NCBI RefSeq assembly: GCF_016097555.1
Contig: NC_054702.1
Coordinates: forward strand, 69,068,195 to 69,132,194
Length of the DNA: 64,000 bases
Direction of reading: 5' to 3'
From: Gigantopelta aegis
Taxonomy: Eukaryota > Mollusca > Gastropoda > Neomphalida > Peltospiridae
Shown: positions 1 to 64,000 of the stretch, piece after piece
Layout of the letters: every line of letters begins with the position of its first letter
How positions within the stretch are numbered: position 1 is the first letter of the stretch
Position numbers and translations under genes: made by a program
Notes under the pieces: model-generated
What the model was told of the DNA's origin: nothing
The model's database searches: none
The model's input: only the letters and a program-made list of their open reading frames with translations

Positions 1-1774
1 CTCAGGGACAGTCTTCACAAACTAATAGTTATATTTTGGACATTTAGAATTTTAGAATTTTTTATTAAATTAAAAACATTAAATAGAAATTTAACATTAA
101 AAATTTCAATTTCTATCTTCTCCTATGGTTTTGATTGGATGGTTCAGAAACTTATTAAAAGTATTTTCAGGGGCAGTCTTCACAAACTAATAGAGAGCTA
201 CATGTTTATTGGAATTTTATAATTATTATAAACAAAACATTTTTAAATTTAAATATATTTTTATATAAAAAAAAAATTAAATAGCATTTTATAATTTTTA
301 TACATTTTTTAAAATTTAAATAGAATTTTATAATTTTCATAAATATTAAAAAATTTATATAGAAATTTAACTGAGGTGGTCATTACAAATTAATTATCTA
401 CTGCTGACAAAATTGAAAATTAAATAGTGTAGCTCTGATGCCCTTTTGACGAGTTGGTTTATTTGTCTTTTTCCCCATTAGTCCACCTACACACACACAC
501 ACACACACCAAAAATATTTCCTAGATCTACCCTTCAGTTTCTCTAAAATGTGACTGCATTTTAAATGAGGTTTTTTTTAACATATAATGGCAACCAAGCG
601 TCTTCAACTCCCCATCCAGCCTCAGATCTTCAGAGATTCTGGGTGGGGTTCCTGACTGATATTTTGGCATGCATCTAACTGGCAAATAATTTCTGGAAAA
701 TGTCTCTGGTTTCAAGCAATTTCTACTAGATCACTTCTGAAAGGATACAAAATATATATGTTTATAGTTGGTATTTATTAAAAGCCATAATATTTCAAGC
801 AAGCTCTCTTCTCTCCCAATTTACACCATATTTACAGCTCCCTAACTTCCCACTTCATTTCCGTTTTCCTTGTCACCATCATCCTTTAAGGAAAAACATT
901 ATTGCCCATATGGGAAAAGGGAAGTGGGGAAAGAAAAATGATCTTTCCCTAGGGAAAAATAAAAAACCTTTTTTTCCCCTAGATACATTTTGATGTCATA
1001 AAGAGTGCTTCATTATAGGCAGTTAATTGTGTGTAAGAATAGTTTCCTTGGTGGACGTCATGCCAACCACTAACTTATGTCATCAGTGATACGTATGTCA
1101 CAGCTGTGATGCAACGCTTTCTCGTGTTTTAAACTTGCAAACTTATTTACAACAACAGTATCGTTCGAAAATCTTCCATAAAATGATAAATATTGAAAAT
1201 GGGTAATAAAAAGAATACCCAACTTGATATTCGGCAATACCGTTTATCTTGCACTCGTGAATTGATGTTGTCTTTCCCTTGCCAAACGGTATTGCCTCAT
1301 AGCTCATTGAGTATTCTCTAATGCACTTTGTTTTATTTTAAAAATGGTTCACCAAAACATTTTTAATGATCTAGCATAATATATACATGTATATTGTCTG
1401 TCTAAACCGGCATTTGTGTAACACTTTCAAGGTCTTGACCAGTGACAACAGTTTGGCTGACATCTCTCTAATCCAGCTATCTGTGTACACTGGCTCATGT
1501 TGTCAGTACATCTTGAATCTGGTTTAGACAAAGTCCAGTGTACTATTAATCATCATAATATTTTTCTCATGACTTTCCTGATTTCTCCAGTTCTCATTTC
1601 ATCCTGATCCCATCCCCAAGCAAAAAACCCCAAAACATTTGTTGTGGTCTTGGGATTCAGTCTCAAGGAACATCTGTGAAGCAAACCCACAAACCATTTC
1701 ACGTGGTACGCAGGGTGAGATAGAGGGAGGGACGCTCCAAAGTATGATTTAATTTTTAAATTCACTATTTTCAG
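1..1774. other. AT-rich gene-less stretch (probable intron of the upstream ODF3-like gene)
   Basis: I see no coding exon here. Bases 1-370 are very AT-rich. A 20-base string (cagtcttcacaaactaatag) occurs at 9-28 and again at 174-193. A (CA)n run lies at about 489-508. A dispersed repeat at about 890-1300 is shared with 14275-14640. Confidence 0.6.
890..1305 (+). repeat. Dispersed repeat R1, copy 1
   Basis: About 400 bp that align by eye, in the same orientation, with 14275-14640. Shared landmarks include 'cccatatggg', 'gaaaaatgatctttccct', 'acttatgtcatcag' and 'aacagtatcgttcgaaaat'. It ends in an imperfect hairpin around 1240-1290 (…aataccg…/…cggtatt…). No coding capacity is seen, so it is probably a non-autonomous foldback element. 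Confidence 0.6.
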
Positions 1775-1867
1775 GTTCGTTTCAACCGAAGATCAGCCCC
1801 GGCATTCACTTTCGGTGTCAAACATTCCCCATATATGTGTCCGCTTATTGCTGACCCTGCAGACTAA
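1775..1867 (+). CDS. ODF3/CIMAP-like gene, alternative last coding exon (a)
   Basis: The segment follows a clean acceptor (pyrimidine-rich, then TTTTCAG at 1768-1774) and is open for 30 codons to TAA at 1865-1867. It starts in phase 0. The peptide carries the terminal signature of ODF3-family proteins, F-T-F-G-V-K-H-S-P-Y followed by P-L-I-A-D. The same module ends the complete gene at 24503-24598. ODF3/CIMAP proteins bind sperm-tail and ciliary doublet microtubules. No SHIPPO-repeat exon is visible in bases 1-1774, so the rest of the gene lies upstream of the window. A second version of this exon follows 98 bp downstream. Family assignment is by sequence pattern; use of the exon is inferred. 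Confidence 0.72.
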   Translation, partial: VRFNRRSAPAFTFGVKHSPYMCPLIADPAD

Positions 1868-1965
1868 AACAAACGACTGAGGAGCATACGGTTTTAGGTA
1901 TAGACAATCTCTATTACATTACACAGGTGTATCTTGTTGTCTAATCAATGTCTTCTTTTATCCAG

Positions 1966-2058
1966 GTGTGCATGGATAAGCGATGCGATCCAGCCTTCAG
2001 TTTCGGAGTGCGACACTCGGCTTATGTTGCTCCCCTCATCGTTGATCCTATCGACTAA
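1966..2058 (+). CDS. ODF3/CIMAP-like gene, alternative last coding exon (b)
   Basis: A second terminal exon with its own pyrimidine tract and acceptor (CTTTTATCCAG, ending 1965), also phase 0 and also exactly 31 codons including TAA at 2056-2058. Its peptide has F-S-F-G-V-R-H-S-A-Y followed by P-L-I-V-D. It matches exon (a) at 17 of 30 residues with no gaps, so it is an old duplicate kept open and not a recent copy. I see no AATAAA between the two exons, so a shared 3' end with choice between two acceptors is the simplest reading. It could also be a remnant of a lost tandem gene, but intact frame, length and splice site argue against decay. Confidence 0.72.
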   Translation: MCMDKRCDPAFSFGVRHSAYVAPLIVDPID

Positions 2059-2269
2059 ACACACACAATATGTTTTTACATATCTTAGGTATCAAATTTG
2101 ATATACTGGACGCATTAACGCATGAGTTATTAATACATTTTCTTCCGTTCCTGCTTGTTCAGATATAGTGAGCATGGTTAACCCATGTTTGAGATGCTGT
2201 GTAGCTTTTATTAGTTTTGTCTTATGTTCAGTGTTCACACTTTATATATAAAAAAGAGGCTTCAGTGTG

Positions 2270-2582
2270 CTTTTAGCCAGTCAGTTGAGTGCTCGCTTGA
2301 GGTGCTTGAGTCACAGGATTGAACCACCTCGGTGGATCATTCAGCTGATCGGGTTTTTTTCCGTTCCAACCAGTGCACCACAACTTGTCAAAGGCCATGG
2401 TATGTGCTTTTCTGTCTGTGGGAAATTGCATATTTAAAAAATCCCTTGCTGCTAATGTAAAAATGTAGCAGGTTTCCTCTCTAAGAAGATTGTTCAAAAT
2501 TACCAAATGTTTAACATCCAATAGCCGATGATTAATAAATCAATGTGCTCTAGTGGTGTCATTAAACAAAACGAACAAAGTT
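2270..2582 (+). mobile_element. tRNA-derived SINE-1, tail A
   Basis: A divergent tRNA-like head (B-box-like 'ggattgaacc') is followed by the SINE-1 core ('ccagtgcaccacaact…ggtatgtgctt', 'cccttgctgctaat') and the A tail ('gacatccaatagccgatg'-like block, then 'aaacaaaacgaac'). Many copies occur in the window. Confidence 0.8.
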
Positions 2583-3567
2583 TATAAAAAAATTGAGAAA
2601 ATGTTCGTAAATAAATATTCAAAATCAGTATTCCTGCTTCAAATAGTCTTGAAATTTAGATTGCTTCAAATTTATTTTGTGAAACTAAATGTGCTATGCT
2701 TTATAACAAAATGTTTAAAGCATACATGAGGCCACTACTACCATGCTCATTGTGATAGTGTTGTGTATGTGTGTGTTTGTGTGTATTAACTAGCTAAACC
2801 TATTCGTATACTACCACTGCCTATAGGTATATAGTATCAGCATGTATTTTACTACTGTCCAGAATATACAGGGAAACAAATATAGTGTTCGTATGTTTAG
2901 CTTTTTTTCCTTTGCAGACTGCTTTGGCAAACACTAGGCTTAATTAAAGAGTTTTACCTGGTTGTGGGAATGGTCATTGAAACCCTGTAGTTTTTGGCCT
3001 GGACAGACATACAACCTGTATAGCTTAGTCAGAGGTCATACCTTAGATGTAAGCATGAAAGTAAGTTGTGTATGTTAACATCCTCACCTGTATGCATGAT
3101 AAAAACATTTTGTCTTGTTGTTTGTCTGATGTGTGGTGTACTATGTATACTGGCATCCAAAAGAAACTTTACAAGGCTTGTAATTATGTTATAGAAAACC
3201 AACAAACGGTACGGTGGGTTATGAAGGTATCTTGAAATTCAACATCTAAACCTCACAATGCACTTCATGATACATGCAAAGTGTAAGGTGGTTTTTAAAT
3301 TTGTTCTTTTTGATTAGCAACAATATTTATTAAGTTATTCAAATTTTATGTATGTACAGTTTCTTTTGGACGTCAGTATATGTTGAATTATGAAGATTCA
3401 TTGCAAGGCATTATATTTCATACGAAAATCATTGTTCTATCCAAGTGTTAGTTTAACTTTAAAATCACCTGAACCACCAAACATTTACATGGTAAAGTTG
3501 ATACGTTCTATTAATGTTTCAAACAGTTCTAAACAAATTTTTTTTTTAAACATTTGATGCATACATG
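2583..3567. other. No gene seen
   Basis: AT-rich unique-looking sequence with no exon-like segment, apart from a short TG run at about 2761-2783. Confidence 0.5.
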
Positions 3568-3729
3568 AGCGCCCAGTTGTTCAAAGCATAGTTAAATTAA
3601 TTCTTGGCTGTTCTAAATAAAGCTTCAACAATATGTTTTCATTTATTATTTGTACTGATTCAGTCCTTGGTTATGAAAGTTTAGGTTAACCACTGGTTTA
3701 AGTTAACAAACATTTGAACAACTGGCTCC
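3568..3729. mobile_element. MITE/foldback element (TIR …CCAGTTGTTCAAA)
   Basis: Left end GAGCGCCCAGTTGTTCAAA and right end TTTGAACAACTGGCTCC are imperfect inverted repeats about 160 bp apart. There is no ORF. A 36-bp minisatellite starts just beyond the right end. Confidence 0.6.
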
Positions 3730-3767
3730 AATAGTTAAATAGAAAAATACTATCTTATTGAAAAATG

Positions 3768-4007
3768 TGTTAATTTAAAATGCTTTTGGAACATCAAAAA
3801 ATCAGTTAATTTAATATGCTTTTGGAACATCAAAAAATCAGTTAATTTAAAATGCTTTTGGAACATCAAAAAATCTGTTAATTTAATATGCTTTTGGAAC
3901 ATCAAAAAATCTGTTAATTTAAAATGCTTATGGAACATCAAAAAATAACTTATTGTAAAATGCTTTTGGAATGTAAAACATCACTTAATTTAAAATGTTT
4001 TTGGAAC
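3768..4007. repeat. 36-bp minisatellite, about 6.5 copies
   Basis: The unit ttaatttaaaatgctttt plus ggaacatcaaaaaatcag repeats with few changes. An apparent 63-aa open frame on the - strand is produced by the repeat (36 bp = 12 codons) and is not a gene. Confidence 0.9.
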
Positions 4008-4637
4008 AACGTGGTACAGAACTGATGTACAGGTGTGTTAGGATTATACAACAACGGTCAAGCAAAAATAATTCAGGTAACCAAATCATTGGATATCAAG
4101 ATAAAAATCAGACAAACACAACACTTACCGTACCTCAGATTTTGAAATATTGTGCCCTGCATTGTTAACTTGTTATAATGTTGTATTTTTACAATTTGAG
4201 GAGATTAAAGGTAGAGCTGTTGACCTGATGAATGTCACAACAAAATATTGCCTGAAAATTTACCTTTTTATTTGTCCCTAAAAGTTCTTTATTCAACCAG
4301 TATATGATAGCATATATATCCCACTTGTTATTGATATTTTGGTGTATAATTGAATTATAACAAAGCAGCTATATATTAGACAAGATAATTGAGTTAATTT
4401 TGACTTAATGCTGTCTGTTTAAAACATTTGCAAAACTACTTTTGTAGTAAGAGTAACATACATGTCTATAGTGTATATTTCAACATATTCCGTGCAGATC
4501 TTCTTTATTCAGTAGGTTAACTGTCATGTCACTGCCATTAAATGATTTAAATATATACTTTAACTTTTCAACAGTAATTGAGACCATCAGTTTGTGTGTT
4601 ACCTCAGCATTTGCATATTAATTACTATTGTCTACAA

Positions 4638-4825
4638 TACAGTGAAGTACTCTTATAACGAACAGGAAGGGACTATGATAATTAGTTCGTTATAGCAGTG
4701 GTTCATTGTACATATTTCAGAAGTTGGTTAGTAATGTATAGGGAGATAAAACTGGACTTTACTATCAGTTCGTTCTATGCAGTACATCATTTTAAGCATG
4801 TTCGTTATGAGTGTACTTTACTGTA
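4638..4825. mobile_element. MITE with TIR TACAGTGAAGTACTC
   Basis: The left end TACAGTGAAGTACTCTTATA (4638 on) pairs with the right end …GAGTGTACTTTACTGTA (to 4825), about 188 bp, with no ORF. The terminal CAGTGAA/CAGTAAA type resembles the element at 9087-9254. A TA target is plausible. Confidence 0.65.
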
Positions 4826-6193
4826 CATATCCTAGGAAATGGAAATGGAATGCATTTTTTTTAAATCTGTATCGTAGATTTCACAGACCTCGCCATTTAA
4901 GAAGAGCTATCATTATCGCTCCCCATCACTCTCCTAAGACTATTTCAAGGAGAGTAATTTTTAGCTCCCCGTAGCATATGGATTTATATGGTATCAGTAT
5001 GGGAATATCTTAAATAATTCCCCATAATCTAAGTTAGGGGAGAAATTAAATCAATCACCTTTTTAAAAAAAACGTCACGGTCTGATGTCAGAATTTTCTA
5101 TTATAGTATCAAGTTACATTTTAGGTATTTTCAGATTGCATATGTATTGCACAGGAGAGCGGTAACTGAAAGCGGCAGATGGAAAGCATATAAATCATGC
5201 AGGTTTTTTTGTAATTAGGCCGTGAAAAATCGTATAGATATATAAATATATATTTTTTGTCTTGTGGATATTTTATTAATTATTAACTACATGGGGCACA
5301 TTAAATTGGGGGGGGGGGGGGTGCACCCAACATCTTCCCGCTGGATCTGCACCTGTATATGCACTCATTCACATACTTATACATACTATATATACCATGT
5401 ATCAACAACAAAAATGAATTTCTAATATTAAACGAGGCTAAAATATTAATTTTGCTGGTCAGTCATTCATGAAAAATCGCTTGAATTCTGTCCCACATGG
5501 TTTACTGCTTTCCCACTGGGCCGTTCCACGCTCAGTGTAATTGGATGTATTGAAAACAACAGGTTCTATTACCACTCTCCAGTGTAATTAGCCCTTTATA
5601 CTATAAGACTCCATCATGTCATTATTTAAATAACAAAATATCAATCTAAAACTGTTGTCTGATGACCTCAGATCACCAGTTCGCATAAATATGACATCAT
5701 GTATTACCACAGCCGTCATACTCCTTAGTGTTAAATTAATAGAAATTTCTTTCATAGCTTTGTTTCATGGGATAGCTTTGTCATATATACACATAAGGAT
5801 GAGAGAATACATGTATTACATACATGTACATATTCATTTCATGGTTTGTCTTCAGATTCACTATTTTTATCGTTTATGTCACTTTAAAGGTAAGTCGATC
5901 TTCCCCTATATAATGGTACCGACCTTAGTTACTGAACAATGTAAAATATTTTCGGCTATTACAGTTTTTTAGCTGTTAAATTATAGACATTACTTGCAGA
6001 TTTTTATTTAAATTATTTCATCAATGTTTTTTTAGTTGTTCTGGTGGTAATAGTGGAGAGGTTTTGCAAGCACACCATTAGTGTTATAAATACTTATTAA
6101 TGGGTCAAATGTACAATGCCTGTTTATGTCTTTCACACATGTATCTACATACATTTACAAATGCGTTTAATTTTTTAAAAAAGGCTTTGTACA
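4826..6193. other. No gene seen; G12 run at about 5310
   Basis: AT-rich sequence. An open frame at 5655-5972 has hydrophobic, low-complexity composition, no recognisable domain and no splice context that I trust. A run of G lies near 5310-5321. Confidence 0.45.
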
Positions 6194-6205
6194 TTTGGTC
6201 CAATA

Positions 6206-6476
6206 CTTTTTCTTAAACTTATTTTGTTGCTTATATCCAATTAAGGTTCAATTACGCTTTCCTGGGCACACACACACCTCTGCTATCTGGGCTTTCTGTC
6301 CAGGACAGTAGGTTACTTGTTAGTTGGTTAGTGAGAAAGAATAGGGTGTAGTGGCCTTACACCTACCCACTGAGCCTTTGAGAACTCACTCTGGGTTAGA
6401 GCCGGTACCGGGCTGCGAACCCTGTACCTACCAGCCCGTAGTCTGATGGCTTAACCACTACACCACCGAGGCCGGT
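6206..6476 (-). mobile_element. tRNA-derived SINE-2 with 12-bp target duplication
   Basis: Read on the - strand, the head is tRNA-like: A-box 'gtggttaagccatcaga', then the B-box region 'gggttcgcagcc'. The 3' end is 'ccttaattggatataagc'-like. The flanks TTTGGTCCAATA at 6194-6205 and 6477-6488 are an exact 12-bp target-site duplication. The insertion splits a small palindromic element (6098-6203). Confidence 0.88.
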
Positions 6477-6488
6477 TTTGGTCCAATA

Positions 6489-7760
6489 TGGTTCAGTAAC
6501 AGTACTAACAGTTTAGCTCATTTGGCAGATCGGCACGGTTAATGACTTAAAGATGGTGGCATTCTTAGAAGTGTTATTTATTTATTTTTATTGTTTAGGT
6601 AAATTATATATTAGCCTTGAAATTTATTACATGGAGCAGGCCTTTTAATCATAAAGAGGAGGAAGCAAATTAGTCTGACGTAACCAACTACACTCAGAGT
6701 GGTGACCTATTGCTATCCATAACAATAGTGGTTGCAAAACCTCTCTAATAGCTCCAAATACATTTTAGAAACAAAATATTCTATTATTGAACCCTAACGC
6801 TGGTTTCTGATTTACTTTGTGGTGGTGTGGTGCTTCTTGGTTTTTCTGTTTTATAAGATTTACACACACTTTAATTAGTTTCACAGATTGGTGAATGTCC
6901 AATACTTACAAGGTTTCTGTAATGATCAGAATGTTTTACCATATTATATAGGATTTAATTAACATGTTTGTCTGATTTGTTTTGTATTTTTCAGGAAGGA
7001 CCAAGAGACTTTCAAGTTGAGACATATTTGCAGCCTTCGAAGTGTCCACGGTTGCCTTTGCCCATTTGTCAAAATTGTAGTATATGCACAGTGGTGTCAT
7101 TGCTAGTAGCAATGGGACTCAGTTTGTTGTATTTAACTATTTCACAGCATTATAAATAACAATGACTTTATTTATATAGAATTTATTTATGATCATTTTC
7201 GGAGCACATGTCTTGTTTCTATAACAATGTTATAAATATATCATTAATCCAGACTAATGTAATTTAATTGACATTTCCAAAGCTTTAGCTAAAACATTTT
7301 CTACAATAATTATGTGCTTAGCTGTAAAAAGTGTATAAGTTGATGTTATCATACAGTATTATTAGTTACAAATAACTTTGGTTGAAATTATATAAATGAG
7401 TTCATTGAAGATAATATACAAATTGAACTTGTTTTAGTAAAATACTAAAATAATGTCGTAAATTTCATGTTTAACTAATCAAACTGTATTTTCAGTAAGA
7501 AATGATTTATGATAATGTACAAAAACAAACCTGTGTGTTATGAAACTGTTAAAATAATATAAATTGTTTTCTAAAGTAAAGATATAGCTCAATCAGGTTG
7601 TTAACTAGTGAAGCATTATATCCAATAATTAAAAACATATACCGGTATACTCTTAGTACTCCTGAATATTTATTAAAGGTTATTATAAAAATCAGGGCTT
7701 TTAAGACATTACAGTATTATACCTTTTTGGGTTTTTCTTTCGTCCTTTTCTTTTTTCTTT
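6489..7760. other. No gene seen
   Basis: AT-rich. A short open frame after an AG at 6994 (EGPRDF…) lacks family features and a matching donor. Confidence 0.45.
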
Positions 7761-7852
7761 TTTTTGATATGTTAGGCACAGATAGTAGTTTTTTTGATAT
7801 GTTAGGCACAGATAGTAGTTTTTTTGATATGTTAGGCACAGATAGTAGTTTT
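7761..7852. repeat. 30-bp tandem repeat, 3 copies
   Basis: Three perfect or near-perfect copies of tttttgatatgttaggcaca plus gatagtagtt. Confidence 0.95.
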
Positions 7853-9086
7853 TCTGTGGTGTAAGGATTTCTGCTGTTATTATTCCGTCCAGATGGATGT
7901 GTTATCCATTAATCATACCAGTATAATACCAGTCAGTATATTATTGAGATGATCAGTATTGCAGAAAACAGTATTTACTTCTAACTCGCAGCATGCTGCA
8001 CCCATACTGCTCAAATACTGTATTCGGTGTAATAAACGCTCTTATTAAAAACACCATATTATTCAGATAGTGGATAGTAAATGATTGTATATATCTCTAA
8101 TAAGCACAGTTATTCTTGAAAAACTGAATAAAAATTTATTACAGACATTTCTAATCTGTAATGAGTTACTTGTGGTGTCACATAACTGTTTTTGACTGCA
8201 AGACTGTTTTAGTGTAAATATGCTTGCATTAATGGAGTTGATTAAAAACACTAATATATTTGTATATTAATAGAAAAAGGAATTTTGTTTTATGATGAAG
8301 TTTTGCTGTCATTTTTATGCACCTATTTTATTTTTCTAAAGTTAGTAGTTTATTTTAAATTACACTAACGTCAAAATTCATGTTAATTTTTTTTAAATGA
8401 CCTTTTTAATAGCATATTATGTCAGCCTACTTTTTACACTGAATACAGTATTGTATTTTTTAATTCACCCTTGTGACTATATGTATGTTGAAAATACGTT
8501 ACTTGTTGTGTTTGTATATTTGTCATAATGACATCCAATGCAGGTTGCCTGAATTTCATCTCTATGTTCAGTAACAGGATTTAACTACATGTATGTATTA
8601 TTAAAATGGTTTCAAATTGTCAAGTTATAGCATAACCAGCAAAGTTTGTGGAGGGTGTGGGTTTTTTTCGTAAAGATGAATTGAAGAATTTTTAATGGTG
8701 TTTCGGTAACCACCACTCGCCCCCAAAAATTCACCTGTTAAAGGTTATGACCATAGGATTCTTAAATGGTATCCAAAATGGTAGACGCTGCCAGTGTTAG
8801 GCTACGATTAAATAGCTTAATAAACTGGCCGAACTTACCACTGGTTATGGTTGTTATTACCAAAGTCACAACTAGATATTTTATGACATGAAAACTGCAG
8901 CTGTAAAAGTTGATCAAAACCGTCATAAAGATATATTGGACATAAAACTTGACATGGAAACCATTTTAGTATTTGTGATGGCTTTCTGTACATGTAAGTT
9001 GTAAAGTTTAGTACAGCATGTAAAGTGAAGATGTTGATGATTAAAAAAGGCCCTGTTTTAGATAGCTGTATATATGACATAAGTTC
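7853..9086. other. No gene seen
   Basis: AT-rich sequence without exon-like segments. Open frames at 8063-8251 and 8835-9080 have no domain or splice support. Confidence 0.45.
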
Positions 9087-9254
9087 TACAGTGAAACCCC
9101 TTTAAACCGGACACCCATGGAAGCAAGTAAAGATGACAGTTTTAATGGGTATCCGCTTTAGAGATGTTATGTTCTGTTCTGATATTTTAAAACGGGACTG
9201 TAAAAAAAAACGTCCAGTTTTCAGGGAATTTCTGTTTACAGAGGTTTTACTGTA
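9087..9254. mobile_element. MITE with TIR TACAGTGAAACCCCT
   Basis: The left end TACAGTGAAACCCCTTTAAA and the right end AGAGGTTTTACTGTA form imperfect terminal inverted repeats 168 bp apart, with no ORF. Confidence 0.7.
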
Positions 9255-10096
9255 GTTTCATTGTGACAAATTGACAGACAAATCTTAATTTGTATTGTTC
9301 AGTCCCCTCCCCCAACATATTTTACATGTGCTTTTTACTATTGTTGGATACATACATATATATTTTTATGACAGCTAATGTCAAATATTTTGCTAACATT
9401 CCATACGCATTATGTAACTATGATTTTAGTTTCAGGCAATACTTTCTGTGTGCTGTTTTTGATAAAAGTTTAATCACAAAATATAAACGTATACATGTAT
9501 AACTTTTTAGTATTAGTTAAAGGGCAGGCATTATTCGTGTCATTTCATTTTAAAATTTTGACTTTATTTTTTTAATCTGATTGTTCCACTAATGTTAATG
9601 ACTGCTGAAAACATTCAACTTTCTCAATTGCTGCCCTTAACTTGTATATAGATTTATTATCTGTGATAAGTGTGCTACTAATAACATTCTTTTTGTTTTG
9701 TGGTTTATATTTATTGTTTAATTTCTATTTTCATAGTATTAACTTAAATTCTCTGTAAAATTAGCCAGTCACATATTGGTACATAAGATCAAGCATTACT
9801 TTTATTAACATTTATTTTTAATATTTACTGGCTATTTCCTTTTTTTTATCTCTTCATTTTTGAAATTTCAACATTCATTAATTTGCTTTTATGTTTTTTG
9901 TTGTAAATACAAATTTAGATGAATTAATTAATATAGAAAAAATACTCTATTTTCAAGTATTTTTCATTTCAGAAATTGTTTTTGAAAAGTTAATACAGTA
10001 CATCTTTAAGCATGTAATAGGCCACAGCAATATCTTGGTTCAAAAATATTATTGATGCTTTCTTACTATTAGGAAGGTAATACTCATACAAATCAT
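9255..10096. other. No gene seen
   Basis: AT-rich unique-looking DNA with no supportable feature. Confidence 0.45.
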
Positions 10097-10099
10097 ATA

Positions 10100-10162
<63 letters not shown>

Positions 10163-10188
10163 TATATATATATATATATTAATAATAA
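10097..10188. repeat. (TA)n microsatellite
   Basis: About 90 bp of nearly pure TA/AT dinucleotides with a few interruptions. Confidence 0.95.
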
Positions 10189-10773
10189 TATGTACAAAAA
10201 AAGCACAACTAAAAACAAAAACAAAAGATATAAATATTATCTTCATTAGCATAGCCAGGACTTTAATTGGGGTTTTTCCACTCACAATCTTTGAGTCATG
10301 ATATGGGGAAGGAAACCCCTCTCACTATGCCGCCAGTGATAATCATTAATTAGTTAACTGATAAGCACTTGAATTTGTAGTTTCCTTTTTGTTAACCCAC
10401 TGAATTCATTGTTGTGGTCTACATCCTTAGGTTTTAGATTTTTAAAAAAAACCTTTTTACCTATAATTGTTTTTGTTTGGGCGTTTTTTTTGGTTGTCTT
10501 TTTGTCTTTTCTATCTATCATTCACTGTAGCCTTGCAACCCTGCTCAATATTTTGACGATTGACGGAAATAAATGTAGATTAAAAATAATATTTGTGTTA
10601 TTTATATTTTAGTTTTTGTAGCGTTTCGTAGGGTGTTGTAAAATTCTTTGAATACAGATATATTTGTGAAGATTAATGATAGATCATGGGTATTACAAAC
10701 ATTTGTCATCCGTGTTCCATCCCTCATCTGGTATTTCCTGATGCACCTATCACAATTATATGACATTAATTCA

Positions 10774-11011
10774 GTTCAATTTATTTTCGTGCTTATATCC
10801 AATTAAGGTTCAAGCATGCTGTCCTGGGCACACACCGCAGCTATCTGAGGCTGTCTGCCCAGTGGTTATTGAGAGAGGTTTGTACAGTGGTTTTACATCT
10901 ATCCGTTGAATCATTAAAACTCTCTCTGGGTGGGAGTCTGTACTGGGGTGTGAACCCAGTACTTACCAGCCTTGTGTCCGATGGCTTAACGGCAACACCA
11001 CTGAGGCAGCT
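10774..11011 (-). mobile_element. tRNA-derived SINE-2
   Basis: Same landmarks as the copy at 6206-6476, read on the - strand: 'gccatcgga' head, 'gggttcac' B-box region, and the 3' 'ccttaattggatataagcac' block. It is diverged. Confidence 0.8.
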
Positions 11012-11167
11012 TTATGCCAATCTGCTAATATATCTCTCTATTCCTCTAGTACCACTGACAGGATTTTGTAGTACAGCATAGCCTGTGGTGATGTATAGAG
11101 GCTCTGATACCCACATGTTCCAAAGATTGGGGAGTTGTAGCCACACTAACTTCCAGTTGCATTATTG

Positions 11168-11180
11168 CAAAGACGTAGGA

Positions 11181-11212
<32 letters not shown>

Positions 11213-11312
11213 GTATTTTGCTTTATAATAGTGTAAAAATGTGCATGGCCACCCCCCCTCCCCCCCCCCCCCCCCCCCCCCCCCCCACTTGTTGGCACCT
11301 TCCTACGCCACT
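11168..11312. mobile_element. MITE with GGCGTAGGAAG-type ends carrying poly-G/poly-C
   Basis: Left end CAAAGACGTAGGAAG and right end CTTCCTACGCCACTG (12 of 15 positions pair). Next to the ends lie a (G)18 run (about 11197-11214) and a long (C)n run (about 11251-11286), which can fold on each other. Confidence 0.65.
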
Positions 11313-11754
11313 GTATTGCCATTCACACCACTGGAACCAGATTTATAGGATATTAAACAAGCTTTTGTTTTATATCATGTGTATGTCTCGAGTGAAATAA
11401 TTTTCATAAAATTTGTTACAAGCTTTAGCAAGTTAAATGGAAATTATTTCATGAGGGACATAAACATGATATGAAATGGTAGCGAGTTTAATATTCTGTT
11501 TATTATACCATAATCGATTTTAATTTATATCGCTCAACTAGACTACATATTTTAAGATTGTAGTGTGCCAATCGAAAAGTCATCGTGTAACGTCGAAGTG
11601 TTTTGACGTTTTTTGTGGGATATATCACTATATTTTTAACCATATGGGTAAAACTTGATTAGACCTCAAAAGATTAGAAAGTGCTATGATAGTAGTGGAT
11701 TCAGAACTGTCTTAAGATATCTTCTAATCAAAATGCTAAATTGTATCAGGTCGG

Positions 11755-11945
11755 ATCATAGGGCTTAACGTGCACATTCAGAGCAAGCTGTTGTAGCGCA
11801 CGCCTGTCATGGGTGCAGGTGTTGGCCCATTCCGGCTCTTCCGTGCAGGACTGGAAGGGTTTGGGTGGGGTGGGAGAGAGGACCCCCCGCGCTGGCAAGT
11901 GTAAGAGAGCACTTGCAGCCCGATCAGGGTCGGTAGCGGACGGGG
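11755..11945. repeat. Dispersed repeat family R3, copy 1
   Basis: Contains 'acgtgcacattcagagcaag' and 'ctgttgtagcgcacgcc', seen again in reverse complement at about 16595-16733. It is GC-richer than its surroundings. It may be a short interspersed element; there is no coding evidence. Confidence 0.6.
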
Positions 11946-12481
11946 GCATTTGTGTAAATTGTATGGCTAGATCTTGAAGAAAAAACTTCATAGGTGCTTT
12001 TCAATATACATTTTGCATTATTATTGTACCAGTTTGTATTGTGAAGAAAAGATAAAGAAGATAATAAAAACGTATTACATTATTTGTGTGCGTGCGTGCG
12101 TGCATGTGTATGTGTGTGTGATATTACTTTCTGATTGTAAAACTCCACTTTACATGGCCATATTAGCCAGGGGTCAAACACCCCCCACCCATGATGAGGC
12201 TAAAACACTTGTTTTGTTTTACTATATACACACATGTATATTAAAAATGTGTTTGTGCCCCTAACTATGACGTGTGCCACCACTTTACATATCGTTCTTT
12301 AAATGCCATACTTGGTAAAAGTGGTTATGATAATTATACAGATTATGGTTACATGTAGATGACCTACAATAAATAAACAAGTAAATAAATACGAAATAAA
12401 TAAATAAATAAAGTCTGTAGTAATAGTTGAATTGTTTAATTCACTGATTCAATTATTTGTGTAGAAGTTTGCAATTGTAGG

Positions 12482-13020
12482 CATAGGCGTACGGGCTCCC
12501 AATTTTGAAGTGGGGCAGGCTGGCTTTTGCCCGAATTAAACGAAAATTCCCGAATCGGCATAACAACATTTATTCATATTACCATTACTTCCAAACAGCT
12601 ATATAGGATTGCAAACGAATCACTAAATATTTTTACATGAGTTATGACTAATGTTGAGGGTAGAATGATGAAAATGCACGGTAAAAAGGTTTCAGGTCAG
12701 CAGATTTACCCCAAATACAGGGGCGTAGCGTGAGCTTGACCTGGGTGGTGGTGGTGGTGGTTGGGGGTTTGTTCGAATATGAACCAAGTGGACCTTTTCT
12801 ATTTTGTTTTTGCACCACCAGAAACTCCATATGTATAAACCTGTATGTTTTACTTCTGAAAACGGACCATTTGCTTCGTCCGAACTCCCCGACCCCCCCC
12901 CCCAGCCTACGCCCCTGGAATATTTATAGAATTTTTGCCCGAATTTGAGGTTTTGCTCCAGCACTAGCGGGGAAGTTGACCCCATGCCCCCACCCCCACC
13001 CCCGGTCTCGTACGCCTATG
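12482..13020. mobile_element. MITE (TIR CATAGGCGTACG), with a second MITE nested inside
   Basis: A perfect 12-bp inverted repeat CATAGGCGTACG marks both ends. The internal left part (12496-12710) matches the reverse complement of 15275-15530. The element is interrupted by the MITE at 12718-12917. Confidence 0.75.
12718..12917 (+). mobile_element. MITE with TIR CAGGGGCGTAG (nested)
   Basis: CAGGGGCGTAG at 12718 pairs with CTACGCCCCTG ending at 12917. The interior carries 'gaaccaagtggacctttt', 'ctattttgtttttgcacca' and a C-run next to the right end. A close copy lies at 13025-13216 in opposite orientation. Confidence 0.8.
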
Positions 13021-13024
13021 GTTG

Positions 13025-13216
13025 CCACGGGCGTAGGCTGGGGGGGGGTCGGACGAACCCCCCCGCTGAAGCAAATGGTCCGCCCTCAGTACTAAAACAT
13101 ACAAGTTTATAAATATGGAGTTTCGGGTGATGCAAAAACAAAATAGAAAAAGGTCCACTTGGTTTATATTCGAATCCCCCCCCCCCCCCCAGGTCCAGAT
13201 CACGCTACGCCCCTGG
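13025..13216 (-). mobile_element. MITE with TIR CC(A)GGGCGTAG, inverted copy
   Basis: The left end CCACGGGCGTAGG and right end GCTACGCCCCTGG are inverted repeats. The interior is the reverse complement of 12718-12917, with (G)9 and (C)14-type runs near the ends. Confidence 0.8.
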
Positions 13217-13369
13217 TTGTAGCGAAGAAAACCCCATCATGAGAATCAACCAAGTTACAATAGCTTTTTACGACTTTTCACCGGATATGACTTTTATGGT
13301 TTCTGTAGATCTATATATTTCATTGCTATGTATATAATAAATAGAAGATTCGTCACGAGTATTTTTTAA

Positions 13370-13466
13370 TATGGAAAATATCAACCGAATCTATGTTAAT
13401 CGGTATTTGATGAGTCTCTGCCAAGACAAATACCGATTAACTAGACGAGGTTGATATTTTACATAT
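13370..13466. repeat. Foldback palindrome
   Basis: Left arm 'aaaatatcaacc…taatcggtatttg' (13374-13415) pairs with 'caaataccgatta…ggttgatatttt' (13425-13459). This is a hairpin-forming non-coding element. Confidence 0.7.
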
Positions 13467-14274
13467 TAAAAAAACACAAGTGCGAATTCTATTTATAAAT
13501 CCAATAACACTTCTAAAATAACATTTTAATAAACCTTTTAGTAAATCACAGTACTAAGGTCTCACTACACAGATCACTTCCGGGTGAGAGTTCATTGATC
13601 ACTATAGTTCCTAATTGTGACACATGTTATGGTTCACATATTCACTTCTAGGAAATGGTGAAGAATTAAAACAATATGTATGTTTAATGGTAAGCCTTCT
13701 GGCTGAATTTTGCCCATGTTATTTTGTAATATTGTGCATCGACCTTTTGGGACATGGGTATATAGCGCAAGTGACAGCCGGAGTGAATCGGTTAATGAAC
13801 CACCTGTTCGGACCGGTACTACAGCCAGATGCGGTCATATAGCAAAAAACTGAGACGGAAATGTTCTCAATTTTGGAGTGAAAATAAATGCTTATATAAT
13901 GTATGTTCGCAATGGTGTATGTTGTTAGTGCCAATGAGAACCCGTTCTATGGGCAATCTTCGCTTGAAGTTGGGCAGTTTAACATGGGTTTCAATGGCAG
14001 ATGACATCTGTGTAGTGAGACCTAAAGTCGCCGCCATCGGTAATATTACGTCGTCACGATTAGTTTGACGTCACCCATTTTAACTAAATATTTCAAAACG
14101 TTAAGCTCAGGTACACAGGTCTTGTTGGCTTGTAAGCAAATGACCCATCCACAGCAACAAATTACCTAGAAACCTTGCAGATTTCATTACCATTATTAAC
14201 CGGGTTAATAGGGCCATACTAAATTATTATATGGGTTTATGACATGGATATCATGGGTAAGTTATAGGATAAAT

Positions 14275-14705
14275 TGTTTTATTACCCATATGGGCAGAGA
14301 GAAGTCGAGAAAGAAAAATGATCTTTCCCTATAGAAAGATAAAAAAACATTTCTTCCCTTAGATACGTTTTGACGTTATCCACAGTGCTTTACGGTGTGT
14401 AGTAAGAATAGTTTCCATGGTGGAAGTCATGTCAACAAGTAACTTATGTCATCAGCGATATTATGTCACAGCTATAACGCAACGCTATCTCTTGTTCAGA
14501 ACTTGCAAACTTATTTTCAACAACAGTATCGTTCGAAAATCTTCCATAAAATGATAAATATTAAAAATGGGTAATAAATAGAATACCCACCTCGCTACTC
14601 GACAATACCGCTTATCTTGCACTCGCGAATTGATGTTGGCGCCAAAGGCTTGGGAAGGACAACATCAATTCACTCGTGCAAGATAACAAAAAGTATTGCC
14701 GAGTA
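14275..14705 (+). repeat. Dispersed repeat R1, copy 2, ending in a long hairpin
   Basis: Bases 14275-14640 align with 890-1300. The end forms an imperfect inverted repeat: 14595-14638 ('cgacaatacc…cttatcttgcactcg…aattgatgttg') against 14660-14705. Its open frames are repeat artefacts. Confidence 0.65.
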
Positions 14706-14836
14706 TAGCACAATGATTATTCTCTAAATCCTTCATCAAATCGTTTACAAACGTCAAAATTGATAAATAAAATTGAAAAATAAAAGCATATCGATGACAT
14801 GTTGACATATTTTCATGGCACAAATAAACAAAAATG

Positions 14837-14929
14837 CAGGGGCCTAGCTTGGGATTTTCAGGTGGTACGCAGACTTTTTCGGCGATGGAATAAATCGCTA
14901 TTGGCATAGAACATACACACATTTACATG

Positions 14930-14999
<70 letters not shown>

Positions 15000-15048
15000 T
15001 GATGTAAATGCGTGTATGCTATACGCGTTTATGGAAACGAGGCCCCTG
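14837..15048. mobile_element. MITE with TIR CAGGGGCCT and an internal (TA)n
   Basis: CAGGGGCCTAGC at 14837 pairs with AGGCCCCTG ending at 15048. A pure (TA)n tract occupies about 14931-14996. Confidence 0.65.
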
Positions 15049-15260
15049 AAATGTCTGTCACAGCACTTACTACACATCTTCAAAATCGGTTGTATAAAAT
15101 AGCGCTTTTAATATAAGACCGGTGTAATGAGATCGATGCAAATGGGCATCGGGAGATCTGATGTCGGCAACTTATTACACCTTTCAACTGGGGAAGGGCA
15201 GGCGGGGTGGGGGTGGGTGTGTAGGTGGGGGTAACGCATAGTCTGACCTAACCCCTACCC

Positions 15261-15541
15261 ATAAGCGTACAAGAGAGGGGGCAGAGTGCTGGAGCAAAAC
15301 CTCAAATTCAAAAATGTGCTAATCTGAGACCTTTTTACCATTCTACCCTCAAAAGTAGTTATACTCCATGTAGTAATGCGTAGTGATTCGTTTGCAACTC
15401 TATATAGCTGTTTGGCAGTAATGCTAATATGAATAAATGCCGTTATCCAGATTCGGGGGGTGGGGTGGGGGGATCGGGTTTAATCCAGGCAAAAGCCAAC
15501 CCCCTCCCCAACCCCTACAAAAATGGGAGCCCGTACGCCTG
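15261..15541. mobile_element. MITE, relative of 12482-13020 in opposite orientation
   Basis: The right end GGGAGCCCGTACGCCTGC and left end ATAAGCGTAC match the CATAGGCGTACG termini. The interior matches the reverse complement of 12496-12710 (shared 'ctatatagctgttt' and 'cgaatc'). Confidence 0.7.
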
Positions 15542-16546
15542 CAACCTTACCCTTCTGATGTTTAAATATATGCGATGAACAAGCTAGCGCAGCTGTGTTC
15601 ATAAAATATTCAAGATGTCATCACCAATACAATAAGCATTTAATTCTTACTATTAAAGTAACTAGCCAAAACTTGAGGAAAATTTAATCTTATTAGTTTA
15701 AAAATTATTCAAAATGTTAAAGAAAATGTACTTACAGAACAGTTGGGTGTAAAATGTGTTCATGCTAAAACTCTGTACGATATCCACGTCTTTTGAAAGT
15801 TGGCTCTGCGATGTACTATGGTTTAAACCAAACGTGAAAACAGTCTCAAAACAGACCGAAACATGGGTATAATTGTTGCATTGTTTTATTGTTTTAGTTA
15901 CAGGCACAAATCCGATACTCTGTAAATAATCTGCAAAATGTGCGACAAACGCTAAGTGAACTGTACCCGACACTGCAGTCGTATCAGCGGTCATTTCAGA
16001 TTATACGGGAAACAAACAAAAGAAAACAATCACGCGCACATAACACAATACATGCATGGTTATTAGTTTCTAACAGTTGTTACATAATACAGTTTATGGC
16101 ACTAAGTACGATATATATCAATAATACACATAGACCTACATATATACAAGACCTATATTAAATACATTTTCTTGAATATATATATATATGTGTGTGTGTG
16201 TGTATTCAAGAAAATGTATTTAATATACCATTGTAGTCACTGAAAGGCTCAATTAATTGGAAACATGTTGCAATGGCATTCCATTTAAATTAGCATTACA
16301 AGCAAAGCAAATTAAATTAAATATTAATACGAATTATGTTAATCTTCGCACACTGGGTGGCAGTTTCTCAATACTAGCCTGTTGAATAATTATAATTTAT
16401 GATTATTATTTTATTGTAAAATTAATATACGTACTACTTCTGTTTATTTTATATTACACAAAGATTTTATAATTCATGTAGGCGAACTATATTTAAATCG
16501 GAAATAAATGTTTAACGACACCAGCGCATTTTAAAGTACGGTCATA

Positions 16547-16733
16547 AGTGTTTGTTTAAAAGCTCCGCTAAAGCACATTGATTTACCCTTGCATTTGTCA
16601 GTGCAGGCGCTCCCTCTCTACAACCCTCCCCCAACTCTTTCCTGTCCTGGACAGAGGGAACTGGCCAAGGCGGTCCCTGTGACCAGGATTGGCGTGTGCT
16701 ACAACAGCTTGCTCTGAATGTGCACGTAAATCT

Positions 16734-16817
<84 letters not shown>

Positions 16818-17062
16818 GATTTAATAATCATCGGCTATATTGGGTGTCTAATCATATTTGATCATTCTGAGTATTAGAGGAAATCTGCTACCTTTTTCCA
16901 TTAGCAACAAGGGATCTTTTACATGGATTTTCCCCAGACAGGATAGTACATACCACAGTATTTGATATATTAAATTATAGGTCAGAGAATGGGTCCACCG
17001 AGAGGGTTCGATCCACGTATCTCAGACGAATGCTTAACCGACTGAGCTAGACCCCGTCCCCT
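16547..17062 (-). mobile_element. tRNA-derived SINE-1, split by a later insertion
   Basis: Read on the - strand, the head 'ggtctagctcagtcggttaa' (A box) and 'ggatcgaaccc' (B box) lie at 16995-17062. The core follows to 16824. The A tail is split by the insertion 16586-16813, which is flanked by the 10-bp duplication CATTGATTTA (16576-16585 and 16814-16823). Confidence 0.78.
16586..16813 (-). mobile_element. R3-type insertion with (CT)n tract, 10-bp target duplication
   Basis: A 228-bp insert inside a SINE-1. Bases 16595-16733 match family R3 (copy at 11755-11945), and the rest is pure (CT)n. The exact flanking duplication CATTGATTTA supports mobility of R3. Confidence 0.72.
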
Positions 17063-17696
17063 ACGGTTATAAAGTCCTCGCGAACATTGAAAGACGTATT
17101 GATACACTGTAAAATAAATATAGCTTTTATGTTTTTGTTTTACATTGTTATTCTAATTGCAACATTTGTAGTTTTAAACTGTGCCAGTTTGTGTTACATT
17201 GTCATTCTAGCTGCAAATATATATTTTAAATGTATTATTATTCATTTAAATAAATTTATTTATTTATTTATTAGTTTATTTGTTTTTGTTTTTCCTTATT
17301 TTTTTATTTTTGTTTGTTTGTTTGTTTGTTTATTTATTTATTTATATAAGTAGCCCATATTAATTTTATGACGACCGCTTTTTTTTCTTTATTTTTTTTC
17401 TTCTTTGTTTTATCTTTGTAACACTGTTGTGTAGGCAGTATATTAATGTTTCATTTAACAAACAATCTTTTCAAATATTGACGATATTGATGGTGGTGAT
17501 GTTGACGATTATGATGACGACGAAGATGGTAGTGGTTGCGATAAAGGAAGGACTTTAAGATATGTTTATTTTGAAAGACACCCCCATCTTTATTAGCAGT
17601 TAAAAGCCTAGATGTCTATTATACGGGGATTTTCACACTTGCTTTATTTATTTAGAGAAGAACCCTGCACAGATGACGATAGTGGCAGGCCTAGTT

Positions 17697-17760
17697 TATA
17701 TTCAGTTAAGATACAAACGTGCTGCCCTGGGTACGCAACTCAAAAGTTTAGGTTCTCTGT
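17697..17760 (-). mobile_element. SINE-2 fragment
   Basis: Short diverged match to the 3' part of SINE-2 ('ctgccctgggtacgcaactc'). Confidence 0.4.
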
Positions 17761-17777
17761 GAAAATGTTTTTGTGTA

Positions 17778-17895
17778 CAGGCCCGTAGGACGGATTTTTC
17801 AAAGTTGGGGGGCTCATTTTTATGGTTGTATAAAATGTGTTGTGCGAAACCGGCAGCGCCGCAAGCGTGAAGCCCCAAAGCCCCATACGGGTCTG
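17778..17895. mobile_element. MITE with TIR CAGGCCCGTA
   Basis: CAGGCCCGTAGGA at the left and CATACGGGTCTG at the right form short inverted repeats about 118 bp apart. Confidence 0.55.
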
Positions 17896-17996
17896 GTGTA
17901 GGCTCTAATACTCTATAGGTCTATAAACAGCTGGGGGAGGGGAGGGGCAGGGTTTCTGCCAGAGGACAAAACGGGTATTGCGCCATACCCATGCCA

Positions 17997-18215
17997 ATTG
18001 TGCTATTTCTCATCCCAGCCAGTGCACCACGACTTCGTATACCAAAGGCCGTGGTATGTGCTATCCTGTCTGTGGGATAGTGCATATAAAAGATCCCTTG
18101 CTAGTAATGGAAAAACATAGCGGGTTTGCTCTCTATGACTGTGTCAAAATTACCATATGTTTGACATCAAATAGCCGATGATGCTCAAGTGGTGTCGTTA
18201 AGCAAAACACTTTTT
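17997..18215 (+). mobile_element. SINE-1, tail A, head truncated
   Basis: Has the core ('gccagtgcaccacgact', 'gtggtatgtgctatcctgtc', 'aaaagatcccttgct') and the A tail, but the tRNA head is missing. Confidence 0.85.
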
Positions 18216-18359
18216 TCCATACCCAAACAATTTTGCAGATGGATTTTGTTTTTTGTTTTTAAGTTAACCTTTTGACAAAATTAATTTCTTATCATTACTG
18301 TATAATTTTCTTAACCCTAACCCTAAACTTAACCCATTTTATTTCTGGGGGCCAGGTTG

Positions 18360-18398
18360 GGGGGGGGGGGGGGGGGGGGCGGGGGGGGGGGGGGGGGG
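18360..18398. repeat. Poly-G tract
   Basis: About 38 G with one interrupting C; possible G-quadruplex sequence and an assembly-difficult site. Confidence 0.9.
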
Positions 18399-18599
18399 AC
18401 TGTCTCATTATGAATAAAAATGACTTATAAAATCGATTCAGGTTAGGCCTATACCTTATGATTGACGTCAATAACCTATAGATGATAATAAAATAATAGG
18501 GTCTAACTTATTTTTGGTAAATGTGTACAAACACAAATACATTTACTTGAAATATCCCGGTTCCGTGTAAACAAAAGAAATAATGTTAATCAATGTACC

Positions 18600-18790
18600 T
18601 CACAATAGAGCACTAATTCAGCACTAAATCGGTAAATCTGTCCATTTCGGAAAGGCTTCGCAGCCGTTTGGCTTAATGCGTTTCGTTTAAGCCTTCGTTG
18701 TGGGTTTACGTAATAGACGTTACCTAGTTAATCACGTCACGTTGCTACGGATGCAATTCAGCCGAAAGCTTCCCCTGGCATTGCGTTTAT
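18600..18790 (+). promoter_or_regulatory. Probable promoter of the ODF3-like gene
   Basis: A GC/CpG-richer patch in AT-rich DNA lies just before the probable non-coding first exon. It contains GTTACCTAGTTAAT (18719-18732), which fits 12 of 14 positions of the RFX X-box pattern RYYNYYWWRRNRAC, and a CRE-like 'cacgtcac' next to it. X-boxes are typical of ciliary gene promoters. The promoter call is an inference from position and composition. Confidence 0.4.
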
Positions 18791-18864
18791 TGTGTTAGTT
18801 ATTTAACAAGTCTCATTTGTGAAACACCATCGAACACTTTCTGGTTTAGTTTCTCTGGCAGCAG
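18791..18864 (+). other. Probable 5' non-coding exon of the ODF3-like gene
   Basis: The segment ends in CAG|GTATGG (donor at 18865-18866), which would splice to the acceptor at 20250-20251, 15 bases before the ATG. The start position is approximate because the transcription start cannot be seen. A short open frame from 18819 crosses the donor and is not taken as coding. Confidence 0.4.
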
Positions 18865-20251
18865 GTATGGTTTTTAACATGTTATTGTTTAAGCATAACA
18901 AACGTACCGCTGTATACATCAATTATTATTATACTAGTCTTCAGCGGTTTTTTAAATGTTTATTAATAATATTAGTACGTTTACTAAGGTCAACTGTTAG
19001 TATTTTCGGAAGTTTTGTTCGTATGTGAATGTAGTTTATTTTATTTCATGGTTTGAACATTTATGTTTAATTGATCATTGTTATAATTAAATAAGTTAGA
19101 CATTGTGCTTTTAAATATTTCTTTGAAACGTGAACTTTAAATAGCCCCATTAAATAGATGTTTAAACAGCGATCTAGTAGTTTGTTGGGACTATGTATAC
19201 AGTATAATATGTACAGTAAAACCGAATTTTAAATTAAATTAACGCAGCAATTACATAGCGCGGTAATAGGAGGGATGTGTAAAGAAGGTGGCAAAATGTA
19301 CAGGGAGAGAAAGGGGCGTTTGTAAACTTTACATAACGTTTTCAAACCAATGTCTCATTCTTATTTATAAACAAAATAGAGAATTATGGACATGTTTTTC
19401 AGTTACAAATAATTTTACTGTTACAAAAGAACTAAATTAAAAATACAAACATAAAACCCAGTAGGCCTAATATCATGGTGATAGTGTGATGAGCTGGGTG
19501 GGAGGATATAATCTTAGCAATTATAAATCAATATATAGGGGTTAAAAAAGCTGAAACTTTTTTAGTTATATCATTATTATTGAATGACTCCCAAAAGGGT
19601 ATTTGATGAATACTGATAAAACGAAGATTTAGCATATATATTTTATTCAGTGACTATCAAGAGTCATATTAGGTGGTAATTACATTAGATAAATGGTGAA
19701 TGAAAGAAGAAATATACGGACAATATACTACATACAATGACATATAATATAATAAATGAAGCTAAGATGGAAGATAACCTAATGAGTTCAATAAGCGATC
19801 ATTGTAGCTTAAACCTACCACTGTTTACAAATGTTACAAATATTTATGGAAAATTTCTTGTTTGTAACACTTAAAAAAAAGATATTCTTTTTATTTCCCA
19901 TCACAATATCAGCTTGTTTGACATTTTCCCAAATCTACCACATTCCATTTTTGTCCTGAATGAAACTTAGTGCATAAATATTGAGCCTTATTGTAGCCAT
20001 ACATTTTATGCCCTTGGTATATATTATTTAACTATTTGTAATAATTGGTTCTCATTGAGACTTAGACATGTACCTATTTAAAAAAAACCCACACCCTCTG
20101 CCCCAATAACCCCAAACAAATCCACAAAGCTCCCCCCCCCCCCCCCAACTTTACAATTACAGGTATGTGTAAAGGGTACTTCTACCATATTATAATTATA
20201 ATCAATATTTATGCAAAGATAATAATAATGTTTTGTTTGCTTTTCCACTAG
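18865..20251 (+). other. First intron of the ODF3-like gene
   Basis: AT-rich, with a (C)n run at about 20132-20146. No other feature seen. Confidence 0.4.
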
Positions 20252-20266
20252 TGTTAACAAGTCATC

Positions 20267-20666
20267 ATGGTCTACGAATACACAAAACCACGTGGGCCAA
20301 TCGCTGCCATGTACAGCAGTCCTGGGCCTTGCTACGGCCTACCCACACTGGTTGGCCAGAACAAACATGATCCCAGAAGTGTACACAACAAATACCCTAG
20401 CTATTCGTTTGGTATCCACCATGGTAAATTCCGAGATGACTGCAGTCCAGGACCATGCTACTACCCTGACTCCAAAGTCTACCGCGATGGAAAGGACGGA
20501 ACTCCAATCTACTCTCTCTACGGTCGACAAAAGGACGTAGCCCCTTTCAAAACACCAGGACCTGGATCCTACTGTCCAGAGAAGACGGGACCCTCTGCTT
20601 ATTACAGGCATCCCGCGTACAGCTTTGGAATGCGTCATCGCCACAGGAAGCAAGACAACTCACCAG
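20267..20666 (+). CDS. ODF3: ODF3-like coding exon 1 (residues 1-133)
   Basis: Acceptor AG at 20250-20251, ATG at 20267, donor CCAG|GTAGGG at 20667. It ends in phase 1. It carries three complete SHIPPO motifs and the start of a fourth. Reading through the donor would stop after six residues. A SINE-1 starts about 30 bp into the following intron. Confidence 0.9.
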
Positions 20667-23600
20667 GTAGGGATGCAGCATTGTGAAATATGAACTGGGT
20701 GGAACATAGCCCAGTGGTAAAGCACTCGTATGATGCACAGTCGGTCTAGGATTGATCTCCATTGCTTGGCGCCCATTAGGCTATTTCTCATTCCAGCCAG
20801 TACTCCACAACTGGTGTAAAAAAAAGGCTGTGATATGTGCTATCCTGTCTGTGGGATGGTGCATACAAAAGATGCCTTGCTACTAATGGCAGGGTTTCTC
20901 TCTAAGACTATAATATGTCAGAATTATCAAATGTTTGACATCCAATAGCCGATGATTAATCAATAAATATGCTCTAGTGGTGTGGTTAAACAAAACAAAC
21001 TTTATCTTTAACTTTGTATACAAGCTGGGGAATCTGTATTCTGTCCATTGACCTCTACAGTGCAGTGGTTAAATCTTGATGTTTAATATATCCGGTCTGT
21101 CTGAAATTGTGAGAACAATCATTTCATTCATGCGTTGCTCATGTAAATATAATTTTGCATAACCTATGTTTCATTTGCAAATTAAATTTTGGATATACAT
21201 CATTTACTTGGATATAACTGGTTATGCAAAACACAAATGGGTTTACTGACATTATTTTTGTGTAAACAATAAATTGGTTAAGCAATGTTTTAATGTTTAG
21301 AGACTTGATAACATATGCATACATATATGATGTATTATCAGCAGAACTAGTATTTTTAAATTAATTTATTTTATCACATTATGGTAAGATTTCATTTCAT
21401 TTCAAGGACAGTGGGTTAGTTGTTAGTGGTCAGTGAGTAAGAAGAGTCATTAAAACTCGCTCTGGGTGGGAGCCGGTACCGGGTTGTGAACCCAGTACCT
21501 ACCAGCCTTACATGTATGTCTGATGGCTTAACCATGACACAACTGAGGCCACTTACGATAAGAACAAAAGTGGTTCAAGGGATAAAATAAACCTAAGGCC
21601 AGTTGTTCAGATCTTAGTTAACTTAACCTTTGGTTAACAGAAATGTTTAAAACCATGGATTGGATCAATAGAAATAGTAATTGAAAGCATAATGTTCAAA
21701 CTCGATTTAGAACAATCAAAGGTATTCATACATAATCAAATGTAATAGCTGTGCAAAAATAATTGAAAGGAAAATATTAGACTAACCCAGAGTTAATTTA
21801 ACTATGGACCCACGTTTACTGTTCACTTCAAGTCAGATTAATTAACATGCTATAGTATTAAGTATAAAAGAGTTTATTTTGTTTAACAACACCACTAATT
21901 AATTAAACATTGGCTATTGGAAGTCAAACAATTGGTAATTTAGTCTGTGCAAACCCACTACATTTTTTCATTAGTAGCAATGGATCTTTTATATGCATTT
22001 TCCCATAGACAGGATTACACATACTACAGCCTTTAATAGTAATTATCTTAGAATTTCAACTTAAAATTAATTAAAATTGGGTCAGATTTTTTGTTGCCAA
22101 TGATTTACGGAAATGTTTCAGGGTTTACCCTGTTCCAAGTGCTACGTTTTATACAACATTTAATCTTTGTCTAATAAAATAGTCCTTAAATTAACCATAT
22201 TTTAACCATTTTCAATGAAATACTCTATTAATCTGAAAATTGGCTAAACCAAAGTTTGTTCCGTTGTGAGCCCTGTGTTTATGCTTGTAAGGTTTTGTTC
22301 TCTGAAATTCAACTTGGAAAGAATTAACTTTATGTCATCATTTCAGCTGAGGGGCATGGCCTAGCCCAGTGGTAAAGCATTCACTTGATGCATGGTCAGT
22401 CTGTGATCGATCCCTGTTGGTGGGCCCATTGGGCTATGTCTTACTCCAACCAGTACACTACGACTGGTATACCAAAGGTCATGGTATGAGCTATTCTGTC
22501 TGTTGGATGGTGCATATAAAAAATCCCTTGCTGCTAATCGAAAAGAGTAGTCTATTAGGTGGTGACAGCGGGTTTCCTCTCTCAATATCTTTGTGGTCCT
22601 TAACCATATGTCCAACGCCATATAACAGTAAATAAAATGTGTTGAATGCATCATAAATAAACCATTTCTTTCTTTCGTTTCAGCTGCCAATAGTTACTCA
22701 CTGCCAGACATGATTGGGAAGACTGTAGAGAGTGGCAAGAAGCAGGCTCCATGCTACAGCTTGTCAGGACGCCAGGAGTCAGGTGGATTTTCAGAGGACC
22801 TTGCAAGGGTAAGGCAAAACCATCTATTTAAGGATTGTCTGTTATTACTTTTACGTTCATTGAGATATGAACAAAAAGGATCATCCGCCAGCTATGTGAA
22901 TTAACTATGCCAACATCGGCAAAACTGTTCACATAATGTATAAGTATGCGGATTATTTTTTGTTCATACCCAGATGAACATATATGAAATAACAGACAGT
23001 CCTTATAATTAAATTTGAAACATATTTACTAATAATAACACTAAAAATTAATATTGGGCTATTCTTGTTCCAGCCAGTGCACCACAACTGATCTATCAAA
23101 GGCAGTGGTATGTGCTATTATGTCTGTGGGATGGTGCATATAAAAGATCCCTTGCTATTAATGGAAAAATGTAGCAGATTTCCTCTTTAAAACTATATGT
23201 TGCAATTACTAAATGTTTGACATCCAGTAACCAATGATTAATACATCAATGTGTTCTAGTGGTGTCTTTAAACAAAACAAACTTTAACTTTCATTTGTTG
23301 TTTAAGTATTTATCATATATATTTATGGTTGTGTATTATTTATTTATTAATTTATTCATTTATTCATTTATTGTTTTATTGTTTACCGGGTAATTTATTG
23401 TTTTACTTATTGTTTTATTTATTTATTTTGACATACACATGACTGATGGATACCTGTGTTTTGCAGACCCCTGGCCCTGGTACCTACTCCATCACTGATC
23501 CCTCGATGTACAAGACGAAAGCTCCTCTCTACAGTATGACAAGTCGCAACGTGATGCCTGGAGACACAACTCAGAAACCAGGACCCGGTGCTCACAGTCC

Positions 23601-24598
23601 AGAAAAGGTCAGCTCACCAGCAGGCACTGAGCCAGTGTTCAAATATGCAGTCCTATATTACTGTTTCCACTGTCCTAACTTACTTATCAATGAAGCCACT
23701 TTAAATATAGGTTTTCATGTAGTTTTATTTTCATTTTCCTTTTGTTCACTAATTTTTCAACTACATGTGTATTTTAGAAATAAAAGAAATAAAATAAAAT
23801 TCTGAATTCTGACACCATCCTTCACCCGTGCGGCTAAAACATTTACCTTTTGTTTCACTATACATATATATATATATATATATAAATAAAATTTAAATGT
23901 GTTTTGTCTCCCCCCCCCACCCCCCCACTCCTCTCCACACTATAACAAGTGTCAATTGCTATGGCCATTGCCCATGTGACACATTTGTAATATGACATGT
24001 TGAATTTCACTTAGGAAAGTATATTTTAAGGAGTTTCTTATTTTGGCTTCTTTTCTATTTTTTAAAAGTAGTTGTAAGGGATACTAGTCTTGAATTTTCC
24101 TGCCATGTTCTAAATCTTTATTCAATATTTTCTATTTTATAATTTAAACATTTAAGTAAACAAAAAAAACCCCACCAAACCCACCACCACCACCACCAAC
24201 ATCATCCTTTCTTATTTAAAACATAAATTTATTACGGTACTTGGTTTATATAAAAATGCATCTTTAATTAAATAAAACATTTATTTATATTTGCTAGTAG
24301 GGTCAGAAATTACCAATCTCCCACTGTATTGATTATGTTCCTGGTTACATTTTTATTTACTATGATTAGTATTAGGGGTTTTGTTTTGAGTGGGGGTGAG
24401 GGTCTTTAACTATGTATACAAATCTATACAATCAAAGACAAAATTATTGACAATTACTGACAAAATGAATGGTTAATGTTTTCTTCTGTTTTTTCCTTCT
24501 AGGTTTGGCTTCACAAAACCAAGCAGCCTGACTTCTCATTTGGAATTCGACACAGTCAGTATCTCACCCCACTCATTGTGGATGTGCAAGAAGACTAA
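20267..24598 (+). CDS. ODF3: ODF3/CIMAP-like SHIPPO-repeat protein, complete gene of 4 coding exons (253 aa)
   Basis: Join 20267-20666, 22684-22808, 23467-23607 and 24503-24598: 762 nt including TAA, all GT-AG introns with consistent phases (1, 0, 0). The protein alternates SHIPPO motifs (S/T-P-G-P-x-x-Y at residues 18-23, 60-65, 96-102, a degenerate one at 132-138, 176-182, 212-218) with a second motif of the Y-S-F-G-x-R type (46, 82, 118, ~157, 197, 233). It ends in F-S-F-G-I-R-H-S-x-Y…P-L-I-V-D. Length and layout fit vertebrate ODF3 (about 254 aa), now called CIMAP1A, a sperm-tail/ciliary doublet-microtubule protein. There is no signal peptide or membrane segment. The start is the first ATG after the acceptor and gives M-V-Y-E-Y. 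Which vertebrate paralogue it matches cannot be decided by eye. Confidence 0.9.
20697..21012 (+). mobile_element. Full-length SINE-1, tail A
   Basis: The tRNA-like head has A-box 'atagcccagtggtaaagca' and B-box region 'ggattgatctcc'. The core and A tail end in 'aaacaaaacaaactttatc'. It lies in the intron 30 bp after an ODF3-like donor. Confidence 0.9.
21390..21556 (-). mobile_element. SINE-2 with internal deletion
   Basis: Both ends of SINE-2 are present on the - strand ('gtggttaagcc'-like head; 'gaaatgaaat' 3' end), but the 'ttatatccaattaagg' block is deleted. Confidence 0.75.
21868..22037 (-). mobile_element. SINE-1 fragment, tail A
   Basis: Reverse-oriented tail and part of the core ('attggctattggaagtcaaa', 'ggatcttttatatgca'); no head. 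Confidence 0.75.
22350..22677 (+). mobile_element. SINE-1, tail B, inserted exactly at a 3' splice site
   Basis: Full-length element: A-box 'tagcccagtggtaaagcatt', B-box region 'gatcgatccc', core, then tail B ('ttaaccatatgtcc', 'aataaaatgtgttg', pyrimidine tail). It is flanked by the exact 9-bp duplication TTTCAGCTG at 22341-22349 and 22678-22686. That duplicated sequence is the intron-end/exon-start of ODF3-like exon 2. Confidence 0.92.
22684..22808 (+). CDS. ODF3: ODF3-like coding exon 2 (residues 134-175)
   Basis: The acceptor TTTCAG|CTGCC is the right-hand target duplication of a SINE, so the pyrimidine tract upstream is SINE tail. The donor is AGG|GTAAGG at 22809. The peptide includes the Y-S-L-S-G-R motif. 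The split alanine codon joins exon 1 in frame. Confidence 0.9.
23055..23290 (+). mobile_element. SINE-1, tail A, head truncated
   Basis: Core and A tail are intact by eye ('gccagtgcaccacaact' … 'aaacaaaacaaactttaac'). Lies in ODF3-like intron 3. Confidence 0.85.
23467..23607 (+). CDS. ODF3: ODF3-like coding exon 3 (residues 176-222)
   Basis: Acceptor TTTTGCAG|ACC, donor AAAAG|GTCAGC at 23608; 47 codons, phase 0 on both sides. Contains T-P-G-P-G-T-Y, Y-S-M-T-S-R and K-P-G-P-G-A-H. Confidence 0.92.
24503..24598 (+). CDS. ODF3: ODF3-like coding exon 4 and stop (residues 223-253)
   Basis: Acceptor CCTTCTAG|GTTTGG, stop TAA at 24596-24598. It is the clear homologue of the two terminal exons at 1775-1867 and 1966-2058: all begin with Val in phase 0 and share F-x-F-G-(I/V)-(R/K)-H-S and P-L-I. 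Confidence 0.92.
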   Translation, partial: VWLHKTKQPDFSFGIRHSQYLTPLIVDVQED

Positions 24599-24634
24599 AC
24601 ATTCAGCCACTGAAGATACACAAACATATTTAAA

Positions 24635-24640
24635 AATAAA
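24635..24640 (+). terminator. Candidate poly(A) signal of the ODF3-like gene
   Basis: AATAAA 37 bp after the stop. Other AT-rich hexamers follow further down, so the real 3' end could lie later. Confidence 0.4.
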
Positions 24641-26090
24641 AACTGAAGTGGAATTTATGTGGTTCGAGATCATTCATCAAAATGAAACATTTTGCTCAAG
24701 TATTTTCAATTTTATTTTCATTATTTTTCTTTCAACCAGTTTTCAATGTGGACCATACCAAAGAGTTTATTATTCATTCTTAGTACTGATCAGTATTTAT
24801 GTCACTAGTCACATGTTGCACAAAACAGTGTTTTGGTATTTGGGAATATTACTGTAAATTCTTAAATACTGGCTCAAGCATCTAGAATATATTTCCATTG
24901 ATCTCTTGTATTTAATATTGAAATATTTTGATAAACAAATCTGTGTGGTGTTTTAGAAATGAATTCTTTATTAGAGATCGTCTCTTTTTTTGTCACATAT
25001 TTAAAACCTGTCATAGTTTGAACATTTACGATAATCGGGATTATTCATAATCAAAGTTTGAAAATATACGGTAATCAGAAAGTCTACTGATAACCAAACA
25101 TTGTATTATTATTAAAATATTTATGAGAATTTTAATTTAGAATTTAAATAAAATAAACAATTACTGATTTTTAAAAATGAAATAAATTTCTAAGTAAATT
25201 TGTTAAAGTGCAAATTTCATATTTGTGTGCATGGGTATACAGACGTTTCTGTCATAATGTTGGTTTTGATGGTCAATTTTTTTTCTCAATTTTGATATCA
25301 GTATTATTACTAGTCATAAATTATAATATTTTATTTTTAAAGAAGGTTTCATTCACTTTTCAATTAAGTTTTTCTATTGTGCATTTTTTTTAAAGGTCGA
25401 TGTGGTAACACTGATTATCATTCTTTTCTGCATGGGTTACATTTAATTTTTATCAAATAATTAAATTATAATGGATATTTTTTTTTATCAATAATTATGT
25501 GTTTGACTCATAATAATAAATATTACAAATCATTTATTGAATTATTCACTTGCACTTCTGATCATGTGTTCAGAAGTAAAGTTTGAACCCATGAAAATGG
25601 ATACCAAGTTTGGTTAATAAACTAACCTGTAACACATTTAGATAAGGTAAGTGAATGCATAACATAATATATTAGTTTATTTGATCAAGAATATTTAGGA
25701 ATATTTTAGAAACTTTTATAATACAATGTAGTTTTGAAATATTACTTTTAAAAATGAAAGCATAATATTTTTTTTTTTGTATACATTTATTGCCAAGTCT
25801 TTTGAAAGTTTTATAAAAACATATTTACACTTCATAATATATTACATATGTTTATTTATATCTGTGTTATATGTACATGTATTTATAAAAATGTTTACAT
25901 CTATTATATCATATATGTTTATATATATTTAAATGTGTACTTTTTGAAAATAAAATATACTTGAGTGATTAAATATTTTTAAACATTTAATTTTTTATGG
26001 TTTTTATTTTGCTTTACTAGTTTGCTTGTTATTGTTTCTGAAAAAAAAGGAGAGAATTTTTTTCTTTATAGCACCGAATATGTAGTTTGT
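24641..26090. other. AT-rich sequence after the ODF3-like gene; no second gene seen
   Basis: Likely 3' UTR and intergenic DNA. The open frames at 24540-24857 (overlapping the last exon in another frame) and 25208-25393 have no domain support. Confidence 0.45.
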
Positions 26091-26107
26091 AGTAAATAAG
26101 AGTCTAT

Positions 26108-26330
26108 TTTCCAACCAATGCCATACAACTGGTGTATCAAATGCCATGGTGTGTACTTTTTTGTCCATGAGGAAAGTTCATATAAAAGATCCTTTGCTGT
26201 TTGTTCAGCAGGCATAATTATCTTGTGGCAGCAACTGGTTTCTTCTCTTTTGTTTGATCTAATGTCAAAATACCATTCTGTAGACAACAAATAGCTGCAG
26301 CTTAAAATATGCTCAAGTGTAAACAATTGT
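26108..26330 (+). mobile_element. Diverged SINE-1 copy
   Basis: A recognisable but old core ('aaccaatgccatacaactgg', 'tataaaagatcctttgctg') and tail remnants. Confidence 0.65.
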
Positions 26331-26369
26331 TTATCAAATATTCCTTTCCTTACTAAGGTAATACGTAGA

Positions 26370-26516
26370 GAATAATACATGAGTGGCCGGTAGATACCAT
26401 TTATCTCACAAGGAGTTATTTTAAAATGTATCTAACGAGCGAAAGCGAGTCTGATACGTTTTTTAAACAACGAGTTGTGATATAAATGGTATCTAACAGA
26501 CATGAATGTATTATTC
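26370..26516. mobile_element. Foldback element
   Basis: GAATAATACATGAG…TAGATACCATTTAT at the left pairs with ATAAATGGTATCTA…CATGAATGTATTATTC at the right, giving arms of roughly 60 bp. No ORF. Confidence 0.7.
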
Positions 26517-27366
26517 TATTTCTTACATATCCTCAAAAACCAGGTTTTAAGCAAATTTTAACATCTTTTTTGACTAAAAGTTATTTACAGCCGTTGTACT
26601 TGTAGCTAACTTATGTGTCACAGATACATGATTATCAGGTTAACTATATGTCACAGTGTAATATATTTCCACCGTGTTGTTTTTCATTGGATGCATGGCA
26701 CTGGTTACCTGGTCATCACCTAGGAGCAGCCAGTCATATGTCTTGAAATTTGTTAACACATATGTGTGTTAATAATCCATGTGTTATCAAAAATAACGCA
26801 TAGTGTTCTCACCAATGGGAGTGTAAAAAAAAATATTTTTAATTAGTGGTGCAATCAGTTTTTCATTCTTCCCATTTTCAGGTTTGTTTTATAAAAAATG
26901 TATGCAATACTGCTATTAATATAGGCTGCTTTGTTTTAAAAAAAAATCTAAACTGAACTGCATGAATGTTCAATTTATGAATGTACATATGAAGACTTCC
27001 ATTTTCAAACTATGATATACACCATGTTCCAGATTTTGGATTTAGAAGTCAAAGTACACAGATATTAGTACAACTCAACAATATGACAAAGAGTTTCCAT
27101 TAAAATACAATCTATGTCCATTGAACAGGATCTTAAAACTGCTTTGTGTGATATATGTAATGCCATATTGCAGCAAATTCACATCTTTTTCTCTCAAAAT
27201 GACATCACTGGATATATTTTGTGTTTTGGAAAAGAACTCTTTATATACGTGAATACAGGTATAGTTATATTTCCTTACAAGTAATGACTTCAAGGTCCTT
27301 AACATCTATTTACCTATTTTCTTGGGTAATCTTCCTAGTTAGTAGCTGAACTCCATACCCCGTGGG

Positions 27367-27700
27367 GGGGGGCAAGACATAGCCTAGTGGTAAAGCGCTC
27401 ACTTAATACGCGGTCAGTTTGGGTTCAATCCCCGTAAGTTGACCCATTGGGCTATTTCTTGCTCCAGCCAGTGAACCACGACTGGTATATCAAATAATTT
27501 GGTATGTGCTATCCTGTCTATGGGATGGTGTATATAAAAGATCCTTTACTGCTAATCAAAAAGAGTAGCCCATGAAGTGGCGAGAGTGGGTTTCCTCCCT
27601 CAATATTTTTGTGGTCCTTAACCATATGTCCGATGCTATATAATCGTCAATAAAATGTGTCGAGTGTGTCGTTAAATAAACCATTTCCTTCCTTTTTTCC
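27367..27700 (+). mobile_element. Full-length SINE-1, tail B
   Basis: Head 'catagcctagtggtaaagcg', 'gggttcaatcccc' B-box region, core, tail B ending in 'aaaccatttccttcctt'. Confidence 0.88.
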
Positions 27701-27744
27701 ATATCCCATGATCCAATTAGATGTGATTATTTATACCATGGACA

Positions 27745-27880
27745 GGTTGTAGGATGGTGCTACTAATGGAAAAATGTAGCGGGTTTCTTCTCTAAAGACT
27801 ATATGTCAAAATTACCAAATATTTGACATCCAATAGCTGATGATTAATAAACCAATGTGCTCTAGTGGTGTTGTTAAACT
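27745..27880 (+). mobile_element. SINE-1 fragment, tail A
   Basis: Only the 3' third is present ('ctactaatggaaaaatgtag' to 'ggtgttgttaaac'). Confidence 0.75.
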
Positions 27881-27954
27881 ATCTATGGAAAAGATACCTT
27901 ACAGCTCTTGTTAACCTATGTGGAAGCAATGGGTTTACTTTCTTACTCCAGATT

Positions 27955-28246
27955 AAAAGTTTGATTTGTTTAACAACACTACTATAGGACTTGATTAATT
28001 AATAATCTGCTATTGGATATCAAACATTTCATAATTCTGAAACACAAACTTCAGAGGAAACCTGCTACATTTTTTCTTGTATGAACTTTCCCACAGACAG
28101 GACAGCACATACCAGAACCTTTGATATACCAGTGATGAGGCACTGGTTGGGCTGATCTAAAGACCCAAACAGTTAGAGAATGGGTGAGGGTGTCTGATCC
28201 TTAGACCCAAGTACCTCAGGTATGTGCTCTACTCACTGAGCTAGGA
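27955..28246 (-). mobile_element. SINE-1, tail A, near full length
   Basis: Reverse-oriented A tail, core and a tRNA-like head ('tagctcagtgagtagagcac' on the - strand). Confidence 0.8.
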
Positions 28247-28517
28247 AGGAAGGAATGCTTTATTTATCAATGCTGGGCTTCTAGAATTTTTATAAAATCC
28301 ACTAGCCATTGGATCAGTGATTAAATTTTATTTAGTAGCCATGATTAAAATTAACTAGCCCTACTTTTCTTTGAGTTAACATAAGTTTACTTAATAATAG
28401 TAATAATCAGATATGTCACCTACAGGAGATAGAGCTTAAACACACTAGTCTTTCCAATTAGCAGCAAGAGATCTTTTAAAAGCATTCCACAGACAGGAAA
28501 GTACATAACATTATTAC

Positions 28518-30023
28518 GGTGACCGGTCAAAAACCCCTCCGGTCAAAACCCCCTCGGTCAAAACCCCCTCAGTCTAAACCCCCTCCAGTCAAAACCCCCT
28601 CCAGTCAAAACCCCCTTATTTAGGAAATAATTATAAAAAATGACAAAATAATTAATACCCAAAATATTTATTCACACTTGCATATTATAAGATTTGATTG
28701 CATAGACTTTTGTATAAGTCATAATCCATTAGATCGCATTTAGATCTATTTCCATCTGATGCAGTGTCCGATGCCTTTGAGAGTATCCTCCATTGACTTA
28801 GCACCATCTTGGCGGGCTGTGCACAAATTCAAGAGCTTAGACTGCAATTTGACTGTTTTACGGCGAACACTTTTGCTGGGGGCTCACCCCTCAATGATTA
28901 AGTCTTGAAGTGATTGTGGATTTTTAGGAAGATGCTTGGCACGCTCCCGACGTAGTGTACGTTTCACAACTTCTGGGTTGCCTAGAGCAGCACGAATATC
29001 AGTTGTAGCAGTTGCTGTAGTATCCACGACTATCTGGGTTGGCGTACCCCGCGATGTACCACTTACGTTCTTTTGTGTTTTTAAAGCCTGCACTAGCTGC
29101 AACAGAGTCGGGATTGGGATCATGAGTGTGTTGGACAGTGTGTATCACTGTCTGGATCTCAATATCTGTGGTCACTGCTCCCTTGCAAGAAAAGGAAGCC
29201 CTGTTGGAGCATTCCCATCGCACTGTAGACTTAGACTTGTTCTTTTGGTATACATATATCCTTCATGCAGAAGTTTTGACCACTCCTTGTGAAACAAAGT
29301 ATCACTTCCATGGTTGTTCACAGAATGAATGATTAATAGACCAGACCCTAACCATTTTCTGTGTAGCATCCCATGTGACATTTGCTAGTCATGTACTCTA
29401 CTTTTTTTGTTCAAAAATAACTGCTCAATCATTAATCCCATCAATAGCTAAGAGCCCTTCAATAGCTAAGATCACATAAGTAACAGAGATTGCTAATTAC
29501 TATCAAATTCTTTCATTATATTATTTAAAGGATTTCTCAAGGCTTCCCAAACATTAATCCCTGCAGCAGCTAGCCAAGATCAAGCTGTTGTTGTTGTTGT
29601 TGTTGTTGCTAATTACTATCATGTTCTTTCCTTATATTGCAAATTACTATCAAGTTCTTTCATTATACTATTATCCATATAAGTAGTTTTCCTAGGCTTC
29701 CCAATTACATCTATCTCTAAGATCAAACATTTTGTAAAAACTACAATTCTAAGTCTATGAGTAGCTTCACTGAAAGCCTAAAGTCTATGTAGTGTAACAT
29801 ACACTAAATAACAACATAAATAAATATATTTCAGATAATTATTCAAAAGAGATTAAAACAATTATTCATCTATGTTAATATTATACCAACTTTACCACTA
29901 TAAATACCAAACAATAATAATAAGAGGGGGTTTTGACCGTCTGACTATTTATTGCAGGGGGTTTTGACTGGAGGGGGTTTTGACCGAGGGGGTTTTGACC
30001 GAAGGGGGTTTTCACCTGGATTC
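28518..30023 (-). mobile_element. MULE-type DNA transposon, non-autonomous, 9-bp target duplication
   Basis: An exact 9-bp duplication CATTATTAC flanks the element (28509-28517 and 30024-30032), the size expected for Mutator-like elements. Both ends are arrays of a 15-17 bp unit, GGTCAAAACCCCCTC and variants: about six copies at 28525-28618, about five in inverted orientation at 29925-30012. The outermost 20 bases pair imperfectly (14 of 20). The interior holds a broken reading frame on the - strand resembling the N-terminal part of MULE proteins (separate entry). No transposase catalytic core is visible, so the copy cannot move by itself. Confidence 0.78.
28884..29381 (-). pseudogene. Decayed N-terminal part of a MULE protein (FLYWCH-like zinc-finger region)
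   Basis: Three overlapping - strand frames read as one broken protein. The first (29381 to about 29230) holds G-Y-M-Y-T-K-R-T. The next (29223 to about 29090) holds W-E-C-S-N-R…C-K-G-A and a H-T-H-D run. The last (about 29090-28884) holds S-R-G-T-P-T-Q and ends in L-Q-D-L-I-I-E-G before a stop. This order (W-x-C…C-x-G-A…H-x-H, then a basic arginine-rich segment) is typical of FLYWCH-like domains of MULE elements. At least two frameshifts break it. Family identity is from memory of the pattern, not a search. Confidence 0.6.
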
Positions 30024-30109
30024 CATTATTACAGAGGACTACCGTAGTTGCAACAAGAAACAGGCCAATGGGCCAACTGATGGGAATTGATCCTGAACCA
30101 ATGTGTGTG

Positions 30110-33100
30110 TGCGACTGGTGTATATGCACCCACCACCCACCCACCACCAAATTACCAAAGGTTTTTCTATCAAATTTAGATAATGTTACATAAACGGGGT
30201 TTTTCATGTTGGTCCCATGATCCCATCACAAGGAATTCACCCCCCACCACATTAAAAATCCTGCATATGGGCCTGCAACTAGACTGACTGAGCTAGGTCC
30301 CCCCCACTCTAGATCAAGTGTCAGAATAACCATAATATTATGTTAAGACTAAAAAACAAACCCTCATTATTTGTACTGGTATATTCATTTTGTCTTCTTT
30401 TTTTCCTATAATTATTACTTCTGTGTTATTTTCTATCACAGACAATGCATTTACTAATGCAACAACTAGTTTCAAATTTCAGTTACCAACATATTAATGT
30501 GTTATCAGGGGTGGGAATTGTCCTCAGATCAGCTGTTTTCCTCTCATGGAACATTGCGTTTCCTTGCGTTTTAATTGTCCTTTCCTCCAAAATGTGTCCG
30601 ATGGCACAGATTTTAACCTATGATTTCAAGAATTTCCAGGACCCCTCTAGATTTCCTCTTTTTTACAGTGCACCAATTCCCTCCCCTGGTTATAAAAGAG
30701 TGTTATTATTCTCTTAAAGAAAATACAAAACCAAATAGGAGTTAAATATTTTTTTTATCTCACAACAGTTATCGACAACATGAACACTAATATGGCACAA
30801 ATGCATAAGAGGCACTATGAACATCGACTATAGAATATAATAAATAAATATATACACACGATGTAGAATACCTGTACATAGAGGAATACAAGTGTTACTT
30901 AATGATAATACATGTAATAATACCACTAATAATAATCTTTACTTTAAGAAGGTGACACACTCAGTACTAATAGAGACTGGTCTTCCTTACATGGCAGTAC
31001 AAGTTATAATTCGAGGCAATGTCCTATGAAAACAAATGCCTTATGAACACAGTTGATTGCTTATGCTTGATGCAAGCTAAATAATTGGTTGCCAAATTTT
31101 AAAAAATGGCTGACTAAAATGGCGGTGTTTTTGGTATGAAAGTGTAATAATTTATGTTGACAAATTTTGATTATTTTATTATAAAATTGTTGAAAATATT
31201 CTCTGTTTCAGCCCTTAAAGAGTTTTGTTTTCATAGTATATAAATTCTATAGAATTACATACTGAATTATTCAATGAAGCATAAATTAATATTTATAATA
31301 TTATGTTGAATAACATAAGTAAACAACAGCCTACTATTCAAATAATAATATTATTATATATGAAAATATGTAATATTTAACCCTTTGAAACAGATATTAA
31401 CAAAAGTATTTTTTACCATTGTGTTGATATTAGTAGGCGTATAAATTTAAAAAAATAAATCAATTAAAATAACACGCCACTAACTAGTACATGTATTACA
31501 ACTTTTAAAGATTTTGTCAGAAATATGCTTTTGATAAATGTGACCATGATCGTTAAAACAGAATGTCAGGACTGTTTCCATAACAATATGAAATATGTAT
31601 GATTCACATATTGCAGAAATTGTTAGACGTAGCATTATAATTAATAAAATAATGGTTATTACTTATGTTGTTTTCACTGAAATATACATGAAAAGAAAAA
31701 TAGCAGATTTATCAGTTGTCTTTACAATCAACTGAAATTATCATAATTTGTTTTATGACAAACCTTAGTTTAATACAGTGTACAACAAATCAAAGTATTT
31801 GTGTTGCTGCTGTGGTCTTGATAGATATAGATATACAATGTATATATATAAATCACCATAATATTTTTACATGTATATTAAAAGCATAAGCTACAAACAA
31901 GTACAATATTTATGCAAAATTGTTAAAATTATCATAATACTTTATTAGTACCGTAGCTACCATGCATGTTTTTACTAATCATCTAAGAATGTGTTAATTT
32001 TTACACTTGATTCAATTTTTAAAATAAGATTTACAAAGCAAATACATTTTTCTTTTACAAGAATACATGTAAATTCCAGGAAAATACCAAAGCTCTGTTT
32101 AAGAAACACTGACCTAACTATCATAATACAATTACTCCACAGTGGACAATTTAAAAAAAAAAAAAATATATATATAATGGAAAAACCCCCACTAAAAACC
32201 AAAACACACTTAGGCACAATTCTGATTATTAAATAATAATAATAATAATAATAATATTCTCTTATTGGGATATGTATTATATGAACATAGGCAACAATGA
32301 TATATAATAATAATAATATATGCACCCATTTAATATCTGTGTTATTTGATATTACGTTTTGAACAAAAGCAAATGAAAGGAAACAAGGAGGTAGTGTTAT
32401 GAGGTACGTATCCAAAACTTAGAAAGTAAGCTGGAGCACTGATCCCCTCACAAGATGTTTCAAAGAAAACATTTAATATGCAAGTTCTAAAAGTCCTATC
32501 AAATAAAAAATTACACCCAATTTTTAAAAATTTATTTATATTATTTTTTATTATTATTATTTTTTTAATAATTAGGTATAAATGGCTGACAGAACTCGTT
32601 AAGTTCACTCGTTATGAAAACAAAAGTAGTTCACCTTTTTCTTTCTTTTTTTAAATTATACTTAACTTTGGTGGACCAGGTAATAGGAGGGATAGAAAGC
32701 TAAATTGCATTCCTTTGGATTGTTCAGAATATTTTAAACATTAAAATGAGTTAATCTGAAAACCATGACATTACCAGTTCTCATTGCCCTTGATATAATT
32801 CATGAAAATCTCTAGACTGAAAAACTAAAACCTGTATTTTTCCTCATAGACATCACCAGGATCGTTTTTTTAAAAGGGTTAATTTTAATTATGAACTAAG
32901 ACATTACATGGATAATATAAAACAAATTAAAGGTGAAGAACTGTTAAAAAACAAATATAACAGCCTAAGGGGAGTTTGTTTTACACCATACCCCCTCCCT
33001 GGTGATGTAATAGATTTTAATAGGTTCTATTCAGTGGTTTAATTTTATAATGCTTCTGTTAGTGAGGGGACCATTAAAAATAAATATAAATATTTGTTTA

Positions 33101-34327
33101 GTTGCAATGTAAATTTAACAATCTGATAACAAAAGATAAACCTAATATATCTGTTATTATTTTTTCCCTTAATTTTAGTATAAAACAATAAAATGTTAAT
33201 AAGGTCAACATAACTGCAACAAATATTAAATATAAAAATCCAAAACAATAGTGTTTAACAAAATTGAGATAAATGTTAAAAATAACAATGATTATTATCT
33301 TAATGAGAGCTATCTTAGTGTCTAACTACCCTAGATGTTTTGTCTTCATTTATATACTAAAAATACTGAAAACTAAATTATCTGCCATGTTCACTAGAAA
33401 TATTTTATTGCATGTATTATGTTACATAACAGCACCGGTATTAGACAAATATGAGGTTTTGTTTTACCAAATTGTTTATTTGATATTTTGATTTATATTT
33501 TTTTGAAACAATTTAATGATAACAAAAATTTCTTTTTTTAATTAAATGTTCTATACAAACAAATAAATATGTAACAACAAAACAGAAATAACAAATGATA
33601 CCAAAATTACAAGTAAACCTTTTAAAACAAAACAATATCTGTTCATTGCAGGAAAGGGTTTCCTTTGTTTTTCTTAGCCCTGAGTAAAAAAAAGAAAAAG
33701 AACAAAAACAAAATAGATTCTGCCAACGTTTTAAATCTGTACCTTTAAAATTCAACAACACCATTAAAAACAAAACAAAAAATTATTACTGGTATGTTAC
33801 CTTTTTTTTAGAAACAATATAAAGCAACTTAAAAAAACAATTTATACAAGTGTTGATAATGGACATTGAAAATAGTACCCACACATACCCCACCCTCCAA
33901 AAATAGTATTCTTTTACATATATCATTAACATCAGATCTGCTATTCTTGAGCCTAACTATCGTCTATAATATTAAATCATGACAGAAAATTTCTGTATAC
34001 AAATACACAACATGAATAGTTAACTTCATTAATAGTTAAATGTATCCTGAAGCATTCATCAAATTTTTGTAATTGTACCAACTGTGTATATTGTAGTGAA
34101 ACAAATCTGTGAAGGAATATTTTCAGTTGCTATTGCTATCACGAGTAAGGTTTCTATCAAACACACATTAACCCTAATCCTTGTATACATTTTTTTTAAA
34201 TTATTTATTGCCTACCAGAATACATCGAGATATACAAAGTCAGTTATATGAATTGTTTTTTCAATTCTCTTATCTTTTTAAAAACTACAAATTTGACTTG
34301 TGCATTTTCATTGCAGTTTAATGTATA
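30110..34327. other. Gene-poor AT-rich intergenic DNA
   Basis: Contains a small tRNA-like SINE head remnant at about 30275-30310 and (AAT)n at 32235-32255. The 146-aa open frame at 31975-32415 (- strand) is low-complexity, includes a poly-Tyr stretch from (AAT)n, and I do not accept it as a gene. Confidence 0.5.
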
Positions 34328-34357
34328 TATAGATAGATAGATAGATAGATAGATAGA
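34328..34357. repeat. (GATA)n microsatellite
   Basis: About seven GATA units. Confidence 0.9.
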
Positions 34358-35435
34358 CAGTTGATTTGTAACTTCAGATGAGTTTTCTATTGATGACCAC
34401 TTTTATTATGAAACTAATGGCACACTAGGGTGTATACCACCAAATCAAATCCCATAAACAATAGTAACATACATGTATGTGGCTAAAACTCCTACCTGTA
34501 GCGTATCAATTGACATAAACACCACATATATAAATACTACCACCCCTCACCCTTAAAAGTGAATCCAAAAAAAATTAGGGATCAAGCTGCTCATTTCAGA
34601 GATAATGTCCATGACTACCCTGGTTCTGCACCAAATTTTAGTAGGTTTGTTTTTACAGGTACCCCATACATGTTTCAAGTACAAGGCTACTTGACACAGT
34701 GGTACTAGATGAAATAAAATTGCATACATTTTTTGCCCAGATGAAACTACATGTAACTTTATTTACAATCAACAAACTCACATTTATCACCAATCACAGG
34801 ACTTGTGATGTTAACTTCTCTATCAAAAGTTCAGTGCACCTTGAACTTTGACCCAGCCAGAAGTTATTCGGTTGAGTACTACCACTAGGTAACCAATTTG
34901 TAATTCCTCTGATTTGAAAGTTAAATAACTGGCACAGGGCCCGCAGAGTGTATTTGAAAGTGGAGGGGATACTGTCAGTTCATTGGTCTGGGGGAATCAT
35001 AATGCATGTATTTGAGGGCCAGAATCTGTTCCCTCGAGAAAATGTTAGAATTTCAGGTGTCAAAATATGACATTTATAGCACCCTGAGCACTGTACCAGG
35101 GAGAAGTCGGGGTCAATGACCCCCACCTCCACCCCCACCCCCACACCCACTCACACCCCTTTGTGCAGACCCAGTGGTATGCATACTAAATGATCAATTA
35201 TGTGAAATTTGGTGCCCAGCTAAATAAAAGTATTTTAACCTCTTAAAATACTTTCTGGTAATAGAGGGTATATATCAGTGCCAATTTTTATTTAAACAAT
35301 ATTTGTTCCATTAATAGACTAAGTGGTTTGGCAAAACCTGCGATGGTATTGTAAATGTCCCTCCATGTACATACAATGGATACCTGTCTATGAGCCTTAG
35401 GTGGATAATATGGGCATTTCAACAGTTTTGTGGGA

Positions 35436-35480
35436 GGGGGGAATCTAGCTCAGTCAGTAGAGGTCTTTTCTCCCATCCCT
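35436..35480 (+). mobile_element. tRNA-like SINE head fragment
   Basis: 'aatctagctcagtcagtaga' matches an A-box-type head; no core follows. Confidence 0.4.
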
Positions 35481-35751
35481 AGCCATGCAAGACAGACCCA
35501 TTTCATGACATCAGCCCATGAAGAATACATCTGTCTTGCATGGGCTATGACGTCATTGAATTTAACATGGGGAGTATTATGGCGCTGGTAATATATGACA
35601 TCATATCAATGCAAGTTGGTTGGTTTTAGATCAATATTTTGTTATTAAAACCTTCATTATAAAAGCTATCATGTTAATTTGTAGTGTTAAATTATATTTA
35701 ACACATGATAGGATAGTGTAGTTTATTTGTGATAAAACGGTGAAATAAAGA

Positions 35752-35970
35752 AGTTACTTTTTCAGCCATCTTTATTTGTTAGTGTAAAATAATGGTTTAT
35801 TTATCAAATGGATGGGAGAAAAAGCCTCGTCCCGGCTTGAAATTTCCACCACCTTGGGTGTATTTTTTCTATTTCACATGACCGCATATGATGGAGTCTT
35901 TTTCTCCTATCCATTTGATAAATAAACCATTATTTTACACTAACAAATAAAGATGGCTGAAAAAGTAACT
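35752..35970. repeat. Long near-perfect inverted repeat (73-bp arms, 73-bp loop)
   Basis: Arms 35752-35824 and 35898-35970 are reverse complements with a single mismatch by my reading. The loop is 35825-35897. No coding capacity. Confidence 0.9.
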
Positions 35971-36002
35971 ATATATCTGGACTGTAAGATTGAACCTTTT
36001 TG

Positions 36003-36250
36003 ATGGACCAATTGGGTTTTTCCCTGTCCCAACCTGGTATATTAAATACATGTATTGTCATATGAGTTGTCTGGTCTATGGAAAAAATGCATTCAAATGA
36101 ACCCTAGTTACTAATGTAAAACTCTTTATTAGATGAAGAATTATTAAGACTACTGTACATGTCAAAATTACCAAATGTTTGACATCCAATAATAGCTGAT
36201 GATTAACAGATCAATTTGCTCCAGTGGTGTCATTGAAATAAATTTTATTT
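36003..36250 (+). mobile_element. Diverged SINE-1, tail A
   Basis: Recognisable tail ('accaaatgtttgacatccaa', 'gtggtgtcatt') and a degraded core. Confidence 0.65.
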
Positions 36251-36270
36251 TAAACAATTTCCTACCCTGT

Positions 36271-36650
36271 CTTAAAGGGACATACCCTAGTTTTTAAACA
36301 CTACGGCATATTTTGTACTATTAGAGCCATTTTTTATAACTGAAATCATACCTTACTAAGATTTTATTGTTTAGTTTATTGATTTCTGTACATTCAGTGT
36401 TTTTGGTCATCCTGGTGTTTTAATATCACAGAATGCATTTCTCATATTTTTAAAAATGCATGAGCGTCTGAGAAGTATCAGTTATGGAGTCGAGCTTTAG
36501 TCTATTTTTAGAGAGTATTTCACCATTTCATTGTTACAGACTCATGTTTCACTCAATTGTAACTTTATCCAAATGTGTTACAGGTTTGTAGATTAACTAA
36601 ACTTAGTGTTAATTTTCACGGGTTGAAACTAGGGTCTGTCCCTTTAAAAC
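36271..36650. mobile_element. MITE with TTAAAGGGACA..ACCCTAGTTT ends
   Basis: Left TTAAAGGGACATACCCTAG and right CTAGGGTCTGTCCCTTTAA are inverted repeats about 375 bp apart. A TTAA target would suit a piggyBac-type element. The interior is non-coding. Confidence 0.75.
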
Positions 36651-37986
36651 AGATAGTTTCATTTAGTGGCATTTACAAACAGGTTCCACTGTCTATGCTC
36701 CAGTAATATGTTGGAGGTACGTACAGACTTTAATTACCAGAGGTAGAAGCATACGGTTTAACCATTATTATCAGATGTTTCTTACACAGGTGCCTTTAAA
36801 ACAGATAGTTTCATTTAGTGGCATTTACAAACAGGTTTCACTGTCTATGCTCCAGTAATATGTTGGAGGTACATACAGACTTTAATTACCAGAGGTAGAA
36901 GCATACGGTTTAACCATTATTATCAGATATTTCTTACACAGGTGCCTTTAAAACAGATAGTTTCATTTAGTGGCATTTACAAACAGGTTCCACTGTCTAT
37001 GCTCCAGTAATATGTTGGAGGTACGTACAGACTTTAATTACCAGAGGTAGAAGCATACGGTTTAACCATTATTATCAGATATTTCTTACACAGGTGCCTT
37101 TAAAACAGATAGTTTCATTTAGTGGCATTTACAAACAGGTTCCACTGTCTATGCTCCAGTAATATGTTGGAGGTACATACAGACTTTAATTACCAGAGGT
37201 AGAAGCATACGGTTTAACCATTATTATCAGATATTTCTTACACAGGTGCCTTTAAAACAGATAGTTTCATTTAGTGGCATTTACAAACAGGTTCCACTGT
37301 CTATGCTCCAGTAATATGTTGGAGGTACATACAGACTTACGGTTTAACCATTATTATCAGATATTTCTTACACAGGTGCCTTTAAAACAGATAGTTTCAT
37401 TTAGTGGCATTTACAAACAGGTTTCACTGTCTATGCTCCAGTAATATGTTGGAGGTACATACAGACTTTAATTACCAGAGGTAGAAGCATACAGTTTAAC
37501 CATTATTATCAGATGTTTCTTACACAGGTGCCTTTAAAACAGATAGTTTCATTTAGTGGCATTTACAAACAGGTTCCACTGTCTATGCTCCAGTAATATG
37601 TTGGAGGTACATACAGACTTTAATTACCAGAGGTAGAAGCATACGGTTTAACCATTATTATCAGATTTTTCTTACACAGGTGCCTTTAAAACAGATAGTT
37701 TCATTTAGTGGCATTTACAAACAGGTTCCACTGTCTATGCTCCAGTAATATGTTGGAGGTACATACAGACTTTAATTACCAGAGGTAGAAGCATACGGTT
37801 TAACCATTATTATCAGATATTTCTTACACAGGTGCCTTTAAAACAGATAGTTTCATTTAGTGGCATTTACAAACAGGTTCCACTGTCTATGCTCCAGTAA
37901 TATGTTGGAGGTACATGCAGACTTTAATTACCAGAGGTAGAAGCATACGGTTTAACCATTATTATCAGATGTTTCTTACACAGGTG
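36641..37986. repeat. 152-bp minisatellite, 9 copies
   Basis: Unit starts (cctttaaaacagatagtttc) lie at 36641, 36793, 36945, 37097, 37249, 37379, 37531, 37683 and 37835. Spacing is 152 bp except for the fifth copy (130 bp, a 22-bp deletion). Copies are nearly identical. The array begins exactly at the right end of the MITE above. Confidence 0.97.
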
Positions 37987-39349
37987 CCAGACTAAACCAG
38001 TTGATCAAGCTACTGGTTTGGTATTTGTCAGCAACTAGTCACGCTCTGATGATTTTCACATTGCGACCCACGGCTCAGGTTTTACTGTTGGCAATCAGTG
38101 ACATGCAAATAATCTTAATTACAAATGCTGGATTATCTGAACAGTAAGCCTAATATTCTAACACCAGTTTGCTAAATCAGTATTATGTGTTTTCAAGTGG
38201 GAAAATAGATCATGTTTCTATGATCTGTAACTGGTCACTGTTAACACTCAACTTGATAAACAGCTAGGTCATTAGTGAATGAAAGAAAAGAAGATAAATA
38301 ATAATTTTACTATAACAAAACTTAAAATATAAAAAGTTTATAATACTGTGTTTTGTGATGAAGACTATACAGTTTATATTTGTAAGTGTGTAGATATATA
38401 TATTATATTATAGGGTGGGAAGATGTATAAATATTTTTACTTTCATAGGTATATAATGAAAAGCTCAGAAAGTGACAGACTGATATACACACAGAAAAGA
38501 ACATTTATATATTTTCACAGATGTGAATAATAATTATTTTGCTCCAATTAAATACATAGATGAATTGTATTACTATGATCACTGATGTCTTGTAAGAATG
38601 ATATTGCTGATATTAAACCATGATCACTGGTATCAAATGATGATATTACTGATATCAAACCAAGATATCACTGATATTAGTTTTGCATTTTTAATAAGAA
38701 CATAAAAATAACATTTTACAATCATTAAAACATAACTATATCCATTGAATTGCAGGTAATTGCATACAAGTAATAAACGTTTTACATAATAAATGCATTA
38801 TCTGGATCTTGGAAGTCTACATATGAAGCAATAAATGAACCATTTCCAATAGCATAACAATTAAACAGCACAATTAACTAGTAATAGCTCTGTCACGTAA
38901 CAACAACAAGTCAACAATTATATCACAGACAAACCTGTGTAAAGCAGCCACCTGTGAGAATAATAACAGCTGGCCTTTATAATTAGTTGGCTAACTAACT
39001 AATAGATGTTAATTTAGACCACGTTTATTTGATTTTGATTAGGCCTCTAAAGCACCTGTTTGGTAATTAGAAATTATGTGGTAAATTAAATGATTATGGA
39101 GAATGGTAAGCTGGTCTCTTATCACAGGTGACTGTTTAATAGAGGTGGCTGCTTGAGCAGGTTTGGCTGTATTGATGTTATACTGTAGCACATGGCAACC
39201 AACAACAGATTTATTAATTATGCAATGCAATCTCCATGCCTGTGTAATAACACTACCCAGTAATCTAAATCATATACCTACAGTCCATGACCATCATAAT
39301 CCTATTAGTCATAACGTTTCTACACAATCGCAATGATTATTTTCTTATA
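37987..39349. other. No gene seen
   Basis: AT-rich; includes clustered 'actgatatcaaa'-type short repeats at 38578-38680. No exon-like segment. Confidence 0.45.
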
Positions 39350-39775
39350 CCAGCCTAGGTGACATACGTTAGTGGTTAATTCAGCTATCGGTTAATAGAT
39401 ACTGGGTTCACTCCCAAGTACCAGCTCCAACAGAGAGCAAATGCATAGGTGTCGGAAGATGGCAGCAACTGGAGGGGGTGGGGCACTTATTAAATGCAAG
39501 TTCATACTGTGCATATTGTGGCCACTCAGTTTTACAGTTGGGGTGTGTGTGTGTGTGTGTGCAGTGCTCCCCTGACCCCCCCCCCCCCCCCCATTTCTGA
39601 CACCTATGAAATGTTAACAACTTGATGGGTAGGCGTAAAGTCACTACACACTACATTGACTTCTCTTTTACTAACCACTACTAACTAACCAACTCACTGT
39701 CCTGTACAGATAACCCAGGTAGCTGAGGTTTGTGCCCATGGCAGTGTGTGTTTGAACCTTAATTAAATGTTGTGA
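39350..39775 (+). mobile_element. SINE-2 split by a MITE
   Basis: Head side at 39350-39440 ('gttagtggttaattcagc', 'actgggttcactccc') and 3' side at 39612-39775 ('gatgggtaggcgtaaag', 'ttgaaccttaatt') belong to one SINE-2. The MITE at 39444-39608 sits between them. Confidence 0.72.
39444..39608. mobile_element. MITE with TIR CATAGGTGTC(G/A)GAA and (GT)n/(C)n interior
   Basis: CATAGGTGTCGGAA at the left pairs with TTTCTGACACCTATG at the right. The interior holds (GT)n and a (C)16 run. Confidence 0.75.
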
Positions 39776-39962
39776 CTAAAGGTTTTGATTTACTTAATAA
39801 TTTTAACATCATAATAGTATTTTATGCATGTAGGTTTTTTCTATACCGAAATAAATAAATGATCACACAAATAGTAACAGCAAATAGAGACTGTAACCAA
39901 AACTTTCAAACCATATATATTGTGAGAACTTGACCATGTTACTCGGGCACAGTGGAGCAGGG

Positions 39963-40012
<50 letters not shown>

Positions 40013-40018
40013 GTGCTG

Positions 40019-41854
40019 GGGGAGCTCTAGCTCTAGCCTCCCCCCAATAATTTTGAATCAAAAATATTATTGGTAGTAAATCTTAAGGCAGAGATGAATT
40101 TTACTTGTGGAATGCAGGAAATTGCATTTCAGGACAACTAGTTTTATAAATTTTACTGGGGAGCATACCCCCACCGCACCCCTCTAGAAACTTTTTTTTG
40201 CGCCCTTGATCTCAGTCACTCCAATGTCTACTTGCTTCTGCCATGCCTGTTATTGGCAGTCAATTCAACACTACTGACATTACAACTTTGTATGAAATAC
40301 AGACATTATTGTGCTAGTAATTAATTGAATTTGGTTTACAATTCCATGCATTCCCTTATTTTCCATCAGTATTCTTTACAATGATCAGCAACCACCATTT
40401 TCCTATTTTGTGATTTAATTTTCATCTTACATGTATTTTATGAACTAAATCTGATAAAACACACTACAATAATTATGACACAATAATTTATTTTAGTGTT
40501 ATTACAAAGTATTATATATATAAAGTATTGTTTAGTAATCAATCTGTTGACTATGTTTAAAACAACAGCAGTTAAATAAGTTGTTAGTTTTAGTGCCAAT
40601 ATATTACACTGAAATAATATGGAATATGTATCTATTATTTAATATCATGAAATTTAAATTAAAACTTATTTTTTTTAACTGGCTTCTAAATAATTTTAGT
40701 ATATTTATTCATTCATTAGGATTTTTTTAAATGTTGCCTTATTTATTGTAAATATTCACCAATATAAAGAATTATATTAGTAATATAAAGAAACAATATA
40801 ATATGGACATCTAAACTAACAGTAAACAAAATGATCAGGGTGAAAAGAAACAATAAAATATACATCACTGAACAAATAAACACATAATAAATCTATTTAC
40901 AACAAATTATAATTAATACAATTTTGTTTTCTTTGAAAACAAAAACAAAATAAAGAAAAACATGAGCGATAACTAAACTCAACGTCAAAATAATGACAGT
41001 TATTTTATAAAGGACAAATGATGCTGAACAGTTTGAATAAAAATCAAATATTCTAAATGATACACATTGAAATATATAATTTAACTGACTAAATTATCTT
41101 ATTGTACATGTATATATGTCAGCTTTATAGCCAATATAGACCCCAAACAACTGAAAAGACATCTGTGAGAACACACAAAATAAAACAAAAAAAAACCTCC
41201 AAAAGAATACCAAAATGTTTATTTGTAATAACTCAGTCTGTAAAAGACATTTGCTATAACTCAGTCTGTATACCGTAGTTCTTTGCAATAACTCGGTGGT
41301 GAAATTTCTCTTGCTTTTAATATTATTTTTTCAAGTGTTCCTTTTTTGCTATTAAGGTCTATTTTTCTTTTTTTATTCTGACATCTATCACACTAATGTA
41401 TTTCCTTTCATTTCTCCAACGACCCATACCAGTTCTATTCTGTCAAATCACTGTTTTTTGTTTGGTAACTGTACCACACATTTGTATTCCATTATCTTTG
41501 CTGTAGGCATAAACTGACAATAATTATGGACAATAATAAAGTATGAACCAGAATATGGATAAAAACTGGCCAATCAGATGATTGCAATTCTGGCCCCTCT
41601 GATAAATATGAACACACAATAATAATTCTACCATCTAACATTAAATAATAATAATACGATCTAACATTAAATAACAATGATGTGAGACCAAACATCCAGT
41701 ATGTGAGATCAGTGCACTATTTTCAAGTGCTTAGAAGGCAAATAGTTTTTAAAAAACTAACAAAATTCAACTGCAAAGCAAATCTAAATACAAACAATTG
41801 CTATGCGAATGATACACGTAAATGAAAAAAAAAAGAAAACAAGATATATAGTCA
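40019..41854. other. No gene seen
   Basis: A (GT)n run lies at 39965-40015. The rest is AT-rich with no supportable exon. Confidence 0.45.
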
Positions 41855-42071
41855 TATTTTCTATAGCAAATAAACAGAAAGTTGTAAGACCATATATTGT
41901 GTAGTGTACATTTTCTATAGCAACTAACAGAAACCTGTAAGGCCATTTATAGTGTAGTATATATTTTCTATAGCAAATAAACAGAAAGCTGTAAGGCCAT
42001 ATATAGTGTAGTGTACATTTTCTATAGCAAATAAACAGAAAGCTGTAAGGCCATATATAGTATAGTACACA
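41855..42071. repeat. About 54-bp tandem repeat, 4 copies
   Basis: Copies of attttctatagcaaataaac plus agaaagctgtaaggccatat start at 41855, 41910, 41963 and 42017. The repeat opens a - strand frame (41784-42113) that is not a gene. Confidence 0.9.
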
Positions 42072-43074
42072 TAATATTACTAGCTGCCTGCCATTAAACT
42101 CAGTCAATAGCAATTATAATTTAATGATACACTGAAAACATCCAGTATTTGTAAATAAAAACAGCAAAAAAAAAATCTAATAATGAGTTTAATGGCTGGT
42201 TTATCTTGTTAATTTCCTACTAATCATTTCATTTCATGCTTTTAAATTCTAACTCTTATTATTGTTGGATACTTCATTTTAACTGCTGCAAAATAAAGCT
42301 GATATTTTAGAACAATATAATGTTGCGAAATTTCATTACAAAGCACTGCAAAACGAATTTTTGCTAAAAACTGCGTTGAGCTTTCACAATGTTTATTTTA
42401 AAAATGTAGCATGAATCATAAATGAAATATAAACAAAATGTAACATTTGATAACTATAAAGTCATTATTAATTGCAGAATATGAAACATTATGAATGTGC
42501 ATGGCACAGATCATTAATAAATGTTCAAAAGTAAGGTTCTAATTTTAAATGTTTGAAACTAAAGTAAAAAAAACTCCAACAATTCCTCACAATTAAATGT
42601 CTCACCTACCATAAAACGTTTCAGTGCACAGTGATGAACATCCATCGGTGCAACTACAAACCAAGTTTCATTGACTTAAGAGTTATAACTTGTGAGAAAC
42701 TGATCAATATGTGAAACTTTAACGTTAAACTTTAACACAAAGTTGACGCCACCAAAACCACTCCTGCTAGAAAAGTAATACATGTACCTATTTCTCATCT
42801 TTTTATTTCCTAAACGTGAGACAAAAAATCTAACAATACAAGTTATTCCAGAACTGTATTTAACATTAACAACAAATTATTAGAACATCATGAAAGGCAT
42901 GATGTAGTAATGGTTCCATTGATGAATTTAAAACCATAAAAACTGTTTTAAAAAACAACAACCTGTGTTAGAACCATAGTTGAATTTGAATTTGCTATAA
43001 AAGAAATCTTGCATTACAGTAATCCAGTGACAGATGTTGACACTATGTTGCAGGAATCTTAGGTACCATCCTTA
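42072..43074. other. No gene seen
   Basis: AT-rich intergenic DNA without supportable features. Confidence 0.45.
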
Positions 43075-43728
43075 CAGACAATGAATGGCTTGTACGTGGG
43101 GATCCCACCACTATTTTATCCAACAAATATAGTTCCATTCAGACAATGAATGGCTTGTACGTGGGGATCCCACCACTATTTTATCCAACAAATATAGTTC
43201 CATTCAGACAATGAATGGCTTGTACGTGGGGATCCCACCACTATTTTATCCAACAAATATAGTTCCATTCAGACAATGAATGGCTTGTACGTGGGGATCC
43301 CACCACTATTTTATCCAACAAATATAGTTCCATTCAGACAATGAATGGCTTGTACGTGGGGATCCCACCACTATTTTATCCAACAAATATAGTTCCATTC
43401 AGACAATGAATGGCTTGTACGTGGGGATCCCACCACTATTTTCATCCAACAAATATAGTTCCATTCAGACAATGAATGGCTTGTACGTGAGGATCCCACC
43501 ACTATTTCATCCAACAAATATAGTTCCATTCAGACAATGAATGGCTTATACGTGGGGATCCCACCACTTATATTCATCCAACAAATATAGTTCCATTCAG
43601 ACAATGAATGGCTTGTACATGAGGATCCCACCACTATTTCATCCAACAAATATAGTTCCATTCAGACAATGAATGGCTTGTACGTGGGGATCCCACCACT
43701 ATTTCATCCAAAAAATATAGTTCCATTG
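43075..43728. repeat. 65-bp minisatellite, 10 copies
   Basis: The unit cagacaatgaatggcttgta plus cgtggggatcccaccactat and so on starts at 43075 and repeats every 65-67 bp. The first five copies look identical and the later ones carry small changes, suggesting recent expansion at the left end. Confidence 0.97.
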
Positions 43729-43936
43729 AAATGAGTGCCTCTTTTCTTCAGTTTATTTTCTTGGAATAAGAATTAGGTTATGTAGTAGTGAAAGGGAGTC
43801 CAAGTCACATAATTATTGTGAAAAAAACAAGGTTGATTCCTGCATCTAGAACTCAACGCCATATGTGTAGTATGTTGCCTATCTACTGAAGTTTAATAAG
43901 AGTTGCTTCCCTTGTCAGACCCTTCAAAGTAAAGAG

Positions 43937-44150
43937 TGGTAAGGTTGGTAGGTACTGGGTTTGCAGCCCGTTACCGGCTCCCACCCAGAGCAAGTTTTAA
44001 TGACTCAGTGGGTAGGTGTAAGACCACTACATCCTCTTCTCTCTCACTAACAACTAACCCACTGTCCTGGACATACAGCCCAGATAGGACAGCGTGCTTG
44101 AACCTTAATTTGATAAAAGCACGAAAATTAGTTGAAATGAAATGAGTGGT
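43937..44150 (+). mobile_element. SINE-2, head truncated
   Basis: 'ggtaggtactgggtttgcag', 'gtgggtaggtgtaagaccac', 'cttgaaccttaattt'. It ends in 'gttgaaatgaaatg'. Confidence 0.82.
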
Positions 44151-44464
44151 AATATTTTGAACAGCAAGACTTAGTGGTGAACTTGTTATTTGATTTGTTT
44201 AGTAGAATATTGTCACAGGGGGCAACTCTCTTCTTCTATGGTAGAAAGATAAACATTGTTTTGCTGCTTTAATTGTTACACAGATTCATGTTTGTAAAAA
44301 CAACAGTGGTGAGATACCTGCACCCCATGTGTGTCTCTGCCCCGGATTAGGCCCCTGGCCTCCAGAGGCCGAACCTTGGGACGGACATGTTTGAAACCCT
44401 CGTGGTATATGAGCATGTTAAAATATTATCGCATCGCACCATGTGTGTGTAGTATACCACCAGA

Positions 44465-44630
44465 ATAACACAACTGGATAGGTGTCTCACTAAAAACTAA
44501 CAAGCAGTCATCTACCATTGTCCCGTACAGAATAGCTCAGATTAATGAGGTCTGTGCTCAGGATTACAAACTTCAATCTTAAATGAATATAAACATGGAA
44601 ATAAATTACTATTGAAAATGAAGTGAAAAA
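44465..44630 (+). mobile_element. Old SINE-2 fragment
   Basis: Weak matches to the middle and 3' parts ('tgtcccgtacagaatagctc', 'aatcttaaatgaatataaac'). Confidence 0.4.
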
Positions 44631-45076
44631 CAGTAACTGGTTGCTATAAATGATACATTACACTCTTATAAGTCGACCGCCCAAGTTATAAAATAATTTT
44701 TTGGTGAAAACAAATTTGATTGATAGGCAAAGATATATGGTAGGTATGTCCCTTCCATAACAAATGTACATGTATTTTATATTTGTTTGTAAGTGTCTTT
44801 GGTGTCCTCTATAGATAGCTTCAGCTGCAACAGACATTTTCTCATGAACAATGGAATACCATGATGTTTATAAATTATTCCATAATATTAAACTAATGTT
44901 TTATTTTTTTATTTTATCCAATTTTAAAAAATAATTTACCATACAAAATGAATATCCAACAATCGACATTTTGTAGATGGATTACATGCAACTGGTTTTG
45001 TCCATAATGTGCAATCCACATTAAAATGAATTTATGAAAATAGATAACTTATGATAAAAACATGATGTATGTAAAC

Positions 45077-45082
45077 TTTATT
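45077..45082 (-). terminator. Candidate poly(A) signal of NELL
   Basis: AATAAA on the - strand about 390 nt after the stop, in AT-rich sequence. Other signals further on are possible. Confidence 0.4.
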
Positions 45083-45467
45083 CAATCATGTATAAAACAG
45101 AACCAGATTTTTTTTTGTGTGTGACATTTTAGCATGAAATACCTATTTAAAATGAGAAGAAAAAACAGAAAAAATCATAATGGTTGTGTCATAATTTTGA
45201 CAATCACAAACATTCTTCATTTTACCACCAATTTTTTTTACTAATTATTTCATGAATATAAAACAAGCTACTGAGTCTGAATAAAAAAAACTAATTTAAT
45301 TATGCAAGTTTGTATATTGTAAATGTTTACAGTGTATGTATTCATATAAAAAGCATTTTCTTAAAAAAAATAAAAATAATAATCTACAGCTATAATCATG
45401 ATTTTGAACATGTAATAAACTGGTTGTTGCTGGTGCTGTGTAGTTCTCTCTGTCTCTGGCACTTGGT

Positions 45468-45560
45468 CTATCCCAGTGTAATCTGGTTCACCGGGTCCAC
45501 GGGAGGGAGACCTTTTTCGGCAGAACAAGTCTGGTTAAAGGAGCAACATATGTGGCCAGC
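45468..45560 (-). CDS. NELL: NELL exon G: C-terminus and stop
   Basis: Acceptor TCTATTCCAG|GCTGGC. 30 residues, [12 protein letters not shown]…, ending in TAG (45470-45468). G-H-I-C-C-S is the conserved close of NELL proteins. The tail after it is longer than in vertebrates. Confidence 0.9.
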   Translation of the reverse strand, partial: AGHICCSFNQTCSAEKGLPPVDPVNQITLG

Positions 45561-48500
45561 CTGGAATAGAAAAGTCCGAGTGTAATACACATACATTGTA
45601 TTAACAAAATGATGGAAAAATAAAATACCAATGATACAAAGTTTGACAGTTAAATAAGGAGTATACAGACCTATAGTCCATCCCATCATTCTATAAAAAT
45701 GTTTTTTTGCTATTAATTTCAATTTTGTTTGATGTACAATAAAAGTAAAAGTGTTTTAAAAATAAAAAAAAGCATCCTATTTTTGTGTGTAATTTACAAA
45801 TATATTGGCTCAGAAATAAATAACTTGTAGTAAATTTCATAGTATGAAAAAAGGCATTCCCTATGGGACGGACTATACGCATGCATTCAGAAATTTGTCA
45901 GTATCTGTGAAATGAGTAACCTTAGAAATGAAAATCTACCATCTTCTGTGACCAGAGCCCCGTTCCACAAAGCGATGTTAGTGCCAAGATCACGGTAAGT
46001 GCATATGTTAGCTGTCCAGTTACGGTGATCTTAGAGCTAAGATCGCTTCGTGGAATGGGGTCCAGGTGGTTAAGCCATCAGACTTAAGGCTTGTAGGTAT
46101 TGGGTTCACGTTGTAGTACTGGCTGCCACTCACAGTGAGTTTTTAATAGGTCAGTGAAAGAATGTAAGGCCAGTATACTGATTTCTCTCCCACTAACTGA
46201 CTGCTAATAACTAACCATTCAATCCTGTGCTAGAGAGACAGCCCAGATAGCCAAACTGTGCACCCAGAACAGAATGCTTACATTTTTGTTAAAAATAAGC
46301 ATTAAAAAATCAAGTTGAAATGAATAAAAGAATGGATGGATGGATGGATGGATGGATGGATGATAGATGGATGATGGATGAATGGATAGATGGATGAATG
46401 GATGGTTTGGATGGATGGATGGATGGATGGATGGATGGATGGATGGATGGAATGGATGGATGGATGGATGGATGGATGGGTGGTTTGGATGGGTGGTTTG
46501 GATGGATGGATGGATGGATGGATGGATGGGTGGTTTGAATGGATGCATGGATGGATGGGTGGTTTGGATGGATGGATGGACAGACAGACAGACGGACGGA
46601 CGAATGAGAAATGTTTGAAACATTTATGAATAAATAAATGAAACTATTACCAGTAGACAATGAATTATGAACAGAAAATCACCATTTAGAAACCATTTTT
46701 ATAATTATGTAAAATAAATATTAAAAGTAAAAGATGTGAAACCTTACCATACATTCACAGGACGTGCAGGGGTCCGTGTTGAGCACCCAGCTGTCCCCGT
46801 GTCCGTACGTGTGTCCGCGGTACATGCAGGTGTCCATGGAGTGGTCGAGTCCCCCGATCCCGATGTGTGGGCTCAGACACGGGTTGTCATCGATACAGCG
46901 CGGGCAGCAGTCGCCCTTCTCCTGCACCATGTTCTGACACGCTGCGGAGGGACACTCAATAGGCCAGCAGTCCACCTCGCCATGCTGAAATCATGAAAAA
47001 CAGCACCAATTATAGTAGGTTAATGAACTGAGTAACTGTTTGTCTATATCCATTGGTTTGTTCATTTATTTATTTATCCATCCATTCACCCACCCATTCA
47101 TCTATCCATCTTTCCATTTGTTCATCCACCCACTCATCCTCCCACCAACCCATCCATCCATCCACATACCAACCTTGAACCCACCCACCCATCTATTTAT
47201 CCATCCGTCTACCAATACTTCCATCCATCCATCTTTTTATTCATCCTTCCATCAATCCATCTTTTTATTCATCCATCTATCCATACATCCATCCACAAAC
47301 CAATCTCTAACCCATACATTCATCTATCCATTCATCAACAAACCACCAACTCTATACCCATCCATCCACAAACCACCCATCCATCTTTCCATCCATCCAC
47401 AAACCAATCCATGCATCCATCCAACCCAGAACCCTGACAGCAAATCCACCTACATGTATTCCTTCTACGTATCTATCCATTAAAAGAACAAAAAAACTAA
47501 AAATAATCATCTTTATTACTGTGTACTAGAAGAATATAGAGCATCAGTTATTACCAGACATTCACAGGTTTGACACTGGAAGATCCACTGTTCTCCATTC
47601 TGCATGAGCAGCTCAAACTCCTGATGTTGGCACTGAGCAGACTGGTTGCAGTGGGGGCAACAGTCGTAGTCAACATCGGCCTGGGAACAGTCACAGGCCA
47701 TCTTGTGGCAAGTAGCTACACCAGCCTGTGAAAAACAACACATGTATGTAATGAATAAACAAGAGAGAATTAGACCTAACACTTCTGCCAATTCATATCA
47801 TACTTTCAAGGTGTTCATTCATTCAATCATCTGTCCACTCATTCTTGAGGTTGCAATACCAGCCTCGATGGCGTTGTGGTTAAGCCATCAGACATAAGGC
47901 TGGTAGGTACCGGGTTCACAGCCTGGTACAGCTCCCACCCAGAGTGAGTTTTAACGACTCAATGGGTAGGTGTAAGTCCACTACACCCTCTTCTCTCTCA
48001 CTAACCACTAACAAACTAAGCCCCAAAATAAGTTGAAAAGAAAGGAGATTTCAATACCTTTAAAAGAGTTGGACTGTGACAGATATAAAGGGTTATTCAT
48101 GATGACCTCCTAAAGAACTTTAAAAAAAATTATCTTTTTTTTGGTTGTAATTATGAAACTGACATCGGGGGGGGGGGGGGGGGGGGGTGGGGGGTGGGGG
48201 GAGAAGAAAAATTATTGACAGAAATTGTTTTCTTTTTCTTTGACCAAAAATATATTGTGGAGTATCATGAAAGATAGCTGGTTGAAGAATCATGAGTCAA
48301 TCACCACCTCTTGAGATACATGTACCACCAAGATAAATCAAAGTGCAGCAATATCTGGCCAAGTGGGCACATCTGTCAATAAGTCACCTCTTCAATCTCA
48401 AATCCAAAGCATTTAATTAATATAGTACAAACTGACCGGTATTAAGTAGCCACCTGTTCTAAAGTTGAACCACTAGAGCACATTAATTAATTAATCATTG

Positions 48501-51500
48501 ACTTTTGAATGTCAAGCATTTGGTAATTGTGGCATGTAGACTTCAGAGGACACCCACTACAGGTATACAGGTGAGACAACTGTCGACTAACGAGGGTTTG
48601 AGTTAGTGTGTGAGTTCTATTGTTTGACATACCTTACAGGTACAGGTGAGTTTTTATTGTTTGACATACCCTACAGGTACAGGTGAGTTCTATTGTTTGA
48701 CATACCTTACAGGTACATGTGAGTTCTATTGTTTGACATACTCTACAGGTACAGGTGAGTTCTATTGTTTGACATACCTTACAGGTACAGGTGAGTTCTA
48801 TTGTTTGACATACCTTACAGGTACAGGTGTGTTCTATTGTTTGACATACCTTACAGGTACAGGTGAGTTCTATTGTTTGACATACCTTACAGGTACAGGT
48901 GTGTTCTATTGTTTGACATACCTTACAGGTACAGGTGTGTTCTATTTTTTGACATACCTTACAGGTACAGGTGTGTTCTATTGTTTGACATACCTTACAG
49001 GTACAGGTGAGTTCTATTGTTTGACATACCTTACAGGTACATTTGAGTTCTATTGTTTGACATACCCTACAGGTACAGGCGAGTTCTATTGTTTTACATA
49101 GCTTACAGGTACAGGTGAGTTCTATTGTTTGACATACCTTATAGGAACATGTGAGTTCTATTATTTGACACACCTTACAGGTACAGGTGAGTTCTATTGT
49201 TTGACATACCTTACAGGTACAGGTGTGTTCTATTGTTTGACATACCTTACAGGTACAGGTGTGTTCTATTGTTTGACATACCTTACAGGTACAGGTGAGT
49301 TCTATTGTTTGACATACCTTACAGGTACAGGTGTATTCTATTGTTTGACATACCTTACAGGAACAGATGAGTTCTATTGTTTGACATACCTTACAGGTAC
49401 AGGTGAGGCAGCTGTCAACTGACGACTGCCAGGTATCTCCATCACTGTGTTCAGCCCCCTCAAAGAGACAGGCTATAAATACAAACAATTAGAAACCACA
49501 CATACACAAGTCAAACAATAAACTACAATTTATACTTAATTATTTTATACAAATTCAAACATTGTGTAAGTTTAAAACTTAAAAGAAAACACACCCCGCA
49601 GGTATATTGGGATTCTTTTATTTAGAAACAGTGTTTGTTTTAGCAATTATAAAAATCAATAAAATCAAATTATAAATTTTAAAACTTTATTCATTCATAT
49701 TTCTGATTATTTACACAAAATATCTGTTAAAGGCACTTAAAAGTATATAAAGTATCAGTAATATATTAATTTAGTCCAAGTATCTGCAGTTAATGAAACT
49801 GTAAAGAACTTTATAGATCTATTGTCAACCAAATATCTAAACATCAAATATCTTACTTTCCAGACATGTGTTGGTGTTTTTGCACTTGCATTCGTAGCTT
49901 CCTTCTGTGTTCACACATTGCATGCTGGGATGACAAGTATGGCCGCCACCTTCACCAATACATTCATTAATATCTAAAATTAAAAAAAGAAAAAGAAAAA
50001 AAGTTAACTAAATTATGTAATTTTATGAGAAAAAAAAAATGTTCACAAACTTTTCCTCTCCAAATAAAGCAATCTGAAATATGACACAGTTATGACTTTT
50101 TTTAATTCCGATCGTTCACAATATGAAGTAAAATTATGCTGAATGTGTTAGTCATAGATGAAGTAAATATGAACTTCATCAGTCCATACTGAAAACTATT
50201 TCACAGATTTTGTTATAAAATTATAGTTTATAAAAGTAAATGTGTTCTCTTGTATACAAATGTTGTAAGAAATAAAACTTACGTAATATAAACTATCAGC
50301 CATGATTAAATTATTTGCCTTATACTTGATATACAAAAATTAATATAAACATATAAAAATTTATCTTTTTTCCTTATTTCTGTTTATATTTCTAGAGTTT
50401 AAAATACCAATTTCATTCTGTTTTAATATTACCGGTACTTACGTAGATCTGAAAGTTAAGATTGTAAAATGTGAATATCAATCTGTAGGGTTTAAAACCC
50501 CCTAAAAAAACCCTACAAATATAGTAGGACCATTGAAGAATAACATAAAAACAAAAATTCCTTCAATACAAAAACTACTAACATAAGTATTTACACAAAC
50601 ACTGAAGAATATTTCTATGCTAACACACAACATTTACTTAGAAACATGCAACAATAAAAGACTGGGAAAGATGAACCAAAATTTAAGCATTAAAAGAAAC
50701 TCTAGCCACAGAAACTACTGCTAAAATATTTTAGAAATATACAGGTAATGATGTGCTCATGTGTGCATATTATTGGACATTTTAAATAAGCGCTACCAAA
50801 ATTTTAACAGTACAATGGCAAAAGTACATGCACAAGACCATGATCCAACTACAACGTGGTACACATAAATGTACAGATATGATAACGTAGCGCTGACATC
50901 AACAAAGTCTTCTGTAACTGAGACGTAGGTGAAAGTTTCTGTTACAATATCGTAACTAGTATATGAAAAGTCTTTGCCGTTTAAGGGGAGTGATCACTCT
51001 CACTCCCCATCACTCCCCTGAAACTAGTTTAAGGAGAGTAATTTGTAGCTCCCCTTAGCCTGTAAATTTATATGGTATCAATGTGGTAATATCTCTAGGA
51101 TCCACATTAGTGAAGCAATTAATCACTCCCCTCAATAATTTTTTTCTCATTAAGGTTTGCATATACATATTTATTTAACATCAAGAAAATAGTTATTAAT
51201 TAGATTCAAATTTCCTCATTGCTATTGCTGCCTCACAGGAGATAGTAATTTTCTTCACCATAATTATCAATCAATGAAAGCTAATTTAACATGTACTGTA
51301 TATTACAAAACAAAATTTGGCTTTAGCACAACCAAAAAAAAGAATCAGTGAAGTAATAGCTAGCCTTAAATATTAAGGAAAACCATCCTTTTGGAGGATG
51401 TTTGGAGGGGGGAGGGGGAGAAGGGGAGGGGAGGGAGAAGAGGAGGGGAGGGAGAGGCAGAAGGGGGGTGAGAGGAGGGGAAGAGAAAGGGAGAACAGGT

Positions 51501-54500
51501 GGGGAAGGCAAAGGAGGGAGGCAACATTTGGAGATGGGAGGAAAGGAGGGAGAGGTTCTGTTGCTGTGGAAAATGATGATAGCATGACCTTAAAATAAGC
51601 ATTGGCAGGGCACAGTGGCCTGTACACACTCTTCTGTTGGTACGTGTCAATAGTGAATCATCATTATGATCGATATATTATGAATACTCTCTACCAGATG
51701 GAAAAAAGTTTGGTATGACTAGTCGTTCTTGATTTTCTTATCATTAATAACTAAAACCCTCTAGCAGAGTTTTTGAAGAATAAGGAGTTGCTCCCCTTAG
51801 TCCACCGAATAGCCATTACATTGGTGAACAATGAACAAGCAACAGAAATAGACTGGAGTTCTGTTCTTTTTTAACCTTGACACATGTTCGGTGTACCTAA
51901 CCTGATGAATCATCTTTCGAACAGTGTTCGTTTGAGACAACAACTACTTTACTCCAAGACGAACAACTATTTTAATTTTTTTTAAAAGCATTAGTGATAC
52001 CACAAATGCCATTAACTTGTGCTACTTGTAAAATCAATTTCATCCTTTTAATAGTCTCACTTTCGGTTAACCCTACATTTGTAGTAATCCCCATGAACAA
52101 ATGAGAATCAATATTGGGAATATTGTTAATCCGGAGGGACGGAGGTGTTTGTTAAAGTTAATCTCCACGTCTGGCCTCATCATGATTTGTGAGGGCCGGG
52201 ACGCACTGTAACAATGTAAGTGATTAAAATACAGCTAATCCTCCGGACTCGAGCGCTGCCCATAAACAAACATCAGCCGTGTCTGGCAAATCAAACACTC
52301 CTGGGTGTTCACTAAGAATTGCAATTAATAAACATGGAAATTCATTTACAATTAGTGATATTGCCACAAATGTTGTGATTTCATACCACATTAATTAGCT
52401 ACAGATGTGCACAGAGTTCAAGAATGCACGGTCAACTTGGGTATGAAGACATTTTGAAAAGTGGAAATCCACCATACCATACACAGTCTTATTCTGTCTT
52501 TTATTCTTAGTTTTATTTTTCACTTTATATTAACTATTACAAACCCACAAATAATAATTAAATGTTTCTGAGTATAAAAAAATCTACAGAATTTTTCTAG
52601 CTAATAATAGATTTAATTTTTTCTTTTCTTTTAAAAAGATTACTAAAAGACTGCTCACTTTGTTGAGAAAACAAATACCAAGTAACAAAGTAATAAATGA
52701 ACAAAAGTTAAAAAGAAATTGGTATGTTTTGTATTCACTGTACAGCATCATTAAACATTAATTCACATAAATATCGCAATTTGAAGTACTTTGTGTTAAT
52801 AAAAATTGAAGTAAAAAAGAAAAAACCCCAAAACCTAGCTCAGACAAAAATGTTGAAGAATCATGTATAAAATTAGTTTAATACTGCATATAAAATAGTA
52901 GATAGTGTAAGGCAAGATTCACTGCCTAAATTAAGCCACAGAATTGCTACAACATGGAAACCTGGACACAGATGTTTACATGGCCAGTGAATCAACAAGG
53001 TCTATAACCAGATCGGAATTAGAACTAATTAAGTAAATTAAGTACACTACCGTTAGACCTCCGGAGGCTACTGCCCTGGGAATAACACAAATTAACTCCA
53101 ATTAGAAAAAAGGAGAAAAATACTAAACAGACAAAAAAAAATGAAAAACTTCACAAACATGAAACATATACCCTACACTGGCATTACCAATGGTAATTTA
53201 CCATATATTACTGAAGAAATTCAACTGCTACTACTACATGCATGCTACATTTTATTTGTTGTTGTCATAAATATATCTAACCAGTAATTACAGCTTTAAA
53301 ATATAGTGCTTTGACAGGATGGCCAAACTGTTTTTTAAAAATGCAATCTCACCGTCTATCCTACAACATTACTAAATGCAAACACTACTAAATGAAGACT
53401 TTTAATGCAGCATGTGTGTTCATTATCATTCAGTCAACTGTTACGATGCAACATACCTGGTTAACCAGTCTTGTTGGCATCTATTAGTACACTATGGGCC
53501 CAAATTACCAAGCCTGTTTATGTCTAATGTATTGTGTATCTACATACATTTACAATGCTTAAACACCTGCTTTTAAGAAAAACAGGCATCATAAATTCAG
53601 CCCTATATTATTAAATAGTTGAGAAGTATTTTAACACTTTGGTCCTGATATGGGGAATGCCACATTTTGGGGGTTTTACATAACCTAGATCAACAATATC
53701 AGTTAAAGGAAATTGAAAACTGGCATATAAGAACAAGAACAAATTTCAAATGGATCATCTATTGTAAAAATATGTAGTTAACAGAGTTAATCTTTATGTT
53801 CCAGAACAAAAAATGTAATCAAACACACACACCAACCTCCCCCCCCCCCCCTCCCCCCAAAGAAAAAAACAAACAAACAAAAAAACACACAAAAAATCTT
53901 TTAAAATTAACCATTTGGACTCAAGCTTCCAAAATTTTCTTTAAAACAGATCATTCATGATTATTGTTTAATCCGGCTGTTATAACTTTGAACAAGAGTA
54001 ACAATGGACCCGGTTTTCTTGGGTGATCCTGATAACACCTATTTTTTTTCAAATTCAAATTTTAAGTTTTTACAACTTTGAACAATAGTAACAATGGACC
54101 TAGTTTTCTTGGAAATGTAGCTTTAAAGTTGGTACCAAAGATTTGAAGTTGTTAAATGGAAAAATAAAACTTTGAAAAATGCAGTTAGAATATCAGTTTA
54201 GTTAAAAGGTATGATGAAGAATGGTAAAAAAAAACCCACAAAAATAAATGTCGGAAATTTAAATGTATCAAATAAAACAGATATTTTGAAGGAAATTTCT
54301 CATTGGCCAGTTTTACTATGATTATCATATCAGAATCATGCATATTACATCACACAAAACATTTAACTGTGGTGCAAAAATAATTTAGAACAAAAAAAAA
54401 CATAAAACAAAAAAGAAGAACACAATGCAAAAGTTACACACGACGACAACACGTAGTACCTAGGCAAAGACTGCCATAGTGGTTGTCAGGCCAGTTGCTG

Positions 54501-54768
54501 TGGAAACCTTCCAGGCAGTCGCAATGATACCAACCCGGCAAATTGATACAAACAGAATGTCCGCGACAAGCCGAGATGCCTAGCGCACATTCATCAATAT
54601 CTAGAAGGACATAAAGGATCACTTTATATGTAAATAAAACAAACTCTAATGGTAAAATATAGTCTTTTTTTTATAATCATGGAACATATCTGCATGGTCT
54701 GCAACAATATCTTCACCAGTCTGTGTGAGATTAAATAAAAGACAACCAAGCAGAATATATTAAACAAC

Positions 54769-54805
<37 letters not shown>

Positions 54806-57628
54806 CAACCCCCCCCCCCCCCCCCCCGGTTAAAATCGTAACAGAAGTCCACATCAATAGAATAGATGTTTAATGACACCCCAGCATGAAAAATACACCA
54901 GCTATTGGGTGTCAAACAATGGTAAATACAAAGCATGAAGTGATGAACCACATTAATATAAAAATTCAACAGTTAATTAAAAACACAGTGTAAAGAACTG
55001 AGGAAAAAAGAAGTCCACATCAAGTTATGTAACCCATCATATCCCAGTATTAAGAAGATTGAAGAAGAAACCTTTTTAGTTCATTGGTTGTTTTTTTCAT
55101 TTTTGATTTATTTTCATTTCATTTCAACTTATTTTCGTGCTTATATCCAATTAAGATTCAAGCACGCTGTCCTGGGCACACACCTCAGCTATCTGGGCTG
55201 TCTGTCCAGGACAGTGGATTAGTTGTTAGCTAGTTAGTGAGAGAGCAGAGGTGTAGTGGTCTTACACCTACCCATTGAGCCCTTAAGAACTCGCTCTGGG
55301 TTGGAGCTGGTACCGAGCTGCGAACCCTGTACCTACCAGCTTGTAGTCCGATGGCTTAACCACTGTGCCACGAGGCCATTTTTAAAAAAAAATTCATGCT
55401 AAGATCCATTTAAAGTGGAAGTACACTATCCTGAACACATACCTTGGTTATTTAGGTTCTCTGTCCAGAATTGAGATTATTTCTAGCACCTCACGAGTGA
55501 TATATCAAAGCCCATGGTATGTGATACATATCAGACTTACCATATATTTGACATCCAATAGCCAGTGATTAATGAATAAATGAAAGAACAAAAACTTTAA
55601 CTGTTTTGGTTAATGAAAGAAAATTTGGTATAGTGCTGGATCAATACCTTCCTCATTCCCCATTACAAACGTATCTGGGTAGGAGCTGGTGTTAGGATAT
55701 GTGAACTTACAGCAACCCTACCATTACAAAGAATGGATGTAACATTAGAGCACTTACCATTCTAAAGAATGGATGTGAACTTGCAGCATCTACCATTATA
55801 AAAAATGGATGTGAACTTGCAGCATCTACCATTACAAAGAATGGATGTGAACTTACAGCATCTACCATTATAAAGAATGGATTTAAACTTATATCACCAA
55901 CCATTCTAAAGAATGGATGTGAACTTATACCAACTACCATTATAAAGAATGATGTGAACATACATCACCAACCATTCTAAAGAATGGATTTGAACTTATA
56001 CCACCTACTATTATAAAGAATGATGTGAATTTACATCACCAACCATTCTAAAGAATGGATGTGAACTTATACCACCTACCATTATAAAGAATGATGTGAA
56101 TTTACATCACCAACCATTCTAAAGAATGGATTTGAACTTATACCACCTTCTATTATAAAGAATGATGTGAATTTACATCACCAACCATTCTAAAGAATGG
56201 ATGTGAACTTATACCACCTACCATTATAAAGAATGATGTGAATTTACATCACCAACCATTCTAAAGAATGGATTTGAACTTATACCACCTACCAAAAAAA
56301 GTACCATTCTAAAGAATGGATGTGAACATACATCTCCAACCATTCTAAAGGTCAGTGACTTATCCATGACCTCTGTGTGCCACCATGCAAGTCTCATAAA
56401 CACTGCTGTAGAGTACATAACGTTTTGAAAAAAAACCTATTAACCCTTCATGTCCTCAGCTAATTTGTAGGTTCCAGACAAGACACTGTTGGCATAGCAA
56501 TTGTCTCAGTTATTACCAGGAAGACAGACAGTTCCAGATCTTGCAGGTTGATCAGATTCCATGATGGTAACCTGTGTGTGGTGTGCCCATTCTACCCTGT
56601 CACACATGACACCTCTTTCCCTTTAATGCTGCCGCAGAACACATAACCTTGTACAACTTGTGTAATTGCTGATGACACTTTATGTAAAATGAATAGCCTG
56701 TGCATACCCGAATTGGATGAAGAATTTGTTTCCTTGTGATGTAGTCTGTATGGCGGGGCAATAAACAAAGGAGAAAGGGCATGCTTTAGATAATGTATTT
56801 GCACAGAGGACATTAAAGCACATACTAGTTACTCAAGGTGGTCTGAAAGACACAATGCAGGGAATTACAAGCAGTTATTCATTATGTACTTGCTAACTCG
56901 GTATAAGGCTGGCTGACTTGCTCACAAGTGGTACATCTGCACCAGTAGGTGAACACAGACTGTATGACTGTATGACGGCCTTAATGATGCAGTGGTTATG
57001 CCAACAAGTTCTAGGCTGGGAAGTATTGGGATTAAATGCCTGATTCAGAACTTAAACTTAAATCTCCAGGAGAGTGTGCTTGAACAGTGTTCTGATGAAA
57101 ACATGCCAAAGGTTTCCCCACTGGCTGGCTGGTGTTGTATGACTGTGGACAAATCCAGACTGGCACTGTGCACACTGTGAACAAATGAGTTGGCCACTCT
57201 CCTGAATTTGCTTAGTGAAAACCCATACACTACCAGACTGATAGCTGGTGCATAATGAGTTCATATCCCATTTGGGACATATGATTAGCAGCAGCATCCC
57301 ACTGTCAGAATAATACATACCACAGCTTTTGTTACACCAGTTATGTCTCTGTCTGTCTCTGTCTCTGTCTCACTATCTGTCTGTCTGTCTCTGTCTCACT
57401 CTCTCTCTGTCTCTGTTTCACTCTGTCTCTGTCACACACACTCTCTCTCTGTCTCTGTCACACACACTCTCTCTCTGTTTCTGTCTCACACACTCTGTCT
57501 CTGTCTGACACACTGTCTCTGTCTCACACACTCTCTCTCTCTCTGTCTCACACACTCTCTCTCTCTGTCTCACACACACTCCCTCTCTCTCTCTGTCTCA
57601 CACACACTCTCTCTGTCTCACACACACA

Positions 57629-57687
<59 letters not shown>

Positions 57688-57740
57688 TCTCTTGCTCTCT
57701 CTCACACAAACTCTCTCTCTCTCACACAAACTCTCTCTCT

Positions 57741-57771
<31 letters not shown>

Positions 57772-57866
57772 TCTCTCTCTCTCTCTCACACACTCTCTCT
57801 CACACTCTCTCACACACACACTCTCTCTCTCTCTTTCACACACTCTCTCACACACACTCTCTCTCT

Positions 57867-57962
<96 letters not shown>

Positions 57963-60625
57963 CTCTCTCTCTCTCTCACACTCTCTCTCTCTCTCTTTTA
58001 TATGTGCTTTTCTGTCTGTGGGAAAGTGCATATAAAAGATCCCTTGCTGCTAATGGAAAAATGTAGCAGGTTTCATCCGATAACTATGAGTTATAATTAC
58101 CAAATGTTTGACATCCAATAGCCGATGATTAATTAATCAATGTGCTCTAGTGGTGTTGTTAAACAAAACAAACTTTAAACTCTATCTCTCCCTCTTCTGA
58201 TGTTGTTGAACCAGCAGAACAAACCCAGACTGAAGTTAACTGATGAACATGTTTTCTTTTCCTTTCTGTGAGATCCACATTAACTAGTTGTGACAATGAT
58301 ACAATTGATAGAGCTCTTTGATATAGCACCTGTTAGAAAACGGTTATCTCGGTAACCCACTGAACAAGTCTACTTGTCTTAACTGTTACATGTTTCCCAG
58401 CCTAATGGACAGTTTAATGTATGGTGCCATCTTCAGCTCCATTGCAATACTATATACCGTTCATCACCAGAATCATTGTCAGTGGCGGGACATAGCTCAG
58501 TAGTAAAGTACATGCCTGATGCACGGTTGGTTTGGGATCGATTCCTATCGGTGAGCCCATTGGGCTATTTCTCGTTCCAGCCAGTGCACCACGACTGGTA
58601 TATCAAAGGCCGTGGTATGTGCTATCATCTCTGTGGGATGGTGCATATAAAAGATCTCTTGCTACTAATGGAAAAATGTAGCGAGTTTCCTCTCTAAGAC
58701 TGTTAAAATTACCAAATTTTTGACATCCAATAGCTGATGATTAATAAATCAATGTGCTCTAATGGTGTTGTTAAACAAAACAAACTTTAACAGAATCATC
58801 CTCAGAACCATAATTCAGTCCAGCTAAGGCAAAAGGCAGTAAGTAATAATCAAGTACAAAATGACTTAATGTATCAATTTTGGTATTTTAGAATAAGCAT
58901 CACAATAATCAGAGAAATATCTTTCTGAAACATTAACCTCTAAAAACAAAATCATTCCACTACTAAACCAAGCCTTTTCCAGATGAGTAAAAGACACAAA
59001 AAGTGATTTTTCTTGAATTTGTTAATGCACCTCAAGTTTACTACCTTTAGCTTTTGTAGGGTGGCATTATGATGTTAGTCAATTGATTTTCAGCCAAACC
59101 TTCTTAAGAACTGAGCAGCCACCGGTCTAAAAAGGTCACATACACTTTACAATTCTGCCATATTATTTCATTAAATACAGACTGATCTGTATCAAGCAGT
59201 CTCACTGGCCCAACGGAGCAACACTGGCTGTCAAGCTTTGGGCTTCCAAAGAAGACTTGACAGAGACAGTGTTTTTTATCACCACAACCAGACTCGCAGA
59301 AGAAGAAGTATCAAGCAGTCTGAAATGTCACTCTTCAAGCATCTTGACCCATACATATAAAACTTTACAGTCTAGATTCAAATCTTTAATGTTGTCACAT
59401 GCATGCAATACATCATATGCATGACGCTACCATTGGAGCTGGGTGGTATTGACATTTGAGGTTCGGTATCTGTATCAGTATTTTGGTAGGGTGATTTCCT
59501 TCAGTATCGGTACAGTATTCAGTACTGACACAATACAGATACCGATAGTGAGCAATACATCATATGCATGACGCTACCATTGGAGCTGGGTGGTATTGAA
59601 ATTTGAGGTTCGGTATCTGTATCAGTATTTTGGTACGGTGATTTCCTTCAGTATCGGTACAGTATTCAGTATTGACACAATACAGATACCGATAGCGAGC
59701 TATATTTTTGGTATACTTGGCTTTAAATGTTCATCCTGTTGAATGGCAGTTCCCCTGAACACCAAGTTGGAAGGATGTATCATCCTGTGGAATGGAAGTT
59801 CTTCTAAATGACAAGTAGGAAGGATGTTTCATCCTGGGGAGTGGCTGTTCTACAAATGAAGTAGGAAGGATGTATCATCCTGTTGAATGACAGTTCTCCT
59901 AAACACCAAGTTGGAAGGATGAATAATCCTGTGGAGCCACAATTCTCTAATGAATGAAATGCATGGCAGTGATTTATGTGAATGCACTATCACAACCTTT
60001 TCAAAAGTCTTTTATACTCTGCCTTGTGCAGAGATACAAGCTTGAATGTTTTAATAGTTTTTATCATTCAGATTATTTCATAAAAGTAGCTGATCCACAG
60101 AGGTTTTGTGTTTGTTTGTTTTTTGTTGGTTTGGGGTTGCTTTTTTGTGGGGGTTTGGGTGGGGGGAAGGGTGTGCATGCATATTCATGGGTGTCTTGTT
60201 GTTTTTGTTAATCTCACTTCCCACTTTTCTTTCCCTCTTTTGATTTCCATCTCCATCTTCCCAATAAGTCCTCCTTTTCTTCAACTTTTGCTGTCTACCT
60301 CCACCTCCCAGTCTTTGTCTCTCTAACCACAACAGGTGCTTGTAATGTGTATGCCATAATGGATGTTAGTTTTACACAGACTCTGAACCTTGCATCCGCA
60401 TTTGACTGTATACATTTAACTGTTATGCATCTGATGTAACCTCCGTAATGTTCTAGATCCAGTCTTGTTAATCACTGTGGTGTGATGATAATTACCTGAA
60501 CAAAATGTAATGTATCAGTTACAACTTACCAAGTTCACAGTTTGGACCAATGTAACCATGACGACATTCACAAACATTCGGTGCCACACAGCGCCCTCCA
60601 TTGAGACAGAGTCCATGACAAAGTG
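45468..60625 (-). CDS. NELL: NELL-like secreted EGF/VWC protein, 3' half (7 exons, 311 aa visible)
   Basis: Read 5' to 3' on the - strand: 60625-60530, 54600-54460, 49973-49857, 49472-49390, 47725-47555, 46984-46748, 45560-45468. All junctions are GT-AG and phases join (1, 1, 1, 0, 0, 0). Modules in order: an EGF with V-A-P-N-V-C-E-C, two EGFs opening D-I-D-E-C and D-I-N-E-C (calcium-binding type), then VWC modules with C-x-x-C-x-C and C-C-P-x-C motifs, including [11 protein letters not shown]. The last exon has G-H-I-C-C-S. This order and these signatures match the C-terminal half of vertebrate NELL1/NELL2, secreted oligomeric glycoproteins; NELL2 is a Robo3 ligand in axon guidance. The laminin-G-like N-terminus, first VWC and first EGFs lie beyond base 64000. 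Whether it is closer to NELL1 or NELL2 cannot be judged here. Confidence 0.93.
45955..46063. mobile_element. Foldback/MITE in the last NELL intron
   Basis: Left CCCCGTTCCACAAAGCGAT pairs with right ATCGCTTCGTGGAATGGGG. 109 bp, abutting a SINE-2 head. Confidence 0.75.
46064..46322 (+). mobile_element. SINE-2 in NELL intron
   Basis: 'ggtggttaagccatcagact', 'attgggttcac', 3' end 'aatcaagttgaaatgaat'. Its first bases are replaced by the abutting foldback element. Confidence 0.82.
46332..46600. repeat. (ATGG)n array
   Basis: About 270 bp of ATGG units with a few TTTGG interruptions and a short CAGA/CGGA end. Open frames in it are repeat artefacts. Confidence 0.97.
46748..46984 (-). CDS. NELL: NELL exon F: VWC end plus most of the last VWC
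   Basis: Acceptor TGATTTCAG|CATGGC, donor GTATG|GTAAGG; 79 codons in phase 0. [18 protein letters not shown], then G-D-S-W-V and C-T-S-C-E-C. GC-rich compared with its surroundings. Complementary tetranucleotide arrays lie in both flanking introns. Confidence 0.94.
47071..47428. repeat. (CCAT)n array, reverse complement of the one at 46332-46600
   Basis: About 360 bp of degenerate CCAT/CCAC units in the intron on the other side of NELL exon F. The 147-aa open frame it makes is not a gene. Confidence 0.95.
47555..47725 (-). CDS. NELL: NELL exon E: rest of the first VWC and start of the next
   Basis: Acceptor TTTTTCACAG|GCTGGT, donor GTCTG|GTAATA; 57 codons in phase 0. Contains [15 protein letters not shown] and C-Q-T-C-E-C, the usual VWC cysteine pattern. 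Confidence 0.93.
47858..48045 (+). mobile_element. SINE-2, 3' part deleted
   Basis: Clear head 'cctcgatggcgttgtggtta', B-box region 'accgggttcacagcc', shortened 3' end 'aataagttgaaaag'. Confidence 0.85.
48167..48200. repeat. Poly-G tract
   Basis: Long G run with single T interruptions, in the NELL D-E intron. Confidence 0.9.
48472..48560 (-). mobile_element. SINE-1 tail A fragment
   Basis: Reverse-oriented tail ('ccactagagcacattaatta', 'gtcaagcatttggtaatt'). Confidence 0.6.
48625..49405 (-). repeat. 36-bp minisatellite spanning a NELL exon/intron boundary (22 copies)
   Basis: On the NELL strand the unit is CTCACCTGTACCTGTAAG (last 18 exon bases) joined to GTATGTCAAACAATAGAA (first 18 intron bases). 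I count 22 copies of the donor region, the first being the normal exon D donor; 21 keep GT (the exception is at about 49099). The unit is 12 codons, so the whole run stays open in the NELL frame for about 20 units after the exon, reading V-C-Q-T-I-E-(L/H)-T-C-T-C-K, until a stop near 48634. Confidence 0.97.
49390..49472 (-). CDS. NELL: NELL exon D: start of a VWC module (minimal form)
   Basis: Acceptor TATTTATAG|CCTGTC. The split codon completes Thr, then [14 protein letters not shown] and C-L-T-C-T-C-K. The first donor is TGTAAG|GTATGT at 49389-49388. The last codons plus this donor are the founder of the 36-bp array 48625-49405, so later donors could extend this exon in frame by 12 residues at a time. 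Confidence 0.9.
49857..49973 (-). CDS. NELL: NELL exon C: calcium-binding EGF module
   Basis: Acceptor ATTTTAG|ATATTA, donor GAAA|GTAAGA. Reads D-I-N-E-C…[12 protein letters not shown] with six cysteines. The short tail after the fifth Cys fits the last EGF of NELL proteins, directly before the VWC region. Confidence 0.92.
49974..51394 (-). other. Left part of the NELL B-C intron
   Basis: AT-rich, no additional EGF or other exon seen. A 'ctccccatcactcc…ctagtttaaggagagtaat' block at 50988-51060 resembles 4918-4972, so it is a minor dispersed repeat. Confidence 0.5.
51395..51560. repeat. Homopurine (G/A) tract
   Basis: About 165 bp almost without C or T on the + strand, with many GGGG runs; on the NELL transcript it is a polypyrimidine tract. 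Lies in the B-C intron. Open frames in it are artefacts. Confidence 0.9.
52080..52400. promoter_or_regulatory. GC-richer repeat-free intronic island, candidate enhancer
   Basis: Stands out from AT-rich neighbours and has no SINE or MITE match. Contains TAATCC three times (about 52085, 52127 and 52235; the last two inside TAATCCGGA and TAATCCTCCGGA), a forkhead-like TAAACAAACA (52263) and ACAATG. No open frame. Function is an inference. Confidence 0.3.
52401..54459 (-). other. Right part of the NELL B-C intron
   Basis: AT-rich. A foldback element lies at about 53496-53603 (ends GGGCCCAAATT…; core 'cctgtttatgtct' shared with 6118-6131). A (C)n run lies at 53838-53857. No exon seen. Confidence 0.5.
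54460..54600 (-). CDS. NELL: NELL exon B: calcium-binding EGF module
   Basis: Acceptor CCTTCTAG|ATATTG, donor CCTAG|GTACTA. The joined codon gives D-I-D-E-C, followed by [10 protein letters not shown], very close to the NELL family consensus, with six cysteines. The D-x-D-E opening is the Ca-binding signature. Confidence 0.93.
54769..54828. repeat. Poly-C tracts
   Basis: About 33 and 18 C separated by 'aacaa', 170 bp from NELL exon B. Two long Gly-rich open frames on the - strand come from it. Confidence 0.95.
55112..55379 (-). mobile_element. Full-length SINE-2
   Basis: Both ends and the middle are clear on the - strand ('gtggttaagccatcggac', 'cagggttcgcagc', 3' 'cttaattggatataagcac'). Confidence 0.9.
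55490..55600 (+). mobile_element. SINE-1 fragment with internal deletion
   Basis: 'gtgatatatcaaagcccatg' joined directly to tail A ('tttgacatccaatagccag'). Confidence 0.6.
55701..56350. repeat. About 35-bp minisatellite, ~18 copies, each with a palindrome
   Basis: Each unit carries CCATTCTAAAGAATGG or CCATTATAAAGAATG followed by 'atgtgaacttataccac'-like spacer. Variants alternate, so a ~71-bp two-unit period is also visible. The - strand open frames (H-P-F-F-x-M-V repeats) are artefacts. Confidence 0.95.
57341..57995. repeat. (CT)n/(CA)n low-complexity tract
   Basis: About 650 bp of CT, CA and CTGT runs. It produces long Ser/Leu/His/Thr-rich open frames on + and Glu/Arg frames on -, none real. 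Confidence 0.97.
57996..58180 (+). mobile_element. SINE-1, tail A, 5' truncated at the (CT)n tract
   Basis: Starts within the core ('tatgtgcttttctgtctgtg') and runs to 'aaacaaaacaaactttaaa'. Confidence 0.85.
58477..58790 (+). mobile_element. Full-length SINE-1, tail A, 9-bp target duplication
   Basis: A-box 'catagctcagtagtaaagta', B-box region 'gggatcgattcc', complete core and tail. CAGAATCAT at 58468-58476 and 58791-58799 flanks it exactly. Confidence 0.93.
58800..59404 (-). other. NELL A-B intron, no feature seen
   Basis: AT-rich unique-looking sequence without exon-like segments. Confidence 0.5.
59405..59698. repeat. 147-bp direct duplication
   Basis: 59405-59551 and 59552-59698 differ at only a few bases. 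Each half also has an internal inverted repeat ('ggtatctgtat…' against 'atacagatacc'). Confidence 0.95.
59730..59940. repeat. About 49-bp tandem repeat, ~4 copies
   Basis: Diverged units begin 'tcatcctgttgaatggcagt' and end 'gttggaaggatgta'. Confidence 0.85.
60530..60625 (-). CDS. NELL: NELL exon A: EGF-like module (C-x-x-G-x-C type)
   Basis: Acceptor TTTTTTAG|CACTTT, donor CTTG|GTAAGT. The 96 nt encode L-C-H-G-L-C…C-V-A-P-N-V-C-E-C…C-E-L with six cysteines. It begins in phase 1 (two bases complete a codon from the missing upstream exon) and ends with one base of the next Asp codon. Confidence 0.92.
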
Positions 60626-61029
60626 CTAAAAAACAACAACGTATATAACATTTTAAAAATAATAATTAAAATGATTAAGCTATCATTATTTGTACTAAAA
60701 AAACAAAAACATTTTTAACTCAGTAACTAATTAAAACAATTTTTTTTTTTTTTTTTAGCCAAAACCATTGTTTAGAATAAATAAAAGCTTGTAATAAATA
60801 ATACCTTTTTCTTCTTCTTTGCTATGATTTTTTTATGTGCTATAAGTGTGTTGAATATTTGCAATTATAGGCATTTAAATACAACAGAATAACATTAGTT
60901 CTCTTATGAAAATATTATCATAAACAAGATCAGACTAATTATGATGTGTAATATATTATCATAAATTTTAGGAGCCAAAACCAATAATCACACACAAATG
61001 GACTCTTGGAGACTTAAGGTAATGTCGCT

Positions 61030-61312
61030 TGAGATGTTTGCGTTGCAGGATCAAACCACCTCAGTGGATCTATTCAACTGATTTTTTTTTTTCATTCCAA
61101 CCAGTGAACCACAACTGGTCAAAGGCCATGATATGTGCTTTCCTGTCTGTTGGAAAGTGCATATAAAAGATCCCTTGTTATTAATGAAAAAAAATTAAGC
61201 AGGTTTTCTCTGATGACTGCTTGTCAGAATTACCAAATGTATGACATCCAATAGCCGATGATTAATTAATCAATGTGCTCTAGTGGTGTTGTTAAACAAA
61301 ACAAACTTTCCT
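61030..61312 (+). mobile_element. SINE-1, tail A
   Basis: B-box region 'ggatcaaacc', core 'aaccagtgaaccacaact', full A tail 'aaacaaaacaaactt'. Its head variant is like that at 2270-2582. Confidence 0.85.
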
Positions 61313-61645
61313 AAGGTAATGTGTATTTTTTAAAAATTACAAACTAATGACAAATCAATACAAACAATTATCAACACTTCAAATTTAACTTAAAACTTCT
61401 GACAAATATAAAGTATCAATTGATTATTATAATTAATTTTAAAACCCCCACAAAATTTCATACTTAATTTACCCCCACCCCCACCAACCCAGAACCCCCC
61501 CCAACAAAAACAAACAACAAGAAAAACAATATTTAAATAATTTAAAAAAAGTATAACATATTATTCATTGTTCACCTGAATTTTTATTTTATATATACAT
61601 TGTTTAATAACACATCTACATGTATACTTGTATCTGTATAAATTG

Positions 61646-61978
61646 GGCGTGATGTAGCCCAGTGGTAAAGCATTCGCTTGATGCGCATTCGGTCTGGGAT
61701 CAATCCCATCAGTTGGCCCATTGGGCTACTTCTCGCTCTAGTCAGTGCACCACAACAAGTATATCAAAGGCCATGGTATGTGTTATCCTGTCTGTGGGAT
61801 GATGCATATAAAAGATCCCTTGCTGCTAATCAAAAAGGGTAGCCCATGAAATGGCGACAGCGGGTTTCCTCCCTCAATATATGTGTGGTTCTTAACCATA
61901 TGTCCGATGTCATATAACCGTAAATAAAATGTGTTGAGTGCATCATTAAATAAAACATTTCCTTCCTTCCTTCTTCCT
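61646..61978 (+). mobile_element. Full-length SINE-1, tail B
   Basis: Head 'gatgtagcccagtggtaaag', 'gggatcaatccc', complete core, tail B ending in (CCTT)n. Confidence 0.92.
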
Positions 61979-62099
61979 GTATAAATCGGCATCCTACAGT
62001 AAAACCTACAGGTGAGAATTGACATGCCGTATGATGACAGGGTGAACACTTGGGCTACAGACAAGTAGCTGAGTGTTAATAACGACCTGCCATCTGACC

Positions 62100-62300
62100 T
62101 TTTAGTCCGACCCATCACTGTCAATCAGTCTGTCACAGCAACACGGACTGATGCAGCGCGACCCATACAGGCCATGATTGATCCCGTTCTGCCATCGAAA
62201 CCCGTTATTAACGCTCATCTGCTGGCGTGGCTGTGACATGCTACAACCTGTCAATCAAAGCTGACAGCCTCCTGGACCAGACAGAGAATGACTTTACCAC
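62100..62300. promoter_or_regulatory. Candidate intronic enhancer with TALE-homeodomain motifs
   Basis: Repeat-free, GC-richer island upstream (5') of the visible NELL exons. The PBX-MEIS composite site TGATTGACAG occurs twice exactly on the - strand (62118-62127 and 62248-62257), with further TGACAG half-sites at 62130-62135 (- strand) and 62262-62267 (+ strand). No open frame with domain content. Regulatory role is inferred from motif clustering only. Confidence 0.35.
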
Positions 62301-62489
62301 TCACAAGATGTGATATTGTCAAAAGGTAGGGTTTTTTCCCCAATATATACTGATGGAAAGAAATAAGGGATGACACCAATACACTAACAGAAAAAGAGTG
62401 ATTGCAACGAACACCCTCATCCATAGTGTTAGGAAGTTGACTGTGTTACTGGCATTCAATCTCACATTACTTACTTGTACTTCATACAG

Positions 62490-62815
62490 GGTGACATGTA
62501 GCCCAGTGGTAAAGTGCTCACTTGATGCACGGTCAGTTTGGGATCGATCCCTATCAGTGGGCTCATTGGGCTATTTCTCATTCCAGCCAGTGCACCACGA
62601 CTGGTACATCAACGGCCATGGTATGTGCTATCCTGTCTATGGGATGGTGCATATAAAAAAATCCCTTGCTGCTAATCGAAAAAAAGAGTAGTCCATGAAG
62701 TGACGACAGTGGGTTTCCTCCCTCAATATCTGTGTGGTCCTTAACCATATGTCCGACACCATAAAACCGTAAATAAAATGTGTTGAGTGCGTTATTAAAT
62801 AAACCATTTCCTCCA
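62490..62815 (+). mobile_element. Full-length SINE-1, tail B, 15-bp target duplication
   Basis: Flanked by TTGTACTTCATACAG (62475-62489) and TTGTACTTTATACAG (62816-62830), one mismatch. Complete head, core and tail B. Confidence 0.93.
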
Positions 62816-62997
62816 TTGTACTTTATACAGACATTATGACATCAATAGTGACTGAAATTTGGTCTACAATACAAGACCAATTAAGTGTGACTTTATTTAT
62901 TTTCTCAGTGTATAAGAAATAGATGAACATTATATGACCTCTTGATAAACACATGAAACTTTGCCACTCAGAAGATGATATTGTCAGTATTAAAGAA

Positions 62998-63375
62998 AGA
63001 AGGAAGGAAATGGTTTATCTAACGATGCACTCATTCATTTCATTTCAACTTATTTTCATGCTTATATCCAATTAAGGTTCAAGCACGCTGTCCTGGGCAC
63101 ACCTCAGCTATCTGGGCTGTCTGTCCAGGACAGTGGGTTAGTTGTTAGTTGGTTAGTGGTTAGTGAGAGAAAAGAGGGTGTAGTGGCCTTACACCTACCC
63201 ATTGAGCCCTTAAGAACTCGCTCTGGGTTGGAGCCGGTACCGGGCTGCGAACCCTGTACCTACCAGCCTGTAGTCTGATGGCTTAACCACTGCTCCGCCG
63301 AGGCCGGTATTTAAAAAATTATTATTATTTAATAACACACTCAACACATTTTATTTTACGGTTACAATGGTGTTA
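62998..63375 (-). mobile_element. SINE-1 tail B fragment interrupted by SINE-2
   Basis: Tail-B sequence in reverse ('ggaaatggtttatctaacga' at about 63003 and 'acactcaacacattttattt' at about 63335) lies on both sides of the SINE-2 at 63033-63309. Confidence 0.65.
63033..63309 (-). mobile_element. Full-length SINE-2, nested
   Basis: Head on the - strand 'ggcctcggcggagcagtggt', B-box region 'agggttcgcagcc', complete 3' end. One of the best-preserved copies. Confidence 0.9.
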
Positions 63376-63540
63376 CAATGGTGTTACCACTCACAAAATG
63401 ACACTGTCAATATTAAAGAATGTTTTAAAAAAAGATAACGTATATCTTACTGAAAACTATATCCCTCTGGACACTGCATGCAGACAACAATGTCTTATTA
63501 TTCTCAAGATGATACTGACAGTACATGTATTAGGCAAAGT

Positions 63541-63850
63541 TAAAGTTATAGTTTGTTTTGTTTAACAACACCATCATAGCACATTGATTTATTAAGCATT
63601 GGCCATTGGATGTCAAACATTTGGTAATTTTGACATAGTCATAGAGAGGAAACCTGCTACATTTTTTTTCCATTAATAGCCAGGGATCTTTTACATGCAC
63701 CATCCCACAAACAGAATAGCACATACCACTGTCTTTGATATACCAGTCGTGGTGCACTGGTTTGAATGAGAAATAGCCCAATGGTCTCACCGAAGGGGAT
63801 TCAATCCTAGATCGACCATACACCAAGTGTGCACTTTACCACTCAGCTAC
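63541..63850 (-). mobile_element. Full-length SINE-1, tail A
   Basis: Reverse-oriented head ('gtagctgagtggtaaagtgc' on -), core and tail. Flanks ATTAGGCAAAGT (63529-63540) and ATTAGGGAAAGT (about 63854-63865) are a probable 12-bp target duplication with one change. Confidence 0.88.
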
Positions 63851-64000
63851 GTTATTAGGGAAAGTGAAAAAAAAAAAAAAAATGAAACAAATATTTTCTT
63901 GACAAACGTTATTAAACTTGATACCTGGACAATACATCATGACCCTGTCCATCATTTATGAACAATATTCTTCCTATTTTAAGACCGATTTCAAAGGTCT

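Follow-up and report, generated by a model that had tools for sequence, protein, structure and literature searches.

The boundary between exon D and its intron in a NELL gene of the gastropod Gigantopelta aegis is covered by a 36-bp minisatellite of 22 copies, and this array is very probably a neutral, unusually long mirage, namely a minisatellite that arose by chance across an exon-intron boundary. This reading is favored by the unconstrained mutation pattern of the units, the splice of the predicted gene model P0006, the fixed residue spacing at the junction, the commonness of arrays in the surrounding sequence and the reported harmlessness of amphioxus mirages to splicing. Against it stand the equal U1 pairing of 17 donors, the reported use of downstream donors in human IFI6 and the rarity of donor-side arrays. 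Neutral expansion with a frame kept by homogenisation, which the original prediction had held in reserve, is thus the reading that the data favor. As a separate matter, mirages may duplicate splice sites repeatedly in a mollusc as well as in lancelets, for which the name was coined; several candidates were seen at other exons.

The NELL gene and the anatomy of the array

The window, the whole stretch of 64,000 nucleotides analysed here, carries part of a NELL gene on its minus strand (Table 1). A PDB search with the joined exons matched solved chains of NELL2 at E 9e-36, and a protein search with them returned NELL homologues in other molluscs at identities of up to 74% among the matches listed. 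Pfam recognised VWC and EGF_CA domains, and the EGF and VWC modules of the gene stand in the NELL order with NELL-level similarity. Exons D and E are separated by an intron of 1664 nt. Within the 174 kb that surround the window, eleven stretches are matched by two public G. aegis gene models, or ten if the odd first exon of one model is set aside. The public annotation cuts this NELL gene into these two models, P0030 and P0006, NELL1-like and NELL2-like.

Table 1. Positions of the features at and around the NELL exon D boundary, in coordinates of the window.
Feature	Position	Strand	Basis
NELL exon D, 83 nt, first part of VWC module, phase 0 end	49390..49472	-	NELL2 PDB match of joined exons; predicted model P0006
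First (presumed authentic) exon D donor, GTATGT	49384..49389	-	Sequence; U1 pairing; splice of predicted model P0006
36-bp minisatellite of 22 copies across the exon D/intron boundary	48610..49407	-	TRF; unit-by-unit reading
CTCAC opening the first unit; bounds the array as a 5-nt direct repeat together with 48610..48614; possible birth point	49403..49407	-	Direct reading; mechanism inferred
Donors of repeat units 1-21, every 36 bp; GT in 20 of 21	48632..49353	-	Unit reading; U1 pairing
Unit 8 donor, dead (CT in place of GT)	49100..49101	-	Direct reading; U1 pairing
CTCAC between the last unit and unique intron sequence	48610..48614	-	Direct reading
Probable decayed duplicate of the exon D end, beyond the array	48558..48593	-	Alignment
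NELL exon E, acceptor partner	47555..47725	-	Gene model; ends taken from sequence

At a reporting threshold of score 50, TRF returned the array with 22.1 copies of period 36 bp, 93% matches and a score of 1398. Read on the minus strand, the unit consists of CTCACCTGTACCTGTAAG, 18 nt of exon D, followed by GTATGTCAAACAATAGAA, 18 nt of the intron, and it translates into 12 residues with three cysteines and no stop. The original prediction had described just such a unit in 22 copies, and TRF, unit-by-unit reading and translation bore it out. Its count of GT donors was likewise confirmed unit by unit: GT is retained in 21 of the 22 units, and the full donor AAG/GTATGT in 17. The donor 9-mers are AAGGTATGT in 17 units, AGGGTATGT in two, and AAGGTGTGT, AGAGTATGT and AAGCTATGT in one each, the last being the dead site at 49101. 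The expectation of about 20 distal in-frame donors could be refined. Nineteen such GT donors are present (units 1-20 minus unit 8); the donor of unit 8 is dead, and a 1-nt insertion ahead of unit 21 shifts the frame of the donor at 48632, the last in the array.

The units are homogenised: pairs lying 1 to 20 units apart show 1.85-2.59 differences on average, without a clear rise with distance. Two properties of mirages were found in the array, namely a unit that spans the exon-intron boundary and concerted evolution of the units. A two-unit query against the whole genome gave 12 matches, every one inside the NELL array; no second copy of the array was found with this query, a search that skips common words and so leaves absence elsewhere unproved. 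It is very improbable that the array was collapsed or inflated during assembly. A single assembly was examined, and the genome search gave no contig of a second haplotype, but the units bear private variants at distinct places, and the genome paper, in its available part, devotes a section to host sequencing with PacBio. On these two grounds an assembly artefact was rejected as the main reading; the copy number of the NELL array may nonetheless be inexact.

Little can be learned from a frame that stays open through 20 units, because it needs only a period divisible by three and one open unit. The open frame of the NELL array is hardly remarkable and can be taken as a by-product of the 36-bp period. 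Two frames, of 513 and 581 aa, are open in a 33-bp array of 44 copies that adjoins an EGF exon of contig C2 (L050), and the 581-aa frame continues through the EGF exon. This array (L050:262-1725) reaches the acceptor of that exon, so that the pyrimidine-rich stretch is repeated.

A possible origin of the array

The first unit opens with the pentamer CTCAC, and the same pentamer stands where the intron resumes, which points to an ancestral site with two CTCAC pentamers 36 bp apart. Minisatellites typically arise in such a setting. Beyond the array, the stretch 48593-48558 aligned with the end of exon D at 30 of 34 aligned nt with a 2-nt insertion, at a score of 41 compared with at most 27 in 2931 control stretches. 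The repeat unit accounts for 16 of these 34 nt. Among the 18 nt outside it, 14 match in register, a number reached by 2 of 127,964 placements in the window, those of exon D and of the copy at 48593-48558. Free local alignment of exon D minus its last 18 nt was weak (186 of 4852 controls reached the score), and the intron past the duplicate showed no homology, 1389 of 2000 shuffles reaching the score. The duplicate of the exon end is thus probable, and its signal is strong only in register or with the unit part included. A GT at 48557, adjoining the copy, pairs with U1 at -6.8 kcal/mol and may be a usable donor.

The array may have formed in several steps. The intron probably gained its duplicate of the exon end in an older event. 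The boundary would have been duplicated afterwards, by slippage or by unequal exchange involving the two pentamers, and the array would then have grown and been homogenised to 22 units. The first donor would have remained unmoved beside its 83-nt exon and would be used since exon definition, in which a donor is paired across the exon with the acceptor upstream, joins it to the upstream acceptor. The remaining donors would lie within the intron and be mostly or wholly ignored.

Donor strength, donor use and constraint

Pairing energies were calculated against the U1 5' end. The 17 identical donors are equal at -6.8 kcal/mol, three others pair at -6.2, a further one pairs at -4.6, and the remaining one is dead. 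Among 1171 GT sites sampled in the window, 4.4% pair as well as the 17. Most distal donors pair with U1 like the first donor, so that, judged by sequence, their use would remain compatible with what we see. The NELL array is in this respect a natural test of how the spliceosome chooses one site among about twenty near-equal neighbours. To our knowledge, such choice has mostly been studied with two sites or with artificial duplicates.

That the array acts as a ladder of 20 near-identical, competing 5' splice sites in frame, at least one of them beyond the first being used to give a copy-number-dependent series of NELL proteins, is unlikely. The original prediction had offered, as one possibility, a length-variable exon end, each step adding 12 residues with three cysteines to the VWC module, which would yield a family of NELL isoforms. 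On this reading several downstream donors would be used in some tissues. The 19 in-frame distal donors, most of them identical to the first, would allow it, and there is a precedent in human IFI6, where, according to the available part of the source, two downstream repeat units are said to serve as donors (PMC4526556). We nevertheless consider such isoforms decidedly unlikely on several lines of evidence. First, the predicted NCBI model P0006 reads CLTCTCK/AGVATC, passing from the donor at 49389 directly to exon E and containing no residues of the array, though as a prediction it may merely favor the first donor. Second, each additional unit would insert twelve residues at the NELL junction and would break a conserved cysteine spacing. 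A set of 120 homologues, listed out of 1456 found, included 89 with a searchable junction motif and 31 without it, which are not assessable; the spacing is six residues in 88 of the 89 and seven in one, and the array residues that were searched for occurred in none of the 120. Third, when exon D and the array were read through as 284 aa, Pfam gave no family match with an E value of 1 or less.

The mutation pattern within the array bears on all of these readings. Changed cells make up 3.0% of the donor columns (6/198) and 3.5% of the other columns (21/594). Sixteen distinct changes underlie them, four of which are in the donor (P = 0.63 for four or fewer); three are synonymous compared with 3.9 expected, and none creates a stop compared with 0.7 expected. 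No sign of selection on donors or frame was therefore seen among these 16 changes in 22 units. We read this as an array whose donor and codon positions are without visible constraint, in a small sample, which counts against the isoforms.

The same pattern weakens a further suggestion of the original prediction, that the array is a sink that binds many U1 snRNPs. Such a sink would affect how the long NELL transcript is spliced or whether it is polyadenylated prematurely. Within about 760 nt the array does hold 21 GT sites that pair with U1, 20 of which range from -6.2 to -6.8 kcal/mol, but the donor columns are hardly spared by mutation and donor-octamer arrays occur at many other places in the genome. 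On these grounds the U1 sink was rejected as the main reading, and we regard it as extremely improbable. A triple AGGTAAGT octamer pattern was found at 1225 overlapping places genome-wide and its reversed control at 3021, counts in which single long arrays weigh heavily on both sides; the spaced triple AGGTAAGT is accordingly not enriched genome-wide and is rarer than the reversed pattern.

Known boundary duplications and arrays elsewhere in the genome

Minisatellite-like duplications of exon-intron boundaries have been named mirages in amphioxus, where, in the available part of the account, the data suggest that regular splicing is undisturbed and the repeated signals could act as cryptic sites; the genes concerned include Adh3 and the globins BflGb6 and BflGb9 (PMC3087553), and TnC and PGBD5 were added later (PMC3902484). 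The remark in the original prediction that no such case had been described therefore fails, given these mirages and the human IFI6 minisatellite (PMC4526556). Amphioxus mirages and the NELL array are both tandem repeats that span an exon-intron boundary. Unlike them, the NELL array belongs to a gastropod, lies on the donor side, has a 36-bp unit in 22 copies that is open in frame, and is known from one assembly. The human IFI6 minisatellite, whose unit is reportedly about 12 bp long, resembles the NELL array in offering multiple splice donors. Also known as 6-16 or G1P3, this gene was described, in the portion of the source available, as having a minisatellite that supplies several donors (Turri, Cuin and Porter 1995, NAR 23:1854, as cited in PMC4526556). 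Use of downstream donors is reported there, whereas the donors of the NELL array are read from sequence alone.

In the Rogers model, as outlined in the available part of the amphioxus paper, introns are gained through tandem duplication of AG/GT proto-splice sites (PMC3087553). The NELL array shares the duplicated AG/GT sequence with this model and differs in that no new intron is present, the array lying within an intron already in the gene model. Intron gain by AGGT duplication, in which the duplicated stretch would supply both splice sites of a new intron, was accordingly set aside, the exon E acceptor (47726) being about 880 nt past the array. No title or abstract on a mollusc mirage was found in the open-licence literature, a weak result since the searches had no mollusc term.

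Arrays of period at least 10 make up 12.1% of the 169 kb of non-N sequence around the NELL gene. For comparison with other splice boundaries, 80 loci were picked by hand from 150 scored EGF_CA matches (1889 candidates), each with 250 bp on either side, some loci being related. An array lay at most 30 bp from the domain in 11 of the 80, and arrays covered 10.9% of the flanking bases and 4.3% of the domain cores. A script identified 79 acceptors and 78 donors in these loci and placed 7/79 acceptors and 4/78 donors inside arrays; L068, seen by eye, is not counted. When three whole-exon duplications (L081, L091 and L103) are left out, 4/76 acceptors and 1/75 donors remain, rates that are rough since they come from one domain family and from hand-picked, partly related loci. 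Small donor-side arrays are thus uncommon in G. aegis EGF exons, and because 1/75 is well below the 10.9% coverage of the flanks, small donor-spanning arrays are apparently usually removed. Donor-side arrays look selected against, and one of 22 units does not look routine.

Boundary-spanning repeats extend beyond NELL in the G. aegis genome. The EGF sample and the NELL array together suggest recurrent tandem duplication across splice boundaries in this minisatellite-rich gastropod genome, and such recurrence bears on the gain of splice sites and introns.

Several of the EGF loci differ in what is repeated. In L081, L091 and L103, whole EGF exons are in tandem duplication with units of 173-218 bp. 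A 97-bp repeat lies on the donor side in L100 and a 41-bp repeat on the acceptor side in L107, while L108 and L126 have a common 101-bp acceptor-side repeat and look like one event. The 100-bp repeat of L085 extends five or six bases into the exon. L068 is a candidate boundary repeat, in which the final 28 nt of the EGF_CA match are covered by a 37-bp array.

Other arrays were observed in and near the NELL gene. A second minisatellite of the gene has 27 copies of 25 bp (L011:180-855, or 84180-84855 in window-extended coordinates), and the first exon of predicted model P0006 ends inside it, at the third donor-like copy. Another 36-bp array, of 16.6 copies, lies in a NELL intron at 55699-56294; its minus-strand unit contains GTAAGT, and it touches none of the placed exons. 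In addition, the arrays at 28523-28616 and 29956-30016, about 1.3 kb apart, have reverse-complementary units (GTCAAAACCCCCT and AGGGGGTTTTGAC) and may mark the two ends of a mobile element.
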